Positions 1-64,000 of a stretch of DNA of 64,000 nucleotides are shown here, one piece after another. The stretch covers positions 62,001 through 126,000 of the forward strand of contig NZ_JAFVLN010000007.1 of NCBI RefSeq assembly GCF_017377775.1, read 5' to 3'. The stretch's first letter is position 1. Each line of letters begins with the position of its first letter. The notes below the pieces were generated by a model. It was not told the DNA's origin and made no database searches. It saw only the letters and a list, made by a program, of their open reading frames with translations. The DNA is from Streptomyces sp. VRA16 Mangrove soil. GTDB lineage: Bacteria > Actinomycetota > Actinomycetes > Streptomycetales > Streptomycetaceae. A program made the translations under genes and the position numbers.

Positions 1-1
1 C

Positions 2-343
2 CTGCAGTCCGGCGGCCGGATCACCTACACGATCTCGGTGCGCAACGACGGTCCGTCGGACGCGTCCGGGGTGCGGATCCAGCAGAGCGCGCCGCTGATG
101 ATCCACGGCATGGAGTGGACGTGCGAGGCCCGCAGCCCGTCGCGCTGCGGTGCGGCATCGGGCAAGGCGCCGGTCATGACGACGGCGGACATCGCGGCGG
201 GCGGCGAGGTCGTCTACACGGTGTCCGGGCCGATCGAGCAGCAGTCGATCGTGAGCGAGGTGAGCGTCGAGCCGTCGGTCGACGCGATCGACGCGAAGTG
301 CCAGAACGGCTGCGCGGCGACCGACACGGCCCGCCTGCCCTAG
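2..343 (+). CDS. C-terminal part of a secreted DUF11-like repeat protein (5' end outside window)
   Basis: The frame is open from the left edge to a TAG at 341-343, giving about 113 residues. It begins with a segment reading GGRITYTISVRNDGPSDASGV, the typical start of a DUF11 / conserved-repeat beta-sandwich domain found in large surface or secreted proteins of Gram-positive bacteria. Two cysteine pairs (TCEARSPSRC and KCQNGC) suggest disulphide bonds outside the cell. No membrane anchor or sorting signal follows, so the protein is probably released or held by upstream parts not visible here. The start lies outside the window; no function can be assigned. Confidence 0.7.
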   Translation: MQSGGRITYTISVRNDGPSDASGVRIQQSAPLMIHGMEWTCEARSPSRCGAASGKAPVMTTADIAAGGEVVYTVSGPIEQQSIVSEVSVEPSVDAIDAKCQNGCAATDTARLP

Positions 344-369
344 GGCGGGCCCGATGAGGAGGTGACGAA

Positions 370-401
370 GGGCCCGGACGGTGATCGTGCCGTCCGGGCC
401 C
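370..401. terminator. Strong hairpin terminator after the first gene
   Basis: GGGCCCGGACGG and CCGTCCGGGCCC form a perfect 12-bp stem with an 8-nt loop, 26 nt after the stop codon. There is no T-tract, which is usual for Streptomyces terminators. Confidence 0.8.
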
Positions 402-405
402 TGCG

Positions 406-440
406 CCGTACCGGGCCGTACCGGGCCGTACCGGGCCGTT
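406..440. repeat. 10-bp tandem repeat (unit CCGTACCGGG)
   Basis: Three and a half copies of a 10-bp unit follow the terminator directly. A smaller TGCGGAATACC duplication lies just downstream. The rest of the 344-542 gap holds only the pirin promoter region. Confidence 0.7.
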
Positions 441-506
441 CCGGACCGCGGAGGCGGTGCGGAATACCGCGTGCGGAATACCGGGCGACTTGCCGAATGT
501 TCACTG

Positions 507-521
507 TTCAACTAAATTGAT
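507..521. promoter_or_regulatory. Candidate operator upstream of the pirin gene
   Basis: TTCAACTAAATTGAT is an AT-rich island in a very GC-rich context, with TCAA/TTGA arms spaced by 5 bp, ending about 20 bp before the pirin start codon. The shape fits a MarR- or TetR-type dimer site. The regulator is unknown, and no MarR or TetR gene lies beside it. Confidence 0.35.
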
Positions 522-542
522 GGCAGACCTGAGGAGGCCGCC

Positions 543-1511
543 ATGCCCGCTGTGACCGTCGAGAACCCGCTGACCCTGCCCCGCGTGTCCGCGCCGGCCG
601 ACGCCGTGGCGCGCCCCGTGCTCGCTGTGACGACCGCGCCCACCGGCTTCGAGGGGGAGGGTTTCCCGGTGCGCCGCGCGTTCGCCGGGATCAACTACAA
701 GTACCTCGACCCGTTCATCATGATGGACCAGATGGGTGAGGTGGAGTACGCGCCCGGAGAGCCCAAGGGCACGCCCTGGCACCCGCACCGCGGCTTCGAG
801 ACCGTCACGTACATCATCGACGGCACCTTCATCCACCAGGACTCCCACGGTGGCGGCGGCACCATCACCAACGGCGACACCCAGTGGATGACGGCGGGTT
901 CCGGCCTGCTGCACATCGAGGCGCCGCCGGAGTCGCTCGTCATGTCCGGCGGGCTCTTCCACGGCCTGCAGCTGTGGGTGAACCTGCCCGCCAAGGACAA
1001 GATGCAGGACCCGCGCTACCAGGACATCCGCGGTGGCCAGGTCAAGCTGCTCACCACCGGCGACGGCGGCGCGCTGCTGCGCGTCATCGCCGGTGAGTTC
1101 GACGGCCACGAGGGCCCGGGCATCACGCACACCCCGATCACGATGGTGCACGCCACGATCCGCCCCGGCGCCGAGGCCACGCTGCCCTGGCGCGAGGACT
1201 ACAACGGGCTCGTCTACGTCCTCGCCGGCCGCGGCACCGTGGGCGCCGACCGCCGCCCGGTCCACATGGGGCAGACGGCCGTGTTCGGAGCGGGCTCGGC
1301 CCTGACCGTGCGCGCCGACGAGTCGCAGGACTCGAACACCCCCGACCTGGAGGTCGTGATCCTCGGCGGACAGCCGATCCGTGAGCCCATGGCGCACTAC
1401 GGCCCGTTCGTGATGAACACCAAGGCCGAACTCCAGCAGGCCTTCGACGACTTCCAGGCCGGCCGCCTGGGCGTCGTCCCGTCGGCGGAGCGTCTGCCGC
1501 ACACCGACTGA
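543..1511 (+). CDS. Pirin family protein (bicupin)
   Basis: This 322-residue protein has the pirin N-terminal cupin signature GTPWHPHRGFETVTYIIDG followed by HQDS, which supplies the three histidines and the glutamate that bind the single metal in pirins. A second cupin half begins near residue 190 and ends with a conserved PIREPMAHYGPFVMN segment. Pirins are iron-binding cupins. Some have quercetin 2,3-dioxygenase activity and others modulate metabolic enzymes or transcription, so the substrate cannot be read from sequence. The start ATG has a good GAGGAGG ribosome site 6 bp upstream. It stands alone, with an upstream candidate operator and a strong terminator after it, so it is probably monocistronic. 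Confidence 0.92.
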   Translation: MPAVTVENPLTLPRVSAPADAVARPVLAVTTAPTGFEGEGFPVRRAFAGINYKYLDPFIMMDQMGEVEYAPGEPKGTPWHPHRGFETVTYIIDGTFIHQDSHGGGGTITNGDTQWMTAGSGLLHIEAPPESLVMSGGLFHGLQLWVNLPAKDKMQDPRYQDIRGGQVKLLTTGDGGALLRVIAGEFDGHEGPGITHTPITMVHATIRPGAEATLPWREDYNGLVYVLAGRGTVGADRRPVHMGQTAVFGAGSALTVRADESQDSNTPDLEVVILGGQPIREPMAHYGPFVMNTKAELQQAFDDFQAGRLGVVPSAERLPHTD

Positions 1512-1551
1512 CCGCGCGTCCGACGGTACGTCCGCCGGCCCGTCCGACAGT

Positions 1552-1580
1552 ACGTCTCACTGCACGTCTGACTGCACGTC
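1552..1580. repeat. 12-bp tandem repeat after the pirin stop
   Basis: ACGTCTCACTGC and ACGTCTGACTGC are consecutive near-identical 12-bp units followed by a partial third. They sit between the pirin stop codon and its terminator. Confidence 0.6.
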
Positions 1581-1583
1581 ACC

Positions 1584-1617
1584 CGCGTGGCCCCGCCCGG
1601 AAGGTCGGGGCCACGCG
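1584..1617. terminator. Hairpin terminator of the pirin gene
   Basis: CGCGTGGCCCCG pairs with CGGGGCCACGCG, a perfect 12-bp stem with a 10-nt loop, 72 bp after the pirin stop and 20 bp before the next start. Confidence 0.75.
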
Positions 1618-1636
1618 CGCGTGATGGCCTGTAGGC

Positions 1637-2821
1637 GTGCAGACGACCCGCGAGCCCCAGGACCCGTCCCCGGGACAGCCCGGAGGGAAGCCGCTGCTTC
1701 CCGAGGGTGCCCGGCGCACCGCGGCCTGGTGCGCGGTCGCGCTGCTCGTCACCGGGGTCGGCGCCGTGGCCGTCTGGCTCTGCATCGTCTTCAAGTCGGC
1801 CGTCACACCCACCCTGCTGGCCCTGCTCGGGACCGCGCTGCTCGCGCCCGTCTTCGAGTGGCTGATCAGGATGAAGGTGCCGCGGGCGCTGGCCGCCGCC
1901 CTCACCTGCGTCGCCCTCATCGCCGTCGTCGGCGGCGCCGGGTACATCGTCGTCAAGGCGCTCATCGACACCGGCGACCAGATCGTCGACTCCGTGCAGG
2001 TCGCGGGCGACTGGATCCGCGAGCACTTCGGGATCACCGGCGCCGACGACCTCGGCAACATCGCCGACAACGCCAAGCAGTTGCTCGCCAAGTGGGGCTC
2101 CAACCTGGCCAGCGGGGTCCTCGCCGGGCTCACCGTGCTCGGCTCACTGCTCGCCACCAGTGTGCTCGCGCTGTTGCTCACGTTCTTCTTCCTCAAGGAC
2201 TCCGACCGGGCCGTGGGCCTCGCGCACGCCGTCGCCCCGCGCGGCACCGGCGAGGTCATCGAGGCGATGGGGCGCCGCGCCTTCCAGGCGGTCTCCGGCT
2301 TCATGCGCGGCACCACCTTCATCGCGCTCATCGACGCCGTGTGCATCACGGTCGGCCTGCTGATCCTGCGGGTGCCGGGCGCGGTGGGCCTGGGCGCCCT
2401 GGTCCTGGTCGGCGCCTACATCCCGTACCTCGGCGCCACCATCTCCGGCGCCGTCGCCGTCCTGGTCGCGCTCGCCGACCGGGGCTTCGCGATCGCCCTG
2501 TGGGCGCTGGTGGTGATCCTCGCCGTGCAGCAGCTGGAGGGGCACATCCTCCAGCCGATGATCCAGTCGCGCACCGTGCAGATGCACCCGGCCCTGGTGA
2601 TGCTGGCCATCACCGCGGGCGCCTCGGTCGCGGGCATCCTCGGGATGCTGCTCGCGGTGCCGGTGACGGCGGCCGCGTTCGGGATCATCGGGGAGCTGAG
2701 GGGGCGCTACGCGCCCGAGGGCTCCGATGCCCCGGATGATTCACCCGATGAGCCCGTTTCACGTGAAACAGGACCGGGGCCGGGTCCTGCCTCGGCCTCG
2801 GGGCCCGCGTCGGGCTCGTAG
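1637..2821 (+). CDS. AI-2E family transporter (PerM/TqsA-like membrane protein)
   Basis: The 394-residue product has a short proline-rich N-terminus, then hydrophobic segments arranged as in the AI-2E/UPF0118 family: two N-terminal helices, a long hydrophilic loop (about residues 100-150), then a C-terminal block of five or six helices. The family signature region YIPYLGATISG...QQLEGHILQPMI is present near residues 255-310. Family members are exporters or ion antiporters in the cytoplasmic membrane; the substrate cannot be predicted. GTG at 1637 is the first in-frame start after the terminator. The last 38 residues are low-complexity Pro/Gly/Ser, overlap the opposite-strand phosphatase gene by 115 bp, and contain the parS palindrome, read here as PVSRETG. 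Confidence 0.85.
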   Translation: MQTTREPQDPSPGQPGGKPLLPEGARRTAAWCAVALLVTGVGAVAVWLCIVFKSAVTPTLLALLGTALLAPVFEWLIRMKVPRALAAALTCVALIAVVGGAGYIVVKALIDTGDQIVDSVQVAGDWIREHFGITGADDLGNIADNAKQLLAKWGSNLASGVLAGLTVLGSLLATSVLALLLTFFFLKDSDRAVGLAHAVAPRGTGEVIEAMGRRAFQAVSGFMRGTTFIALIDAVCITVGLLILRVPGAVGLGALVLVGAYIPYLGATISGAVAVLVALADRGFAIALWALVVILAVQQLEGHILQPMIQSRTVQMHPALVMLAITAGASVAGILGMLLAVPVTAAAFGIIGELRGRYAPEGSDAPDDSPDEPVSRETGPGPGPASASGPASGS

Positions 2822-4902
2822 AGCTCGAACCAGATGCTCTTGCCCTCGCCCCGGGGGTCGACGCCCCACTTCTGGGCGAGCAGCTCCATGAGCACAAGGC
2901 CCCGCCCGGAGGAGGCGAGTTCACCGGGCCTGCGCTTGTGCGGCAGGTCGTCCGAGGCGTCCGCGACCTCCACGCGCAGCCGGCGCGGCCCGGCGCAGGC
3001 GCTGCTGACCTCGGCGACGAGCAGCGCGTCGCCGTCGGTGTGCACGAGCACGTTGGTGACCATCTCGGAGACCATCAGGACCGCCGAGTCGACCTGGTCC
3101 TCGTCGGCCCAGTCGTGCAGCAGCTCGCGCAGCTGCTGGCGGGCCGTGGCGATCCGCTCGGGCTCGGCCTGGGCGATGGTCATCGCGGTGCGGCGGGCCG
3201 CGGGGACCGCCCTGGCCTCGGCCGTGCGGCGCAGGAGCAGCAGCGCTATGTCGTCCTCGCGGCGGTCCGCGAGCGGGCCCGTGGTGTGGTGCGAGGAGGG
3301 ACCGTGGACGGCCTGGACGAGGGCGTCGGCCAGCTCCTCCAGCTCGTCGGCGGGGCCGGTCTCCAGCGTCGTACGGATCCGCGCCCAGCCGGAGTCGAAG
3401 TCGTGCCCGCCCGTCTCGATCAGGCCGTCCGTGCAGATCAGCAGGGTCTCGCCGGACTCCAGGACGAGCCGGGTGGTGGGGTAGTCGGCGTCCGGGTCGA
3501 TGCCGAGCGGCAGGCCGCCCGCGGTGGGGCGCATCAGGACCGTGCCGTCGGCGGTGCGTATCGCGGGGTCGGGGTGGCCCGCGCGGGCGATCTCCAGCGT
3601 GCCGCTGAGCGGGTCCGCCTCGACGTACAGGCAGGTCGCGAAGCGGGCGCCGAGCTGGTCGGCCTGGTTCTCGACGACGCCGTTGAGGAAGCGGGAGGCG
3701 CGGGAGAGGACCGCGTCGGGGCGGTGGCCCTCGGAGGCGTAGGCGCGCAGGGCGATGCGCAGCTGGCCCATGAGCCCCGCGGCCCGTACGTCGTGGCCCT
3801 GCACGTCCCCGATGACCAGGGCGATCCGGCCGTTGGGCAGCGGGATCATGTCGTACCAGTCGCCGCCGACCTGGAGGCCGCCGCCGGTCGGGACGTAGCG
3901 GGCGGCGATCGTCATGCCCGGGATCTCGGGGCCCAGCGTCGGCAGCATCGACTTCTGGAGGCCGTCGGTGAGCTCGCGCTCGGACTCGGCGACCCAGGAG
4001 CGGGAGAGGGCCTGGGCGAGCATCCGGGCGACCGTGGTGAGCACGGAGCGCTCGTCGGGGGTGAACGTCACCGGGTAGGCGAAGCCCGCCATCCACGCGC
4101 CGATCGTGCGGCCCGCGACGACGAGCGGCAGGAACGCCCAGGACTGCCGGTTGAAACGGGCGGCGAGGGGCCAGGCGGCGGGGTAGCGGCGGCGGTACTC
4201 CTCGGGGGAGGAGAGATAGACGGCGCGGCCGGTGCGGACGACCTCGGCGGCCGGGTAGTCGGTGGCCAGGTCCATGTCGGTGAAGGGGCCCTCGGCGCCG
4301 GGCTGGTGCCCGTGGTGGCCGATGACCGTGAGCCGGTCGCCCGCGACGCCGAACACGGCGAGGCCGTCGGGCGAGAACCCCGGCATGGACAGGCCCGCCG
4401 CGACCCGCATGACCTCGGAGGTCGAGTCCGCCTCGGCGAGGGCGCGGCCCGCGTCCAGCAGGAACGCCTCGCGGGAGCGGCGCCAGTCGCCGGTGACGGG
4501 GGTGCGGGACGAGGCGCCGGGCGGGGGCTCGGCGACCTCCTGGAGGGTGCCGATCAGCTCGTACGAGTCCGGGGCGTCGCCGTGCATCACCGGCTTGGAG
4601 CGGCTGCGTACGGTGCGTATGACGTGGCCCTGGTCGTCCATGATGCGCAGCCGGGCCTCGGCGAGGGTGCCCTCGGCGACGGCCAGGCGGACGACGCCGT
4701 CGATCTCGTTCCAGTCGACCGGGTGGAAGCGGGCGCGGGCGCCGGCCTCCGTGAGGGTGGTCGCGGTCGCGGGCAGGCCGACGAGGCGGGCGGCCTCCGC
4801 GTCGAAGGTGACCAGCCCCGCTCGGTTGTCCCAGCGCCACAGGCCGGTCGCCAGGGCGGCGAGGACATCCTCCACCGGGGGGAGGGGGTCACCAGTGCGC
4901 AT
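2707..4902 (-). CDS. PAS-GAF-SpoIIE (PP2C) phosphatase with C-terminal RsbW-like ATPase domain
   Basis: The product is about 731 residues. In order it has a PAS-like domain (about 10-110), a GAF domain (about 155-300), a SpoIIE/PP2C phosphatase domain (about 330-540, with GGDWYDMIPL near 346, IGDVQGHD near 365 and CTDGLIETG near 492) and a histidine-kinase-like ATPase domain of the anti-sigma type (about 570-690, MVSEMVTNVLVHT). This architecture is common in Streptomyces. Such proteins dephosphorylate anti-anti-sigma factors and may phosphorylate them with the ATPase domain. Start ATG 4902 has GGGAGG only 1 nt upstream, so another start or a leaderless transcript is possible. Longer in-frame starts run into non-conserved sequence. 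The tail ends GPVSRETG..., encoded by parS. Confidence 0.88.
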   Translation of the reverse strand: MRTGDPLPPVEDVLAALATGLWRWDNRAGLVTFDAEAARLVGLPATATTLTEAGARARFHPVDWNEIDGVVRLAVAEGTLAEARLRIMDDQGHVIRTVRSRSKPVMHGDAPDSYELIGTLQEVAEPPPGASSRTPVTGDWRRSREAFLLDAGRALAEADSTSEVMRVAAGLSMPGFSPDGLAVFGVAGDRLTVIGHHGHQPGAEGPFTDMDLATDYPAAEVVRTGRAVYLSSPEEYRRRYPAAWPLAARFNRQSWAFLPLVVAGRTIGAWMAGFAYPVTFTPDERSVLTTVARMLAQALSRSWVAESERELTDGLQKSMLPTLGPEIPGMTIAARYVPTGGGLQVGGDWYDMIPLPNGRIALVIGDVQGHDVRAAGLMGQLRIALRAYASEGHRPDAVLSRASRFLNGVVENQADQLGARFATCLYVEADPLSGTLEIARAGHPDPAIRTADGTVLMRPTAGGLPLGIDPDADYPTTRLVLESGETLLICTDGLIETGGHDFDSGWARIRTTLETGPADELEELADALVQAVHGPSSHHTTGPLADRREDDIALLLLRRTAEARAVPAARRTAMTIAQAEPERIATARQQLRELLHDWADEDQVDSAVLMVSEMVTNVLVHTDGDALLVAEVSSACAGPRRLRVEVADASDDLPHKRRPGELASSGRGLVLMELLAQKWGVDPRGEGKSIWFELYEPDAGPEAEAGPGPGPVSRETGSSGESSGASEPSGA
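2756..2769. promoter_or_regulatory. parS centromere site (ParB-binding)
   Basis: GTTTCACGTGAAAC is a perfect 14-bp palindrome identical to the core parS consensus recognised by chromosomal ParB of Streptomyces and Bacillus. It lies inside the overlapping 3' ends of two convergent genes and is translated on both strands as VSRET. In Streptomyces, parS sites cluster around oriC and nucleate the ParB complex for chromosome segregation. It is the only exact copy I noticed in the window. Confidence 0.93.
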
Positions 4903-5011
4903 GCCTCCCACTCTATGGAGGGGTGATCGCGTGCGGCCAGCCAGAGCGGGGTGGGCTTTGGGTGCGGGGCGGCCGTGGTGCGGGAGCCGGGCCGTGGGCG
5001 GGGCCTGCGGG

Positions 5012-5082
5012 AGCGCCTGCCCGGCGCCGGGGTGCCGCCTTGCCCACCCTGCCGCCCTTGGCGGCAGATCGCCCAAGGCGGG
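5012..5082 (-). repeat. Dispersed 71-bp repeat, copy A (upstream of aspS)
   Basis: Read on the minus strand this matches copy C (57022-57092) at 63 of 71 positions without gaps, and copy B (26710-26777) with a 2-bp deletion. All copies contain a GCCGCC-N3-GGCGGC hairpin whose 3-nt loop differs (AAG, GAG, TTG). It occupies the middle of the 250-bp gap between the phosphatase start and aspS. The aspS promoter should lie in or just after it; a TACTCT at 5089-5094 is a possible -10 element. Confidence 0.8.
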
Positions 5083-5152
5083 GGCCGGTACTCTGGGGGA
5101 GATCCGGGTTGTCTCCCCGGGAACCCCGAAACCAAAGGCTGGATGAACGACG

Positions 5153-6919
5153 ATGCATCGGTACAGGTCCCACACCTGCGGCGAGCTCCGCGCCTCTGAC
5201 GTCGGCACCGACGTCCGGCTGAGCGGCTGGCTGCACAATCGCCGAGACCTGGGCGGCATCCTCTTCATCGATCTGCGCGACCACTACGGCATCACGCAGC
5301 TCGTCGCCCGCCCCGGCACGAAGGCCGCCGAGGTCCTCGACAAGCTCACCAAGGAGACCGTCGTCCGCGTGGACGGCAAGGTCGTCTCCCGCGGCGCCGA
5401 CAACGTCAACGCGGAGCTGCCCACCGGTGAGATCGAGATCGAGGCCGCCGAGGTCGAGGTCCTGGGCGCGGCCCAGCAGATCCCGTTCACGATCAACGCG
5501 GACGACGGCGTGAACGAGGAGCGGCGCCTGGAGTACCGCTTCCTCGACCTGCGCCGCGAGCGCATGCACCGCAACATCATGCTGCGCTCCGCCGTGATCG
5601 CCTCGATCCGCTCGAAGATGGTCGCCCTCGGCTTCAACGAGATGGCGACGCCGATCCTCACCGCGACCTCCCCCGAGGGCGCCCGTGACTTCGTCGTCCC
5701 GTCCCGCCTGAACCCCGGCAAGTTCTACGCGCTGCCGCAGGCCCCGCAGCAGTTCAAGCAGCTGCTGATGATCTCGGGCTTCGACCGCTACTTCCAGATC
5801 GCGCCGTGCTTCCGCGACGAGGACGCGCGCGCGGACCGCTCGCCGGGCGAGTTCTACCAGCTCGACATCGAGATGAGCTTCGTGGAGCAGGAAGACGTCT
5901 TCCAGCCCATCGAGCGGCTCATGACCGAGATCTTCACGGAGTTCGGCGGCGGCCGCGAGGTCACCTCCCCGTTCCCGCGCATCCCGTTCCGCGAGTCGAT
6001 GCTGAAGTACGGCAACGACAAGCCGGACCTGCGCGCCAAGCTGGAGCTCGTCGACATCACGGACGTCTTCGCGGACTCCGAGTTCAAGGCGTTCGCGGGC
6101 AAGCACGTGCGTGCGCTGCCGGTGCCGGACACGGCGTCGCAGTCCCGCAAGTTCTTCGACGGCCTGGGCGACTACGCGGTCGAGCAGGGCGCGAAGGGTC
6201 TGGCCTGGATCCGCGTCGGCGAGGACGGCTCCTTCCAGGGCCCGATCGCCAAGTTCCTCACCGAGGAGAACGCGAAGGTCCTCACCGAGCGCCTGGAGCT
6301 CAAGGCCGGCCACGCCGTCTTCTTCGGCGCGGGCGAGTTCGACGAGGTCTCCAAGATCATGGGCGCCGTCCGTGTCGAGGCCGCCAAGCGCGCCGGGCAC
6401 TTCGAGGAGGGCGTGTTCCGCTTCTGCTGGATCGTCGACTTCCCGATGTACGAGAAGGACGAGGAGACCGGCAAGATCGACTTCTCCCACAACCCGTTCT
6501 CCATGCCGCAGGGCGGCATGCAGGACCTGGAGGAGAAGGACCCGCTGGACATCCTCGCCTGGCAGTACGACATCGTCTGCAACGGCGTGGAGCTGTCCTC
6601 CGGCGCCATCCGGAACCACGAGCCGGACATCATGCTCAAGGCCTTCGAGATCGCGGGCTACGACCGTGACACCGTCGAGCACGAGTTCGCGGGCATGCTC
6701 CGCGCGTTCCGCTTCGGCGCCCCGCCGCACGGCGGGATCGCCCCGGGCGTCGACCGCATGGTCATGCTCCTCGCCGACGAGCCGAACATCCGGGAGACCA
6801 TCGCGTTCCCGCTGAACGGCAACGCGCAGGACCTGATGATGGGCGCGCCCACCGAGCTGGACGAGACGCGTCTGCGCGAGCTCAACATCCAGCTGCGCAA
6901 GCCGGTCGAGAAGAAGTAA
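5153..6919 (+). CDS. aspS: Aspartyl-tRNA synthetase
   Basis: This 588-residue protein charges tRNA-Asp with aspartate in the cytoplasm. The N-terminal OB-fold anticodon-binding domain (about 1-105, [21 protein letters not shown]) is followed by the class II catalytic core. Motif 2 is [19 protein letters not shown] (near 221) and motif 3 is [13 protein letters not shown] (near 525), with the bacterial GAD insertion between them. Length is normal for the bacterial-type enzyme. Whether it is tRNA-Asp specific or also charges tRNA-Asn depends on the presence of AsnRS and GatCAB elsewhere. The start has an AAAGGCTGGA purine stretch upstream, and the gene ends in a strong terminator. Confidence 0.98.
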
Positions 6920-6970
6920 CCGACCCCGGCAGCGGTCCGCCCGGACGCGGGCAGGACACAGGCAGTACGG

Positions 6971-7005
6971 AAGGGCCCGGAACCGTTCGGCGGTTTTGGG
7001 CCCTT
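6971..7005. terminator. aspS terminator
   Basis: AAGGGCCCGGAACCG pairs with CGGTTTTGGGCCCTT, a 15-bp stem with two G-U wobbles and a 5-nt loop, 51 bp after the aspS stop. It can also serve the minus-strand gene ending at 7028. Confidence 0.8.
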
Positions 7006-7027
7006 ACCTGTGCGCGGCGGCCTGCGG

Positions 7028-7495
7028 CTACGCGGACCGGCGCAGCCTGCGCCCCACGGCGAGCAGCGCGGTACCGAGGGCGAGCAGCCCCGCCGCGGTG
7101 AGCCCCGCGGCGGTGGGGAAGCGGGGGACGACGGTGTCACCCGGGTCGTGGAGGAGCGGGGCCGACGCCTCGTCGACCGGCCGCACCCCGGAGCCGCCGG
7201 CCTCCGGCGCGTACCTGGCGCGCGCGGCCGGCGCGATCCGCGGACCGATCGCTCGCGCGGCTTGCGCGGCCTGCGTGGCCCGCGTGACCTGCGTGGCCTG
7301 CGCGGTGTGCGTGGCGTGGGTCGCGGGCGCCGGGGAGTCGGCGGCCGCGCCCAGGGGGCCGGCACAGACCAGAACCGCGATCAGGGCGATGACCAGCCCC
7401 GTCGCTCTCGTCCTTCGTACGGTTCGCACGGAGTCAGGGTGCCGCGCACGGGTGCGGACCGGGGCCCGTGTCGGCCCGTTGCGGCCTCCGACCAT
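7028..7495 (-). CDS. Small exported, membrane-anchored protein of unknown function
   Basis: The predicted 155-residue protein has an arginine-rich N-terminus, a hydrophobic signal segment (about 32-52, TGLVIALIAVLVCAGPLGAAA), an Ala/Thr/Gln-rich repetitive spacer (ATQVTRATQAAQAA), and a C-terminal transmembrane helix followed by RRLRRSA. This layout resembles a small surface protein held by a C-terminal anchor, but no LPxTG or LAxTG sorting motif is visible. The spacer is encoded by imperfect 9-bp DNA repeats. The start could lie a few codons further in. I do not recognise a family. Confidence 0.6.
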   Translation of the reverse strand: MVGGRNGPTRAPVRTRARHPDSVRTVRRTRATGLVIALIAVLVCAGPLGAAADSPAPATHATHTAQATQVTRATQAAQAARAIGPRIAPAARARYAPEAGGSGVRPVDEASAPLLHDPGDTVVPRFPTAAGLTAAGLLALGTALLAVGRRLRRSA

Positions 7496-7582
7496 CTGAT
7501 CGCAGTAATGCCCGGCTCCCGCGCCACTCCCGTACGGCCCTCGCCGACCGCCGCCCCGTCCGCCTCCCAGGCCGTGGCTCCG

Positions 7583-8281
7583 TCAGCCCGACCGGGGCAC
7601 GACGAGCCCGGACTCGTACGCCGCCACCACCGCCTGTGCCCGGTCGCGCACCCCGAGCTTGGCGAGCACCCGGCTGACGTGCGTCTTCACGGTCTCGCCG
7701 CCGACGACCAGGCGCGCGGCGATCTCCTGATTGGACAGGCCCTCGGCGATCAGGCGCAGTACCTCGCGTTCGCGCGGGGTCAACGCGTCGACGGCGAGGG
7801 CCTGTCGGGGTGCCGGGCGGGGGCGCAGCCGGGTGAACTCGGCGATCAGCCGCCGGGTGACGGTCGGCGCGAGCAGCGCCTCGCCCGCGGCGACCACCCG
7901 GACCGCCTCGAAGAGCCGCTCGGCCTGCATGTCCTTGAGCAGGAACCCGCTGGCCCCGGCGGCGAGCGCGTCGTACACGTACTCGTCGAGGTCGAAGGTC
8001 GTCAGCATCACGATCCGGGTGCCGGGCTGGTCGCGGGTGATGCGGCGGGTCGCCTCGATGCCGTCCATGCCCGGCATCCGTACGTCCATCAGGACCAGGT
8101 CGGGTGTCACGTCCCGGCACACGCGCACCGCCTCGGCGCCGCCGTGCGCGCTGCCCACGACCGTGAAGTCCGGCTGGCTGTCGAGGAGGGCGCCGAACCC
8201 GGCGCGTACGACGTCCTGGTCGTCGGCGACGACGATGCGGATGGCCGCCGGGAAGTCCGGTGGCGAAGGGGAGTCCGTCAC
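7583..8281 (-). CDS. NarL/FixJ-family response regulator
   Basis: The 232-residue protein has a receiver domain (about 14-130; acidic residues D20-D21, phospho-acceptor D66 in [11 protein letters not shown], then LTTFD and K in FLLKD) and a LuxR-type helix-turn-helix (about 165-228, [27 protein letters not shown]). The GTG start overlaps the stop of the sensor kinase gene (GTGA), showing translational coupling. It should bind DNA when phosphorylated by the partner kinase. The ABC exporter transcribed divergently from the kinase is the obvious candidate target. Confidence 0.94.
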
Positions 8282-9426
8282 GGCGTGCCGGTCCGCACGG
8301 GCAGGACCGCCTCCACCAGGAAACCGCCCGCCGGGGCCGGCCCGGTGTGCAGGGTGCCGCCCGCCATCGCGGTGCGTTCGCGCATGCCGAGCAGGCCGTG
8401 GCCCACCGGGTCCGCGGTGCTCGTGCCCGGCCCGCAGTCGCGTATCCGGAGTCTCAACTCTTCCTCCCCGTAGTGGAGTTCGACGTCCACGGCGACGCCC
8501 TGGGCGTGCCGGCGGGCGTTGGTCAGGGCTTCCTGGACGATGCGGTACGCGGTCAGTTCCAGGCCCGGGTCGAGCGGGGTGACGGGCCCGCGCACGATGA
8601 GCCGGACCGCGCCGCCGGACGTCTCGCGGGCCTCGTCGACGAGGGCGAGCAGCTGGTCGAGGCCGGGCTGCGGGACCCTGGCGCGGGCCGCCTCCTCGGG
8701 CACGTCCTCGCGCAGCACACCGAGCAGCCGGCGCATCTCGGTGAGCGCCAGCCGGGCCGTGTCCCCGATCGCCAGGAACTTCTCCGCGCCCTCGGGCGGC
8801 AGCCCCGGTGTCGTGTAGCGGGCCGTCTCCGCCTGCACCGAGAGCGTCGAGATGTGGTGGGCGACGATGTCGTGCAACTCCCTTGCGATACGGGCCCGTT
8901 CGCCGAGGGCGGCGTGGGCGAGCGCGGTGTCGGCGTGCGCCCAGTCGACGGCGGTGCGGCGGTCCTGTTCGGCGCGGGTGCGGCGGGCGTGGCCCGCGGT
9001 GAGGGCGAGCGCGGCGCCGACGAGGAGGGGGGTGCCGTACGCGCCGCCCGCCAGGGCGTACCCGGCGAAGGGCGCGGCGAACGCGAGCGTCGTACGGCCC
9101 GTGCGCTGCCTGCCCACCGTGTACAGCGCGGCTGCCAGCGCCGGGAGGCCGGAGAGGAAGAGACGGTCGTACGCGGGCGGTGCGAGCAGCGTCGCGGTCG
9201 TCACCGTCGCCGCGGTGAGGACGGGGTGGGGGCGGAGGAAGGCGAGCGGGACGGTGGTGGCGAGGGCCAGGGCCAGCGGGCCGAGGAGGTCGTCGGGGGT
9301 GCGGGGGCCCAGGAGTTCCACGAGGGCCAGCACGGTGAGGACCACTGCGGCGGTCAGGGGCAGGTCGGGGTGGGACAGGGCCCGGCGGGTCGTTTCTGCC
9401 AGGTCCTGCCGTGTCATGGCGGTCAT
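8278..9426 (-). CDS. Two-component sensor histidine kinase (NarL type, HisKA_3)
   Basis: This 382-residue membrane kinase has four to five N-terminal hydrophobic segments (about 15-150) with short loops, so it probably senses a signal within the membrane. The dimerisation/phospho-acceptor motif is [16 protein letters not shown] (about 183-198), and the ATP-binding domain has NARRHAQG and [11 protein letters not shown]. It works with the overlapping response regulator. In this family such pairs often lie beside ABC exporters of peptides or antibiotics and respond to cell-envelope stress, which fits the neighbours at 9708-12858. Two Met codons (9426, 9417) are possible starts. Confidence 0.93.
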
Positions 9427-9530
9427 TATCGGGGGGTGGGGCCGGCGGTGGCGTCACCCTGTGGGGGGAGCGTCTGCGGGAGTGCGGGTACGAGCCGGGT
9501 CGCCCCCTCCTCCCCTTCCCGTCCCTGTTC

Positions 9531-9649
9531 CTGGGGGCTGCGCCCCCAGACCCCCTCAGGGTTCGCTGTCGGCTCGACGGCCGGTGGGGGCTGGTCGCGC
9601 AGTTCCCCGCGCCCCTGGGGCGTCCCCCTGGCGGGGGACTGCCCAGGGG
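9531..9649. repeat. Composite intergenic repeat with hairpins
   Basis: The 281-bp gap between the divergent kinase and ABC genes is filled with repeat-like sequence. It has a CTGGGGGC-TGC-GCCCCCAG hairpin (9531-9549), a GGCTGGTCGCGCAGTTCCCC block (9590-9609) and a CCCCTGG/CCAGGGG pair (9625-9649). From memory, the last two kinds of block recur widely in Streptomyces intergenic DNA; this is not checked. The promoters of both transcripts must lie in or around it. Confidence 0.55.
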
Positions 9650-9707
9650 CGAGGACCCCGCCCCAGCGGGACGACCCCCCGCCCTCCCCCGCCCTACTTT
9701 CTTCCCC

Positions 9708-10649
9708 ATGAGCGATGACATGAGGGGCGGGCCCGCGATAGAGGCCCGGGGGCTGTGCAAGCGGTACGGCGGCACCGTCGCCGTGGACGAGCTGAGTTTC
9801 ACCGTGCTGCCCGGCCGCGTGACCGGGTTCGTCGGGCCCAACGGGGCGGGGAAGTCCACGACGTTGCGGATGATGCTCGGGCTCGACGCCCCCGACAGCG
9901 GGCAGGCCCTGATCGGGGGACGGCCCTACGTCGAGCTGCCCGACCCGCTCGCCACGGTCGGCGCGCTGCTCGACTGCGAGGCGCTGCACCCGGGGCGGCG
10001 GGCCCGGGACCATCTCCTCTGGCTGGCCCACTACAGCGGGTTCCCGGCCCGCCGGGTCGACGCCGTCCTGGAGCAGGTGGGCCTGGCATCGGCCGCGAAG
10101 AAGCGGGCGGGCGGCTTCTCCCTCGGGATGCGGCAGCGGCTGGGGATGGCCGCCGCGCTGCTCGGCGATCCGCCGGTGCTGATCCTCGACGAGCCGGTCA
10201 ACGGCCTCGACCCCGAGGGCATCCAGTGGATCAGGGGCTTCCTGAAGTCCCTTGCCGCGCAGGGCCGTACGGTCCTCGTCTCGTCCCATCTGATGAGCGA
10301 GCTGGAGGACACCGCCGACCATCTCGTCGTCATCGGGCGCGGGCGGCTGCTCGCCGACACCGACGTCTCCGCGCTGCTCGACCAGGTGTCCGGGGAGCAC
10401 GTCGCCCTGCGCACCGCGCGGCGTGCCGAGGCGATGATGGTGTTGACCGGCGCCGGGGCCACGGTCGCCATGAACGGCCCCGAGTCCCTCACCGTCACCG
10501 GACTGCCCGCGCAGCGCGTCGCCGAACTGCTCGGCGCGCAGGCCGTGCCGTTCTCCGAACTCACCCGGCACCGGGCGACGCTGGAGGAGGCGTACATGGA
10601 ACTCACCGCGTCCACCACGGAGTTCGCCGCGCAGGAGGTGACGTCGTGA
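9708..10649 (+). CDS. ABC transporter ATP-binding protein
   Basis: The 313-residue ATPase has Walker [10 protein letters not shown] (43-51), signature LGMRQRLGM, Walker [16 protein letters not shown], and the switch histidine in SSHLMSEL. It resembles the DrrA/BcrA-type exporters, with a C-terminal extension of about 90 residues after the nucleotide-binding domain. It energises export by the two permeases that follow. ATG 9708 has no Shine-Dalgarno sequence (upstream is pyrimidine-rich), so the mRNA may be leaderless or start nearby at Met-5. Its TGA overlaps the next gene's GTG. Confidence 0.93.
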
Positions 10650-12088
10650 GCGCCGCCGCGCTGCGTGCCGTGCGCGCCGAGTGGACCAAGCTGCGCTCCG
10701 TGCGCAGCACGGCCTTCGCACTGGTCGCCATGGCCGCCCTGCTGCTCCTGATGACGATCGCCTCGGTGAGCGGCAGCGTGACCGGTTACAACGGCCCGAA
10801 GTGGTACGACTCGCTGACCTTCGCGCACCGGGCGACGACGTCGGGCGACGGCACCTACACCGCCCGGGTCGCGCGCCAGAAGGACAGCGCGCCGTGGGCG
10901 AAGGCGGGGCTGCTGCTCAAGGACGGGACGGCGAGCGGATCCTCGTACGCGGCGCTGATGGTGACGCCGGGACACGGCCTCAGCATGATGACCGACAACC
11001 ATCGTGAACTGACCGCGGCCGGTGACCGCGGGGCGCCGGTCTGGCTGCGGCTGACCCGGGCGGGCGAGCGGGTCACCGGCGCCTGGTCGGCGGACGGCCG
11101 CACCTGGCACACCGTCGGCACGCTCCCGGCCCCGCGGCTGCCCGCGACCGCCGAGGCGGGCGTCTTCGTCACCTCGCCGCAGATCGCGAAGGAAAAGCGC
11201 ACCGGCCCCACGCAGGTCACCGCGCATCCCGTGCGCACGGTCGGCCGGGCGGTCTTCGACCACGTCTCGCTGTCCACGGCGCACGGCGGCTGGACGAAGA
11301 CGGACGTGGTGCAGCCGCCGCCGAGCAACGACTGGCCCGGCGCGGACGCCAAGGCCGTCCCCGGCACTTTCCAGCGCACCGCGGCCACCGGCGCCCTCAC
11401 CCTCACCGGCAGCGGTGACCTGGGCCGGCTCGGCATGGGCGGGGTCGGCGAGGGCCCGGGCGTCGACCTGGTGAAGCAGTCCCTGGACGACGGCGTCCAG
11501 CTGGCCACGCTCGCCGTCATCGCGCTCGGCGTCCTGTTCATCACCGCCGAGTACAAGAGCGGCACCCTGCGCACGACGTTCACGGCGAGCCCGCGCCGCG
11601 GCCGGGTCCTCGCGGCGAAGGCGGCGGTGCTCGGCGCGACGGTCTTCGTCGTCGCCCTGCCGGTCACGTTCGGGGCGTTCCTGCTGGCCCGCCCCTACCA
11701 GCGCGGCAACGGCTTCCGCCCGCCCCTGTTCGACGACCCCTCGCTCGCCGACCCGGCGACTGTGCGGGCGGTGATCGGCAGCGCCGCGTTCCTCGCCCTG
11801 ATCGCGGTCCTCAGCCTGGGCGTCGGCGCGCTGCTGCGCCGCACGGTCCCGGCGATCGTGCTGATGTTCGTCGCGGTGGTGGTCGTGCCGATCGTCGCCG
11901 ACACCACCTCCATCACGCTCGGCGACTTCGTCGGCAGCTCGACGCCGGTGGCCGGGATGGCGATCCAGCAGACGAAGCGGCTCCTGGAGAACGCGACGAC
12001 GCCCTGGGCGGGCTTCGGCGTGCTGTGCCTGTACGTGGCCGTGGTGCTCGGCGCCGCGCGCCTCAGGCTCGTACGGCGTGACGCGTGA
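10646..12088 (+). CDS. ABC transporter permease with large extracytoplasmic insert
   Basis: The 480-residue permease begins with AEWTKLRSVRSTAF, a signature of ABC-2 type permeases of actinomycetes. One membrane helix (about 20-42) is followed by a hydrophilic domain of about 220 residues (about 50-275). The remaining five helices and the EYKSGTLRTTF motif come after it. The insert includes SGDGTYTARV...WAKAGLLLKDG and VWLRLTRAGERVTGAWSADGRTW, reminiscent of DUF1349/concanavalin-like beta-sandwich domains. That assignment is an inference. It is translationally coupled to the ATPase through GTGA. The insert probably faces outside and could bind a ligand or the exported substrate. Confidence 0.88.
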   Translation: MSAAALRAVRAEWTKLRSVRSTAFALVAMAALLLLMTIASVSGSVTGYNGPKWYDSLTFAHRATTSGDGTYTARVARQKDSAPWAKAGLLLKDGTASGSSYAALMVTPGHGLSMMTDNHRELTAAGDRGAPVWLRLTRAGERVTGAWSADGRTWHTVGTLPAPRLPATAEAGVFVTSPQIAKEKRTGPTQVTAHPVRTVGRAVFDHVSLSTAHGGWTKTDVVQPPPSNDWPGADAKAVPGTFQRTAATGALTLTGSGDLGRLGMGGVGEGPGVDLVKQSLDDGVQLATLAVIALGVLFITAEYKSGTLRTTFTASPRRGRVLAAKAAVLGATVFVVALPVTFGAFLLARPYQRGNGFRPPLFDDPSLADPATVRAVIGSAAFLALIAVLSLGVGALLRRTVPAIVLMFVAVVVVPIVADTTSITLGDFVGSSTPVAGMAIQQTKRLLENATTPWAGFGVLCLYVAVVLGAARLRLVRRDA

Positions 12089-12105
12089 GAGGACGGAGCC
12101 GGCCG

Positions 12106-12858
12106 ATGCGCACCCTGCACGGTGAATGGACCAAATTCCGTACGGTTCCGGGCCAGTTGTGGACGCTGCCCGCGCTGCCGCTCGCGATGATCGTCTGCAC
12201 GGCCCTGATCGCGGCCGGCGCCCACCCGGAACAGGAGGGCACGCTCGACGTGACGGCGCTGTCCCTCTCCGGCGTCTACTTCGCGCAGGCGGTGGCCGTC
12301 CTGGTCGCGGTGGCGGTGGTGTCGGCGGAGTATCCGCGCATGATGCGCACGACGCTGGCGGCGAACCCGCGCCGCGGCACGGTCTTCACGGCGAAGACGC
12401 TGCTGGCCGCGGGCGCGGTCGGGGTGCTCGCGCTGCCCGGGGTGACCGGCGCGCTCCTGACCGGCCGCGCGGTCCTGACCGGCGGGGCCGCTCGACTGCC
12501 GCTGTCCTCCTGGCCGCTGTGGCGGGCGACGCTCGGCACCGCGGTCTACCTCCTCCTGGTCGCCCTGCTGACGACGGGCATCGCGCTGATCGTGCGGCAC
12601 GCGGCCGCCGCGGTCGGCACGGCACTGACGCTCCTGTACGGCCCGTACCTGGCGACCCTGATCATCGAGATGCCGGACCACGCCCTGCACCTGGTCCAGA
12701 AGATCTCCCCGATGACGGCGGGCCTCGCGGTGCAGACGGTCGGGGGCGCGGGCGGCACGTCCCCGTGGTCCCCGGGGGCCGGTCTCGCGGTGACGGCGGT
12801 GTACGCGGCCGGGGCGCTCGTGGCGGGGTGGGGGATGCTGAGGTGGAGGGACGCGTGA
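12106..12858 (+). CDS. ABC transporter permease (second)
   Basis: The 250-residue ABC-2 type permease starts MRTLHGEWTKFRTVPGQLWTL and has six hydrophobic segments plus the conserved EYPRMMRTTLAANPRR loop, matching the loop of the first permease. ATG 12106 follows a GGACGGAG-like ribosome site. It lies 17 bp after the first permease and lacks the large insert, so the exporter is probably a heterodimer of two unequal permeases with the ATPase. The substrate is unknown. Confidence 0.9.
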   Translation: MRTLHGEWTKFRTVPGQLWTLPALPLAMIVCTALIAAGAHPEQEGTLDVTALSLSGVYFAQAVAVLVAVAVVSAEYPRMMRTTLAANPRRGTVFTAKTLLAAGAVGVLALPGVTGALLTGRAVLTGGAARLPLSSWPLWRATLGTAVYLLLVALLTTGIALIVRHAAAAVGTALTLLYGPYLATLIIEMPDHALHLVQKISPMTAGLAVQTVGGAGGTSPWSPGAGLAVTAVYAAGALVAGWGMLRWRDA

Positions 12859-12936
12859 TCGGACGGTCGCTGTCAGTGGTGGCCCGTACTGTGGAACACG
12901 TACCTGATCCACGCCGACGAGCATGGGGAGGCCGTC

Positions 12937-13128
12937 ATGAGTCCCGTGGAGGAGCGGTCCGCTGTGGTGATGAGCCAGGAGGACTTCGAGGAGATGGCCC
13001 GCCATGCCATGCGGACGAACGAGGCACTGAGGCTGGAGTTCATCGGGGGGAAGCTCGGGCTGAGCGGCTCCGCGACGCACCGATGGCCCGGAACCTCGCG
13101 GGTTCCGGGCCATCGGTACATCCGGTGA
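12937..13128 (+). pseudogene. Truncated Uma2-type (DUF820) gene remnant
   Basis: A good ribosome site (GGGGAGG) precedes a 63-codon frame. Its first 47 or so residues (MSQEDFEEMARHAMRTN...LRLEFIGGKLG) look like the start of a Uma2-family restriction-endonuclease-like protein. Those are normally about 190 residues, as in the intact copy at 58589. The frame then runs straight into a terminator hairpin, and none of the catalytic core remains. It is most likely the 5' remnant of a deleted gene; a functional micro-protein is less likely. Confidence 0.6.
13081..13115. terminator. Bidirectional terminator between the Uma2 remnant and metG
   Basis: CGATGGCCCGGAACC and GGTTCCGGGCCATCG form a perfect 15-bp stem with a 5-nt loop. 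It is 24 bp from the metG stop and inside the tail of the remnant frame, so it can end transcription from both sides. Confidence 0.85.
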
Positions 13129-13138
13129 GCGGCGGAGG

Positions 13139-14866
13139 TTACGCCTGCGGCTCGCCGCCGAAGCGCTCCTTGTACGACTCCAGGTCCTCGTCCGTGATCT
13201 TCGCGAAGAGCACCGGCGGGACGGTGAACGGCGTACCGGCCGGGACCGTCGTCAGCGCGGTGGCCTCCTCGGCGGAGACCCACGTGCGGCCCTCGTCACC
13301 GGGCAGCTCGAACGCGGCGCGCATCGCGGCGGCCGAGGACGGGATGAAGGGCTCCGAGACCACCGAGTAGAGGTGGATCAGGTTCATCGCCGTACGCAGG
13401 GTTAGGGCGGCGCCCTCGGGGTTGGTCTTGATCTCCAGCCAGGGGGCCTTCTCCTCCAGATAGGAGTTGCCCGCCGACCACAGGGCGCGCAGCGCCGCCG
13501 CCGCCTTGCGGAACTGGAGGGCCTCCATCTGCTCCTCGTACTCGGCGAGGAGGCGGGAGATCTCGGCGCCCAGCTTCTGCTCGGCCTCGGCCGGCTCGCC
13601 GCCCGCGGGGACCTCCTCGCCGAAGCGCTTCTTCGAGAAGGACAGGACGCGGTTGACGAAGTTGCCGAGGGTGTCGGCCAGGTCCTTGTTCACCGTCGCC
13701 GTGAAGTGCTCCCAGGTGAACGACGAGTCGTCCGACTCCGGGGCGTTGGCGATGAGGAAGTAGCGCCAGTAGTCGGCGGGCAGGAGCGCGAGGGCCTGGT
13801 CGGTGAAGACACCGCGCTTCTGCGACGTCGAGAACTTGCCGCCGTAGTACGTCAGCCAGTTGAAGGCCTTCAGGTAGTCGACCTTCTTCCACGGCTCACG
13901 GACACCCATCTCGGTGGCCGGGAACATGACGCTGTGGAACGGCACGTTGTCCTTCGCCATGAACTCCGTGTACCGGACGTCGGAGGCGCCGTTCGGCTCG
14001 TACCACCAGGACTTCCAGTCGCGGTTCTCCGGGTCCTGGTCGGCCCATTCCTTCGTCGAGCCGATGTACTCGATCGGGGCGTCGAACCAGACGTAGAAGA
14101 CCTTGCCGTCGGCGGCCAGCTCCGGCCAGGTGTCGGCCGGGACCGGGACGCCCCAGTCGAGGTCACGGGTGATCGCGCGGTCGTTCAGGCCCTCGGTCAG
14201 CCACTTGCGGGCGATGGAGGAGGCCAGGTGCGGCCACTCGCCGGCGACCTCGTCGATCCACGCCTCGACCTCGACCTGCAGCTTCGACTGGAGCAGGAAG
14301 AGGTGCTTGGTCTCGCGGATCTCCAGCTCGGTGGAGCCGGAGATCGCCGAGCGCGGGTTGATCAGGTCGGTCGGGTCGAGGACACGGGTGCAGTTCTCGC
14401 ACTGGTCGCCGCGGGCCTTGTCGTAGCCGCAGTGTGGGCAGGTGCCCTCGACGTAGCGGTCCGGCAGGAAGCGGCCGTCGGCGGGCGAGTACACCTGCCG
14501 GATCGCGCGCTCCTCGATGAACCCGTTCTCGTTCAGCTTCCGGGCGAAGTGCTGGGTGATCTCCGCGTTCTGCGGGGACGACGAGCGGCCGAAGTGGTCG
14601 AAGGCGAGCGCGAAGCCGTCGTAGACCGCCTTCTGCGCGTCGTGCGCCTGCGCGCAGAAGTCCGCGACCGGGATGCCCTGCTCCTTGGCGGCCAGCTCGG
14701 CCGGGGTGCCGTGCTCGTCCGTCGCGCAGATGTACAGCACCTCGTGGCCGGTCTGGCGCAGGTAACGGGCGTACACATCGGCCGGGAGCATGGACCCCAC
14801 CATGTTGCCCAGGTGCTTGATCCCGTTGATGTACGGAAGGGCGCTGGTGATGAGGTGTCGAGCCAT
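13139..14866 (-). CDS. metG: Methionyl-tRNA synthetase
   Basis: This 575-residue class I synthetase charges tRNA-Met for initiation and elongation. The HIGH-type motif is HLGN (18-21) and the KMSKS-type motif is KFSTS (near 343). A zinc-knuckle domain [17 protein letters not shown] (near 145-161) marks the four-cysteine form. The C-terminal helical anticodon-binding domain is present (about 400-540). No C-terminal EMAP/Trbp111 extension is seen, consistent with the shorter actinobacterial form. ATG 14866 follows GGGAGCAG at proper spacing; upstream in-frame starts give unconserved sequence. A terminator separates it from the vWA gene upstream. Confidence 0.97.
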
Positions 14867-14963
14867 CGGGGGCTGCTCCCGGGTTGTGACGTGGGGCGGC
14901 GGGGACCGGACCGTTCGTCGCGGTTCGCCGCCTGCGGATCCAAAAATCGTAGCCGACATGGGT

Positions 14964-15000
14964 GGGCCGTCCGCGCGGTGTTTTACAGCGCGGACGGCCC
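14964..15000. terminator. Terminator of the vWA gene
   Basis: GGGCCGTCCGCGC pairs perfectly with GCGCGGACGGCCC over 13 bp with an 11-nt loop containing TTTT. It lies 67 bp beyond the minus-strand vWA stop and upstream of metG. Confidence 0.8.
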
Positions 15001-15016
15001 GGGGGTGCCGAGGGGT

Positions 15017-15073
15017 GCTTACGGGCCCACGTGCTTACGGGCTCGCGGGCTTACGGGCTCGCGTGCTTACGGG
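15017..15073. repeat. 16-bp tandem repeat spanning the vWA stop codon
   Basis: GCTTACGGG recurs at 15017, 15033, 15049 and 15065, an exact 16-bp period over four units. The last unit contains the TTA complement of the vWA gene's TAA stop, so the stop codon itself belongs to the repeated unit. Confidence 0.75.
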
Positions 15074-17139
15074 CGCCAGGTGGCGAGCAGGCCCTCGTAC
15101 AGCTCGGCGTCGGTCAGCTCCAGCGGGGTCGCGCCCGCGTGGAAGTAGCCGGCGTTGTCGGCCTTGAGCTTGCGCAGGTAGTCGAAGCCCTTCGCCTCCG
15201 GGTCGCCGAACGCGACGAACTGGAAGTGGATCGGGTGGCCTGCCGCCTTCGCCAGGGCCTCGTTCGCCGGGCGCTGCACGTCCGGCGGGCCGTCCGTCTG
15301 GAAGACGACGAAGGCGGGGGCGGTGGGGTCCTCGCTCTTCTCGTGGTGGGCGACGATCTCCTCGATCGCGCGGTGGTAGCTGGTGCGGCCCATCCGGCCC
15401 GCGCCCGCGTTCCACTCGTCGATCCTGCCCTCGTACCCGTCCGTGTCCAGGGTCAGGTCGCCGGTCGCGTCGATGTCCGTCGAGAAGAACACCGTGTGCA
15501 CGGTCGGCGTCTCGCGCTCGTCCAGGTGCGCGGCGAGCGCGAGGGTCTGCTCGGCGAGCGCCGCGGCGGAACCGTCCTTGTAGTACGGGCGCATCGACCC
15601 GGAGCGGTCCAGGACGAGGTAGACGGTGGCGCGGGCCCCGGTCAGGCCGTTCTTCTTGAGCGCGGCCCCGGCGGCCTTGTAGGCGGCGGCGAGTCCGGGA
15701 GCCCGGGACTTCACGCGGGCGGCGGGGTGAGCGGGCTTGCCGACGGCGCCGGTCTCCGCGGAGCTGTCCGGGGTGGCGGCTGCGGTGGCGGGTTCCGGGG
15801 TGGTGGCGGCTGCGGCTGCGGCGGATTCCGGGGTGGCGGCGGCTGCGGCGGTGGGTTCCGGGGTGGGCGCGACCTTGGGCTCGGGCTCCGGGGCGGATTC
15901 CGCGGCGGCCTTCGGCTCGGGGGCGGTCTTGGCCTCCGGCTCCGGGGTGGTCTTGGCCTTCGGCTCGGCCTCCGGCTTGGAGGCGACCGAGGTCTCGGCC
16001 TGCGCCTTGGGGTCGGCCTCCGGCTCGGGGGCGGGCTCCGGCTTGGGGGCGGCCTCGGCCTCGGGCTTGGCTGCGGCCTTGGACTTCGGGGCGGTTTTGG
16101 CCTTCGGCTTGGCCGCGGCCTTGGACTTCGGCGCGGTCTCGGCCTTCGGCTCGGGTTCGGTGACCGGCTCGGGGTTGGCCTCGGGCTTGGGCTCGGGCTC
16201 GGCGGCGACGGTGGCTTCGGCCGTGGTCGTGGCGGTGGCCGTGGCGGTGGCGGGCTTGGTCTCCGGCTCGGGCTTCGGCGCCTTCTCGGCCTTCGGCTCG
16301 GGGGTGGTCTTGGTCTCCGGCGCGGGGGCGGCCTTCGGCTCGGCCTCCGGCTTGGAGGCGACCGAGGTCTCGGCCTGCGCCTTGGGGTCGGCCTCCGGCT
16401 TGGCTGTGGCCTTGGTCTCCGGCGCGGTCTCCGCCTTCGGCTTGGCCTCGGCGACCGGCTCGGGGTTGGCCTCGGGCTCGGCGTCGGCGGTGGCCTCGGT
16501 GGCGGACTTGGTCTCCGCCTCGGGCTCGGCCACCTTCTCGGCCTGCGGCTTGGCCTCGGCCTCCGGCACCGTCTCCGGCTCAGTCTCGGCGACGGCCTCG
16601 GCGGGTTCGGTCTTCGGCGCCGTCTCCGCTCCGGTCTCCGCCTGCGCCTCGGCTGCGGTCTCGGCCTCCGGCCCGGCCTCGACCTTCGGCTCGGCTTCGG
16701 TCTTCGGCTTGGCCTCGGCGACCGGCTTGGTCTCCGCTGCCTCGGGCTCAGAGGTGGCCTTCGACTCAGAAGCGGCCTCGGCCACCGGCTCGGCCTGCGC
16801 CGCAGGCTCGGACTCGGACTCGGCCTCGGCCGCACCGGTCACCCGTTCCGACCCGACCGGCCGGGACGGCTTCGGCACCGTCACGTTGTCGAACGCCGCC
16901 GCCACCAGGTCGTCCGCAGCCCCCGCCTTCTTGGGGGCCGGGACCTTGGTCGACGCGGCGGGCTCCGCCGGGGCGGACGGCGCGGGGACCGTCGGCTCCT
17001 CCGCCGTGGCTGTCGTAGCTGTCGTGGCCGTGGTGGCTGTCGGCGCCGACGGCGTGGGCTCCGATTCCGGCGCGGCAGCGGCCTCGTCCTTCTTGCGGGA
17101 CCGCCCGAACGCGTTCCGCAGCAGATCCAGAATGCCCAT
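15067..17139 (-). CDS. vWA-domain protein with very long Ala/Glu/Pro/Lys-rich arm
   Basis: The predicted 690-residue protein starts [17 protein letters not shown], followed by about 445 residues made almost wholly of A, E, P, K and T in imperfect repeats ([18 protein letters not shown]). It ends in a von Willebrand factor A domain (about 475-688). The metal-site motif is DRSGSMRPY (near 513), with a conserved FQTDGPPD. The vWA part resembles TerF-like domains associated with tellurite/stress-response clusters, but no ter genes are nearby. There is no signal peptide, so it is probably cytoplasmic, perhaps a scaffold. ATG 17139 has GGAAGG 8 nt upstream. Confidence 0.8.
15955..16400. repeat. 71-bp exact direct repeat inside the vWA gene
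   Basis: Positions 15955-16025 and 16330-16400 carry the same 71-bp sequence, 375 bp apart (125 codons). Recombination between them would change protein length without breaking the frame. Confidence 0.8.
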
Positions 17140-17345
17140 GTGCGCAACCTTCCGCATGAATTGGTCGAGTTGGTCCCGGCTTCCCTGGAACCCCTGGCCA
17201 GGGCGGACACGTAAGGTTAGCCGCCAACGCCGGTGATCTTGGGAAGGGTCGGCCCGATCGGCGGAGCGCACAACTGCCGTTCGTTCGCGCGCGGGTGGCG
17301 CCAGCGCCAACGCCCGTACGAGCGTCGGCACTTGACCCGCGTCCG

Positions 17346-18350
17346 TCAGCCCTGCTTCCTGCGGCGGTACAGCACGAAGCCGAGGCCCGCCGCGCCGGTG
17401 GCCGCGGCGCCGGCACCCGCGGCGATCAGCGGCGACGGGCTCTTGGAGGTGGCGGCCGCCGCCGGGGTGCCCTGCGGGGACCCCTTCGTCTCCGTGGAGT
17501 TGTTCGTCGTGGTCTCCGTGTTCGTCGAGTTCGTCGAGTTCGTCGAGTTCGTCGAGTTCGTCGTGTTGGGGGTGTCCGTCGTGTTCGACGTGGTCCCCGC
17601 ATCCGACGTAGTCGTCGTGTGCGAGGTGTGCGTCGTGGCCGTCCCGTGCTTGGCCTGGTGCTGCACCGGGTGCACCTTCTTCGGCTGAGGCTTCGGCTTC
17701 GGCTTGGGGGCCGGCTTCGGGGCCGGGGCCTGCCGCGCCGTGATCCTGCCGTCGGCCGTCAGCGTGAACGTGTAACCGTCCACCTTGGTCCGGGCATTGT
17801 CGATGTACGCCTCCAACTCGCCCTTCGACGACCCGTTCCGGGACAGCTCGGCCCTGGCCGTGCGCGCCGACGCGTTGACATCGACCTGCGCGGACCAGCC
17901 GTGGCCCAGGTCCGTGACGCCCAGCGACTCCCAGCTCCCGGGGGCCGGCGGCGTCGGGTTGTCCCCGCTGGTGTCCTGGTCGGCCGTGAGGTCACCGCTC
18001 GGCGTGAGCGTGAAGACGTAGCCGTCGGTGGTCGTGGTCGCGGGGGAGCCGTCCGCCTCCAGCGTGGTGACGAGCGCCCCGGACTTGGATATGTCGGCCT
18101 CCGCGGAGTCGTCCGCGAGGTGGTGGACCTCGGCGGAGAACCCCTCCGCCAGCTCGACGGAGTCGGTCGGCACGGTGGGCGAGGCGGGCGCGGGCGTCGG
18201 CGTCGCGTCGTCCGCGAACGCGGCGGTGGCGGTGGCGGCCGTGACGGGGAGGATCAGGACGGCCGCGGCGCCGGTGGCGACGGCGGCGGTGCGGACGGTG
18301 CGACGGGAGGCGCGGTGGGAGGCGTGACGGGACGTCGTGGTGGTGCGCAT
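17346..18350 (-). CDS. Secreted, membrane-anchored two-repeat protein
   Basis: The 334-residue protein has a Tat-free signal peptide (about 1-46, ending ATAAFADD). Two related domains of about 70 residues follow ([18 protein letters not shown]... and [22 protein letters not shown]...), both ending DGYxFTLTxxG. A Lys/Pro linker, a Thr/Asn/Ser-rich stalk with four NST repeats (DNA repeat TTCGTCGAG x4 at 17521-17556) and a C-terminal membrane helix with RRRK tail complete it. The layout suits a stalked surface protein in the Gram-positive wall. No clear sortase motif is visible before the helix. Function unknown. Confidence 0.7.
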
Positions 18351-18529
18351 GGGGGGCTTCCTTCGGCTGAGCTTCCTTCAGCGGAGCTTCGTGGCGGGAA
18401 CGTCTTCGAAGGTAGGTCGCCGTCCACGCGTCTTCGTGTGCGTCGTCCGTACGTCGTGTAACAGCCTCGGAGAGGGCGGCCCGAACTCCGGAGAAGTCGG
18501 GGAAAGTGCAGGTCAGGGCGGGTCCCGGG

Positions 18530-18558
18530 CCTTGGTCCCGAATGTTGTGGGACCAAGG
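18530..18558. promoter_or_regulatory. Perfect inverted repeat in the gap upstream of the VOC gene
   Basis: CCTTGGTCCC and GGGACCAAGG form a 10-bp perfect stem with a 9-nt loop, 52 bp before the VOC start in the 260-bp gap between divergent genes. It could be an operator or a 5'-UTR hairpin; a terminator is less likely because no gene ends here. The other side of the gap has an imperfect duplication of a CTTC-rich motif. Confidence 0.4.
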
Positions 18559-18610
18559 TCGCGGTCCGGCCGGGGTGGCGTCCCGCGCCGTGATCGGGGA
18601 GGCTGCGCGC

Positions 18611-18985
18611 ATGGTCTCGGTAGTGCAGAACGTGGCGATCGACTGTGCGGACGCCTATGAACTGGCCCGGTTCTGGAGCGCGGTGACAGGCCGCCCGCTG
18701 GATCCGGAGGACGCCCCCGGCTCCCACGAGACGCAGGTGATCCTGGCCGAGGGACCGGTGCTCTACTTCAACCAGGTGCCCGAGCCGAAGACGGTCAAGA
18801 ACCGCATCCATCTGTGCCTGCGGCCCGAGACCACCCGGGACCGTGAGGTGGAGCGGCTGCTCGGGCTCGGCGCCACCTTCGTCGGCGACCACCGCAACCC
18901 CGACGGCACCGGCTGGGCGGTCCTCGCCGACCCCGAGGGCAACGAGTTCTGCGTGCTGCGCAGCACGGCCGAGCGGGAGCACTGA
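18611..18985 (+). CDS. VOC (glyoxalase/bleomycin-resistance-like) family protein
   Basis: This 124-residue protein has the paired beta-alpha-beta-beta-beta modules of the VOC superfamily. It starts VSVVQNVAIDCADAYELARFWSAVTGRPL and ends WAVLADPEGNEFCVLRS, the hallmark closing strand with its metal-ligand glutamate. It belongs to the glyoxalase-like subgroup frequent in Streptomyces, with no assignable substrate. ATG 18611 has GGGGAGG 8 nt upstream. Confidence 0.85.
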   Translation: MVSVVQNVAIDCADAYELARFWSAVTGRPLDPEDAPGSHETQVILAEGPVLYFNQVPEPKTVKNRIHLCLRPETTRDREVERLLGLGATFVGDHRNPDGTGWAVLADPEGNEFCVLRSTAEREH

Positions 18986-19058
18986 GCCCCTCAGCGCTCG
19001 TCCCCTGAGTGCTCGTCCCCTGAGCGCTCAGCCCCTCAGCACTCAGCCCCTCAGCTCT
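18984..19058. repeat. 15-bp tandem repeat between convergent genes
   Basis: Five imperfect units of 15 bp (forms AGCCCCTCAGCGCTC and GTCCCCTGAGTGCTC) start at the VOC stop codon and fill most of the gap to the FUSC gene end at 19073. CTGAG/CTCAG cores repeat stop-like triplets on both strands. Confidence 0.75.
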
Positions 19059-19072
19059 TAAGTCCGAGGTGC

Positions 19073-21031
19073 TCAGGCCGTCGGACCGCCCGCCACCCCG
19101 ATCGCCCGCGCCGCCGCCACCTCCTGGCGCACATGCTCCAGAACGCCGTCCTGGGACCCGGCGCCCGGCCCGCCGAAGTCGGCCCGCACTTCGAGCAGCA
19201 CCTCCGACTCGCGCAACCCCTTCGCCAACTCCCGCAGCTGCCCGGCGACTTGGGCCACCTCGGCCGCCCCGGGCGGCGCCGCACCGTGCCGCACCCGGAC
19301 CCGCGCGGCGGTCGTCGCGTCCACGATCCGCTCGACCGCGACGACCAGCGGCCACCACGCCGCCGCCCGCCTGCCCACCGGCGGCGGCTCGGTGAGCGCC
19401 CGCTGGAACTCGGCGCGCACGACGGACAGGTCCCGGTACAGGCGGCGGCGCATCCGGGCCCGTACGGCGACGTCCTCGGCGGCTCCGAACGCGCACTCCA
19501 CGTACGCCGCCGCATCCGCGACCGCGTCGGCGAGCCGGTCGCCGATCCGGGTGTGCCAGCTCTCCGGCCACAGCAGATAGCCCGCCACGAGCGCGATGCC
19601 GCAGCCCATCAGGCTGTCCAGGAGGCGGGGCCACAGCAGCGCCGTGCCCTGGTGGTTGAGGATGTCGGAGAGGACGAGGATCACGGGGGTGATGGCGGCG
19701 GTCTGGAAGCCGTAGCCGCGCGGTGTGAGCGCCGGGATCAGCGGCGCGAGCAGCATCATCACCGGCACGTCCCACCAGCCGATCGGCACCTCGGACAGCA
19801 CGGCGGCGGCCACCACGAGGCCCGCCGCGGTGCCGAGCGCGCGCAGCACCGCCCGCGAGAACACCGAGCCGAAGTCGGGCTTCATCACGAACGTGATGGT
19901 CAGCGCCACCCAGTACGAGCGCGGCACGGGCACGATCGAGACGAGGGCCTGTGCGATGCCGATGCACAGCGCGAGCCGCAGGCCGTAGCGCCAGGAGATG
20001 GCGGAGAGCAGGACGTTGCGGACGCCGCGGCGGGCCCGCACCCGCAGCGCGGCCGGGCGCCCGAGCCGGTCGTCGACGTTGGTGAAGTCGGCGTCGCCCG
20101 CGCGGGAGGCGACCTCGGCGGCGTGCCGCAGCGCGTGGTCGACGGCGCGCGAGGCCGGGCCCTCCGGCGCGGGGAGCGTGAGCGGGCCGACCTCACCGGG
20201 GCGTCCCGCCGCGATCGTGTCCGCGAGGTGCCGTGCGGCGGCGGGCACGGACGGCGGCAGCGGGATGCCGCACTGGTGGGCGGCGGGCGCGGCCTCCACG
20301 ATCGGCGTGACCGCGTTCAACTGGCTGACCAGGCGCACCAGTTCGGGGTTGCGGCCGTGCGCGAGGGCGCGCCGGGCGAGGACGAGGTCGTACGCCTGGT
20401 CGAGGGACTGGGTGACGGCGATCCGGGTCTCGGCGTAGGTGAGGGGGTCGCCGGCGGCGGCCTCCAGGAGGTTGGCGACGCTGCGGTACGTCGCCGCGAC
20501 CGCGGCCCGCTCCGGCACCCCGCCGCGCAGCGGCCAGGCCAGCAGCGCCAGGAGCAGGACCAGCAGGCCGCCGCTCACCATCAGCAGCGGGGCGAGCCAC
20601 CACGCGCCGGGCATCGGCAGGCCCGCGCCCACCACGCAGTTGAGCAGCAGGAGCAGCCCGGAGACCGAGGCGACCGCGCCGACCGTCGAGATCATCCCGG
20701 AGACCAGCGCGACGGCCGTGACGACCACGACCGCGAGCCATCCCTGCCCGTACACCGCGGAGCCGGCCGTCACGCCGATCGCGCCGAACACCTGCGGCAC
20801 GGCGATGTTGAAGATCCGCATCCGGTAGGCGTCGGCGGTGTCGCCGATGACGCCGGACAGGCCGCCCATCGCGGCGAGCGCGCCGTAGGTGAAGTGGTCC
20901 GTGGCGAGGCCCACCGCCAGCGGCAGCGCGAGCGCCACGGCGGCCCGTGCGGCGGCCGGCCAGGGCACGGCGGCCCGCTGTGGCTTCAGCGTTCTGACGA
21001 GCCAGTCGGGAGGGGTGAGGCGCGGCGGCAT
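19073..21031 (-). CDS. FUSC-family membrane protein (aromatic-acid exporter type)
   Basis: The 652-residue protein has two blocks of about six membrane helices (about 25-180 and 350-510), each followed by a soluble region. The second block holds the FUSC-like segment SYWVALTITFVMKPDFGSVFSRAVLRALGTAAG. FUSC proteins resemble plant ALMT and bacterial AaeB pumps for organic or aromatic anions. The substrate is unknown. ATG 21031 lacks a clear ribosome site. The EEP gene upstream reads the same way, 48 bp away, so they could share a transcript. Confidence 0.88.
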   Translation of the reverse strand: MPPRLTPPDWLVRTLKPQRAAVPWPAAARAAVALALPLAVGLATDHFTYGALAAMGGLSGVIGDTADAYRMRIFNIAVPQVFGAIGVTAGSAVYGQGWLAVVVVTAVALVSGMISTVGAVASVSGLLLLLNCVVGAGLPMPGAWWLAPLLMVSGGLLVLLLALLAWPLRGGVPERAAVAATYRSVANLLEAAAGDPLTYAETRIAVTQSLDQAYDLVLARRALAHGRNPELVRLVSQLNAVTPIVEAAPAAHQCGIPLPPSVPAAARHLADTIAAGRPGEVGPLTLPAPEGPASRAVDHALRHAAEVASRAGDADFTNVDDRLGRPAALRVRARRGVRNVLLSAISWRYGLRLALCIGIAQALVSIVPVPRSYWVALTITFVMKPDFGSVFSRAVLRALGTAAGLVVAAAVLSEVPIGWWDVPVMMLLAPLIPALTPRGYGFQTAAITPVILVLSDILNHQGTALLWPRLLDSLMGCGIALVAGYLLWPESWHTRIGDRLADAVADAAAYVECAFGAAEDVAVRARMRRRLYRDLSVVRAEFQRALTEPPPVGRRAAAWWPLVVAVERIVDATTAARVRVRHGAAPPGAAEVAQVAGQLRELAKGLRESEVLLEVRADFGGPGAGSQDGVLEHVRQEVAAARAIGVAGGPTA

Positions 21032-21079
21032 GGGGTCATTATGCGAGCCACGCGCGGTATGGGAGGGTCCAGGCCCTGG

Positions 21080-22102
21080 TCAGCCGCGGTGGCGGCGCAG
21101 CGTCAACTGCACGAGCAGCGCCCGGTGGTCGGTGTCCGCGAGCTTCAGGAACCGCACCTGTTCCGCCGAGAAGTCGTCGCTCACCAGCACGTGGTCGATC
21201 TGGGTGCCGAGCGGGCGCGGCGCCGACGAGGGCCAGCTGGGCGTCCGCGACGCCCCGTCGAGGCGGGCCGCGTCGCGCAGCTGCCCCGCGTCGAGGATCT
21301 GCCGGAACGCCGCGTGGTCCTGCGTCGCGTTGAAGTCCCCCGCCATGATCATCGCCCCGTCGTGCGCGGCGGCGACCGAGCGCAGCCGCCCCAGCTCGGT
21401 CTTCCACAGGCCGACCTGCCGGGACAGCGGCGGCATCGGGTGGGCGAGTTGGAGCCGTACGGCATGGCCGCGCACGTCGGCGACCGCGCCCGGCATGCCC
21501 ATCGTCGAGTCCACCGTGGGCGCCGCCTTCAGCGGGAACTCCGACAGGATCAGCGACCCCTCGGAGCCGCCCGCGCGCACCGCCTGCCGGTAGGGGTACG
21601 CCGTCTCCAGGGAGTTGCGGGCGAGGGCGTCCTGGCAGCCGTAGTCGCACTCCTCGACGAAGACGAGGTCGGGGCGGTTGCGGGTGATCGCGTCGATCAG
21701 CGCGTTCGTGCCCCGGCCGAACTGCACGTTCGAGGCGAGCACCCGGATGCCGGAGACGGGGGCCCCGCTCGCCTGTGCGTCGGTCCCGTACGGCTCCATG
21801 TACCAGGCCAGCGCGCCCAGCGCGGCCACGCCCCACACCATGCCGGTGCGCCAGCGCGCGAGCAGCGCCAGGAGCAGCGCGGCGACCGTCGGGGCGATCA
21901 GCCACGGCAGGAACGCGAGGAGCTGCGGCACCGGGGTGATCGCGTCGGTGTCCGCGGCGCGGCAGCCGACGACCGTGCTGACGCCGGCGAGCAGCAGCCC
22001 CGCCGCCCACGCCCCGGCCCGGCCGACGCGGCGGCGCCCGGCGCCCCGGGGTGCGTACCGCAGGGTGCCGGGCGCTGTGTCCGTGATGTCCCGCTGGTCC
22101 AA
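21080..22102 (-). CDS. Membrane-anchored endonuclease/exonuclease/phosphatase (EEP) family protein
   Basis: The 340-residue protein has three N-terminal hydrophobic helices (about 28-100), then an extracytoplasmic EEP domain. It shows the family's catalytic signatures: ASNVQFG (Asn), LVFVEEC (Glu), AGDFNA (Asp-Asn), IDHVLV and DTDHRALL (Asp-His). It could hydrolyse a phosphodiester outside the cell: nucleic acid, a phospholipid headgroup or a sugar phosphate. The start is a TTG codon at 22102, well supported by GGAGG 7 nt upstream; no ATG or GTG is equally placed. Confidence 0.87.
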   Translation of the reverse strand: MDQRDITDTAPGTLRYAPRGAGRRRVGRAGAWAAGLLLAGVSTVVGCRAADTDAITPVPQLLAFLPWLIAPTVAALLLALLARWRTGMVWGVAALGALAWYMEPYGTDAQASGAPVSGIRVLASNVQFGRGTNALIDAITRNRPDLVFVEECDYGCQDALARNSLETAYPYRQAVRAGGSEGSLILSEFPLKAAPTVDSTMGMPGAVADVRGHAVRLQLAHPMPPLSRQVGLWKTELGRLRSVAAAHDGAMIMAGDFNATQDHAAFRQILDAGQLRDAARLDGASRTPSWPSSAPRPLGTQIDHVLVSDDFSAEQVRFLKLADTDHRALLVQLTLRRHRG

Positions 22103-22191
22103 GGCCCGGCCTCCGTGTCGGTGTCCACCGAATCATCCTGAAGGACGGTCCCGGGGGCCAGACGGTTGTCGGGCGAGCCGGACGCGGGCTC

Positions 22192-22704
22192 TCAGACGTG
22201 CTTCGCCGTCGGGGAGTTGAGGCCCGCGCCGTCCGTCGCGGTCGCCAGCGACCAGATGACGAAGACGCCGATGCCGATGGAGATCACCGACCACACGGGC
22301 GCGTACGGCAGGAACATGAAGTACTCGACGATGTAGAGCGCGGCCAGGCCGATGCCCGCGCCGCGCGCCCAGTCGGCGCCCTTGAGCAGGCCCCAGCCGG
22401 TGATCGCGACGAGCACGCCGATGATCAGGTGGATCCAGCCCCAGGTGGTCAGGTTGAACGAGTAGACGTAGTCGCCGATCCGCCCGTACACGTCGTCCTT
22501 CGCGATGCCCGCGATCCCGTTGAGGATCCCGAGGACGCCGCTGACCAGCATGAGGACTCCGGCGAACATCATGCCGCCGGTCGCCCAGGCGTTGCCCTCG
22601 CCCTGACCGCGGGTCGGGTCGGGGGCCCGGTCGCGGTGCTGCGCCGACCAGGCCGCCGGGTCGGGCTCGGGCCGGGGGGTGTCGTTGGGGGTGTTCTCGC
22701 TCAT
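22192..22704 (-). CDS. Four-helix membrane protein (DUF7144-like)
   Basis: This 170-residue protein has a polar, proline-rich N-terminus (1-48) then four hydrophobic helices with GWIHLIIGVLVAITGWGLLKGADWAR between helices 2 and 3, the pattern of a small actinobacterial integral membrane family. ATG 22704 follows GGAGGG and overlaps the upstream stop (ATGA), so it is coupled with the gene at 22701-23597. Function unknown. Confidence 0.75.
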   Translation of the reverse strand: MSENTPNDTPRPEPDPAAWSAQHRDRAPDPTRGQGEGNAWATGGMMFAGVLMLVSGVLGILNGIAGIAKDDVYGRIGDYVYSFNLTTWGWIHLIIGVLVAITGWGLLKGADWARGAGIGLAALYIVEYFMFLPYAPVWSVISIGIGVFVIWSLATATDGAGLNSPTAKHV

Positions 22705-23597
22705 GGGGCGCCCTCCTTCTGTGTCATCGGAAGGCTCGCTCCCGAACGGCCCGACGGCATCGCGGACGCGCCCGAACGGGTGAGCCGGCGCCCCGTCAGC
22801 CACGCGGCGAGCGCCACCGCGAGCCCCACCCCGACGATCACCCAGGACGCCGTCCGCATCGACGCCGTGAGCGCGTCGTACACCGCGCCCGCGGCCCCCC
22901 GGTCGGCCGCGGCGACGCCGTCCAGGGTGAGCGAGCGGGAGATGGCCAGGGCGATCAGCAGCGCGCCCGCGGCCAGGGCCGCGCCGAGCCCCGTCGCGGC
23001 GAGCGCGCGGAGCCGGTGCACCGCCAGGGCCAGACCCGCCGCCGCGCACACCAGGGCCGCCAACGGCAGCCAGGGCCCGGCCAGTTGGAGGGTCCGCAGT
23101 ACGCCCCGCAGGGTCTCCAGGTCGTCGGCGGGCAGGATCGTGATCTCGGTGTGGGTGACGGGGATCTGGGACGCGAACGGCACGTTCTCGTCCTGGAGCT
23201 GCTGCTTGACCTGCTCGGTGACCGGCGCCAGATCGAGCGTGACGGGCCCGCTGCCGCCCTCGTCGAGGGCCTGCTGGACGGCGTCGTGGGCGGCCCGGTT
23301 GGCGGTGTTCCACGCTTTCTGGAACGCGGCGGTGTCCGTGAACGAGACGATGGCGTCGTGCAGATACTGCTCCAGCGCGGACTGGAGCGGGCCCACGTCG
23401 AGCTTCCGCATGATCCCGTCGGTGATCGCGTCCGCGACGGCCTCGCGCACCTCGCTCCGGGTCGCCAGCGGCGCCATCGTCGCCACATAGCGGTCGCTGT
23501 CGCCGATCTCGTACTTCGCCCAGGTGGACAGGGTGCCGAGGGGCACCAGCAGACAGGCGAGGACGAGCAGCGCGGGCGCCAGGGTTCTTCGGATCAC
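22701..23597 (-). CDS. Exported-domain membrane protein of unknown function
   Basis: The 298-residue protein has one N-terminal helix (about 6-28), an extracytoplasmic region of about 155 residues that looks mainly helical (SEVREAVADAITDGIM...VTEQVKQQLQDENV), and three C-terminal helices. It recalls actinobacterial membrane proteins annotated only as hypothetical. GTG 23597 is the best start in this frame; no strong ribosome site is seen. It forms a two-gene unit with the coupled gene downstream and is divergent from the SH3 gene, with 132 bp between them. Confidence 0.7.
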   Translation of the reverse strand: MIRRTLAPALLVLACLLVPLGTLSTWAKYEIGDSDRYVATMAPLATRSEVREAVADAITDGIMRKLDVGPLQSALEQYLHDAIVSFTDTAAFQKAWNTANRAAHDAVQQALDEGGSGPVTLDLAPVTEQVKQQLQDENVPFASQIPVTHTEITILPADDLETLRGVLRTLQLAGPWLPLAALVCAAAGLALAVHRLRALAATGLGAALAAGALLIALAISRSLTLDGVAAADRGAAGAVYDALTASMRTASWVIVGVGLAVALAAWLTGRRLTRSGASAMPSGRSGASLPMTQKEGAP

Positions 23598-23729
23598 CGT
23601 TCCAGGCAAGGGGCAGCCGGGGCGGGGCGCGAGCGGGGCGCGTGCATACGGAGGTCCGGGCGGCGGGTCTCCGGTGGAGCGTTGGGCCGAACGGGTGTTT
23701 CCTGGTGAGGGGGAGCCAGGAGGTCGATC

Positions 23730-24161
23730 ATGCGCCGTACACCTGTAGCTCTTGCCACGACCGCGCTGCTCACGGGCGGCGTGCTCGCCGTGACCGCGGC
23801 GGCCCCAGCCAGTGCCGACAGCGGGGGCGGGGATCCGATCTGGGGCACGGTCGTCTCGTCCGCGGCCCTCAACGTCCGCTCGGGCCCCAGCACCTCTTCG
23901 TCGGTCGTCTACCGGCTCGCGCCGGGCAGCCAGGACCGTATCGAGTGCGCGACGAACGGTACGTCCGTGAACGGCAACTCGACCTGGTACTGGTTCATCG
24001 GCGCCCGCGGCTGGGCCAGCGCCTCCTACGTGTCCATCAGCGCGAACGTGCCGAGCTGCGACACCCCCTGCCCGCCCGACCAGCACCAGGGCGGCGGCGG
24101 TGGTCCGAGCAGCTTCTGGTTCCGCTCGGACTACCGCGTGGAGTTCGGTTACGTGGGCTAG
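23730..24161 (+). CDS. Secreted SH3-domain protein
   Basis: The 143-residue protein has a signal peptide (MRRTPVALATTALLTGGVLAVTAAAPASA, 1-29) and one bacterial SH3-like domain (about 38-105) with the sequence ALNVRSGPSTSSSVVYRLAPG. Such domains bind peptidoglycan cross-bridges or wall polymers. Two cysteines in CDTPCPP follow the domain, and the tail ends SDYRVEFGYVG. AGGAGG stands 7 nt before the ATG. There is no catalytic domain. Confidence 0.85.
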   Translation: MRRTPVALATTALLTGGVLAVTAAAPASADSGGGDPIWGTVVSSAALNVRSGPSTSSSVVYRLAPGSQDRIECATNGTSVNGNSTWYWFIGARGWASASYVSISANVPSCDTPCPPDQHQGGGGGPSSFWFRSDYRVEFGYVG

Positions 24162-24174
24162 GCGTTCATTCCTG

Positions 24175-24207
24175 CCGAGCCGGTGTAACAGCGTTACACC
24201 GGCTCGG
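24175..24207. terminator. Bidirectional terminator overlapping a stop codon
   Basis: CCGAGCCGGTGTAAC pairs perfectly with GTTACACCGGCTCGG (15 bp, 3-nt loop). It starts 14 bp after the SH3 stop. Its right arm carries the last codons of the opposite gene, which ends at 24194. Confidence 0.85.
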
Positions 24208-24595
24208 TCGCCGTGTAGTACCGGTAGTACGTCGCCACGAACGTGCTCGCCGCGACGATCAGGCCCAGCACGATCGACCAGATGATCGCGGAGTTGGCCA
24301 GACTGTGCAGGAAGCCGACGGCGATGCCCGCGAACGCGGCCCAGGTCGCCGCGCGCAGCCCGATGTGCCGCCCGGCCTGCTGCTTGGACCACTGATGGAT
24401 GCCCAGGCACAGGGCGGCGACGATGATCCCGGTGACGAAGCCGAGGGCGACGTTGCCGCCCGTGACGCCGTGCCCGAACCGCTGGATGTTCGCCGCCCAG
24501 AAGCCGTAGAGGACGCCGGTGATCACCGGGATCACCACGCCCGCGCTGGTGGGGGAGAGCGACATGCCCCGTGCCGGGGCCGCATGCTGAGCCAT
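24194..24595 (-). CDS. Small four-helix membrane protein
   Basis: The 133-residue protein has a polar start (MAQHAAPARGMSLSPTS) and four hydrophobic helices covering almost all the rest, with a GIHQWSKQQAGRHIGLRAATW loop between helices 2 and 3. ATG 24595 follows GGAAGGAG at 6 nt. Its last codons and TAA lie inside a terminator hairpin. No family is recognised with confidence. Confidence 0.72.
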   Translation of the reverse strand: MAQHAAPARGMSLSPTSAGVVIPVITGVLYGFWAANIQRFGHGVTGGNVALGFVTGIIVAALCLGIHQWSKQQAGRHIGLRAATWAAFAGIAVGFLHSLANSAIIWSIVLGLIVAASTFVATYYRYYTATEPV

Positions 24596-24704
24596 GAGGG
24601 GCTCCTTCCGCGGATGACGTGGCCCCCCGTGCTCACTCCATTGACCGCCGACGGCACACCTTCCGCAACATGCGCACTACGGGGCGTCGTGTTTCGCTGA
24701 GGTC

Positions 24705-25346
24705 ATGTCCCTCAACATCGTGCTGTTCGGCGCCACCGGCATGGTCGGCAGCCGCATCGCCGCCGAGGCCGTGCAACGCGGCCACCGGGTCACGGCCGTC
24801 AGCCGCTCCGGTGCCTCGCCGGTGCCGGGTGTGACGGCGGCCGCCGCGGACCTGGCCGACCTCGACCGGGTCGCGCAGGTCGTCGCGGGGCACGACGCGG
24901 TGGCGTCGGCCGCGGCCCCGCCGCGCGACGGCAGCGACCCCAAGGCGCCGTTCCTCAAGCTGAACCAGACCCTCGTCGCGGGTGTCCGCAGGGCGGGCGT
25001 GGGACGGCTCGTGGTGGTCGGCGGCGCGGGCAGCCTGGAGGTCGCGCCCGGCCAGGCCCTGGCGGACCAGCCGGGCTTCCCCGACGCGTATCTGGGCGAG
25101 GCGCTCGCCCACCGCGACGTCCTGACGTATCTGCGCACGGTGGACGACCTCGACTGGACGTACATCTCCCCGGCAGCCGAGATCGCGCCGGGCGAGCGCA
25201 CCGGCGAGTTCCGGATCGGCGGCGACCGGCTGATGACCGACGCCGACGGCAACAGCCGGATCAGCGCCGAGGACTACGCCATCGCGTTCGTCGACGAGGT
25301 GGAGCGGGACGGGCACGCGCGCTCGCGCATGTCGGTCGCGTACTGA
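24705..25346 (+). CDS. NAD(P)-binding SDR/NmrA-like protein
   Basis: The 213-residue protein has an N-terminal Rossmann motif (LFGATGMVGSRIAAEAVQRGH, 7-27) and the SDR-like segment RLVVVGGAGSLEV. It lacks the classical YxxxK, so it falls with the atypical SDR a5/NmrA-like group (YwnB, BVR-B type) that act as NAD(P)H-dependent reductases of small molecules or as redox sensors. GAGGTC precedes the ATG. Its last 73 bp overlap the convergent phosphatase gene. Confidence 0.87.
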   Translation: MSLNIVLFGATGMVGSRIAAEAVQRGHRVTAVSRSGASPVPGVTAAAADLADLDRVAQVVAGHDAVASAAAPPRDGSDPKAPFLKLNQTLVAGVRRAGVGRLVVVGGAGSLEVAPGQALADQPGFPDAYLGEALAHRDVLTYLRTVDDLDWTYISPAAEIAPGERTGEFRIGGDRLMTDADGNSRISAEDYAIAFVDEVERDGHARSRMSVAY

Positions 25347-26560
25347 GGCCCGGCGGGCGCGTACAGCGTCGCGTCCCCGGCCGTCGCGAACGGGTCCACG
25401 TGCCCCGACGTCCGCCGGATCACCGTGACCGCGGCGTCGTCGCCGGGCGGCCCGTGCCGGTGCCCGTGCAGATCGAGCGCGAGCCGGCGCAGCAGCTCGT
25501 TCGGCGGCGCGTGAGCGGGCAGCTCGTCGACGAGGCGCGGCAGCCGCTCCCGTACGGGATAGAAGACGCCGTCCGCGTCCCGGCACTCGGTGACGCCGTC
25601 GGTGAACAGCACGAGCGTGTCGCCGGTCCGGAACGGCAGCCGCACCGGCTCGGGCAGGCCCGCGCCGAGCGGCCCCATGCCCAGCGGCACGCCGGGCGCC
25701 ACGTCCGGGGTGTGCACGGTGCCGTCGGCGGCCACGACCAGCGGCGGCTCGTGCCCGAAGTTCACGACGTCCACGACGTCGAGGCCGTGCGGGAAGTGCA
25801 GCAGCAGCGCCGTGGAGAACGCGTCCCGCAGTCCCTCCTCGCCGACCACCCGGGTCCACGCGCCGTAGCGCTGCATGGCGATCTCCAGGCGGCGGGCGAC
25901 CTCCCGCACATCGGCCTCGTGGTACGCCGCCTCGCGGAACGCGCCGAGCAGCGAGGCCGACGCGGAGACCGCGGGCAGGCCCTTGCCGCTGACGTCGCCG
26001 AGCACGGCGCGGATGCCGTGCGGGGAGGGCTGGAAGTCGTACCAGTCGCCGCCGACCCGGGCCGCGCGGGCGGCCGGCTGGTAGTAGTCGGCGATGTGCA
26101 GATCGCCGACGTGGTCGGGGAGCGTGCGCATCACGGCCCGCTGGGTCGCCTCGGCGATGTCCGTGACGGCCTGCAACCGGGCCCGCTGCTCCTCCCTGCG
26201 GCGCGCGATCAGCACACCGAGGAGACCGCCGGTGCCGATGAGCAGGGGTTCGAGCACGGACCAGCCCGTCGTCGGGACGGGGGAGAGAGCCTGCAGCGTG
26301 ACGTACACGGCGAGCAGCGCACCGGTGACGGTGGCGGTCGCCATGACCGGGGCGAGCAGCGACACGGCGATCGGCACCAGGCCCAGCAGGGTGCGGGCGC
26401 GGAAGTCGTCGGGCGTGGCCATGTCGAGCGTGCGGATGCCGGCCAGCATCACGAACACGAGCAGTCCCACGGCACGCCAGCCGCCCGTGGGGCGCCCGGT
26501 GCTGGGCCGGGCCTCACGGGTCGAGGCGGAGAAGTAGCTGCTGGAGCCGGAGAAAGGCAT
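25274..26560 (-). CDS. Membrane SpoIIE-type PP2C phosphatase
   Basis: The 428-residue protein has four or five membrane helices in the first 115 residues, a short coiled linker (RRREEQRARLQAVTDIAEATQRAVM), then a SpoIIE/PP2C domain with GGDWYDF (near 170), GDVSGKG (near 188) and LFTDGVTEC (near 320). The metal-binding aspartates are present, so it should be active on a phospho-Ser/Thr protein, probably an anti-anti-sigma factor. GTG 26563 just before ATG 26560 is an alternative start. The last 30 or so residues extend past the domain and overlap the convergent SDR gene. Confidence 0.87.
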   Translation of the reverse strand: MPFSGSSSYFSASTREARPSTGRPTGGWRAVGLLVFVMLAGIRTLDMATPDDFRARTLLGLVPIAVSLLAPVMATATVTGALLAVYVTLQALSPVPTTGWSVLEPLLIGTGGLLGVLIARRREEQRARLQAVTDIAEATQRAVMRTLPDHVGDLHIADYYQPAARAARVGGDWYDFQPSPHGIRAVLGDVSGKGLPAVSASASLLGAFREAAYHEADVREVARRLEIAMQRYGAWTRVVGEEGLRDAFSTALLLHFPHGLDVVDVVNFGHEPPLVVAADGTVHTPDVAPGVPLGMGPLGAGLPEPVRLPFRTGDTLVLFTDGVTECRDADGVFYPVRERLPRLVDELPAHAPPNELLRRLALDLHGHRHGPPGDDAAVTVIRRTSGHVDPFATAGDATLYAPAGPQYATDMRERACPSRSTSSTNAMA

Positions 26561-26709
26561 CACGTAAAAGGTTCCGGGGAACTTGGTCCCCCGACCAGGG
26601 CCGAAGGTCCACCCCCCGATGAGATCCGCGTCTCGTGGCCCACACCACAAAGCCCCGGCCGCCGCGACCGATCCGCGGCCCGCCGCTTTCCCGCCCGGCC
26701 CCGCCCCCA

Positions 26710-26777
26710 CCCGTCTCGGGCGATCTGCCGCCGAGGGCGGCGGTGGGCAAGGCGGCGCCCCGGCGCGGGGTGAGCGC
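26710..26777 (+). repeat. Dispersed 71-bp repeat, copy B
   Basis: This copy matches A and C over its whole length but lacks 2 bp after the hairpin and diverges at its right end. It lies in the 270-bp gap between the phosphatase start (26560) and the IclR stop (26831). Nothing else was recognised in that gap, apart from the phosphatase promoter that must be there. Confidence 0.7.
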
Positions 26778-26830
26778 GCATCCGGCGTCCGCCCCGCCCC
26801 ACCGGCGAGACCCGGCCCCGCCCCGCCGGT

Positions 26831-28234
26831 TCAGCCGGCCGGCACCGAGACGAACCGTGACGTCGCCCGCAGCTCGCTCTCGATCGCCTCGGCGGTCTCC
26901 CGCAGCGCCGCCAGCCACACCCCCGGCTCCCCCCGTCCCCGATGCGCCGTGACATCGAGCGCGGACACGACCACCCCGTCGGTCCCCCGCACCGGTACCG
27001 CCACCGACCACAGCCCGTCCTCGGGCCCCTCGGCCACGACCCCGTCACCCGCACCCGCCCCGCCCACCAGCACCCGCCCGGCAGCCGTGACCCGCACACC
27101 CAGCCGCGCCCCGACCCCGATGTCCACACTCATCACCCGCCGCGGCGCCACCCGCGCGGTGCACCGCACGAACTCCCCGCTCTCCCCGCTCCCGACGTCC
27201 CGCACCGAAAGCCCCACCGACTCCCCGAGCCGCTCCGAGAGCGCCGCCAGATGCGGCGCCGCGATGCGCGGCACCGTCGTGCGGGACAACGGCGCGCAGC
27301 CAAGACCGAGCACGCGCGGAGTGAGCCGGTAGGCGCGGCCGTCCTGACGCACGTACCCCAGGTGCTCGTACGTGATGAGCGCCCGCCGCGCCGTGGCACG
27401 GGCCAGCCCTGCGGCCCCGGCGATCTCGCTGAGCGTCATCGCGGGCCGCGCCGCGCTGAAGACGGTGAGCACACCGAGGCCGCGCGCGAGGGACTGGACG
27501 GGGGCCCCGTCCAGGACCCCGGTTCCGACGACGCCGGCGACGGGCTGCGGCGGCACCCGCAACCCCCGCAACACCTGCTCCATGCGCCGCACACACACCT
27601 CAAGCGGCCCACGCACCACATCCGCCAGCGACCGTGCCGTGTGCCGGCTCGTATGGCTGACCACGCTCACGGCACACACCACGGCCCCGTCGGCCCCCCG
27701 CACCGGCGCCGCCACCGCGATCAGTCCCGGCTCCACCAGCTGGTCGTCCACGGCCCGGTCGACGCCCCGCGCGAAGACGATCCCGGGCGCCGAACCCTCC
27801 CCGGGCAGCAGATCGCCCACCCGGAAACTGATCGACAGGGCCCGGCGCCGCAGCACCTGGTGCACGAACCGGATGTCGTCCCCGTCCGGCACGGCGATCG
27901 ACACGGACTCGTCGAGCTCGGCGGCGAGCGCGTCGGCGAGCGGCCCCAGCGGCCCCGGCACCCGCAGCGCGTCCAGACAGGCGTTGGCGACGGCCATCAG
28001 GGGCGGGGCGAGCGAGGCGTCCCGCCCGTCCAGGCGTACGTACCCGAGATGCGCCAGCGTCGCGCAGATCCGGTCCACCGTGGAACGGGCAAGACCGGTC
28101 ACCCGGGCCAGCTCGGCGAGCGCGAGCGTGCCGTCCGCGTCCGTGAGGCGCCGCAGCACGTCGAGGCCGCGCATCAGCGGGGCGACGGCCTCGGCGGGGG
28201 GCTGGTCCACGGGCGGGGAGGGCAGATCGAGCAC
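26831..28234 (-). CDS. Tandem-duplicated IclR-family regulator
   Basis: The 467-residue protein consists of two complete IclR units. Each has a winged helix (LALAELARVTGLARSTVDRICATLAHLGYVRLDG, near 37-70; MTLSEIAGAAGLARATARRALITYEHLGYVRQDG, near 265-298) and an effector-binding domain. The two helix-turn-helix copies are clearly related, so one chain can present two DNA-binding heads. IclR proteins usually control catabolic genes and bind small acids, but no catabolic operon is adjacent. The GTG start at 28234 lies 24 bp beyond the parB stop on the same strand, so it may be the last gene of the parA-parB transcript. Confidence 0.85.
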   Translation of the reverse strand: MLDLPSPPVDQPPAEAVAPLMRGLDVLRRLTDADGTLALAELARVTGLARSTVDRICATLAHLGYVRLDGRDASLAPPLMAVANACLDALRVPGPLGPLADALAAELDESVSIAVPDGDDIRFVHQVLRRRALSISFRVGDLLPGEGSAPGIVFARGVDRAVDDQLVEPGLIAVAAPVRGADGAVVCAVSVVSHTSRHTARSLADVVRGPLEVCVRRMEQVLRGLRVPPQPVAGVVGTGVLDGAPVQSLARGLGVLTVFSAARPAMTLSEIAGAAGLARATARRALITYEHLGYVRQDGRAYRLTPRVLGLGCAPLSRTTVPRIAAPHLAALSERLGESVGLSVRDVGSGESGEFVRCTARVAPRRVMSVDIGVGARLGVRVTAAGRVLVGGAGAGDGVVAEGPEDGLWSVAVPVRGTDGVVVSALDVTAHRGRGEPGVWLAALRETAEAIESELRATSRFVSVPAG

Positions 28235-28258
28235 GGGGCAACCGTAAAGGACCGGCCC

Positions 28259-29080
28259 CTAGCGGCTCAGCAACCGCACCACGCGGTCGAGCGCCGCCGG
28301 GGCCAGATGGCGGCGGAGCGCCTCCACGATCTCCTCCGGCGTCGAACGGCTGTCGAGCTCGATTACGCCGTAATCGTTCTTCCGGCGCTCGGGCTTGCCC
28401 TGGCGGGCGGCGGGGACCGCCGCCGTGAAGGGACCCGGCAGCTCCTGCTCGTCCCGCGGCAGCCGCGCGATGCGCCGCGCGTCCTCCACCGAGACCCGCC
28501 CGTCGGCCAGCGCCTCCTGGATGTCCTCGCGCAGCTTCATCAGGGAGAGCCGCTGCGAGATGAACCCCTGGGTCTTGCCGATCCGGGCGGCGACCTGGCG
28601 CTGCGAGTAGCCGTACGCGGTGATCAGGCCCTGGATGGCCTGCGCCTGCTCCAGCTCGGTGAGGTCGTCGCGCTGCACGTTCTCGATCAGCGCGTCCTCG
28701 TCGGAGCGCGTGGCGTCGTCCCTGACCAGGACCGGCACCTCGTCCAGGCCCGCCATCCGCGCGGCGGCGAGGCGCCGGTGGCCGTGCAGGACCACGTACG
28801 CGGCCTCGCCGACCGCCTCCTTGTGGCGCGGGTGGGCGGCGAGGAAGACGGCGGCCGGGACCACGCCCAGGGCCTGGAGGACGCCGCGCTCGCGCACCGT
28901 CTCGGCGAGTCCCTCCAGGTCACGCAGTTCGTGGCGCGGGTTGTCGGGGTTCTCGGCGAGGTCGGTGACGGCCACGGTGAGCGGCCGGGTGTCGGGCCGC
29001 TTCTTCGGCGCGGCCGCCGCCGTGGCCTGCCCGCCCTTGTCGGACGAGAGCAGGGAGGACAGATCGGTACGGCGGCCCAT
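28259..29080 (-). CDS. ParB/Spo0J-like partition protein
   Basis: The 273-residue protein has the ParB N-terminal CTPase/sulfiredoxin-like domain with NPDNPR near 49 and the LHGHRRLAAA arginine-patch motif near 103. ENVQRDDLTELEQA and a helix-turn-helix (YSQRQVAARIGKTQGFISQRLSLMKL, near 169-194) follow. The C-terminal domain (about 235-273) is short. It overlaps the parA stop by one base (TGATG), so the two are co-translated. It looks different from the housekeeping chromosomal ParB expected beside gidB/oriC and more like an extra, plasmid- or prophage-type copy. Confidence 0.87.
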   Translation of the reverse strand: MGRRTDLSSLLSSDKGGQATAAAAPKKRPDTRPLTVAVTDLAENPDNPRHELRDLEGLAETVRERGVLQALGVVPAAVFLAAHPRHKEAVGEAAYVVLHGHRRLAAARMAGLDEVPVLVRDDATRSDEDALIENVQRDDLTELEQAQAIQGLITAYGYSQRQVAARIGKTQGFISQRLSLMKLREDIQEALADGRVSVEDARRIARLPRDEQELPGPFTAAVPAARQGKPERRKNDYGVIELDSRSTPEEIVEALRRHLAPAALDRVVRLLSR

Positions 29081-29907
29081 CAGGCGGTCACCTTCTTCGT
29101 ACGGGAGTTCTTGGCGCCGGGGTTCTTGGTGCCGGGGTTCTTGGCACCGGACTTCTTCTCGGCGGCCTTGCGGGGCTTGCGTGCGGGCTTCGGGATCGCC
29201 GCGAGCCCCACCTCCAGGGCGAGGCGGAAGAAGTCCTCGCGGGCCTGGAGAGCGACCTTGTTGGCGCCGTACTGGGTGACGACCAGGCCGTCCGCGCTGG
29301 CGCGGGTGTGCAGCTTGTAGTGGCGCACGACCGTGCGGGCCAGCGGCCAGCCCTGGGCCTCGACGAAGGCGCGGGTCTGCTCCAGGTCGGCCCGCCCGTC
29401 GCGCGGGTCCCAGTTGTTGATGACGACGCGGAAGGGCAGCCCGCGCGGTTTCACGACCTTCTCCACCGTGCGCTGGGTGGGCTGGAAGCCGAGCGGCTCG
29501 GGCTCGACGGGGACGATGACGTCGGTGGCGTTGGAGAGCACCGCCCGCAGTGCGTCGGCCGCCGCGCCCTTGCCCAGCGGGTCCGCGCCGTCGTCCTCGG
29601 CGAGGTCGAGCCAGCCCGGGGTGTCGACGAAGACGTGCTGGGCGGACGGGATGCGGGACAGGGCCGCGAGCCCGGCGAGGTCGTCGTGGGCCTGCACGAA
29701 GTCGAACGGCAGGCCGTCGCCGACCCGCTCCGACCACCACACGGCGGAGCCCTGCGGGTCGATGGAGACGGCGACGACGGGCGGGCGCTCGCCGTCGGCC
29801 CGGTTGCCCGCGCCCAGGACGTCGGCCGTCACGGCGGCGAGGTTGACGGCGAGCGTGGACTTTCCGACGCCGCCCTTCTGATTGAGGATCACGTGTACAT
29901 ATGCCAC
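29080..29907 (-). CDS. ParA-like Walker ATPase
   Basis: The 275-residue protein has a deviant Walker A box KGGVGKST (11-18), a Walker A' aspartate in SIDPQGSAVWW, and Walker B VFVDTPG. It lacks an N-terminal DNA-binding extension. The C-terminus (about 248-275) is a Lys-rich tail (KPARKPRKAAEKK...NPGTKNPGAKN) that could bind nucleoid DNA. GTG 29907 is preferred because AGGGAG lies 5 nt upstream and the protein then begins right before the ATPase motif; a longer frame to 29988 has no such support. It forms a partition cassette with the downstream ParB-like gene. Confidence 0.88.
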   Translation of the reverse strand: MAYVHVILNQKGGVGKSTLAVNLAAVTADVLGAGNRADGERPPVVAVSIDPQGSAVWWSERVGDGLPFDFVQAHDDLAGLAALSRIPSAQHVFVDTPGWLDLAEDDGADPLGKGAAADALRAVLSNATDVIVPVEPEPLGFQPTQRTVEKVVKPRGLPFRVVINNWDPRDGRADLEQTRAFVEAQGWPLARTVVRHYKLHTRASADGLVVTQYGANKVALQAREDFFRLALEVGLAAIPKPARKPRKAAEKKSGAKNPGTKNPGAKNSRTKKVTA

Positions 29908-29992
29908 GAAAGCTCCCTGACTGGTGCTTTTGGGGTGGTCGTTCGTGGTCACTGTGGCAGCGGGGCCGCCGCGAGCCGCGGTGTACACGCCG

Positions 29993-31048
29993 TCACGTAT
30001 GCGAGGAGACGCCCCAGATGTCCGGCGGGACGAGACGTTCGCGGTTGCCGTCCGGGCCGAGGACGTGCGCGCCGAGCTTGTGCACGCGCAGCGCGACCAT
30101 CGTGTCGGCGATCCGCAGTCCGGGGGCCTTGCGGGCCAGTCCCAGGGTGTACTCGGGCAGCTCCTCGATCCGGCCGAGCCAGGCGCAGACGAAGAGGTTG
30201 TGCGGCCCCGTGACGGTGGCGACGGTGCGGGTGTCGCGCAGCCGGGACACCGCGGCCGCGACCGGGGTGAGCTGGTCGGGCGGTACGTCGGCGCAGATCA
30301 GGCACCACACGGGGCGGCCGGAGTGGCGGGGTGCCACCTCGGTCCTGAAGAGCACCGCGGCGGTCGACTCCAGGCGGGACAGGCGGCGCCGCGCGGTCGA
30401 CTCGCCGGCGCCGATCCGCTTGGCGAGCGCGGCGACGCTGGCCCGGCCGTCCTCGGCGAGGGCGAGCAGGAGGCGCTGGTCGACGGCGTCGGGCGCCGCC
30501 ATCAGCGGGGCGGGCCGGACGGCACGGGATCCGCGGGTGTTCAGCGCCCTGACCTCGCGCAGCTGCTGCGGCGTGAGCTGGTTCAGGCGCGGGGGCGCGG
30601 CCGGGCCGTACAGGGCGGTGATGACATGCGTGCGGGTGGCGCGGACGCCGGGCAGCTTGTGCAGCCGCTCCACGACGTAGTGGTCGAGGGCGGCGGCGTC
30701 GGGCAGGGCGACGTACACCACGAGGTCGGCGGCGCCGGTGACGTGCTGCACGGTCAGGGTGCCGGGGTCCTCGACGAGCGCCGCCGCGGTGTCCGGCACG
30801 GTGCCGGCCGCGCACTCCACCCGGATCCAGGCCGTGCTGACCGCGGGGCTGCCCGCCGTCAGGGCGCCCGGGAGCATCCCCGACCAGGCGCGCCCCTGCG
30901 CCGTGAGGCGGGCCCAGCGCCGGGCGAGGGTGTCGGCGGAGGGGCCGAGCGCGGCCGCCAGCTGGGCCCAGCCGGCGCGGGGAGCGAGCTGAAGTGCGTG
31001 GATCAGGGTGAGATCGGCCTCCGAGACGGAGGATTCCCGTGGGGGCAC
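29993..31048 (-). CDS. Two-module Lrp/AsnC-family regulator
   Basis: The 351-residue protein has two AsnC-like winged helices (LTLIHALQLAPRAGWAQLAAALGPSADTLARRWARL near 12-47; DQRLLLALAEDGRASVAALAKRIGAGESTARRRLSRL near 185-221), each followed by an Lrp ligand-binding (RAM-type) domain. It is double the size of a classic Lrp protein (about 150). GTG 31048 has AGGAGAGG 2 nt upstream, a tight but usable spacing. It faces the NTPase gene across a 146-bp gap containing nested inverted repeats that could be its operator. Confidence 0.85.
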   Translation of the reverse strand: MPPRESSVSEADLTLIHALQLAPRAGWAQLAAALGPSADTLARRWARLTAQGRAWSGMLPGALTAGSPAVSTAWIRVECAAGTVPDTAAALVEDPGTLTVQHVTGAADLVVYVALPDAAALDHYVVERLHKLPGVRATRTHVITALYGPAAPPRLNQLTPQQLREVRALNTRGSRAVRPAPLMAAPDAVDQRLLLALAEDGRASVAALAKRIGAGESTARRRLSRLESTAAVLFRTEVAPRHSGRPVWCLICADVPPDQLTPVAAAVSRLRDTRTVATVTGPHNLFVCAWLGRIEELPEYTLGLARKAPGLRIADTMVALRVHKLGAHVLGPDGNRERLVPPDIWGVSSHT

Positions 31049-31080
31049 AACCTCTCCTCGGCGGTTATCCGGTCGACGCC

Positions 31081-31168
31081 GCGGCGCTGCGCCGCTCCGT
31101 ACGAGCATGGGCCTAGGGCATATGCATTGAATAGGGCACTCCGTACTGACGACCGTCAATCGTGCCCT
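31081..31168. promoter_or_regulatory. Nested inverted repeats between divergent lrp-like and NTPase genes
   Basis: GCGGCGC-T-GCGCCGC (31081-31095) is followed by AGGGCAC (31133-31139) pairing with GTGCCCT (31162-31168). A TGACG-AC-CGTCA palindrome (31147-31158) sits between the second pair. The segment ends 26 bp before the NTPase start. It is a reasonable operator for the adjacent Lrp-type regulator, or a 5'-UTR hairpin. Confidence 0.4.
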
Positions 31169-31194
31169 GGATCCGGAATCGGGGAATCGGAAGT

Positions 31195-33276
31195 ATGGCG
31201 CTTCACGACGACGCTCGGGACGACGGCCCGGCGGGCCACCTCGTCGGCCGCGGCCGCGAGCTGGCCGCGCTGCTGTCCCGGCTCGCCACGTCCCGGCTGG
31301 TCTCCCTGACGGGGCTGCCGGGCGTCGGGCGCACCCGGCTCGCCCGTGAGGCCGCCGGTCAGCTGCGGCGCGAAGTGGTGTGGGAGTCGGGCGCCGGATA
31401 CGAGCCGGAGATGCTCCCCGGCGTCGGGGCGCGGCTGCGGCACCGGTGCGCAGGGCGGCGCGGGATGCTGCTGGTGCTCGACGACTGGGACCACCTCGGC
31501 GGCGCGGGCACGGCCCTGGTCGCCTCGCTCCTCCTGGACCTCCCGCACCTGACCGTCCTGGTGGTCGCCGAGCGCCCCTGCCATCTGCGCGGCGAGACGG
31601 CCGTGGTGCTCCGCCCGCTCGCGGTCCCCCCGCCCGGCTGCCCGCCCGAGGAGGCCCGCCGGTACGAGGCCGTGGAGCTGCTGCGTGCGGTGCTCGGGGA
31701 GGCGGCGGTGGACCGCGACCCGCGGGCCGCCGCGGAACTGTGCCGCCGGTTCGGCGGGGTGCCCGGGACGCTGCTGGCGGCGGCCGGGGACGCAGCGGGT
31801 GCAGGGGGTACAAGGGACGCAGTGGGTGCAGGGGACGCAGGGGGCACAGACGGCACAGACGGCACAGAGGGCACAGAGGGCACAGAGGGCGCAGGGGATG
31901 CAGGGGACGTTGTCCCCGGGCTGGGCGCCGCCGCCCGGTCCCACGCCCGCTGCTCCCGCGTCGAGCGGGTGCTGTGGCGCAGGCTCGCCGTCTTCGCCGG
32001 GGAGTTCGGGCGGGAGGCCGTGCGGGAGGTCTGCGGGGGCGGGCCGCTGCCCGCCGGGCAGGTGCTCGACATCCTCGACCGGATCGCCCCGCATGTGCTG
32101 ATCCACGACCCGGAGACCGACCGCTACCGGTTGCCGCCCGCCCAACGCGCCGTAGGAGTAGGGGAGTTGGCGGAGTCCGGCGAGCGGTGGTCGACCGTGT
32201 TCCAGCACCGGCGATGGGCCCTCGGCGTCGCCCGGCAGGCCGCCGAGTGGTGGAACGCCGGACGCCAGGACGAGGCCGTCGCGCTGGCCCTGCGGGAGCT
32301 GCCCGAGCTGCGGGCCGCCATGGACCCGGCGACGGCGCCCCTCTCCCCGCACGTCGAGGCGGCCACGGCGGTCGACGTCGTGGTGCACCTCTGGTTCCTC
32401 TGGGCGGCGTGCGGGCGCACCGCCGAGGGCCGCGACCTGCTGCGGCACGCCCTCTCCCTGCACCAGGAAGCCCCGCCCGCGCGGGCGCTGTGGCTCGCCG
32501 CCTGGCTGGAGCTGGACCTCGGCGCCCCCGAGGCCGCCGATCCGCTGCTCACGGCGGCCTGGGCGGCGGCGGTGCGCGAGGGCGACGAGCACTGCCTGGG
32601 CCTGCTCGCACACCTGCGGGGCTCGGTGGCGCTGTGGCAGGGCCGCAGCGACGCGGCGGCCAGGGACTTCCACGAGGCCGTCGCACGCGTCGGCGACGCC
32701 ACGCACTTCGGCCCCGGGCCCCAGCAGTGCCGGGCCGCGCTCGCCCTCGCCCTGGTCCGCACGGACCCGGACGCGGCCCTGGAGGTGGCCCAGGACGGCC
32801 CCGGCCACCCCGGCGGCGCCCGGGACGTGTGGGCGGAGGCATGGCTGCGGTACGTGCGTGCCGAGGCGCTGCGCTGGGTGGGCGACGCCGACTCCGCGCA
32901 CACGCTGGCGCGCTCGGCGCTGCGTACGTTCCTCGGGTACGGCTCCACGGTCGGCGGGCGCTGCGCGGCCGAACTGCTCGCCGACGTGACGGCGATGCGC
33001 GGCGAGGGGGAGCGGGCGGCCCAACTCCTCGGCGCCGTCGACGCGTTGCGGGCCGCGGCGCCGCCCATGTCGCGGGCGCCGTATCTGGACCCCGTGCGCC
33101 GCAGGGCCGAGCAGCTCCTCGAAGGGCTGCTCCCGGTCGAGCGGCGCGCCGCGGCGTACGAGCGCGGGGCGCGCCTGGGGCTCGTACGGATCCTGGACGG
33201 GGACGACAGGGAGAAGTCGCGAAATCTCGAACCGTGGGGCGTGGGGTGCAATACCTTGCCCTCGTGGACCAGTTGA
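31195..33276 (+). CDS. STAND-like NTPase with C-terminal helical repeats
   Basis: The 693-residue protein resembles the ATPase-plus-TPR part of LuxR/AfsR-type regulators but has no DNA-binding domain. The N-terminus has VGRGRELAALLSRL and the P-loop GLPGVGRT (40-47), in which the usual lysine is arginine (R46). Walker B is MLLVLDDWDH (near 100). A Gly/Thr/Asp/Glu linker near 200-235 is coded by 9-bp repeats. The rest (about 330-680) is alpha-helical, TPR-like. ATG 31195 is chosen by the start of the NTPase domain. It overlaps the kinase-MFS gene by 13 bp, so the two products are probably made together and may act together. Confidence 0.78.
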   Translation: MALHDDARDDGPAGHLVGRGRELAALLSRLATSRLVSLTGLPGVGRTRLAREAAGQLRREVVWESGAGYEPEMLPGVGARLRHRCAGRRGMLLVLDDWDHLGGAGTALVASLLLDLPHLTVLVVAERPCHLRGETAVVLRPLAVPPPGCPPEEARRYEAVELLRAVLGEAAVDRDPRAAAELCRRFGGVPGTLLAAAGDAAGAGGTRDAVGAGDAGGTDGTDGTEGTEGTEGAGDAGDVVPGLGAAARSHARCSRVERVLWRRLAVFAGEFGREAVREVCGGGPLPAGQVLDILDRIAPHVLIHDPETDRYRLPPAQRAVGVGELAESGERWSTVFQHRRWALGVARQAAEWWNAGRQDEAVALALRELPELRAAMDPATAPLSPHVEAATAVDVVVHLWFLWAACGRTAEGRDLLRHALSLHQEAPPARALWLAAWLELDLGAPEAADPLLTAAWAAAVREGDEHCLGLLAHLRGSVALWQGRSDAAARDFHEAVARVGDATHFGPGPQQCRAALALALVRTDPDAALEVAQDGPGHPGGARDVWAEAWLRYVRAEALRWVGDADSAHTLARSALRTFLGYGSTVGGRCAAELLADVTAMRGEGERAAQLLGAVDALRAAAPPMSRAPYLDPVRRRAEQLLEGLLPVERRAAAYERGARLGLVRILDGDDREKSRNLEPWGVGCNTLPSWTS
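31843..31887 (+). repeat. 9-bp coding minisatellite in the NTPase gene
   Basis: Five consecutive GGCACAGAC/GGCACAGAG units encode GTD/GTE repeats. Decayed versions of the unit extend to about 31794 and 31910. The repeat is in frame and would change linker length by three residues per unit. Confidence 0.75.
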
Positions 33277-35807
33277 TCGCTTCCGACCCGACGCACATGG
33301 GCCCGTACCGGCTGATCGCGCGCCTCGGCGCCGGCGGTATGGGCCTCGTCTACCTCGGCCGCTCGGCGGCCGGGCGGACCGTCGCCGTGAAGGTCGTGCA
33401 GGCCGAGTACGCGCAGAACCCCGAGTTCCGGCGGCGGTTCGCGCGGGAGGTGGCGGCGGCCCGCAAGGTGGGCGGGGACTGGACGGCGGACGTGCTCGAC
33501 GCCGACACGGACGCGCAGACCCCGTGGGTGGCGACCCAGTACATCCCCGGGCCCGATCTGACGGCCGTGGTCGCCAAGGACTTCGGGCCGCTGCCCGTCG
33601 ACTCCGTGACCGTGCTCGCCCACCGGCTCGCGCAGGCGCTGCGGGCCGTGCACGGCGCCGGCCTGATCCACCGCGACCTCAAGCCGTCGAACGTCCTGGT
33701 CACCGTCGACGGGCCGCGCGTCATCGACTTCGGCATCGCCCGCGCCATGGACAGCCTCGCCCAGGACAGTCTGCTCACCCGCACGGGCATGTTCGTCGGT
33801 TCGCCCGGATTCATGTCGCCGGAGCAGGTGCGCGGCCGTGAACTCACCCCGGCCAGCGACGTGTTCTGCCTCGGCGCGGTCCTCGTCTTCGCCGCCACCG
33901 GCCGGCTGCTGTTCGGCGCCGCCGACGCCGGGCTCAACGCCCATCTGTTCCGGGTCGCCGAGGAGGAGCCCGACCTGACCGGCGTCCCCGAGCCGCTGCT
34001 CGGTCTCGTCCGGTCGTGTCTCGCCAAGGACCCGGCCGAGCGGCCCACACCGGAGGAGATAGCGCAGCGCACCCAGGTGAGTTCGCAGGAGGAGTGGCTG
34101 CCGGGCGCGGTCCTGGCCCAACTGGGGCGGCACGCGGCGAAGTTGCTGGACTTCGCGCCGGAGACGAGAGCGGACCAGCAGCCCTCGGTGTCCGTCCCCG
34201 CCCAGGCGCCAGAGCCCACAACCGCCCTCACGCCGGCCTCCGCGCAGGGGGCGACCCCGTCCGTCGGGTTCGGGCCGCCGCCCGCGCCGTACGGGGCCCC
34301 GCAGTGGTCCCCACCTGCGCCGCCCGGCTACGCGCCCACCGTCGCGCTCGGGGACTCCGCGCGTCCCAACCCGCACCGCAGGCAGGGCGTCGTGGCCGTC
34401 GCGCTCGTGCTGCTCACGGTGAGCTTCGGGGCGTCGTTCGCGGGGCCGGCGCTCAACGTGATCGAGAGGGACCTGCACGCGAGCGCCACCGAACTGAACT
34501 GGCTGTACGGCGGATACGCGCTCGGTTTCGGCGCGCTGCTGTTCCTCGGTGGTCTGTTCGCGGACCGGGTGGGCCGCAAACGCATGATGGTCGTCGGCCT
34601 GTCCGGGATCGCCGTCACCGCCCTGGCCGCGGGTCTGGCCCCGGCGATCCCCGTGATGATCGCGGCCGCCGTCGCGCAGGGCGCCTTCGCCGGGCTCGTT
34701 GTGCCTGCCGCGTTGTCCTTGGTGGCGGCCGACTTCCCCGAGCCGCGGGGGCGTGCCTACGCGTTCGGGGTCTATGCCGCGGTCGCCGCGGGCGGTGAGT
34801 GGCTTGCGCTGGTCCCCGCCAACTGGCTCATCGAGGAAGTAAGTTGGCGCAGCATCCTGCTTGCGGCGGCGGGCTTCGCCGTGCTGTCCGTCCTCGTCGT
34901 CGCCGCTGCGGTGCGCGATCCGCACGGCCGCACCGCCGTCGGGTCCGGCGCGCTGTCCGTGCTGACCGGCACCTTCGGGACCGTCGCCCTCGTCTACGGC
35001 TGTTTCAAGGCGTCCCTGGAAGGCTGGGCGCACCCCGACGTCGTGGTCCCGCTGTTGGTGGGCGCGGCTCTGTTCGCGGTCTCCGTGGTGGGGCAGTCGC
35101 GGCCCACGACGCCGGCGCAGGCCGAGCCGGTCCCGGGCCGGGTCCGGGCCGGGGCGTTCGTCGCGTTGCTGCTGGTCTGCGGCGGCACGTACGCCATTGC
35201 CTCGTCGGCGAGTTCGTTCCTCTACAACGTCCAGGGCCTGGCCCCCAGCGGCATCTCGGTGCTGCTGCTGCCGCTGCCCGTCGCGCTCGTCGTCGGCGCC
35301 GTCCTGATCGCGCCCCGGCTGCGCAGCCGCTTCGCACCGCCCGCCGTGATCGTGCCGGGCCTGTTGCTCTGCGCGCTCGGCGCGGGAGTGCTCTCCCTGC
35401 TCGCGCCGAACAGCTCCTACCTGCCTCTGGTGCCGATCGCGCTGGTTTTGGACGGCCTGGGCCTCGGCCTGGCCCTGATGCCGCTGTACTCCCTGGCGAC
35501 GGCTGGCGGCGTGGGGCGCGGCACGGGCGGCGACGCGGCCATGGCCGGGGCGGCGGTCCAGGTGGGCGGCTCGCTGGGCGCCGCCCTGCTTGGCGCCGCC
35601 TGGCTCAGCGCCTACCAGGACGCGAACCGACGGGCCGACACCGCGAGCGACGCGCAGAGCCTCTTCCGGAGCGCGGCGGTGGACGGCAGCGTCATCGGCC
35701 TGTTCTGGGGCCTCGCACTGATCGTGCTCGCAGTCCTGCTCGTGGCGGTGCTGGTGCGGGCCCGCACCAGCACCGCTCAGGGCGCGCCGCCCTCCGTACG
35801 CGCCTGA
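33264..35807 (+). CDS. Hanks-type Ser/Thr protein kinase fused to a 14-TM MFS transporter
   Basis: The predicted 847-residue protein begins with a complete eukaryote-like kinase domain (about 12-275). It shows the glycine loop LGAGGMGLVYLG (21-32), the ATP lysine K43, the catalytic loop HRDLKPSN (near 136-143), DFG (near 155) and MSPEQ, all intact. A Pro/Ala/Gln-rich linker (about 290-370) leads into 14 hydrophobic segments (about 375-840). The DHA2-family MFS motif A, GGLFADRVGRKRMM, lies after the second. Bacterial kinases often carry one helix and a sensor domain here; a whole drug-exporter-like permease is unusual. GTG 33264 overlaps the NTPase stop. GTG 33246 is possible. The frame is unbroken, so a sequencing fusion is unlikely. 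Confidence 0.9.
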   Translation: MDQLIASDPTHMGPYRLIARLGAGGMGLVYLGRSAAGRTVAVKVVQAEYAQNPEFRRRFAREVAAARKVGGDWTADVLDADTDAQTPWVATQYIPGPDLTAVVAKDFGPLPVDSVTVLAHRLAQALRAVHGAGLIHRDLKPSNVLVTVDGPRVIDFGIARAMDSLAQDSLLTRTGMFVGSPGFMSPEQVRGRELTPASDVFCLGAVLVFAATGRLLFGAADAGLNAHLFRVAEEEPDLTGVPEPLLGLVRSCLAKDPAERPTPEEIAQRTQVSSQEEWLPGAVLAQLGRHAAKLLDFAPETRADQQPSVSVPAQAPEPTTALTPASAQGATPSVGFGPPPAPYGAPQWSPPAPPGYAPTVALGDSARPNPHRRQGVVAVALVLLTVSFGASFAGPALNVIERDLHASATELNWLYGGYALGFGALLFLGGLFADRVGRKRMMVVGLSGIAVTALAAGLAPAIPVMIAAAVAQGAFAGLVVPAALSLVAADFPEPRGRAYAFGVYAAVAAGGEWLALVPANWLIEEVSWRSILLAAAGFAVLSVLVVAAAVRDPHGRTAVGSGALSVLTGTFGTVALVYGCFKASLEGWAHPDVVVPLLVGAALFAVSVVGQSRPTTPAQAEPVPGRVRAGAFVALLLVCGGTYAIASSASSFLYNVQGLAPSGISVLLLPLPVALVVGAVLIAPRLRSRFAPPAVIVPGLLLCALGAGVLSLLAPNSSYLPLVPIALVLDGLGLGLALMPLYSLATAGGVGRGTGGDAAMAGAAVQVGGSLGAALLGAAWLSAYQDANRRADTASDAQSLFRSAAVDGSVIGLFWGLALIVLAVLLVAVLVRARTSTAQGAPPSVRA

Positions 35808-36580
35808 GCCGGGGCGGGTTCGTACGTCACCGCGTTCCCCGCCCAGCCGACCAGCCCCAGCAGGACGAACGCCCCGACGAGGACGCGCCCCGTGCCGCTC
35901 AGCATCAGCGGCCGGGTCGCCGAGGGGCCGCGCACGACGCCGATGACGGACTCGGCCGACGACTGGTCGCCGAAGAGCCGCTTGGGGTACGCGGACGTCA
36001 GCAGCAGGACGTACGCGGACACCCGCATCCGGTAGCGGAGCACGGCCGCGGTCGCCTCGAACAGCGGCTGCGGCATCCGGCCGAGGACGAGCACGATCAG
36101 CCAGGACACCACCGACACCGCCCACCAGCCGGCCGTCGCGAGCGCGGTCAGGAGCGCGGCCGGGATCACGAGGAACAGGCGCAGGAGGACCGCGAGCCGG
36201 TTCAGGGCGGTGGAGCGGAGCCGGACCTGGACCGGGTAGCCGTGCGGCTCGCCGAGCAGCTGGAAGGGCGGGTAGCGGTCGGTCAGCAGCATCGAGGCGG
36301 CGCCGAACCGGGTCTCGTACCGGACGTACCCGGCGAGCCACTGCTCCAGCGGGTCGGGAACCCGGCCGAGCACCAGCGTCGCGCACCATGCCGCGACCGC
36401 CACGAAGAAGGTGACGACGGACAGCAGCGCGAGCACGATCGCGTGCGGCAGCAGGAGCAGCAGCCGGAGCAGAACCGTCAGCCGGTGCTGCCGGCCGGGC
36501 GGCGGGACGTCGAGTTCGGGCAGGGGTTCGGCACCGGGGACCAGGGGGACGGCGCCGTAGTGGGGGGAGGGGGCGGCCAT
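35777..36580 (-). CDS. DUF4389 membrane protein (two copies of the domain)
   Basis: The 267-residue protein has two similar units, each with a pair of hydrophobic helices and then a conserved GR(V/M)P(D/Q)PL(E/F)...(V/L)RY loop (near 73-88 and 170-185), the pattern of DUF4389. A final helix lies near 238-255. The family is restricted mostly to actinobacteria and has no known function. The 3' end overlaps the kinase-MFS gene by 31 bp, convergently. The 226 bp upstream (36581-36806) holds no gene I can support, only a terminator at its far end. Confidence 0.85.
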   Translation of the reverse strand: MAAPSPHYGAVPLVPGAEPLPELDVPPPGRQHRLTVLLRLLLLLPHAIVLALLSVVTFFVAVAAWCATLVLGRVPDPLEQWLAGYVRYETRFGAASMLLTDRYPPFQLLGEPHGYPVQVRLRSTALNRLAVLLRLFLVIPAALLTALATAGWWAVSVVSWLIVLVLGRMPQPLFEATAAVLRYRMRVSAYVLLLTSAYPKRLFGDQSSAESVIGVVRGPSATRPLMLSGTGRVLVGAFVLLGLVGWAGNAVTYEPAPAQARTEGGAP

Positions 36581-36772
36581 GCGGCAACTCTGTACACGGG
36601 TGGGGGGACCGGCATCCGGGGGCGCCTGATCGGGTGGTGCCGAGCACTGCGGTGGCGTGCGTGACCGCGTCGATCAGCATCGGCCCCCGCCCTCCCTCGG
36701 CCGGTTGATCCGCCGCGGTCGGCACGGGCGGACGCGGGTCCGGGTCCGTCACCTCGACCCGGACGCCGCCTG

Positions 36773-36808
36773 GAGAGCGCAGGATCAGCAGCGAGCGCCT
36801 GCGCTCTC
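36773..36808. terminator. Terminator overlapping the MFS stop codon
   Basis: GAGAGCGCAGG pairs perfectly with CCTGCGCTCTC (11 bp, 14-nt loop). The right arm includes part of the TGA stop (complement at 36807-36809) of the minus-strand MFS gene. Confidence 0.6.
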
Positions 36809-38057
36809 AAAGAACCCCGACGGCGGGGTCCTGGTCCTCCGCCCGCAGGCCTTCCGGAGGTTCACCGAGTACGCCGCGCGGGAGCAGCAGCAACGGCGTG
36901 GCCAGCATCAGGGCGCCCGCCACGGCCACCGCCTCGCGCGTTCCCACCACGGCGGCCAGGGCGCCCCACGTCAGGGTCAGTACGGCCTTGGTGACGTTGC
37001 CCGTGACGGACCAGGACGCCATGACCCGGGCGATCTGGTCCGGGGCGGTCCAGCGCAGGCGGGCCGTGGCGAGGACCGGGTTGAAGACGCCGCAGCACGT
37101 GACGAGGCCGAGCTCGACGAGGACCGCGACCGTGAGGCCGGCGGGGCCCGGGCCGATGAAGGCCAGGCCGCCGAGCCAGAGGGCGCGGGCGGCACCCGCG
37201 TACAGCAGGAGGCGTTCCTCGCCCAGGCGCGCGGCGAGGGGGCGGGCGAGGCGGGAGCCGATGAGGCCGCCGACGCACGGGATGCCGCCGAACGCCAGAC
37301 CGTACTGCCAGGGTGGGAAGCCGAGGTCGCTGACCATGAGGACGGTCAGGAGCGGGGCCGTGCCCATGATCAGGCCGTTGACGGCTGTCGTGTTGAGGAA
37401 GAGCGCGCGCAGACGGCGGGAGTGCCAGATGTGGCGCCAGCCCGCGCCGATCGACGCCCGGTCGAGGGGGCGGCGGTCGGCCGGGGCGGGTTCGGGGGCG
37501 CGGATCGCGGCGATGCCGCACGCCGAGAGCAGGAAGCTGACCGCGTTGGCGAGGGTCGTGGCGAGCGGGCCGAACAGGCCGATCGCGGCGCCGCCGAGAG
37601 GCGGACCGAGGGCGGTCGTGGTCCACGTGACGTTTTCGAAGCGGGAGTTGGCGAGCAGGAGGCCGTCCGTCGGGACCAGGGCCTTCAGATGGGCGCCGCT
37701 CGCCGCGCGGAAGACGATGTCGGCGGTGGCGACGACCACCGCGACGGCGACGAGCTGGGCGAACGTGAGCGCGCCGAGAGCGTGGGACAGGGGCAGCGTG
37801 AGGAGCGCGGCGCAGCGGACCAGGTCCGCCGCGATCATCACCGGCCGTTTGCGGCGGAACTCCACCCACGGCCCGAGCGGCACCGCGAACGCCGCGCCCG
37901 CCGCGAGCCCGGCCGCCGCCAGGAACGACACCTGCGCGGGCCCCGCGCCGAGCGCGAGCACGGCGATCAGCGGGAACGCGTCGAGCGCGAGCCACGTCCC
38001 GGCCGAACTCGCCGCGAACGCCGCCCACAACCATCCGAAATCCCGCCCGAGCCTCAT
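36807..38057 (-). CDS. MFS transporter (LysR-linked)
   Basis: The 416-residue protein has about 12 hydrophobic segments and the loop 2-3 basic motif (GPWVEFRRKRPVMIAADLVR), as in the MFS_3/TMEM205-like exporters of the enterobactin exporter EntS type. ATG 38057 begins MRLGRDFGWLWAAFAAS, typical of this group; longer starts to 38099 add unconserved residues. It is transcribed divergently from a LysR gene, which probably regulates it through the operator at 38117-38133. Substrate unknown. Confidence 0.9.
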   Translation of the reverse strand: MRLGRDFGWLWAAFAASSAGTWLALDAFPLIAVLALGAGPAQVSFLAAAGLAAGAAFAVPLGPWVEFRRKRPVMIAADLVRCAALLTLPLSHALGALTFAQLVAVAVVVATADIVFRAASGAHLKALVPTDGLLLANSRFENVTWTTTALGPPLGGAAIGLFGPLATTLANAVSFLLSACGIAAIRAPEPAPADRRPLDRASIGAGWRHIWHSRRLRALFLNTTAVNGLIMGTAPLLTVLMVSDLGFPPWQYGLAFGGIPCVGGLIGSRLARPLAARLGEERLLLYAGAARALWLGGLAFIGPGPAGLTVAVLVELGLVTCCGVFNPVLATARLRWTAPDQIARVMASWSVTGNVTKAVLTLTWGALAAVVGTREAVAVAGALMLATPLLLLPRGVLGEPPEGLRAEDQDPAVGVL

Positions 38058-38116
38058 GACCTGCGATTCAAGCCCTCGACCCGCGGCCCGATCAAACAAC
38101 CGACAGGCCGTCCCCG

Positions 38117-38133
38117 TACAACCCGTGGTTGTA
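38117..38133. promoter_or_regulatory. Candidate LysR operator
   Basis: TACAACC-CGT-GGTTGTA is a perfect 7+7 palindrome that fits the T-N11-A core of LysR-type sites. It lies in the gap between the divergent MFS and LysR genes, 7 bp before the preferred LysR start. Confidence 0.65.
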
Positions 38134-38140
38134 TGACGAG

Positions 38141-39124
38141 GTGGATCTGGAAGCCGTACGCACCTTTGTCACCGTCGCCGACGAGGGCCAGTTCAAGGTG
38201 GCCGCGGCGGAGCTGGGTGTCACTCAGCAGGCCGCGTCGAAGCGGGTCGCCGTGCTGGAGCGGGAGCTCGGTGTGCGGCTGTTCACCCGGACACCGCGCG
38301 GGGCCCGGCTCACCCTCGACGGGGAGGCGTTCCTGCCGCACGCCAGGGCGGTGCTGCGGGCCGTGGAGCGGGCGGAGACGTTCGTCAGGTCCGGGCGCAG
38401 GGCGCTGCGCGTCGACGTCCTCGGCAAGGGGGTGATCACGACGGGGCTGCTGCGCGACTTCCACGAGGTGCACCCGGACGTCGGACTCGACATGGCGACG
38501 CTCGGCGGCGGCCGGGCCGCGCTCGCCGCCGTCCGCGACGGGAGCGTGGACGCGTCCTTCTGGGCCTGCGGAGTGCCGCGCGAACAGTGGCCCGCGGGGG
38601 TGCGCAGCGAGCGGGTCGTCGACGAGCAGCTGCTGCTCGCCGTGGGCGCCGCGCATCCCCTGGCGGACGCGGACTCGGTCGGCCTCACCGAACTCGCCGG
38701 GTACCGCATCTGGATGCCGGGCCTGGTGGAGGGGAGCGAATGGGGCGCGTACTACGGGGAGCTGGCGCGCGAGTTCGGGCTCGACATCTACTCCGACGGG
38801 CTGCACTTCGGCAGCGGGCATCTGCTGGAGACGGTCGCCGGGTCCGCGTCGGTGGCGACGTTCGTCGGGCACCGCTCCCCGCTGGTGCGGCCCGCCGGGC
38901 TGGACCTGCGGATGGTTCCCGTACTGCATCCGACCCCCGTCTACCCGCACTCCCTGCTGTGGCGGGACGACAATCCGCATCCGGGTCTCGGGGCCCTGCG
39001 GGAGTACCTCGTACGGGCGTACCGGGCGGCGCCGGTGCCCGACCGCTGGCTGCCGCGCTGGGCGGACCGGGGCGCGGCGGCCCCCCGTTCGGCCCGCCAC
39101 CAGATGCGTGACAACCGCACCTGA
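38141..39124 (+). CDS. LysR-family transcriptional regulator
   Basis: The 327-residue protein has an N-terminal winged helix (MDLEAVRTFVTVADEGQFKVAAAELGVTQQAASKRVAVLERELGVRLFTR) and a substrate-binding-type effector domain (about 90-300). GTG 38141 gives the usual LysR N-terminus. A TTG at 38129 would add four residues but lies within the operator. It very probably controls the divergent MFS gene, and perhaps itself, in response to an unknown ligand exported by that pump. Confidence 0.9.
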   Translation: MDLEAVRTFVTVADEGQFKVAAAELGVTQQAASKRVAVLERELGVRLFTRTPRGARLTLDGEAFLPHARAVLRAVERAETFVRSGRRALRVDVLGKGVITTGLLRDFHEVHPDVGLDMATLGGGRAALAAVRDGSVDASFWACGVPREQWPAGVRSERVVDEQLLLAVGAAHPLADADSVGLTELAGYRIWMPGLVEGSEWGAYYGELAREFGLDIYSDGLHFGSGHLLETVAGSASVATFVGHRSPLVRPAGLDLRMVPVLHPTPVYPHSLLWRDDNPHPGLGALREYLVRAYRAAPVPDRWLPRWADRGAAAPRSARHQMRDNRT

Positions 39125-39138
39125 CCCAGGCTCAGGTC

Positions 39139-40113
39139 ATGTCGACCACGCGTACACGTACTCCTCTTGCCTTCTGCCTCGCCGCCGTCGTCCTGCTGAG
39201 CGCCACCGTCACGGCCTGCGGCGGTGACGACAGCAAGCCCGATCCCATGAAGGGCGACCAGTGGGCCCTCGACGCGCTCAAGCTGCCCGGCGCCTGGGAC
39301 ACGTCGAAGGGCGACGACACGGTCATCGCGGTCGTCGACACCGGTGTCGACCCCGACCACCCCGACCTCAAGGGCCGCCTCGTCGACGGACACGACTTCG
39401 TCGACAACGACGACACCCCCAAGGACCTGAACGGCCACGGTACCCATGTCTCCGGCATCGCCGCCGCCCACACCGACAACGGCGTCGGCATCGCGGGCGG
39501 CGCCCCCGGCGCCAAGATCATGCCGGTCCGGGTGCTGGGCGCCGACGGCTCCGGCACCAACGACAACATCAACAAGGGCATCAAGTGGGCCGCCGACCAC
39601 GGCGCCGACGTCATCAACCTCTCCCTCGGCGAGTCCGGCCTGATGGCCAAGCTCCTCAAGGGCGGCACCCTCAACACGTCCATCAAGTACGCCTACGGCA
39701 AGGGCGTCACGGTGGTGGCCGCCGCGGGCAACGACGGCGACAACGTGCAGACGTACAAGGTGGACACCCCGGTCCTCGTCGTCGGCGCCAGCAACTCCTC
39801 GGGCCTGCCCGCGTCGTTCTCCAACTTCGGTGTGGAGAACGCCGTTTCGGCCCCCGGCGTCGACATCCTCTCCACGCTCCCGACCTACACGACGAAGGAG
39901 ACGCTGAAGAACACCTCCGGGTACGGGGACCTGTCCGGTACGTCGATGGCGTCGCCGTACGTCGCGGCGGTCGCCGCCCTCCTGCACCACCAGGGCCTGA
40001 AGCCCGACGAGATCATGTCGACGATCCGGGAGACGGCGCAGAACCCGAAGAACATCGCGCGGCTCGGCCTCGGCATCGTGGACGCCGAGGCCGCCGTCAA
40101 GAAGCACGCGTAG
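39139..40113 (+). CDS. Subtilisin-like serine protease, lipoprotein (S8 family)
   Basis: The 324-residue protein has a lipoprotein signal peptide with lipobox VTAC (modified cysteine C27), so it is held on the outer face of the membrane. The S8 triad is complete: D67 in VVDTGVD, H100 in GHGTHVSG, S269 in GTSMASP; the oxyanion-hole Asn is in AAAGNDGD. There is no recognisable I9 propeptide and little room for one (residues 28-45), which is short for a subtilase. It follows the LysR gene by 14 bp but is probably not functionally tied to it. Confidence 0.93.
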   Translation: MSTTRTRTPLAFCLAAVVLLSATVTACGGDDSKPDPMKGDQWALDALKLPGAWDTSKGDDTVIAVVDTGVDPDHPDLKGRLVDGHDFVDNDDTPKDLNGHGTHVSGIAAAHTDNGVGIAGGAPGAKIMPVRVLGADGSGTNDNINKGIKWAADHGADVINLSLGESGLMAKLLKGGTLNTSIKYAYGKGVTVVAAAGNDGDNVQTYKVDTPVLVVGASNSSGLPASFSNFGVENAVSAPGVDILSTLPTYTTKETLKNTSGYGDLSGTSMASPYVAAVAALLHHQGLKPDEIMSTIRETAQNPKNIARLGLGIVDAEAAVKKHA

Positions 40114-40125
40114 TCACGGGACGGG

Positions 40126-41142
40126 TCACGAGGCCCGTATGGCCCGCGTCACCACCCGGTTCGCGGCGAGCTTCTGCAGCATCCCGTAGGCCAGGACCGG
40201 CAGCAGCACATGCGGCCGGTCCGGCAGCGCGGCCGAGACGAGCACGGCGCTCGCGCTGCTGTTGTTCATCCCGCAGGCCAGCGTCACCGACGCCCCCGCG
40301 GGCCGGTCCAGACGCAGCACCCGCGCCGTGATCCGGCCGAGCGCGAACGACACCGCGCAGACCGTGGCCGCGACCGCGAGCGCGGCCCCGAGCAGCAGGA
40401 ACCGCGGGCGGGCCAGGAAGGGGCCGATGGCGCCGCCCGCGTTCGCGTACGTCAGGACGAGCGAGCCGACCAGCGCGGTGGGCAGGACGACCCCGCGCAC
40501 CCGCGCCAGCGGCCGCTCCGGCAGCAGCAGCCGGATCGCGATGCCCGCGGCGCAGGGCAGCAGCACCCCGGTCAGGGCGAGCCCGGAGCCGGTGTCGTGG
40601 GCGACGGCGGTGAGCGTGGCGGCGTACGTGCCGGAGAGCAGCGGCGCGAGGGCGGCCACGGTGAGCGGGACGGTCAGCGGGCTCAGCAGCGTGGACAGCA
40701 GCACCAGGCCGACCATGGTGGGCTGGTCGCCGTTGCCGCGCCCCGTCCACACGGTGGCCCCGGCCGCGACCGGCATCGCGACGGTGAGGATGACGGCGGC
40801 GGTCACTCCGCTGCCGCCGTCGGTGTCCGGCGAGTGGTGCAGGGCCCAGGCGACGGCCGGGACGATCAGCAGGGGGGCGGTGAGATGCACGGCGAGCCCG
40901 GCGAGCAACGCCCGTGGCCTGCGCAGGAGATGGGTGAGTTCCCTGACCGGCACCTGGAGTCCCGCGCTGAACATGATCAGGGCGAGCAGACACGGCAGGA
41001 ACGGGGCGGCGATGCGGTGGGGGAGCGGGACGAGCACCGCGGCGGCGTAGGCCACGGCGACGTACCGGCTGAGATGGCGGCGCACGCGGCGGAGCGTAGG
41101 GCTCGCGGGTAAGAACGGGCCGTGACACGCGCACCGTGACAT
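40126..41142 (-). CDS. BASS-family transporter (bile acid:Na+ symporter type)
   Basis: The 338-residue protein has nine to ten hydrophobic helices and the family's CGMNNSSASAVLVSAALPD crossover region (near 290-310), related to ACR3/BASS carriers of organic anions or arsenite. The cysteine typical of ACR3 is not in the expected context, so an organic anion is more likely. The long start at 41142 lacks a ribosome site; GTG 41085, giving 319 residues, is an alternative. It converges on the protease gene with a 12-bp gap. Confidence 0.82.
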   Translation of the reverse strand: MSRCACHGPFLPASPTLRRVRRHLSRYVAVAYAAAVLVPLPHRIAAPFLPCLLALIMFSAGLQVPVRELTHLLRRPRALLAGLAVHLTAPLLIVPAVAWALHHSPDTDGGSGVTAAVILTVAMPVAAGATVWTGRGNGDQPTMVGLVLLSTLLSPLTVPLTVAALAPLLSGTYAATLTAVAHDTGSGLALTGVLLPCAAGIAIRLLLPERPLARVRGVVLPTALVGSLVLTYANAGGAIGPFLARPRFLLLGAALAVAATVCAVSFALGRITARVLRLDRPAGASVTLACGMNNSSASAVLVSAALPDRPHVLLPVLAYGMLQKLAANRVVTRAIRAS

Positions 41143-41243
41143 TTGTACTCAGGGAGTCGGGACGGCTCGCTCTGCCGCCGCGCACCCCCGCTCCGCGATG
41201 CTCAGTGGTGTCGGAAACGGAACGCATCGCAGGGGGCGGGGAC

Positions 41244-41699
41244 ATGGGCGCGAGCACGCTGACGGAGACCACGCAGACCACGCAGGCCGGGGACAAGGCG
41301 CGGGCCGGGGTGCCGGTGGACTTCAAGGGGCTGCCGCTCTGGTACTTCCCGATCGCGGGCTGCTTCGCCGGGATCTTCGACGTCTCCCGCGTCGACCCGG
41401 CGATGACCGCGGTGCTGCCGGCCCTGATCGTCCTCAACCTGGTGCTCTCGCTCACCGTCCTCAAGACGCGGATGCGGCTGATGAAGGCGCTGTGGAAGAA
41501 CAAGCGCACCCGGCTGCTCGCGTTCGGCCTGATCGCCCTGCGGTTCGTGGTGCACGCCGGGCTCGGCGCGGCCGGGTTCGCGGCCGGCAGCGCCGTCGGC
41601 GGGGTGACCGTCGGCATCGTGATGGCCGTGCTCGGCACCGTGCTGGCGTGGGGCGACCAGTGGCTGATCCTGCGGACGCTGCGCCGGGCTCAGTCCTGA
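41244..41699 (+). CDS. Small membrane protein of unknown function
   Basis: The 151-residue protein has a Thr/Gln-rich start, then four hydrophobic segments (about 35-52, 54-75, 93-115 and 118-138) with the basic loop KTRMRLMKALWKNKRTR between helices 2 and 3. ATG 41244 has AGGGGGCGGGG just upstream; the longer frame starting at 41136 is unsupported. Its last 10 bp overlap the convergent DUF6049-like gene. No family recognised. Confidence 0.7.
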   Translation: MGASTLTETTQTTQAGDKARAGVPVDFKGLPLWYFPIAGCFAGIFDVSRVDPAMTAVLPALIVLNLVLSLTVLKTRMRLMKALWKNKRTRLLAFGLIALRFVVHAGLGAAGFAAGSAVGGVTVGIVMAVLGTVLAWGDQWLILRTLRRAQS

Positions 41700-43522
41700 A
41701 CGTCCTCGGAGTCGGGGGGCTGTTGCGCCGCGCGCCGTCTGCGCACCTGGTGCATCCGGAACGCGGCGGCCAGCACGATCAGGCCCACGCCCGCGGCGAC
41801 CACGGCGATCGCCCCCGACGACACGGACGTGACGTCGACCTCGAACGTCATGGGGTCGCCCCACGGCCTGCCGTCGCTGGTGGTGTAGAGCTGGGCGGTG
41901 ATCCGGGCCTTGCCGTTGGCCTTCGCGGTGACGCCGACCTGCGAGGTGTGGCTGGCGGAGCCCGCGGCCTCCACGGACAGCGTCCCGTCGTTGACCTTCA
42001 GCCGTTCCGCGTCGCTGGAGCTGACGCGCAGTTCGAGCCCGGAGACCGGTTGCTGGAGGCCGTTGTCGACGGTGACCGGGACGGTGGCGTCGCCGGAGGT
42101 GAGTGTGACGGTGGTCTTCGGGACGAGCCGCAGCGACGCCACGGACGTGCTCAGGAAGTCGCTGGTGCGCTGCTGGAACGTCTCCTGGTCGGAGTCGTCC
42201 AGGGCGCGCCAGGCCGTCGACAGGGCGCGGGCCATCGCCGCGTGCACGGAGGCCGTGGTGACCTTCGGGTCGGCGAGCACCTTGGAAAGCGTGGCGAGGC
42301 CGTCCAAGTCACCTGCCACTGAAGTGAGTTGATCGGCCGTCAGCTCGCCGGACCGGAGCCGGCCCGGATAGTCGGACGGGGTGCCGATCCGCCCGGTCAC
42401 CGGGTCGTTGTCGGCGGTGCGGATCCCCTCCAGGTCCAGCCAGCCGTCGTCAGTGCCGGAGTCGAGCGCGGCGGCGAGCGCGTTCGCCGCGGTGCCGGAC
42501 AGATCGCGGGGCGGTACGAGGACGGGGCGGGTGTTCGCCTTCAGGAGCGCGGTGACGCGGCTGACGGTGGCGTCGTCGGGGGTGTCGGGTTCCGCGGACG
42601 CCGACGCGGAAGGGCTGGGGCTCGGGGAGCCGGTCGAGGTGGACGGCGCGGACGCGGAGGCGGCGGGGGCCGGGGACGAGCCCGACGGTGAGGGAGAGGC
42701 CAAGGAGCCGTCGCCGTCCTGGTCCTTGATGCCGGCGAGGGCCGTCGTCACGTCCGTGTCGTACGGCAGCGCCGTGATCGCGTCGTCGCCGCTGCCGAGG
42801 GTGAGGGGTGAGTCCCCGGCGGGGCCGACGCCCTGCCCCGAGGTCAGCAGCCGCGTCACCCCGAGCTTGCCGGCGAGACCGGTGACCCGGGTGTCGACGG
42901 CGCCGTCGGCGGGCCAGCCGAGCCCGGCGCGGGTGCCGGTCCCGAGGATCGAGTCGACCTGCTTCTTGGCACTGTCCGCGAGGCCCGTGACGACCTCCGT
43001 CAGGTCGTCGGTGTCGGAGGAGGGGTGGTGGGCGAGGGACGCCAGGTCGGTGTCGGCGTACGGCAGCAGCCACACGTCCTGCCCGCCGACCGCGTCCCTG
43101 AGCTCGGACAGCCAGGCGCGGGCGGCGCTCTGCCCGGTGCCCCGCGTGCTGTCCTGCGGGCTGGAGGACCCGGCGCTGTCGGCGACGCGGTAGCCGTCCG
43201 CCATGGCCTGCGCGGCGATGACGAGGTCCGGGTCGACGACCCAGCTCACCCCGCGCCCCTTGCCGGCCTCGACGACCTCGCGCAGCCGCCCGCCCTCGGC
43301 GAACAGACCGGCCAGCTCGTCGTCGTCGAAGACGGCCTGCGCCGTCGAGCCGGAGCCGAGCGCCGCCGCCGTCATGTGCGGGCGGGCCGTCACCGGCCAG
43401 ACCACGGCGGCGTGTCCCGCGCTGTCGTCGTCCGCGGCGTGCGCCTGCACCCCGGTCGTGGATGCCCCGAGCACCATGGCCGACACGACCCAGGCCCGCG
43501 CCGCCCCGTACGCCCTAGCCAT
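41690..43522 (-). CDS. DUF6049-like secreted and membrane-anchored protein
   Basis: The 610-residue protein has a signal peptide (about 1-28), a mixed alpha/beta extracellular region, a Ser/Pro/Ala linker (about 275-315), a second globular region, an Ig-like beta domain near the C-terminus (VPVTVDNGLQQPVSGLELRV) and a final membrane helix (near 570-592) with RRRRAAQQ tail. It recalls the DUF6049 proteins that in Streptomyces lie beside the MurJ-like flippase gene, but no murJ is present here, so it may be a paralogue. ATG 43522 follows GGGAGG. Confidence 0.65.
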   Translation of the reverse strand: MARAYGAARAWVVSAMVLGASTTGVQAHAADDDSAGHAAVVWPVTARPHMTAAALGSGSTAQAVFDDDELAGLFAEGGRLREVVEAGKGRGVSWVVDPDLVIAAQAMADGYRVADSAGSSSPQDSTRGTGQSAARAWLSELRDAVGGQDVWLLPYADTDLASLAHHPSSDTDDLTEVVTGLADSAKKQVDSILGTGTRAGLGWPADGAVDTRVTGLAGKLGVTRLLTSGQGVGPAGDSPLTLGSGDDAITALPYDTDVTTALAGIKDQDGDGSLASPSPSGSSPAPAASASAPSTSTGSPSPSPSASASAEPDTPDDATVSRVTALLKANTRPVLVPPRDLSGTAANALAAALDSGTDDGWLDLEGIRTADNDPVTGRIGTPSDYPGRLRSGELTADQLTSVAGDLDGLATLSKVLADPKVTTASVHAAMARALSTAWRALDDSDQETFQQRTSDFLSTSVASLRLVPKTTVTLTSGDATVPVTVDNGLQQPVSGLELRVSSSDAERLKVNDGTLSVEAAGSASHTSQVGVTAKANGKARITAQLYTTSDGRPWGDPMTFEVDVTSVSSGAIAVVAAGVGLIVLAAAFRMHQVRRRRAAQQPPDSEDVQD

Positions 43523-43634
43523 GTCCGTCCGTTCCTCCCGCTCGGTGTACCGGTCTACCGGTGTATCGGTGGTTCGAGGTAACACCGTGGAGGGGACGGT
43601 TCCGCGGACCGCGACGCCGGGCGGCGCGTCGGTC

Positions 43635-44045
43635 TCAGCCTTCGGTGGGCTCCAGCACCGCGCCGATCCGCAGCAGATTCCCGTCCGGGTCCACCAGGGC
43701 GAACTCCCGCATCCCGTACACCGTGTCGTCGGGCTCGACGAGCCGCGGCGTCGCGTACGGGTCGCCGCTCAGACCGGTCGCGCTCCACTCCTCGTGAAGG
43801 GTGTCGGCGACGTGCGCGCCGCCGTCGAGCCGCAGGTACGCGGCGTGCGCCGCGGTCAGGGGGTCGGTGTCGGGCGCGTGGTAGAAGTGCAGCTCTGCGG
43901 CGTCACGGACGAGGATCAGGTAGCCGTCGTCCGGGTAGTGGGCGCCGGCCGCGAAGCCGAGAGAGGCGTAGAAGTCGAGGGTGACGGTCAGGTCGCGGCT
44001 CGGCATGATCGGCGCGAGCCGTCCGATGAGAGGGGTCCGGCACAT
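43635..44045 (-). CDS. VOC family protein (bleomycin-resistance-like)
   Basis: This 136-residue protein has the two-module VOC fold: IMPSRDLTVTLDFYASLGF at the start, ILVRDAAELHFYHAP in the middle, EFALVDPDGNLLRIG at the end with its glutamate replaced by leucine. It is close to bleomycin-binding dimeric proteins (BRP), which sequester rather than degrade their ligand. ATG 44045 has GGGAG 5 nt upstream. It is divergent from the cobL gene, 129 bp away. Confidence 0.85.
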   Translation of the reverse strand: MCRTPLIGRLAPIMPSRDLTVTLDFYASLGFAAGAHYPDDGYLILVRDAAELHFYHAPDTDPLTAAHAAYLRLDGGAHVADTLHEEWSATGLSGDPYATPRLVEPDDTVYGMREFALVDPDGNLLRIGAVLEPTEG

Positions 44046-44174
44046 CGCTGCTCCCTGGGGCGCTCGGCGGGGGAGCCGATGTCGCCCGATAGAGTGCGGC
44101 TCCCGACGTTGACGTTCTTGACGTTCTTGATGCGGTCTCCCGAGCATGACGCACCCGGCACGAGGTACCAGGCA

Positions 44175-45434
44175 GTGACTCCCGCGAACGACCACCCCGC
44201 GATACCGAGTGCGGCCGTCGTCGGGATCGGCGCCGACGGCTGGCCGGGCCTGCCGCCCGCGTCCCGCGCCGCCCTCGCCGGGGCGGAGGTGCTGATCGGC
44301 GGCCCGCGCCAGCTCGCGCTGCTCCCCGACGACGCCTGCCCCGGCGAACGGGTCGCGTGGCCTTCGCCGCTGCGGCCCGCCGTCCCCGGCCTCCTGAAGC
44401 GGTACGCCGGCCGCCGCGTCGCGGTCCTGGCGAGCGGCGACCCGATGTTCTACGGCATCGGCCGCACCCTCACGGAGACCGTGAGCGCCCACGCCTACGC
44501 CTTCGATGTGCTGCCGCACCCGTCCTCCGTCTCCTACGCCTGCGCCCGGCTCGGCTGGCCGCTGGAGGAGACCGAGACGGTGACGCTGGTGGGCCGCCCC
44601 GTGGACCGGCTGGCGGCGGCGCTGCACGACGGCCGCCGGATCCTGGTCCTGTCGGCGGGCGCGGACACCCCGGCGCGGGTGGCGGCCCTGCTGACCGACC
44701 GGGGCTTCGGCGCGAGCCGCATGACGGTCCTGGAGCAGCTGGGCGGCGAGGCGGAGACCGCGTACGAGGCAGTGGCGCGCGACTGGCCGCACCCGCCCGG
44801 CGACCCGCTGAACGTGATCGCGGTCGCCTGCGTGCGGGACGCGGACGCGCTGCGCCTGGGCGCCACCCCCGGCCTGCCCGACGCGGCGTACGAGAACGAC
44901 GGCCAGCTCACCAAGCGCCACATCCGCGCCGCGACCCTCGCGGCGCTCGCCCCGGCCCCCGGCGAACTCCTGTGGGACGTGGGCGGCGGCTCGGGCTCGA
45001 TCGGCGTGGAGTGGATGCGCACGCACCCGTCGTGCCGGGCGTACGCGGTGGAACGCTCGCCGGAGCGGGCGCGGCGCATCGAGCGCAACGCGGCCCGCCT
45101 GGGCGTACCCGCGCTCGGCGTGGTGACGGGCGCGGCCCCGCAGGCGCTCGCCGAACTCCCGCCCCCCGACGCGGTGTTCATCGGCGGCGGGCTGACGGCG
45201 CCGGGGCTGCTGGACGCCTGCTGGGACGCGCTGGCGCCCGGCGGCCGGCTCGTCGCGAACACGGTGACGCTGGAGTCGGAGGCGCTGCTCACGCAGTGGT
45301 ACCGCCGCCACGGCGGGGAGCTGGTGAAGCTCTCGGTGGCGCACGCGGTCCCGGTGGGCGGCTTCACGGGCTGGCGACAGGCGATGCCGGTGACGCAATG
45401 GTCGGTAACGAGAACGAACGGCGACAGGGGCTGA
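44175..45434 (+). CDS. cobL: Precorrin-6Y C5,15-methyltransferase (decarboxylating), CbiE-CbiT fusion
   Basis: The 419-residue protein joins a CbiE-type tetrapyrrole methylase (about 10-205, with GDPMFYGIGRTL) to a CbiT-type methyltransferase and decarboxylase (about 225-415, SAM loop WDVGGGSGSIGVEW near 265). Together they methylate C5 and C15 of precorrin-6B and remove the acetate carboxyl at C12, giving precorrin-8. GTG 44175 is the start nearest the conserved N-terminus. It is followed 6 bp later by cobM in the same direction, forming the first B12 block. No riboswitch is seen in front of it. Confidence 0.95.
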   Translation: MTPANDHPAIPSAAVVGIGADGWPGLPPASRAALAGAEVLIGGPRQLALLPDDACPGERVAWPSPLRPAVPGLLKRYAGRRVAVLASGDPMFYGIGRTLTETVSAHAYAFDVLPHPSSVSYACARLGWPLEETETVTLVGRPVDRLAAALHDGRRILVLSAGADTPARVAALLTDRGFGASRMTVLEQLGGEAETAYEAVARDWPHPPGDPLNVIAVACVRDADALRLGATPGLPDAAYENDGQLTKRHIRAATLAALAPAPGELLWDVGGGSGSIGVEWMRTHPSCRAYAVERSPERARRIERNAARLGVPALGVVTGAAPQALAELPPPDAVFIGGGLTAPGLLDACWDALAPGGRLVANTVTLESEALLTQWYRRHGGELVKLSVAHAVPVGGFTGWRQAMPVTQWSVTRTNGDRG

Positions 45435-45440
45435 GGATCG

Positions 45441-46190
45441 ATGACCGTCTACTTCATCGGAGCGGGACCGGGCGCGGCCGACCTGATCACCCTGCGCGGC
45501 GCGCGCACGCTGGCGGCCTGCCAGGTGTGCCTGTACGCGGGTTCGCTGGTCCCGCGCGAGCTCCTCGACGAGTGCCCGCGGGGCGCCCGCCTGATCGACA
45601 CGGCGAACCTCGACCTGGACGCCATCGAACGCGAGCTGGTCGCGGCGCACGAGGCGGGCCTGGACGTGGCCCGGCTGCACTCCGGCGACCCGTCGGTGTT
45701 CTCGGCGGTGGCGGAGCAGATGCGCCGCCTGGACGCGCACGGCATCCCGTACGAGGTCGTGCCGGGTGTCCCCGCGTTCGCGGCGGCGGCAGCGGCGCTC
45801 AAGCGGGAGCTGACGGTGCCCACGGTCGGCCAGACGGTGATCCTGACCCGCATCGCCCAGCAGGCGACGCCGATGCCGCCCGGCGAGGACCTGGCGACGC
45901 TGGGCGCGTCGGGCGCGCTCCTGGTCCTGCACCTGGGCGCCCGCTACGTCGACCGGATCGTGGCGGAGCTGACCCCCCACTACGGCGCGGACTGCCCGGC
46001 CGCGGTCGTCGCCTACGCGAGCCGCCCCGACGAACTCGTCCTGCGCGGCACGCTCGGCGACATCGCGGACCAGGTGAAGAAGGCGGGCGTGCTGCGCACC
46101 GCGGTGATCCTGGTCGGCCGCACCCTGGGCGCGTCCCAGTTCCGCGACAGCCACCTGTACTCGACGGAACGCGACCGGCACGTGTGCTGA
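45441..46190 (+). CDS. cobM: Precorrin-4 C11-methyltransferase
   Basis: This 249-residue SAM-dependent methylase shows the family N-terminus VYFIGAGPGAADLITLRGARTLAACQVCLYAGSLVP and the conserved HSGDPSVFSAVAEQMRRLD loop. It adds the C11 methyl group to precorrin-4 after ring contraction. Length is normal. It is cotranscribed with cobL. A short GC-rich hairpin follows the stop. Confidence 0.95.
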   Translation: MTVYFIGAGPGAADLITLRGARTLAACQVCLYAGSLVPRELLDECPRGARLIDTANLDLDAIERELVAAHEAGLDVARLHSGDPSVFSAVAEQMRRLDAHGIPYEVVPGVPAFAAAAAALKRELTVPTVGQTVILTRIAQQATPMPPGEDLATLGASGALLVLHLGARYVDRIVAELTPHYGADCPAAVVAYASRPDELVLRGTLGDIADQVKKAGVLRTAVILVGRTLGASQFRDSHLYSTERDRHVC

Positions 46191-46195
46191 ACGCG

Positions 46196-46210
46196 GGGGC
46201 CGAAGGCCCC
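46196..46210. terminator. Possible short terminator after cobM
   Basis: GGGGCC-GAA-GGCCCC is a 6-bp stem 5 bp after the stop. The following gap to 46398 holds no gene that I can support. Confidence 0.4.
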
Positions 46211-46398
46211 TGGGCGCGGCGGCCCGGCCCGCCGGACACTGGCCCCATGGACGACCGCCCCGGACCGCGACTCCGCGGCCGGCACGCCGGGCCTCGTACC
46301 GTGGCGGGCGCTGGTGCTGCGGGCGGCGTAGTCCCGCAACGCGGCGCGTGCGCAAGCGAGTTGGGCCGGGCGCCGGGCAGGCCCTAGTGTTCCGTGGC

Positions 46399-47139
46399 AT
46401 GCGGCTGACGGTTCTCGGTGGATGTGGGGCATGGCCCACGGCGGAGCAGGCGTGCAGCGGGTACCTCGTCGAGGACGAGGGGTTCCGGCTGCTGGTCGAC
46501 CCCGGGTACGCCACGCTGCCGCGGCTGCTCGCCCGCACCACGGCCGACGCCGTCGACGCCGTGCTGGTCAGCCACGGGCACCCCGATCACTGCGCGGACC
46601 TCAACCCCCTGCTGCGGGCGCGCGGCCTGAGCGACCGTCCGCCGGCCCCGCTGCCGGTGTACGCGCCGTACGGTGCCGTCGACGCGGTGCTGGCGCTCGA
46701 CCGTCCAGGGATGCTCGCCGAGGCGTACCGGTTGCGGGAGTTCAGGCCCGGCGAGGGGTTCGGGATCGGGCCGTTCCGGGTCGACACCCGGCTGCTGCCG
46801 CACCATGTGCCGAACGCGGGCATCCGGCTCTCGACGCCGCGCGCCGCGCTCGCCTACACCGGCGACACGGGGCCGAGCCCGGACATCACCCGGCTCGCCC
46901 ACGGCGCGGACCTGCTGCTGTCGGAGGCCACTCACGTGCACGAGGTGCCGGCCGTCGACGCGCCGTACCTGCTGACCGCGCGGCTGGCCGGGCAGTACGC
47001 CGAGCAGGCCGGTGCCGCCCGGCTCGCCCTCACCCATCTGTGGCCCGGGACCGCGCCGGACGGCGCCAGGGAGGTCGCGGCCCGGCTCTACCGGGGGCCC
47101 GTCGACGTGGCCGCACCCGGCCTGGTCATCGCGCTCTGA
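46399..47139 (+). CDS. Metallo-beta-lactamase-fold hydrolase (RNase Z-like group)
   Basis: The 246-residue protein has the MBL zinc motif SHGHPDH (near 58-64), AYTGDTG (metal aspartate near 156) and HLWPG. It resembles the cyclic-phosphodiesterase/RNase Z-like group rather than beta-lactamases. It lacks the exosite arm of true tRNase Z, so the substrate is unknown. ATG 46399 gives the canonical MRLTVLGGCGAWP start. It converges with the HxlR gene and overlaps it by 14 bp. Confidence 0.85.
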   Translation: MRLTVLGGCGAWPTAEQACSGYLVEDEGFRLLVDPGYATLPRLLARTTADAVDAVLVSHGHPDHCADLNPLLRARGLSDRPPAPLPVYAPYGAVDAVLALDRPGMLAEAYRLREFRPGEGFGIGPFRVDTRLLPHHVPNAGIRLSTPRAALAYTGDTGPSPDITRLAHGADLLLSEATHVHEVPAVDAPYLLTARLAGQYAEQAGAARLALTHLWPGTAPDGAREVAARLYRGPVDVAAPGLVIAL

Positions 47140-47473
47140 CGGTGGCGTGCCCGCTGCCCCACCGCGACAGCGGCTCCAGCGCCGTGTTGAGGCGGGTGCC
47201 CGCCTCGGTCAGTGAGTACTCGACGCGCGGCGGGACCTCGTCGTACGCGACGCGGCGCACGATGCCGTCGGCCTCCATCTCCTGGAGGTGGGAGGCGAGG
47301 ACCTTCTCGGTGATGCCGGGGACCAGGCGGCGCAGCTCGCCGAAGCGGCGGTGCGGGTGCTCGTGCAGGGCCCACAGGATCAGCACCTTCCACTTGCCGC
47401 CGATCACCTCCATCGCGGTGTCGAGCCCACAGCGGTGCCCGTCCGGTGTGCCCGGCCGGTTCACAGTCGTCAT
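47126..47473 (-). CDS. HxlR-family transcriptional regulator
   Basis: The 115-residue protein has a single HxlR winged helix: CGLDTAMEVIGGKWKVLILWAL, FGELRRLVPGITEKVLASHLQEME, PPRVEYSLTEAG. One cysteine (C15) stands at the N-terminal position that acts as an electrophile or redox sensor in several HxlR proteins (HypR, YodB). ATG 47473 follows a GGGGGA ribosome site. It is divergent from an NAD(P)-dependent oxidoreductase gene, a usual pairing for this family. Confidence 0.92.
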   Translation of the reverse strand: MTTVNRPGTPDGHRCGLDTAMEVIGGKWKVLILWALHEHPHRRFGELRRLVPGITEKVLASHLQEMEADGIVRRVAYDEVPPRVEYSLTEAGTRLNTALEPLSRWGSGHATVRAR

Positions 47474-47518
47474 TGCGTCCCCCTGTCCGACCTCGTCACT
47501 CACTTCGGGGTAACCACC

Positions 47519-47537
47519 CACTTCGAAGTGCGTACTT
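47519..47537. promoter_or_regulatory. Candidate HxlR operator
   Basis: CACTTCGAAGTG (47519-47530) is a perfect 12-bp palindrome. It overlaps an AAGT-GCGT-ACTT inverted repeat (47526-47537), and a CACTTCGGGG half-site lies just upstream. It sits midway between the divergent HxlR and oxidoreductase starts. Confidence 0.6.
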
Positions 47538-47571
47538 GATCACCTTTGCGGCCGGGTTCAGCCTAACTGGC

Positions 47572-48450
47572 ATGACGAAGAAGCCTGTTGAGAACGTTGT
47601 GGTGCTGGGTCTCGGCGCCATGGGGACCGCCCTCGCCCGCGCCTGGCTCGCCGCCGGCCACCCCGTCACCGTCTGGAACCGCACCCCGGCCCGCGCCGCC
47701 GCCCTCGCCGCCGAGGGCGCGCGGGTCGCGGACAGCGCCGCCGAGGCGGTCGCCGGAGGCGGGCTCGTCGTGGCCTGCCTGCTGGACGACGCGTCCGTCG
47801 GCACGGTGCTGGAGGAAGCGGCGCTGGACGGCCGGGACCTGGTGAACCTGACCACCGGGACCCCGGCGCAGGCCCGCGCCCGCGCCGAGTGGGCCCGGGA
47901 GCGCGGCGCCCGTTATCTGGACGGCGGGATCATGGCCGTACCGCCGATGGTCGGTGTCCCGGAGGCCGGCGGCTACGTCTTCTACAGCGGCGCCCCGGAC
48001 GTGTTCGAGCGGCACCGCGAGACGCTGGCCGTGCCCGTCGGCACGAAGTACGTGGGCGAGGACGCCGGGCTCGCCGCCCTGCACGACGTGGCGCTGCTCA
48101 GCGCCATGTACGGGATGTTCGCCGGGGCCGCGCACGCCTTCGCCCTGATCGCGAAGGAGGACGTCGACCCGGTGGGCTTCGCCCCGCTGCTCGCCGACTG
48201 GCTCGTCGCGATGTCCGCGTCGGTCCACCGGACCGCCGACCAGCTGCGCAGCGGCGACTACACCACGAACGTCGTCTCCCACCTCGCCATGCAGGTGGCC
48301 GGCACGACGACCCTGCTGGAGACCGCCGACCAGCAGGGCGTGAGCACCGAACTGCTCACGCCCTACGTGGAGTTGATGCGCCGGCGGCTGGCCGAGGGGG
48401 ACGGCAAGGAGGATCTGACGGGGGTGGTGGATCTGCTGTCGACCCGCTGA
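47572..48450 (+). CDS. NAD(P)-dependent beta-hydroxyacid dehydrogenase / imine-reductase-like protein
   Basis: The 292-residue protein has an N-terminal Rossmann motif (VVLGLGAMGTALARAWLAAGH, 10-30) and the NRTP NADPH-binding loop. A long alpha-helical C-terminal domain (about 165-290) has the dimer core DVALLSAMYGMFAGAAHAFALI. The lysine typical of beta-hydroxyacid dehydrogenases is not at its usual place, which favours the imine-reductase/6PGDH-like subgroup. It may reduce a reactive carbonyl or imine compound. The adjacent HxlR protein likely represses it. Confidence 0.85.
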   Translation: MTKKPVENVVVLGLGAMGTALARAWLAAGHPVTVWNRTPARAAALAAEGARVADSAAEAVAGGGLVVACLLDDASVGTVLEEAALDGRDLVNLTTGTPAQARARAEWARERGARYLDGGIMAVPPMVGVPEAGGYVFYSGAPDVFERHRETLAVPVGTKYVGEDAGLAALHDVALLSAMYGMFAGAAHAFALIAKEDVDPVGFAPLLADWLVAMSASVHRTADQLRSGDYTTNVVSHLAMQVAGTTTLLETADQQGVSTELLTPYVELMRRRLAEGDGKEDLTGVVDLLSTR

Positions 48451-48455
48451 CCCGT

Positions 48456-48478
48456 GCCCCGGGAGCCTCCCCGGGGGC
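48456..48478. terminator. Terminator between convergent genes
   Basis: GCCCCGGG and CCCGGGGGC form an 8-bp stem with one bulge in the 27-bp space between the oxidoreductase stop and the opposite gene's stop. Confidence 0.45.
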
Positions 48479-49248
48479 TACTTCAGGGCGACGCTGTCAC
48501 CCGTCGCCGTGACCGCGCTCGTCGTCCCCGTCCCCGCGAACTTCCAGCGCCAGGTGCCCGCGTAGTTCGCCGTGACCGTCGTCTTCAGCTTCCCCGAGCC
48601 GTCCGTGGTCACCGTCTTCACGGTCGAGTACGTCGACGAGCCGGACTTCTTGAACTGCAGGGCCACCTTCTGCGAGGTGTAACCGGCGTAGACGTTCGTG
48701 TTCCAGTTGGCCCGGGTCAGCGTGCCCGTCACCGTCAGGCCGCGGCCCTTGACGACCGGCTCGGGGCTCGCCTGGGTGGCGGTCAGCTTCGCGTACCGCT
48801 TCACCTTGACGGTCTTGCTGGTGTCGATCGTGTAGAAGTCCTGGTCGTTGGCCGCGACCTCGCCGTCGAAGTGCCACGTGCCGGCGTAGCTGTTCTTCAG
48901 GTCCGCGTAGTCGTCGGTGGCGTTCGCGTCCAGCGAGTACGTCCAGGAGCACTTCATCGTCGTGGACGTGGGCCGCGAGCAGGAGGCGTCGTCGGGGAAG
49001 ACGACGTGGCCGTCGGGGGTGATCAGCTTGTCGCCGTAGATGCCCTTGATCCCGGAGTCGTCCTTGGCGGTCGCCGAGACGGTCAGGGACTGGGCGGCGC
49101 TGACGCCGACGTTCACGGTGGACCTGCTGAACGAGAAGGACGTGATCGTCGTGTCGCCCTTGTGGGTGTCCGCCTGCGCGGCGGGGGCGAGCAGGGCGAG
49201 CAGCGTCAGGGTGCCGCACGCGGCGGTGGCGGCCGTACGGATGCGCAT
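48478..49248 (-). CDS. Secreted beta-rich (Ig-like) protein
   Basis: The 256-residue protein has a signal peptide (about 1-27, ending PAAQAD) and no membrane anchor. It appears to hold two or three Ig-like beta-sandwich domains, including the TVTGTLTRANW...VALQFKKSGSSTYSTVKTVTTDGSG segment (about 170-235) typical of actinobacterial calcium- or polymer-binding surface proteins. One cysteine pair (CSRPTSTTMKC) is present. ATG 49248 follows a GGAGAA ribosome site. Function unknown. Confidence 0.78.
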   Translation of the reverse strand: MRIRTAATAACGTLTLLALLAPAAQADTHKGDTTITSFSFSRSTVNVGVSAAQSLTVSATAKDDSGIKGIYGDKLITPDGHVVFPDDASCSRPTSTTMKCSWTYSLDANATDDYADLKNSYAGTWHFDGEVAANDQDFYTIDTSKTVKVKRYAKLTATQASPEPVVKGRGLTVTGTLTRANWNTNVYAGYTSQKVALQFKKSGSSTYSTVKTVTTDGSGKLKTTVTANYAGTWRWKFAGTGTTSAVTATGDSVALK

Positions 49249-49320
49249 GGTTCTCCAGCGGGAGTGAGCCGGATCTCTGTCCGGGCGAGGTGAAGACACT
49301 CGGCGGGGCGCATTGGTTGT

Positions 49321-49374
49321 GCGCCCCGTGCGCCCCGTGCGCCCCGTGCGTCCCGCGCGTCCCGTGCGTCCTGG
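49321..49374. repeat. 9-bp tandem repeat downstream of cbiD
   Basis: Six units (GCGCCCCGT three times, then GCGTCCCGC, GCGTCCCGT, GCGTCCTGG) end 10 bp from the cbiD stop codon. Confidence 0.75.
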
Positions 49375-49384
49375 CGGCGCCGGG

Positions 49385-50524
49385 TCAGCGCACCGTGCTG
49401 CGGCCCACCACGTTCCCCGCCCGGTCGATGCAGATCACGTCGACCGCGACCGGCGCCCCGCGCAGCACGAGCAGCGCCTGGTCGCGGGCCTCGGCCGCCA
49501 CCAGGTCGCCGAGCGGCACCCCGGCCGCCGCGCACAACTGGAGCGCGGCGAGCCCGGTGTTGGCCTCCGCGACCGCCGCCGCCAGCTCGTCCGGCGCGCC
49601 GCCCCTGCGGGCCAGTTCGGCGAGGAAACCCTTGTCGACCTGGGAGCGCGCCGAGTGCAGGTCCAGGTGCCCGGCCGCCAGTTTCGACAGCTTCGCGAAG
49701 CCGCCGCAGATCGTGAGCCGGTCGACCGGGTGCCGCCGGATGTACTTCAGGACGGCGCCCGCGAAGTCGCCCATGTCCAGCAACGCGTCCTCGGGCAGCG
49801 CGTGTTCGCGGACCACCGTCTTCTCGGACGTCGAGCCCGTGCACCCCGCCACGTGCGTGCGGCCCGCGGCCCGCGCCACGTCCACGCCCCGCCGGATCGA
49901 GTCGATCCACGCCGAGCAGGAGTACGGCACGACGATGCCGGTGGTGCCGAGCACGGAGAGGCCGCCGAGGATGCCCAGGCGCGGGTTCCAGGTGGAGCGG
50001 GCGATCTCCTCGCCGTGGTCGATGGAGACGGTGATCTCGACGTCACCGGTGCCGCCGTGCCCGGCCGCGACCCGGGCCACGTGGTCGCGCATCATCTGCC
50101 GCGGCACCGGGTTGATGGCGGGCTCGCCCACCTCCAGCGGCAGCCCGGGCCGGGTGACCGTGCCGACCCCGGGGCCCGCCCGGAAGACGACCCCAGCGCC
50201 GGGCGGCAGCACCCGGACCGTCGAGCGGACCAGCGCGCCGTGTGTGACGTCCGGGTCGTCGCCCGCGTCCTTCACGACCCCGGCCGTCGCCGTGCCCGTA
50301 CCGAACGTCTCCACCGCGAGCGCGAAGGACGGCGTCTGCCCCTTGGGCAGGGTGATCGTCACCGGGTCGGGGAAGTCGCCGGTCAGCAGTGCGGTGTACG
50401 CGGCCGTGGTCGCCGCCGTCGCACAGGCCCCGGTCGTCCAGCCGGGCCGCAGACCGGTGTGCTTGAGTTGGGCGCCGCGACCGCCCTTCGCCGCCGTCGC
50501 CGCTGCTTCTGCCGGTTCAGTCAT
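49385..50524 (-). CDS. cbiD: Cobalt-precorrin-5B C1-methyltransferase
   Basis: The 379-residue protein has the CbiD signature GWTTGACATAATTAAYTALL (28-47), GTTGIVVPYSCSAWIDSIRRG and a C-terminal GNVVGRS segment. CbiD carries out C1 methylation of the ring-contracted corrin, classically in the anaerobic, cobalt-early pathway. Here it accompanies CobG and CobN, which belong to the cobalt-late route, so it presumably replaces CobF. ATG 50524 is only 11 bp from the divergent cobK start. Its promoter must therefore lie within cobK or further upstream, in the cobG-cobH-cobIJ transcript. Confidence 0.94.
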   Translation of the reverse strand: MTEPAEAAATAAKGGRGAQLKHTGLRPGWTTGACATAATTAAYTALLTGDFPDPVTITLPKGQTPSFALAVETFGTGTATAGVVKDAGDDPDVTHGALVRSTVRVLPPGAGVVFRAGPGVGTVTRPGLPLEVGEPAINPVPRQMMRDHVARVAAGHGGTGDVEITVSIDHGEEIARSTWNPRLGILGGLSVLGTTGIVVPYSCSAWIDSIRRGVDVARAAGRTHVAGCTGSTSEKTVVREHALPEDALLDMGDFAGAVLKYIRRHPVDRLTICGGFAKLSKLAAGHLDLHSARSQVDKGFLAELARRGGAPDELAAAVAEANTGLAALQLCAAAGVPLGDLVAAEARDQALLVLRGAPVAVDVICIDRAGNVVGRSTVR

Positions 50525-50535
50525 GGAGTGTCCCG

Positions 50536-51279
50536 ATGCACGTACTCATTCTCGGCGGAACCACGGAGGCCCGCCGCCTCGCGGCGACCCTGCACCCGCG
50601 CGTCCGCGTGACCAGCTCCCTGGCGGGCCGGGTCGCCGCGCCCCGGCTCCCGGCGGGCGAGGTGCGGATCGGCGGCTTCGGCGGGCCCGAGGGCATGGCG
50701 CGGTGGATCGGGCAGCACGCCGTGGACGCGGTCATCGACGCCACCCATCCCTTCGCGGAGCGGATCAGTTTCAACGCGGCCGGGGCCACGGCCACCGCCC
50801 ATGTTCCCCTGCTGGCGCTGCGCCGCCCCGGCTGGGTGCCGGTGGCGGGCGACGACTGGCGGGAGGCCGCCTCCCTCGACGAGGCGGCGGACCTGGTGCG
50901 CGGGCTCGGCGGGCGGGTCTTCCTGACCACGGGGCGGACGGGGCTCGCCGCGTTCGCCGGGATCGACGACGCGTTCTTCCTCGTACGGTCCGTGGACGCG
51001 TCCGAGCCGCCGTGCCCGCCGCACATGGAGGTGCTGCTCGACCGCGGCCCGTTCACCCTCGAAGGGGAGCGGGAGCTCATCGCCCGCCACCGCATCGACG
51101 TCCTGGTGACGAAGGACAGCGGCGCCGCCGCCACCGCCGCCAAGCTGACCGCCGCGCGGGAGGCGGGGATCCCGGTGGTCGTGGTGCGCCGGCCGCCGGT
51201 GCCGCAGGGGGTGGCGGTGGCGGCCACCGTCGAGGAGGCCGCCCACTGGGTTCAGCGGTCGGCCGGGGCCTGCGGATAG
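50536..51279 (+). CDS. cobK: Precorrin-6A reductase
   Basis: The 247-residue NADPH-dependent reductase shows the CobK/CbiJ N-terminus MHVLILGGTTEARRLAATLHP, the conserved DATHPFAERIS, and the C-terminal VTKDSGAAATAAKLTAAREAGIPVVVVRRP. It reduces precorrin-6A to precorrin-6B (dihydro form) before CobL acts. A GGAGTG ribosome site lies in the 11-bp divergent space. Its 3' end overlaps cobIJ by 28 bp, so it sits reversed among minus-strand B12 genes. Confidence 0.94.
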   Translation: MHVLILGGTTEARRLAATLHPRVRVTSSLAGRVAAPRLPAGEVRIGGFGGPEGMARWIGQHAVDAVIDATHPFAERISFNAAGATATAHVPLLALRRPGWVPVAGDDWREAASLDEAADLVRGLGGRVFLTTGRTGLAAFAGIDDAFFLVRSVDASEPPCPPHMEVLLDRGPFTLEGERELIARHRIDVLVTKDSGAAATAAKLTAAREAGIPVVVVRRPPVPQGVAVAATVEEAAHWVQRSAGACG

Positions 51280-52769
51280 CGCCGCGGCGTCCACGCCACC
51301 GTCCGCCCGTCCGCGCCCCGGGGCACCGCCCGCGTCTGCGACGAGCCGACGATCAGCAGCGTGCGCATGTCGACCTCGGCCGGGTCGAGATCGGTCAGCC
51401 GCACCACGCGGACCTGCTCCTGCGGGCCGCCCACGTCCCGCGCCACGACCACCGGGGTGTCCGGGGCGCGGTGTTCGAGCAGCAGCTCGCGGGCCTTCGC
51501 GACCTGCCAGGTGCGGCTGCGCGAGCCCGGGTTGTAGAGCGAGATCACCAGGTCGGCGGCGGCCGCCGCGTGCAGGCGCTCCGCGATGACCTCCCACGGC
51601 TTGAGGCGGTCGGACAGCGAGATGGTCGCGTAGTCGTGGCCGAGCGGGGCGCCCGCCTTGGCCGCCGCCGCGTTGGCCGCGGTCACCCCGGGCAGCACGC
51701 GGACGTCGATGTCCGCGTAGCGCTCCTCGGCGGCGACTTCGAGGACCGCCGTCGCCATCGCGAAGACGCCCGGGTCACCGCCCGACACGACCGCGACGCG
51801 GCGGCCGCGCAGCGCCAGGTCGAGGGCCATCTCGGCGCGCTCCGACTCCACCTTGTTGTCCGAGCCGTGGCGGCGCTGCCAGGGCCGGGACGGGACCCGG
51901 TCCAGGTAGGTCGTGTAACCGACCAGGTCGTCGGCGGCGGCGAGCGCGCCGCGCGACTCGGGGGTCAGCCAGGGGGCGCCCGCGGGGCCCGTGCCGACGA
52001 CCACGACCTCGCCGCGGGCCGGATCCTCGGCCGGCTCGGCGTCGATGCGCGACGGGAGCACCGCCACCGAGAAGTACGGGACGGAGGCCGGGTCGACGTT
52101 CGCCAGCGCGCCCGTGCGCTCGCCCGCCATGAAGGCGCGCTCCACGTACCGGGCGCCCTCCAGGCGGCCCGAACGCTCCAGCGCCGTACGGACCTTGGGG
52201 AAGGTGCGGCCCAGCTTCATCACCACCGCCGAGTCCGCCGCCGCGATCCGCGCCGTCAGCTCGTCCTCGGGCAGCGTGCCCGGGATGACGGTGAGGGTCT
52301 CGGTGTCCTCGCACAGCGGCTCGCCGAGGCGGGCCGCGGCCGCGCTGATGGAGGTCACGCCGGGGATGACCGTCGTCTCGTACCGGTCGGCGAGACGCTT
52401 GTGCATGTGCTGGTACGAGCCGTAGAACAGCGGGTCGCCCTCGGCGAGGACGGCCACCGTGCGGCCCGCGTCCAGGTGGGCGGCGAGCGTGGCGGCGGCC
52501 TCGGCGTAGAAGTCGTCGAGGGCGCCGCGGTAGCCGCCGGGGTGGTCCGTCGTCTCGACGGTGAGCGGGTACATCAGCCGCTCCTCGATCTGGTCCTCGC
52601 GGATGTGCTCCGCGGCGATCGAGCGGGCTATGGACCGGCCGTGCCGTGCGCAGTGGTACGCGATGACGTCCGCGCCCGCGACGGCCTTCACCGCGGCCAC
52701 CGTCATCAGCTCCGGGTCCCCCGGGCCGAGTCCGACGCCGTAGAGCCTGCCGGTCGCCTTGCCGCTCAT
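51252..52769 (-). CDS. cobIJ: Fused precorrin-2 C20- and precorrin-3B C17-methyltransferase
   Basis: The 505-residue protein joins CobI (about 8-240, LYGVGLGPGDPELMTVAAVKAV and EGDPLFYGSYQHM) to CobJ (about 250-490, VVVVGTGPAGAPWLTPESRGAL and SGGDPGVFAMA). CobI methylates C20 of precorrin-2. CobJ methylates C17 and contracts the ring of precorrin-3B. The fusion is common in actinobacteria. ATG 52769 overlaps the cobH stop (ATGA), so the two are coupled. Confidence 0.96.
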   Translation of the reverse strand: MSGKATGRLYGVGLGPGDPELMTVAAVKAVAGADVIAYHCARHGRSIARSIAAEHIREDQIEERLMYPLTVETTDHPGGYRGALDDFYAEAAATLAAHLDAGRTVAVLAEGDPLFYGSYQHMHKRLADRYETTVIPGVTSISAAAARLGEPLCEDTETLTVIPGTLPEDELTARIAAADSAVVMKLGRTFPKVRTALERSGRLEGARYVERAFMAGERTGALANVDPASVPYFSVAVLPSRIDAEPAEDPARGEVVVVGTGPAGAPWLTPESRGALAAADDLVGYTTYLDRVPSRPWQRRHGSDNKVESERAEMALDLALRGRRVAVVSGGDPGVFAMATAVLEVAAEERYADIDVRVLPGVTAANAAAAKAGAPLGHDYATISLSDRLKPWEVIAERLHAAAAADLVISLYNPGSRSRTWQVAKARELLLEHRAPDTPVVVARDVGGPQEQVRVVRLTDLDPAEVDMRTLLIVGSSQTRAVPRGADGRTVAWTPRRYPQAPADR

Positions 52770-53422
52770 GCGCGGTCCTCCATGATCTCCGCCTCGGTGG
52801 CGAGGGCGTTCAGCGCCGCCGCCGTGATCGCGCTGCCGCCGCGCCTGCCCCGCACGATCAGGTGCTCAAGTCCCAGGTCGCTGGCGGCGAGCGCGTCCTT
52901 CGACTCGGCCGCGCCGACGAAGCCGACCGGGATGCCGAGCACGGCCGCCGGGCGCGGGGCGCCCTGCGCGATCATTTCGAGGAGGTGGAACAGGGCGGTG
53001 GGGGCGTTGCCGATCGCGACGACCGCGCCGTCGAGCCGGTCCCGCCACAGTTCGAGCGCCGCCGCGCTGCGGGTCGTGCCCAACTTGGCCGCGAGCGCCG
53101 GGACTTGGGGGTCCCGGAGCGTGCAGATCACCTCGTTGTCGGCGGGCAGCCGCTTGCGCGTGACGCCGCTCGCGACCATGTGCGCGTCGCAGAGGATCGG
53201 CGCGCCCGCGCGCAGGGCGGCGCGGGCCTTCGCCACGACGGCCGGGGAGTGGCCGATGTCCTGTACGAGATCCACCTGGCCGCAGGCGTGGATCATGCGG
53301 ACCGCCACCTGGGCGACGTCGGCGGGCAGGGCGGCGAGGCCGTCCGCGGCCTCCGCGCGGATGGTGGCGAAGGACTCGCGGTAGATCGCCGCGCCGTCCT
53401 TCTCGTAGTCGTACAAGGACAT
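52766..53422 (-). CDS. cobH: Precorrin-8X methylmutase
   Basis: This 218-residue enzyme moves the C11 methyl to C12, forming hydrogenobyrinate. It has YDYEKDGAAIYRESFATIRAEA at the start, the catalytic region CDAHMVASGVTRKRLP (near 108-123), and the active-site histidine in VRMIHACG. Length is usual. ATG 53422 has a GAGAG site. It is 14 bp after cobG and coupled to cobIJ downstream. Confidence 0.96.
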   Translation of the reverse strand: MSLYDYEKDGAAIYRESFATIRAEAADGLAALPADVAQVAVRMIHACGQVDLVQDIGHSPAVVAKARAALRAGAPILCDAHMVASGVTRKRLPADNEVICTLRDPQVPALAAKLGTTRSAAALELWRDRLDGAVVAIGNAPTALFHLLEMIAQGAPRPAAVLGIPVGFVGAAESKDALAASDLGLEHLIVRGRRGGSAITAAALNALATEAEIMEDRA

Positions 53423-53436
53423 GAGGTTCGGCTCTC

Positions 53437-54570
53437 TCAACTGGGGTGCGTGGTACGGGTGGTGGTCGTGTACGTGCCGTCGGTCCTGGCCGTGACGTCG
53501 ACGTACGGCCCGGTCGGGTGGCCGCAGCGGCGCTCGCAGCCGGACCAGTACGTGGGGAGTTCGGGGTGCCGGGGTGCGGCGTCGGCCCGTACGTCGGTGT
53601 GGGCCTTGGCGCAGCCCCGGCTGCCGATGCAGGCGCCGAGGCGGGTCCACGGGGTGTCAGGGTCGGCGGGTGCGCCGGGCACGACGACCCGGCGCCAGGG
53701 GGTCAGGCGCAGTTCCTGGGCGGGGAGTCGAGCGGCCAGTTCGGTGAGTTCGGCCCACTTCTCGGGGGTGGCCGTGCCGAAGGGAAGGGCGAGTCCGGCG
53801 GGCTCGGCGGGCGTGGCCGCCGCGGCGGGTCCGTCGGCCACCTCGCCCCGCAGGCCGGCCGACACGAGCCGGGCCTCCAACTCGGCTCGTGAAAGGGTCA
53901 GTTCGGCGACGCGCCAGGTCCGGCCCGGGGCCTCGCGCGCCGCCGTCACGAAGACCTCCGCCGCGATCACCGCCGCCCGTGCCGCGTCCCCGTGCGCCAC
54001 CCGGAACCGTGCCTCCCCGAGCGACACCTCGGCGTCGCCCCCGGGCAGCCCCCGCACCAGCACGTCGGGGCCGAGCGCCGCGACGTCGCCGCGGCCGTCG
54101 TCCAGCGCGAACAGGAACCGGCCGGAGAGCCCCGGGGTGACCGCGCTCGCGCACAACTCCGCGTCGAGCGCGCGCAGCCAGCCGCGTACGTCGACGGATC
54201 CGAGGCCGTCGAGCCCGGACATCGGCGACGCCACGACGTTGCGGACCCGTTCGTGGGCCGGGGACGGCAGCAGTCCGGCCGCGGCCAACGCCTCCGCCAG
54301 AGCGCCGCCGCAGCCGTCGCGCACTCCGCGCAGCTGCACGTTCCCCCGCGACGTGAGGTGCAGCGCCCCGTCCCCGAGCCGGGCGGACAGCGCGCCGAGC
54401 GCCCGCGCCTGGTCCGCCGTCAGCACCCCGCCGGGTATGCGCACCCGCGCCAGGAACCCGTCGTCGGCGGCGTGCAGCCGCAGCGCGCCGGGGCAGGCGT
54501 CGCCGGACGTGCCGGTACCTGCGGATATGGGGGGATCGGGGGAGGCGGACATGCCGGGGAGCATACCCAT
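53437..54570 (-). CDS. cobG: Precorrin-3B synthase (CobG), sulfite-reductase-like
   Basis: The 377-residue protein has the two ferredoxin-like halves of nitrite/sulfite reductases. TSRGNVQLRG lies in the first half, and the 4Fe-4S cysteines lie in CIGSRGCAKAH and SGCERRCGHP near 320-357. CobG hydroxylates C20 of precorrin-3A using oxygen, the step that makes the ring contraction aerobic. Starts at 54570, 54564 and 54552 are all possible and none has a strong ribosome site. It is shorter than the Pseudomonas enzyme (about 460), consistent with other actinobacterial forms. It appears to be the first gene of the minus-strand operon. Confidence 0.92.
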   Translation of the reverse strand: MGMLPGMSASPDPPISAGTGTSGDACPGALRLHAADDGFLARVRIPGGVLTADQARALGALSARLGDGALHLTSRGNVQLRGVRDGCGGALAEALAAAGLLPSPAHERVRNVVASPMSGLDGLGSVDVRGWLRALDAELCASAVTPGLSGRFLFALDDGRGDVAALGPDVLVRGLPGGDAEVSLGEARFRVAHGDAARAAVIAAEVFVTAAREAPGRTWRVAELTLSRAELEARLVSAGLRGEVADGPAAAATPAEPAGLALPFGTATPEKWAELTELAARLPAQELRLTPWRRVVVPGAPADPDTPWTRLGACIGSRGCAKAHTDVRADAAPRHPELPTYWSGCERRCGHPTGPYVDVTARTDGTYTTTTRTTHPS

Positions 54571-54629
54571 GGGCCTGTGACCGGCATCCCGTACCGGCCC
54601 GTCGCCCCGACCCGTACGATGAGCGTGCC

Positions 54630-54728
54630 ATCGACGGCAAAAGGGGAGGAAGCCCGGTGTGAATCCGGCGCGGTCCCGCCACTGTGAGCTCCGCAACAGC
54701 GGAGTGAGCCAGGAACTCCCGCCGTCCA
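54630..54728 (+). ncRNA. Cobalamin (B12) riboswitch upstream of cobN
   Basis: The aptamer shows the conserved core in order: AGCCCGGTGTGAATCC, GGTCCCGCCACTGTGA, and the B12 box GAGCCAGGAAC (about 54706-54716). The P1 stem GACGGC (54633-54638) pairs with GCCGTC (54721-54726). A downstream hairpin CGGGG...CCCCG (about 54739-54755) next to the GAGGAAGGG ribosome site is a likely expression platform. That would let bound cobalamin block translation of cobN. Confidence 0.93.
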
Positions 54729-54773
54729 ACGACCACCCGGGGCGCGGACACCCCGAGGAAGGGCCGCCGACGC

Positions 54774-57700
54774 ATGCCTCAGCAGCTTCTGCTCCTGTCG
54801 ACCTCCGACACCGACCTGCTCAGCGCCCGCGCGGCGAACACGACGGCCGGCACGCCGGTTTCGTACCGCTTCGCGAACCCCTCCCGGCTCCCGCTGGACG
54901 ACCTCGACGCGCTCCTCGACGGCGTCGGCCTGGTCGTCGTACGGCTCCTGGGCGGGGTCCGTGCCTGGCAGGACGGCATCGACCGGCTGTCCGCCGCCGG
55001 GATCCCGCTCGTGGTGCTCAGCGGTGAACAGGCCCCCGACGCGCAGCTGATGGCGGCCTCCACGGTGCCCGTCGGCATCGCCGCCGAGGCCCACAAGTAC
55101 CTGGCGCACGGCGGTCCCGCGAACCTCGCCCAGCTCGCCCGGTTCCTCTCCGACACCGTGCTGCTGACCGGCCACGGCTTCGAGGCGCCTGCGCCCGCTC
55201 CCACCTGGGGATCCCTGGAGCGCACCGCCGCGACGACCGACGGTCCGACCGTCGCCGTGCTCTACTACCGCGCCCACCACATGAGCGGCAACACGGCCTT
55301 CGTGCACGCCCTCTGCGACGCGGTCGAGCACGCCGGAGCCCGTCCGCTCCCGCTGTACGTGGCCTCCCTGCGGGCCCCCGAGCCCGAGCTGATCGAGGCG
55401 CTCGGCGCGGCCGACGCGATCGTCACCACCGTGCTCGCCGCGGGCGGCACCCGCCCCGCGGAGGCGAGCGCGGGCGGCGACGACGAGGCGTGGGACGCGG
55501 GCGCGCTGACCGGGCTCGACGTGCCGATCCTCCAGGCCCTGTGCCTGACCTCGTCCCGGTCCGACTGGGAGGAGAACGACGAGGGCGTCTCGCCGCTGGA
55601 CGCCGCGAGCCAGATCGCGGTGCCGGAGTTCGACGGGCGCCTGATCACCGTCCCGTTCTCCTTCAAGGAGATCGACGAGGACGGGCTCCCGGCGTACGTC
55701 GCCGACGCCGAGCGCGCCGCCCGTGTCGCCGGGATCGCCGTGCGCCACGCGCGCCTGCGCCACATCCCGGCCGCCGACAAGAAGCTCGCCCTGGTCCTGT
55801 CCGCGTACCCGACCAAGCACTCCCGGATCGGCAACGCGGTCGGCCTCGACACCCCCGCGTCGGCGATCGCGCTGCTGCGGCGGCTGATCGCGGAGGGCTA
55901 CGACTTCGGGGACGAGGCCGGCATCCCGGGCCTCGTCTCCGCAGACGGCGACGAGCTGATCCGCGCGCTCATCGAGGCCGGCGGCCACGACCAGGAGTGG
56001 CTCACCGAGGAACAGCTCGCCAAGAACCCGGTCCGCATCCCGGCCGCCGACTACAGGCGCTGGTACGCGACGCTGCCGCTCTCGCTGCGCGAGCAGGTCG
56101 AGCGGCACTGGGGGCCGCCGCCCGGCGAGATGTTCGTCGACCGGTCCCGCAACCCCGAGGGCGACATCGTGCTCGCCGCGCTGCGCCGCGGGAACCTGCT
56201 CATCCTCATCCAGCCGCCGCGCGGCTTCGGCGAGAACCCGATCGCGATCTACCACGACCCCGATCTGCCGCCGTCCCACCACTACTTGGCGGCCTACCGC
56301 TGGATCGCGGCCTCCGCCGACGACCGGGGCTTCGGCGCCGACGCGATGATCCACCTCGGCAAGCACGGCAACCTGGAGTGGCTGCCCGGCAAGAACGCGG
56401 GCCTGTCCGCCGCGTGCGGCCCGGACGCCGCGCTCGGCGACCTGCCGCTCGTCTACCCGTTCCTCGTGAACGACCCGGGCGAGGGCACCCAGGCCAAGCG
56501 CCGCGTCCACGCCACCCTCGTCGACCACCTCGTGCCGCCGATGGCCCGCGCCGACTCCTACGGCGACATCGCCCGCCTGGAACAACTCCTCGACGAGTAC
56601 GCCCAGATCAGCAGCATGGACCCGGCGAAGCTGCCCGCCATCCGCGCGCAGATCTGGACCCTGATCCAGGCCGCGAAGCTCGACCACGACCTGGGCCTCG
56701 ACGACCGCCCGGACGACGACGGCTTCGACGACTTCCTGCTGCACGTCGACGGCTGGCTCTGCGAGGTCAAGGACGCCCAGATCCGCGACGGCCTGCACGT
56801 CCTGGGCCAGGCGCCGGCCGGCGCCGACCGCGTCAACCTCGTCCTGGCGATCCTCCGGGCCCGCCAGATCTGGGGCGGCACGCAGGCTCTGCCGGGCCTG
56901 CGGGAGGCGCTGGGCCTGGACGAGTCGAGCGCGACCCGTACGTCCGCCGACGAGGCGGAGGCCATGGCGCGGGCCCTGGTGGAAGCGATGGAGGCCGCCG
57001 GCTGGAACCCGGAGGAGGCCACCCGCCTTGGGCAGTCCGCCGCCTTGGGCGGCAGGGTGGGCACGGCGGCACCCCAGCACCGGGCAGGCGCTGCGGAGGG
57101 CGGTGAGCACGGCCCGGCCGAGGACGCCGTCACCGCCATCCTCGACTTCGCCGCCCGCGAAGTCGTCCCCCGTCTCAACGCCACCACCGACGAACTCGAC
57201 CACACCGTCCGCGCGTTGGAGGGCCGCTTCGTGCCCGCGGGCCCGAGCGGCTCCCCCCTGCGCGGCCTCGTCAACGTCCTGCCGACCGGCCGCAACTTCT
57301 ACTCCGTCGACCCGAAGGCCGTCCCGTCCCGCCTCGCGTGGGAGACCGGCCAGGCCCTCGCCGACTCCCTCCTCACCCGCTACCAGGACGACAACGGCGC
57401 GTACCCCACCTCCGTCGGCCTCTCCCTGTGGGGCACCAGTGCCATGCGCACGGCGGGCGACGACGTGGCCGAGGCCCTCGCGCTGCTCGGCGTCCGCCCC
57501 GTCTGGGACGACGCCTCGCGCCGCGTGACGGGCCTGGAGCCGATCCCGTACGCCGAACTGAACCGCCCCCGCATCGATGTGACCCTGCGCATCTCGGGCT
57601 TCTTCCGCGACGCGTTCCCGCACGTCATCGGCCTCCTCGACGACGCCGTACGCCTTGCGGCGTCGCTCGACGAGCCGGCCGAGGTCAACCACGTACGCGC

Positions 57701-58472
57701 CCACGTCCAGGCGGACGTCGCCGAGCACGGCGACGAACGCCGGGCCACCACCCGCATCTTCGGATCGCGCCCGGGAACGTACGGCGCGGGCCTCCTCCAG
57801 CTGATCGACTCCAAGGACTGGCGCACCGACGCCGATCTGGCCGAGGTCTACACGGTGTGGGGCGGCTACGCGTACGGGCGCGGCCTCGACGGCTGCCAGG
57901 CCCGCGACGCGATGGAGACGGCCTACAAGCGGATCGCGGTCGCCGCCAAGAACACGGACACCCGCGAGCACGACATCGCCGACTCCGACGACTACTTCCA
58001 GTACCACGGCGGCATGGTCGCCACGGTGCGCGCGCTGCGCGGCACCGCCCCCGAGGCGTACATCGGCGACTCGACCCGCCCCGAGACGGTCCGTACCCGC
58101 ACCCTCGTCGAGGAGACGTCCCGCGTCTTCCGGGCCCGCGTCGTGAACCCCAAGTGGATCGAGGCGATGCGCCGCCACGGCTACAAGGGCGCCTTCGAAC
58201 TCGCCGCCACCGTGGACTACTTGTTCGGCTACGACGCCACGACCGGCGTGGTCGCCGACTGGATGTACGACAAGTTGACGGAGACGTACGTCCTCGACGA
58301 GACCAACCGCCAGTTCCTCTCCGAGGCCAACCCGTGGGCCCTGCACGGCATCGCGGAGCGGCTGCTCGAAGCCGAGTCGCGCGGCATGTGGGAGAAGCCG
58401 GACCCGGCGGTCCTGGAAGCCCTGCGCCAGGTGTACCTGGAGACGGAGGGCGACCTGGAGGCCGACGAGTAG
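54774..58472 (+). CDS. cobN: Cobaltochelatase large subunit CobN
   Basis: The 1232-residue protein is the large (ChlH-like) subunit that inserts cobalt into hydrogenobyrinate a,c-diamide, working with CobS/CobT or ChlI/ChlD-type AAA+ partners not present here. Family landmarks are the LSAYPTKHSRIGNAVGLDTP segment (near 342), HLGKHGNLEWLPGKN (near 525), and LTNVLPTGRN-like LVNVLPTGRNFYSVDPKAVPS (near 830). Residues 750-773 are encoded by copy C of the dispersed repeat and lie in a linker between conserved blocks. ATG 54774 follows GAGGAAGGG. Expression is under a cobalamin riboswitch. Confidence 0.96.
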   Translation: MPQQLLLLSTSDTDLLSARAANTTAGTPVSYRFANPSRLPLDDLDALLDGVGLVVVRLLGGVRAWQDGIDRLSAAGIPLVVLSGEQAPDAQLMAASTVPVGIAAEAHKYLAHGGPANLAQLARFLSDTVLLTGHGFEAPAPAPTWGSLERTAATTDGPTVAVLYYRAHHMSGNTAFVHALCDAVEHAGARPLPLYVASLRAPEPELIEALGAADAIVTTVLAAGGTRPAEASAGGDDEAWDAGALTGLDVPILQALCLTSSRSDWEENDEGVSPLDAASQIAVPEFDGRLITVPFSFKEIDEDGLPAYVADAERAARVAGIAVRHARLRHIPAADKKLALVLSAYPTKHSRIGNAVGLDTPASAIALLRRLIAEGYDFGDEAGIPGLVSADGDELIRALIEAGGHDQEWLTEEQLAKNPVRIPAADYRRWYATLPLSLREQVERHWGPPPGEMFVDRSRNPEGDIVLAALRRGNLLILIQPPRGFGENPIAIYHDPDLPPSHHYLAAYRWIAASADDRGFGADAMIHLGKHGNLEWLPGKNAGLSAACGPDAALGDLPLVYPFLVNDPGEGTQAKRRVHATLVDHLVPPMARADSYGDIARLEQLLDEYAQISSMDPAKLPAIRAQIWTLIQAAKLDHDLGLDDRPDDDGFDDFLLHVDGWLCEVKDAQIRDGLHVLGQAPAGADRVNLVLAILRARQIWGGTQALPGLREALGLDESSATRTSADEAEAMARALVEAMEAAGWNPEEATRLGQSAALGGRVGTAAPQHRAGAAEGGEHGPAEDAVTAILDFAAREVVPRLNATTDELDHTVRALEGRFVPAGPSGSPLRGLVNVLPTGRNFYSVDPKAVPSRLAWETGQALADSLLTRYQDDNGAYPTSVGLSLWGTSAMRTAGDDVAEALALLGVRPVWDDASRRVTGLEPIPYAELNRPRIDVTLRISGFFRDAFPHVIGLLDDAVRLAASLDEPAEVNHVRAHVQADVAEHGDERRATTRIFGSRPGTYGAGLLQLIDSKDWRTDADLAEVYTVWGGYAYGRGLDGCQARDAMETAYKRIAVAAKNTDTREHDIADSDDYFQYHGGMVATVRALRGTAPEAYIGDSTRPETVRTRTLVEETSRVFRARVVNPKWIEAMRRHGYKGAFELAATVDYLFGYDATTGVVADWMYDKLTETYVLDETNRQFLSEANPWALHGIAERLLEAESRGMWEKPDPAVLEALRQVYLETEGDLEADE
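57022..57092 (+). repeat. Dispersed 71-bp repeat, copy C (in frame inside cobN)
   Basis: Identical to copy A at 63 of 71 positions. It encodes about 24 residues (RLGQSAALGGRVGTAAPQHR plus flanks) without a stop in the cobN frame. The GCCGCC-TTG-GGCGGC hairpin is intact. Confidence 0.8.
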
Positions 58473-58588
58473 GGCGCTGAGCTGGGGAAACGCGCCTGCT
58501 TGCCCATTCGGGTGAACGATCTGAGGATCCCCGGGCCTGCCCCCACCTACCCTGGGAGTGTCGCGCTGAGCGAAGGAGGAGGTCCGTC

Positions 58589-59185
58589 ATGGCAGCTCTG
58601 CCGGTCCCGGAGCACCATCCCGTGGGGCCGGGGCATGTTGGTGTCCCGGACGTCGAGGAGGCCTTCACTCGGGTCAGCGCGGCCGCCCCCGAGGGGTGGC
58701 GCGTGGAGTTGATCGAAGGGGAGATCCACGTGACACCTCCAGCCAACGGTGAGCACGAGGAATTCGTGACCGAGGCATCGGACCAGATCACGCTCCGGAG
58801 GCTGGACCGCACACTGCGCAGCTACACCGGAATCGGGCTGAACGTACCCGGAGCCTCCGCGACCGGCCACGTCGTCCCCGATATCGTCGTCGCCCCGAAG
58901 GGATCCTTCGACAACGACCTGGAGTGGCACGAGCCTTCGGCCGTTCTCATGGTCGTCGAGGTCACCTCCGACTCGACCGCTGGGAACGACCGCTTCAAGA
59001 AGATCCGTGGGTACGCCCGCGCGGCAGTGCCGCTGTATCTCCTCATTGACCGCGAGGCCAAGCGGGTCACCCTCGGTTCCGTGCCCGAGGGCGACGACTA
59101 CGCGAAGAAGACCTCCTACAAACTCGGCCTCGCCGTCCCCCTCCCCGACCCCCTCGGCTTCGACCTGGACACCGCCGAGTTCTGA
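58589..59185 (+). CDS. Uma2-family (DUF820) restriction-endonuclease-like protein
   Basis: The 198-residue protein has the Uma2 core: WRVELIEGEIHVTPPANGEHEEF, VVPDIVVAPKG (PD motif), VLMVVEVTSDSTAGNDRFKKIRGYARAAVPLYLLID (E-x-K-like catalytic pair) and a C-terminal LPDPLGFDLDT. The PD-(D/E)XK fold is recognised, but physiological roles of Uma2 proteins are largely unknown. They are numerous in Streptomyces. AAGGAGGAGG precedes the ATG. The gene is intact, unlike the remnant at 12937. Confidence 0.9.
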   Translation: MAALPVPEHHPVGPGHVGVPDVEEAFTRVSAAAPEGWRVELIEGEIHVTPPANGEHEEFVTEASDQITLRRLDRTLRSYTGIGLNVPGASATGHVVPDIVVAPKGSFDNDLEWHEPSAVLMVVEVTSDSTAGNDRFKKIRGYARAAVPLYLLIDREAKRVTLGSVPEGDDYAKKTSYKLGLAVPLPDPLGFDLDTAEF

Positions 59186-59240
59186 GCCGCTTGACCCTCG
59201 ACCTGGTGCAGGGCCCAGAGTCCCGGGTGTGGAGAACGAC

Positions 59241-60311
59241 ATGCGCAGCATCGGCGAGCTGGCCCGGGACAGTGGCCTGGGCGTGAGTGCCCTGCGGTTC
59301 TACGACCGGGCCGGTGTGCTGGTCCCCGACCGGGTCGATCCGCTGACCGGCTACCGCTGGTACGCGCCCGAGCAGCTCGACGAGGCCCGCCTGCTGGCCC
59401 GCCTGCGCCGGGCCGGGATGCCGCTGGCCGACATCCGGCTGGTCCTGGCGAGCTGGTCCGGCAAGGACACCGTCCTCGTACGGAACCTGCTCGACGCCCA
59501 CCTCGACCGGCTCGAACAGGGGCTCTTCGACGCCCGCACCGCGTTCTCCGCACTCCGAGCAGCACTCGACGAGAGGGAGAACACCATGACCGCCCCCGCC
59601 GCGCCCGCGACGACCGTCCGGCTGACCGTCACCGCGGGCGACCTGTCCGCGGCCCTGGACGCCGTCCGCTTCGCCGCGAGCACCGACCCGGGCCTGCCGA
59701 TGCTGGCCGGGGTCCTCTTCGACGTCGAGGACGGGACGCTGCGCCTCGTGGCCACCGACCGCTACCGGATGGCCGTCGCCCGGGCCGCCGTCGACGGGTA
59801 CGACGGCGAGCGCGTCCAGGTCGTCGTGCCGAGCGCGCTCGCCGACGCGATGCGGCCGCTGCTGGACGCCGAGGAGCGGGTGACGCTCACCGTCGACGGC
59901 GGCCGCGTCAGCCTCGACACCGGCACCGGCCAGACCTCGGGCCCGCACCTCGACCACGACTTCCCCGACTACCGCAGGCTCCTCCCGCCGGCCGGGGCCC
60001 GCCGCGCCACGGTCGACACGGCCGCCTTCCGCCGCTCCCTGGAGACCGGGCCCGTCCGCACCGACGACACCGGGGCCGTGCTCAGCGTCCTCGGCCTCGC
60101 CGCCGACGGCACCGTGACCCTCGCCCAGGACCCCGACGGCGACCCGGACCGCGTCGCCGTGAACCGCGGCTACCTCCTGGAGGCCCTGACCGCGGGCGCC
60201 CGCGCCGAACTCGTCCTGGAACTCGACGCCCCCACGACCCCGGTCGCTGTCCGCCGCCCCGACGACGGGGACACCTTCTCGCTGCTGATGCCGGTGCGTC
60301 TTGAGGCGTAG
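59241..60311 (+). CDS. MerR regulator fused to DNA polymerase III beta-clamp-like domains
   Basis: The 356-residue protein starts with a MerR winged helix (MRSIGELARDSGLGVSALRFYDRAGVLVPDRVDPLTGYRWYAPEQL, 1-46) and dimerisation helix (to about 110). It continues with two sliding-clamp-like modules (about 122-240: TVRLTVTAGDLSAALDAVRFAAS...LVATDRYRMAVARA; about 255-356, ending LLMPVRLEA, like the DnaN C-terminus LLMPVRL). A full DnaN has three modules, so this is not the replicative clamp. The clamp part may bind a small ligand, or clamp partners, as an effector domain. GGAGAA precedes the ATG. Confidence 0.88.
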   Translation: MRSIGELARDSGLGVSALRFYDRAGVLVPDRVDPLTGYRWYAPEQLDEARLLARLRRAGMPLADIRLVLASWSGKDTVLVRNLLDAHLDRLEQGLFDARTAFSALRAALDERENTMTAPAAPATTVRLTVTAGDLSAALDAVRFAASTDPGLPMLAGVLFDVEDGTLRLVATDRYRMAVARAAVDGYDGERVQVVVPSALADAMRPLLDAEERVTLTVDGGRVSLDTGTGQTSGPHLDHDFPDYRRLLPPAGARRATVDTAAFRRSLETGPVRTDDTGAVLSVLGLAADGTVTLAQDPDGDPDRVAVNRGYLLEALTAGARAELVLELDAPTTPVAVRRPDDGDTFSLLMPVRLEA

Positions 60312-60315
60312 CGGG

Positions 60316-61620
60316 ATGACCGCCCCCGAAGAAACCGCCGACGACACCGTCGGGCCGCACAGAACAGCGGGCCCGGCGCCCGCCCGGGAGGACCGGGAGC
60401 GGCTGCCGGGCCCCTATCTGTGGTGGCTCGCCGCCATCCTGGTCTCCCTCGCCGGCAACGCCGTCTTCTCCTTCGCGCTCGGCTGGTCGGCGAGCGCGTA
60501 CGGCGGGGGCGTCGCGGGCCTCGTCCTGAGCGCGGTCACGCTGCCGCGCGTGCTGCTGCTCCTCGTCGGCGGCGCGGTGAGCGACCGGGCCGGTGCGCGC
60601 CGGGTGCTGATCACGGGTGACGCGGCGATGCTCGCCTTCTCGCTCGTGCTCGCCGCCGTCGCCCACCGCCTGGGCACGCCGCCCTGGCTGCTCATCGCGA
60701 CGGGCGTCGCCGTCGGTGTCGTCGACGCCTTCTACCTTCCGGCGTCGGGCACCATGCCGCGCCGCCTCGTCGACGCGCGGCAGCTGCCGAGGGCGCTGTC
60801 GCTGCGGCAGGCCGGCGGCCAGCTGACCGGGATGGGCGCCGGGCCCCTGGGCGGCGTCCTGGCCGGGCTCGCCGGACTCGTCGGAGCGGCCCTGGCCAAC
60901 GCAGGCACCTTCGCCGTGACGCTGATCGTCCTGGCCCTCGTCCGCCCGCGCGAAGGCAGCGGGCCGCCACCGCCCCCGCGCCGGGCCCGTCTGTTCAGGG
61001 ACGCCGCCGACGGCGTACGGGTCGCCTTCTCCCATCCGGTGCTCCGCCCGGCGCTCTGCCTCACGGGCTGCGCGGCGGGCTTCCTGCTGCCCGTGCCTGC
61101 ACTGCTGATCCCGCTGTCCGCGCGCGCCCACGGCTGGGACGCGGGCACCGCGGGGCTGGTGATCGGCGCGCAGGGAGCGGGCATGGTGGCCGTCACCCTG
61201 CTGGTCGTGCGGCGCGGCCCGCTCGGCCGCCCGGGACTGCTGTCGGCCGCCGCCCTGGTCCTCGCCGGGACGGGGGTACTGGCCCTGGCCCTCGCACCCG
61301 GCGCCCCGGTCGCGGTGGCCGCGGGCCTGCTCATCGGAGTCGGCAACGGAACCTTCTCCTCGCACATCGCCCCCCTGATCCTGGCCGCGGCACCGGAGAG
61401 CCATCTCTCGCGCGTCCAGGCGGTGCTCGTGCTCGTGCAGAGCGTGGCGCTGCTGTGCATGAACGGCGCACTCGGCTCCTTCGCCGGCACCGCAGGCCCC
61501 ACGGCGGCGCTCACGCTCTGCGCCGCCGTCCTCGCCGCCATCGGCCTCGCGGCCCTGAGCTCGCGACCACTGCGCACCGACCGCACGGGACTGCGCAAGC
61601 AGCGCTACTCGGCCAGCTGA
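60316..61620 (+). CDS. MFS transporter
   Basis: The 434-residue protein has about 12 membrane helices and the loop 2-3 motif GGAVSDRAGARRVLITGD (near 85-100), of the MFS_3/MFS_1 exporter type. ATG 60316 is 4 bp after the MerR-clamp stop, so the two are likely co-transcribed. The MerR-clamp protein may regulate it. Substrate unknown. Its 3' end overlaps the convergent lyase gene by 16 bp. Confidence 0.9.
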   Translation: MTAPEETADDTVGPHRTAGPAPAREDRERLPGPYLWWLAAILVSLAGNAVFSFALGWSASAYGGGVAGLVLSAVTLPRVLLLLVGGAVSDRAGARRVLITGDAAMLAFSLVLAAVAHRLGTPPWLLIATGVAVGVVDAFYLPASGTMPRRLVDARQLPRALSLRQAGGQLTGMGAGPLGGVLAGLAGLVGAALANAGTFAVTLIVLALVRPREGSGPPPPPRRARLFRDAADGVRVAFSHPVLRPALCLTGCAAGFLLPVPALLIPLSARAHGWDAGTAGLVIGAQGAGMVAVTLLVVRRGPLGRPGLLSAAALVLAGTGVLALALAPGAPVAVAAGLLIGVGNGTFSSHIAPLILAAAPESHLSRVQAVLVLVQSVALLCMNGALGSFAGTAGPTAALTLCAAVLAAIGLAALSSRPLRTDRTGLRKQRYSAS

Positions 61621-64000
61621 CAGCTGAAGCTGCGCCCGTAGGCGTGGCGCGTGGTCACGTCCAGGCGGGTGCCGCCCGGTACCGGCCGCACGTGGACGGC
61701 GTCGTCCCCGTCCGTCCTGCGCAGCGCCCGTCCGTGCAGCGTGACCGAGACCGTGTCGCGTTCCGTCGTCGGGTCGCTGACGGCCACCGTCACCTTCTTC
61801 CCCTCCCGTCGCACCAGGACCGACGCCGGTCCCTCGACGGCGAGACCCGCCGTGTGGTGCGTGCCGGAGGTGAAGGTGTTGGCGGCCGTCAGGCCGAGGG
61901 ACGTGTGGCGTACGGCCTGCAGGCGCGGGGTGTTGGCGAGGAGCTGCACGCGGGGTGCGGCCCGGACCGCGTCCGGGGTGGCGTGCGGGAGCAGCACGTA
62001 GGCGAAGGCGGCCGGCCGGGACCCCGCCTCCTGTTCGACCGTCACCGAGAAGACCTGCTTGGTGACCGCCGTGTCCGGGTTCGAGGTGCGCACGACGCGG
62101 CGGCTGCGGGTCACCGTGTCGAGGCGGACCTTGGGGGCGGGGCCCGCGAGCCGGACGTAGCCGACGGAGACGTGCTGTGTGGTGTTCGCCCAGTGGGTCC
62201 AGCCGTCGCCCTCGGTCACCGACACCGCGTCACCGGCGGCCGCGATCCGCGCGTCGACCGTCGTCGTCACCGCACGGCCCGCGCCCGGCGCGTCCCCGAC
62301 GCCGGCCGACAGGATCACCACCTCGTCGTCGAGGAGGAACCAGGACTTCGTGGCGCGCGCGTTGCGGTACGCGATGAAGTCGTCCGGCAGGATGCCCGCC
62401 TGCCGGTCGCGCCAGGGCACGTCGTCCGACTGCACCCAGCCCGCCGCGCCGTACACACCGTCGAGGACCGCCCCGCCCGAGTACGCCTGGGTGGCCGTCG
62501 GGAAGTAGACGTAACGGTTCTGGGACTCGGAGGACGCCGTGAAGTTCAGCGGGTGCGACGGGTTGTCGTAGAAGAGCTTGCCGTCGTACAGCTCCGGGAC
62601 CGTGCCGCGGTGTTCGACCGGCGCCGTCACCCCCGCCAGGCCGTACGGCGACACGGTCGTGAAGTAGTCGATGCCGAACGCCTGCGTCTGGTCCTGGCCC
62701 GACAGGTAGAGGTGGTGGGCGCCGTCGCCCTGGAACCACGGCATCAGGTTCTCGCCGCTCATGTACTCGTACTTGCTGATCCTGCGCGAGCTGCGGGAGA
62801 GCGTGAACGCGTAGCCGGGGCGGCGGTGCACCGTGCGGTCCATGGCGTTGAACGCGACCGAGCGGGCCGGGGCGTTGAGGTCGGCGGCCGGCACCGAGGC
62901 GTCGGCGAGGACGGCGGTGTAGCGGACGATGCTCAGCGGGGAGACGAACGTCGTCGGGTCGAGGGCCGCGCGGGACGAGGCGCGCAGGTGCTTCACGTAC
63001 GAGGCGAGGGCGGTGGCCTCGGCGCCGGAGGAGAGGGAGGCCAGGTCGACGACGGCCTCCACGACGGTGGCGACGTCGGCGTAGCCGGTGCCGGTGCGGG
63101 AGACCGAGCGGCCCTTGACCGCCTCCATCATCCAGCCCTCGAAGATGAGCGGCGCGAAACCGTCGCGCACCCAGCCGTGGATCGTGGGGAGCAGCGCGTC
63201 GGCGGCCACGAAACCGGTGCCGTCGAGGATCTTCAGCGTCTGCACGACCCGGGTCAGCAGGCCCTTCCCGTACGCGCCCGTGTACGCGACCGACGCGTGC
63301 TGGATGAACGACCCGTCCGCGTAGTAGCCGTCCGTCACCCCGTGCCGGAGGGCGTACGGGTCGACCGTCGCGAAGACCGTGAGCTGGTCGGTCAGCGCCT
63401 TGCGGATGCGGGCCTCGCCCGGCGCACCGCCGGTGACGGCGCCCTGGAGGATGCGGTTCGTGGTGATGTCGGCGAGGTTGGCGCCGGTGTGGAAGCGGGA
63501 GTCGAGGTCGACGTCGCCGTCCTTGCCGTTGCGCAGATACGCGTCCATCGACGCCACGTACGCGGACACGAGGGGGGCGGGGACCTGGTCGCCGAGCAGC
63601 ACCAGCGTGCGGCTGATGTGCTGGGGGATGCCTATCTCCCAGGAGAACCAGTTGCCGTAGTAGCCCTGGGACTGGTCGCCGTAGTAGTGGGTGTGGAGCC
63701 ATTGCAGGCCGTCGACGACCCGGCCCCTTACCGCTGAACTCCCGTACAGATCAGGGGAGACGCCGGGGGTGACGGTCGCCAGCGCGATCTCGTACAGGCG
63801 CTGGTAGGTGGTGGTCAGATTCGGGTCGCTGGTGCCGAGGGGAACGCCGGCGAAGAGTTCGGTGCCTTCACCGGACGCCGCGTCGAGGGCGGCCAGGTTC
63901 GTGCGGGCCGTCCTCTCGGCGGCCGCGACCTTGGCGGCGGTCTCCGGGCGGGAGTTGGCGGCTTCGGTGCCCGCGAAGACGGCGATCGTGTTCGCGAGCA
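61605..64000 (-). CDS. Polysaccharide lyase family 8 (hyaluronate/chondroitin/xanthan lyase type), 5' end outside window
   Basis: The frame is open from the right edge to the stop at 61605, about 798 residues. Seen in order are YYGNWFSWEIGIPQHISRTLVLL (NWF motif, 63639-63653), TGANLADITTNRIL (catalytic Asn), DGSFIQHASVAYTGAYGKGLL (catalytic His and Tyr, about 63250-63312) and the Arg-rich LSRSSRRISKYEYMSGEN. These are the Asn/His/Tyr/Arg set of PL8 lyases, which cleave uronic-acid polysaccharides by beta-elimination. The super-beta-sandwich and C-terminal domains follow. It is expected to be secreted; the signal peptide is outside the window. Substrate cannot be told from sequence. Confidence 0.92.
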   Translation of the reverse strand, partial: LANTIAVFAGTEAANSRPETAAKVAAAERTARTNLAALDAASGEGTELFAGVPLGTSDPNLTTTYQRLYEIALATVTPGVSPDLYGSSAVRGRVVDGLQWLHTHYYGDQSQGYYGNWFSWEIGIPQHISRTLVLLGDQVPAPLVSAYVASMDAYLRNGKDGDVDLDSRFHTGANLADITTNRILQGAVTGGAPGEARIRKALTDQLTVFATVDPYALRHGVTDGYYADGSFIQHASVAYTGAYGKGLLTRVVQTLKILDGTGFVAADALLPTIHGWVRDGFAPLIFEGWMMEAVKGRSVSRTGTGYADVATVVEAVVDLASLSSGAEATALASYVKHLRASSRAALDPTTFVSPLSIVRYTAVLADASVPAADLNAPARSVAFNAMDRTVHRRPGYAFTLSRSSRRISKYEYMSGENLMPWFQGDGAHHLYLSGQDQTQAFGIDYFTTVSPYGLAGVTAPVEHRGTVPELYDGKLFYDNPSHPLNFTASSESQNRYVYFPTATQAYSGGAVLDGVYGAAGWVQSDDVPWRDRQAGILPDDFIAYRNARATKSWFLLDDEVVILSAGVGDAPGAGRAVTTTVDARIAAAGDAVSVTEGDGWTHWANTTQHVSVGYVRLAGPAPKVRLDTVTRSRRVVRTSNPDTAVTKQVFSVTVEQEAGSRPAAFAYVLLPHATPDAVRAAPRVQLLANTPRLQAVRHTSLGLTAANTFTSGTHHTAGLAVEGPASVLVRREGKKVTVAVSDPTTERDTVSVTLHGRALRRTDGDDAVHVRPVPGGTRLDVTTRHAYGRSFSCQLAE

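Follow-up and report, generated by a model that had tools for sequence, protein, structure and literature searches.

A serine/threonine kinase fused to a 14-helix MFS domain in Streptomyces: a probable shift from pump towards sensor

One unbroken reading frame in the analysed window, a stretch of 64,000 nucleotides of Streptomyces DNA, joins a Hanks-type Ser/Thr kinase to a whole transporter domain of the MFS type. The fusion recurs in other genomes of the genus with a conserved kinase, and its transporter half retains the fold of an exporter and has lost residues that stand-alone exporters keep. This combination of kept kinase and fold with lost pump residues fits a transporter turned receptor. 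Specifically, we read the product as a membrane-bound Ser/Thr kinase whose membrane part comes from a 14-helix, EfpA-like DHA2 exporter and has shifted from pump towards sensory domain, a reading to which we give a rough probability of 0.6. The gene and its parts are as follows.

33264..35807, + strand: kinase-MFS fusion gene, 847 aa plus stop, GTG start (uninterrupted frame, Pfam domains, relatives' starts)
33306..34070, + strand: AfsK-like Hanks Ser/Thr kinase domain, residues 15-269, catalytically complete by its residues (Pfam, NCBIfam, invariant residues)
34095..34160, + strand: conserved post-kinase stretch WLPGxVLAQLGRHAAxLLD, residues 278-299 (alignment)
34161..34376, + strand: Pro/Ala-rich linker, residues 300-371 (modelled mostly at low confidence in the full-length prediction)
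34329..34340, + strand: Y-x-P-T motif in the linker, residues 356-359 (comparison of fusions with paralogues)
34377..35762, + strand: 14-helix EfpA-like MFS domain, residues about 372-833 (Pfam, hydropathy, AlphaFold2, Foldseek)

An earlier note on this DNA had claimed that kinase and transporter share one frame, and they do: the frame runs from the GTG at 33264 through 847 codons to a stop ending at 35807. Its start agrees with the V-x-Q-L start region of most relatives (L016 is the exception), and the GC content by codon position over the MFS part (0.75/0.54/0.93) matches the coding DNA of such genomes. The kinase domain is recognized by Pfam (Pkinase, residues 15-269, E 1e-37) and holds the Lys, Glu, HRD, Asn, DFG and APE-like elements of Hanks kinases. 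The residues K43, E62, H136-R137-D138, K140, N143, D155-F156-G157 and E187 are invariant in the ten aligned full-length fusions, which supports the note's further claim of a catalytically complete enzyme. Among NCBIfam models, the kinase half appears nearest to the N-terminal part of AfsK; model NF053615 matches residues 1-367 with 293.8 bits over 358 N-terminal positions of its 809, against a cut-off of 1300 bits for a whole AfsK. AfsK-like paralogues share the kinase domain and, in six of eleven cases (L002, L003, L019-L022), the post-kinase WLPG...LLD stretch. They differ in what follows: by eye, five of seven non-fused frames (L002, L003, L019, L020, L022) continue into one membrane helix and an outer domain, whereas the window protein continues into a 14-helix MFS domain. 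Twelve other kinase frames (L088-L094, L002, L019-L022; L094 is cut by a contig end) score no more than 6.1 bits against the MFS profile. The highest value belongs to the AfsK-like kinase L021, whose C-terminal part, by eye, has several hydrophobic segments and which, in the kinase tree as plotted, stands close to the base.

Between the two halves, the linker carries a short motif that sets the fusions apart. Y-x-P-T occurs in all ten full-length fusions and, within 200 residues after the kinase, in none of eleven non-fused paralogues; in shuffled linkers it appeared on average in 0.32 of 11 and at most in 3 (2000 rounds). The truncated plasmid copy (L009) yielded no such motif, nor, on reading, did the linker of the split copy in genome G101, both described below. 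Common descent alone could explain part of this conservation, and a role as phosphorylation or docking site is possible, as a guess.

The transporter half is recognized by Pfam as MFS_1 (residues 380-773, E 5.9e-33), and its hydropathy profile shows 14 hydrophobic segments between residues 375 and 831. AlphaFold2 predicts an MFS fold for residues 366-847 with high confidence (56 aligned sequences, mean pLDDT 91.4, pTM 0.91). The best solved Foldseek matches of this model are EfpA on ranks 1-4 (TM 0.79-0.81) and QacA next (0.77), so that hydropathy, model and structural matches agree on a 14-helix MFS fold. The NCBIfam DHA2 model TIGR00711 scores 111.1 bits, under its cut-off of 230.2; despite this score, the predicted fold and the tree place the half within DHA2. 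In the label "DHA2-type exporter" given in the earlier note, "DHA2-type" is correct as to origin, and "exporter" is putative as to present function. A full-length model, which the note had also proposed, was poor (mean pLDDT 58.6) and offers no view of contact between the halves, probably for want of enough variation among the ten kinases to guide it.

The fusion belongs to a family within the genus. Protein searches of 50 genomes of the window's genus (25 + 17 + 8), run at E-value limits of 1e-120 and 1e-140, found it in nine genomes as ten full-length proteins (L001, the window copy, and L014, L015, L016, L017, L018, L028, L029, L030 and L054); there are ten because G054 carries two. These two are distinct kinase-MFS fusions that lie about 300 kb from each other and have different neighbours (L031, L032). 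Fusions with a very divergent MFS part could have been missed at these limits: L018 was retrieved through its kinase half only, its MFS half becoming apparent on reading of the open frame, which scores 304 bits against an MFS profile with L018 among its members. Sixteen genomes outside the genus gave no match at 1e-120. A family-wide profile search (41 genomes, 36 of them outside the genus), from which 10 loci were fetched for reading, returned the window protein as the sole match spanning both halves, and three further genomes of the genus (G088, G097, G104) gave no fusion match in the profile search. A second fusion in the window's own genome was sought as well; 0 of 89 reported matches spanned both halves (150 of 173 candidates scored), and a single-protein search of genome contigs returned four distant MFS matches only.

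Two loci in other genera of the family show related layouts. In G098, the linker is cut by the start of a contig, which holds Y-x-P-T and continues as an MFS domain (L087, 3-1520) with Gln at the TM1 Asp position. This seems to be a further kinase-MFS fusion. A kinase end was sought for it and not found, the best kinases of that genome being 51-56% identical to the window kinase. In G101 (L095, 2808-5710), a close kinase (72%) and an MFS part lie in different overlapping frames with the change in a GC-rich linker, which may be a split gene or a sequence error. Plasmid searches returned 713 records with a match, none covering 80% of the query. One of the 20 records listed, a linear plasmid of Streptomyces sp. 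NBC_00212, carries kinase and MFS in a fusion that stops after about six helices (L009, 8001-9689). A tblastn search with the MFS part alone gave no plasmid match despite this copy. Because its label is just "MFS transporter", automatic annotation can mask the fusion; the plasmid matches listed also include a gene annotated "bifunctional serine/threonine-protein kinase/ABC transporter".

What distinguishes the fused transporters from their relatives is seen at positions tied to drug/H+ antiport, which in the window protein read as follows.

34428..34430, + strand: Gly389 in place of the TM1 Asp found in DHA2 exporters (QacA D34, inferred homology; alignment)
34515..34517, + strand: Tyr418, the conserved TM2 Tyr, kept (QacA Y63, inferred homology; alignment)
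34551..34577, + strand: motif A, residues 430-438, with Gly430, Asp434, Gly437 and Arg438 kept and the GGR Arg replaced by Leu (alignment)
34668..34670, + strand: Ala469 in place of the motif-B Arg of TM4 (QacA R114, inferred homology; alignment)
34794..34823, + strand: degenerate antiporter motif C, residues 511-520 (alignment)

By homology, QacA D34, R114 and Y63 would correspond to window positions 389, 469 and 418. Parts of a QacA study describe D34 as essential for all substrate types and in contact with motif B R114 and with Y63 (PMC10425836). Measured against DHA2 drug/H+ antiporters, the window protein thus has Gly and Ala in place of the TM1 Asp and the TM4 Arg, and its motif C keeps Gly at 511 and lacks three glycines (A at 515, A at 519, N at 520). 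It retains the motif A Gly and Asp and the TM2 Tyr.

These losses recur across the family. The comparison covered 11 fusions (the truncated L009 among them) and 47 stand-alone relatives at 23 columns chosen by eye in the N-terminal half; as the rows are related, the Fisher values for these columns are not independent tests. The TM1 Asp is present in 4/11 fusions versus 46/47 stand-alone proteins (two of the seven fusions without it have Glu), the TM4 Arg in 8/11 versus 47/47, a Trp after TM1 in 2/11 versus 47/47, and the first Gly of the motif C pair in 5/11 versus 46/47. The TM2 Tyr stands in 9/11 versus 47/47 and the motif A Asp in all 11 and all 47. Several of the 23 columns show no difference between the groups, among them the TM4 Gln (10/11 fusions), the TM4 Gly (11/11) and the first motif C Gly (10/11). 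A check independent of hand-picked motifs used 51 columns conserved in 42 stand-alone rows and left out the truncated L009 and the partial L084. Four held-out sister exporters keep 50-51 of these columns, the ten fusions 31-48: 32 in the window protein (L001), 46 in L014, 43 in L015, 32 in L016, 31 in L017, 35 in L018, 48 in L028, 44 in L029, 36 in L030 and 42 in L054. In a leave-one-out test, stand-alone rows had a minimum of 0.74 and a median of 0.98. L001, L016, L017, L018 and L030 fall under this minimum; L014, L015, L028, L029 and L054 lie within the stand-alone range, and transport may therefore persist in these five. Over TM1-TM5, each of the 11 fusions lacks 3-15 of 160 core columns, which were defined on the stand-alone set, against at most one in the 47 stand-alone proteins. 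The motif A Gly and Asp and other glycines are invariant among the fusions. A fusion-only column common to all ten fusions was not found; at 30 columns, a fusion-typical residue occurs in 7-9 of the ten.

The two halves have also evolved at unequal rates. Over 36 pairs among nine fusions (L054 and L009 left out), kinases are 79-90% identical versus 31-59% for the MFS parts. A stand-alone exporter group from eight of the nine fusion-bearing genomes (L058-L062, L064, L065, L072) is 76-93% identical, a range that may be unusually high since the group was picked as an easily recognized set. Between G012 and G055, identity is 90% for the kinase, 50% for the fused MFS part and 92% for the stand-alone exporter; for the syntenic pair G012-G019, the values are 90%, 56% and 81%. 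Out of 15 pairs, only L014-L028 allowed dN/dS to be computed for kinase and MFS part alike (the others are probably saturated); it is 0.037 for the kinase and 0.193 for the MFS part.

Phylogenetic analysis is compatible with a single origin. In the kinase tree, a branch (91/98) separates the eleven fusion kinases, among them L009, from eleven AfsK-like paralogues; the bootstrap had not settled, several branches are long and one paralogue row is 18% filled. In the MFS tree, a quick search with long branches from which L009 and L084 were left out, a branch with SH-aLRT 100 sets the ten fused domains apart; they lie within the stand-alone exporters, beside L057, L063 and L071 (support 90). Another MFS tree, with the kinase row nb_L033 among its rows, did not have the fusions on one side of a branch (2 changes). 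The alignments A1 and A2 were made without L009, and A2 also without L084. Together, the kinase and MFS trees would fit one ancestral fusion of the kinase with an EfpA-like exporter.

These data suggest how such a protein might work. By the topology of the superfamily, in which the N-terminus of an MFS domain faces the cytosol, the N-terminal kinase would be cytosolic, and a flexible, Pro-rich linker would connect it to TM1. The MFS cavity may bind a hydrophobic or lipid-like ligand or respond to the state of the membrane. Motif A is tied to the inward/outward switch in MFS proteins. The window copy has kept the fold and most of this cytosolic motif, and the TM1 Asp and TM4 Arg of proton-coupled export are gone. 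A change of conformation would affect how the kinases pair or autophosphorylate, with the Y-x-P-T of the linker as a conceivable site, and the signal would then be relayed by the kinase to cytosolic targets. Part of an EfpA structure report describes three bound lipids (PMC10802681), which by analogy makes a lipid or other hydrophobic ligand a reasonable guess and no more.

Of the two ideas put forward in the earlier note, a kinase with a transporter as its sensor is favoured over a self-phosphorylating transporter for the window copy, given the repeated loss, in fused MFS domains, of residues retained by stand-alone exporters. The same losses bear on the question whether the protein is still a working exporter with a built-in kinase, in which the kinase regulates transport or flux regulates the kinase. 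L014 and L028, which retain the TM1 Asp and TM4 Arg and match 46 and 48, respectively, of the 51 columns, would suit such a transceptor, for which the histidine transporter and kinase CbrA provides a precedent (PMC13022988). However, the window protein lacks both charged residues and three motif C glycines, and the TM1 Asp is missing from 7/11 fusions (with Glu in two), which makes active export with a built-in kinase quite unlikely here. The MFS part might instead be a mere membrane anchor or a decaying passenger under weak selection, with the signal coming from elsewhere. The fast change of this half could reflect weak selection rather than sensing, as could the core residues missing from TM1-TM5 in all 11 fusions and the plasmid copy that ends after about six helices. 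Against this, all ten full-length copies remain open with 13-14 hydrophobic segments after the linker, the nine in which GC was measured (L054 left out) have a coding pattern over the MFS part, the motif A Gly and Asp and other glycines are invariant, and dN/dS is 0.19 in the single computable pair; we regard an anchor or passenger as improbable, with some evidence in its favour.

A frameshift or assembly artefact joining neighbouring genes is a further reading, and the different frames of kinase and MFS in G101 are what it would predict. Close relatives that were all split by a stop would have pointed to it, as the earlier note proposed, but ten full-length proteins including the window copy read through. 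The other nine come from eight other genomes with mostly different neighbours; assembly error is rejected for the family on these fused frames, and for the window it is hardly credible.

Compared with known systems, the preferred reading of an exporter turned sensor finds its closest working analogue in Ks-Amt5, with CbrA as the active-transport counterpart. In Ks-Amt5, as part of the published account has it, the Amt domain binds ammonium without efficient translocation and kinase phosphorylation is coupled to ammonium (PMC5764959). A transporter fold would thus likewise have been recruited as the sensory module of a kinase, but Ks-Amt5 combines an Amt fold with a histidine kinase and ammonium, whereas the window protein combines an MFS fold with an N-terminal Hanks Ser/Thr kinase. 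CbrA also holds transporter and kinase in one polypeptide; unlike the window protein, it has an SLC5 domain that still moves histidine, together with STAC, PAS and histidine-kinase domains, and no MFS, according to excerpts of a preprint that calls transporter-kinase proteins rare (PMC13022988). As in these transceptors, transporter fold and kinase share one chain in the window protein; its output is a eukaryote-like Ser/Thr kinase, while both chimeras compared use histidine kinases. EfpA/QacA-type DHA2 exporters share fold and sequence family with the MFS half; the window protein differs from them in bearing a kinase and in lacking the TM1 Asp, TM4 Arg and motif C Gly. Ser/Thr kinases with ABC-type solute-binding or MalT-like domains also pair a kinase with a part from, or named after, a transport system, but as far as the survey's main text goes these are soluble ligand-binding or regulatory domains and no whole membrane transporter (PMC1262709). 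The terms "MFS" and "facilitator" are absent from the main text of this 2005 survey of prokaryotic Ser/Thr kinase architectures, and likewise from the accessible text of a 2010 classification (PMC2877116). In line with the earlier note, which knew of no characterized protein of this layout, none of the papers listed by full-text searches of the open-access literature has a title or abstract start describing a Hanks kinase-MFS protein.

A more far-reaching proposal, tentative and in our estimate short of even odds, is that the family forms a new transceptor lineage, in which a Hanks Ser/Thr kinase is under the control of a former MFS exporter; proton coupling would be lost and ligand sensing its sole remaining task, the ligand possibly being lipid or hydrophobic as in EfpA. 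Its members would range from pump (L028, L014) to pure sensor (the window copy, L017, L016). With members that keep or lose pump residues, the family would allow the change from pump to receptor to be traced. It would also permit testing what kind of signal a transporter fold hands on to a membrane Ser/Thr kinase.

The surroundings of the gene differ among the window and nine other loci, which indicates that it has moved or been duplicated, or that the DNA around it is much rearranged. Three neighbours are common to L023 and L024 (about 70-85% identity). Some loci also have one gene in common; for instance, a methionyl-tRNA synthetase gene lies beside the L033 fusion, and a relative (83%) lies about 18 kb from the window fusion. 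No conserved partner gene was found at the examined fusion loci, and no neighbour there hints at signal or target. Directly upstream in the window, 31195-33276 (+) overlaps the fusion start by 13 bases and encodes a 693-aa protein with a weak AAA_16 match (26.5 bits, under the Pfam cut-off) and no NCBIfam match. It was rejected as a conserved operon partner, having no counterpart at nine other fusion loci (blastp E 1e-15; L054 left out). Further upstream, 29993-31048 (-) encodes a 351-aa regulator of the AsnC/Lrp type whose single chain has two helix-turn-helix stretches, and in 28259-29892 (-) a ParB-like gene adjoins a gene for a ParA/CbiA-like ATPase. The 467-aa product of 26831-28234 (-) has two IclR-type helix-turn-helix stretches, apparently tandem PcaR/IclR regulators in one chain.
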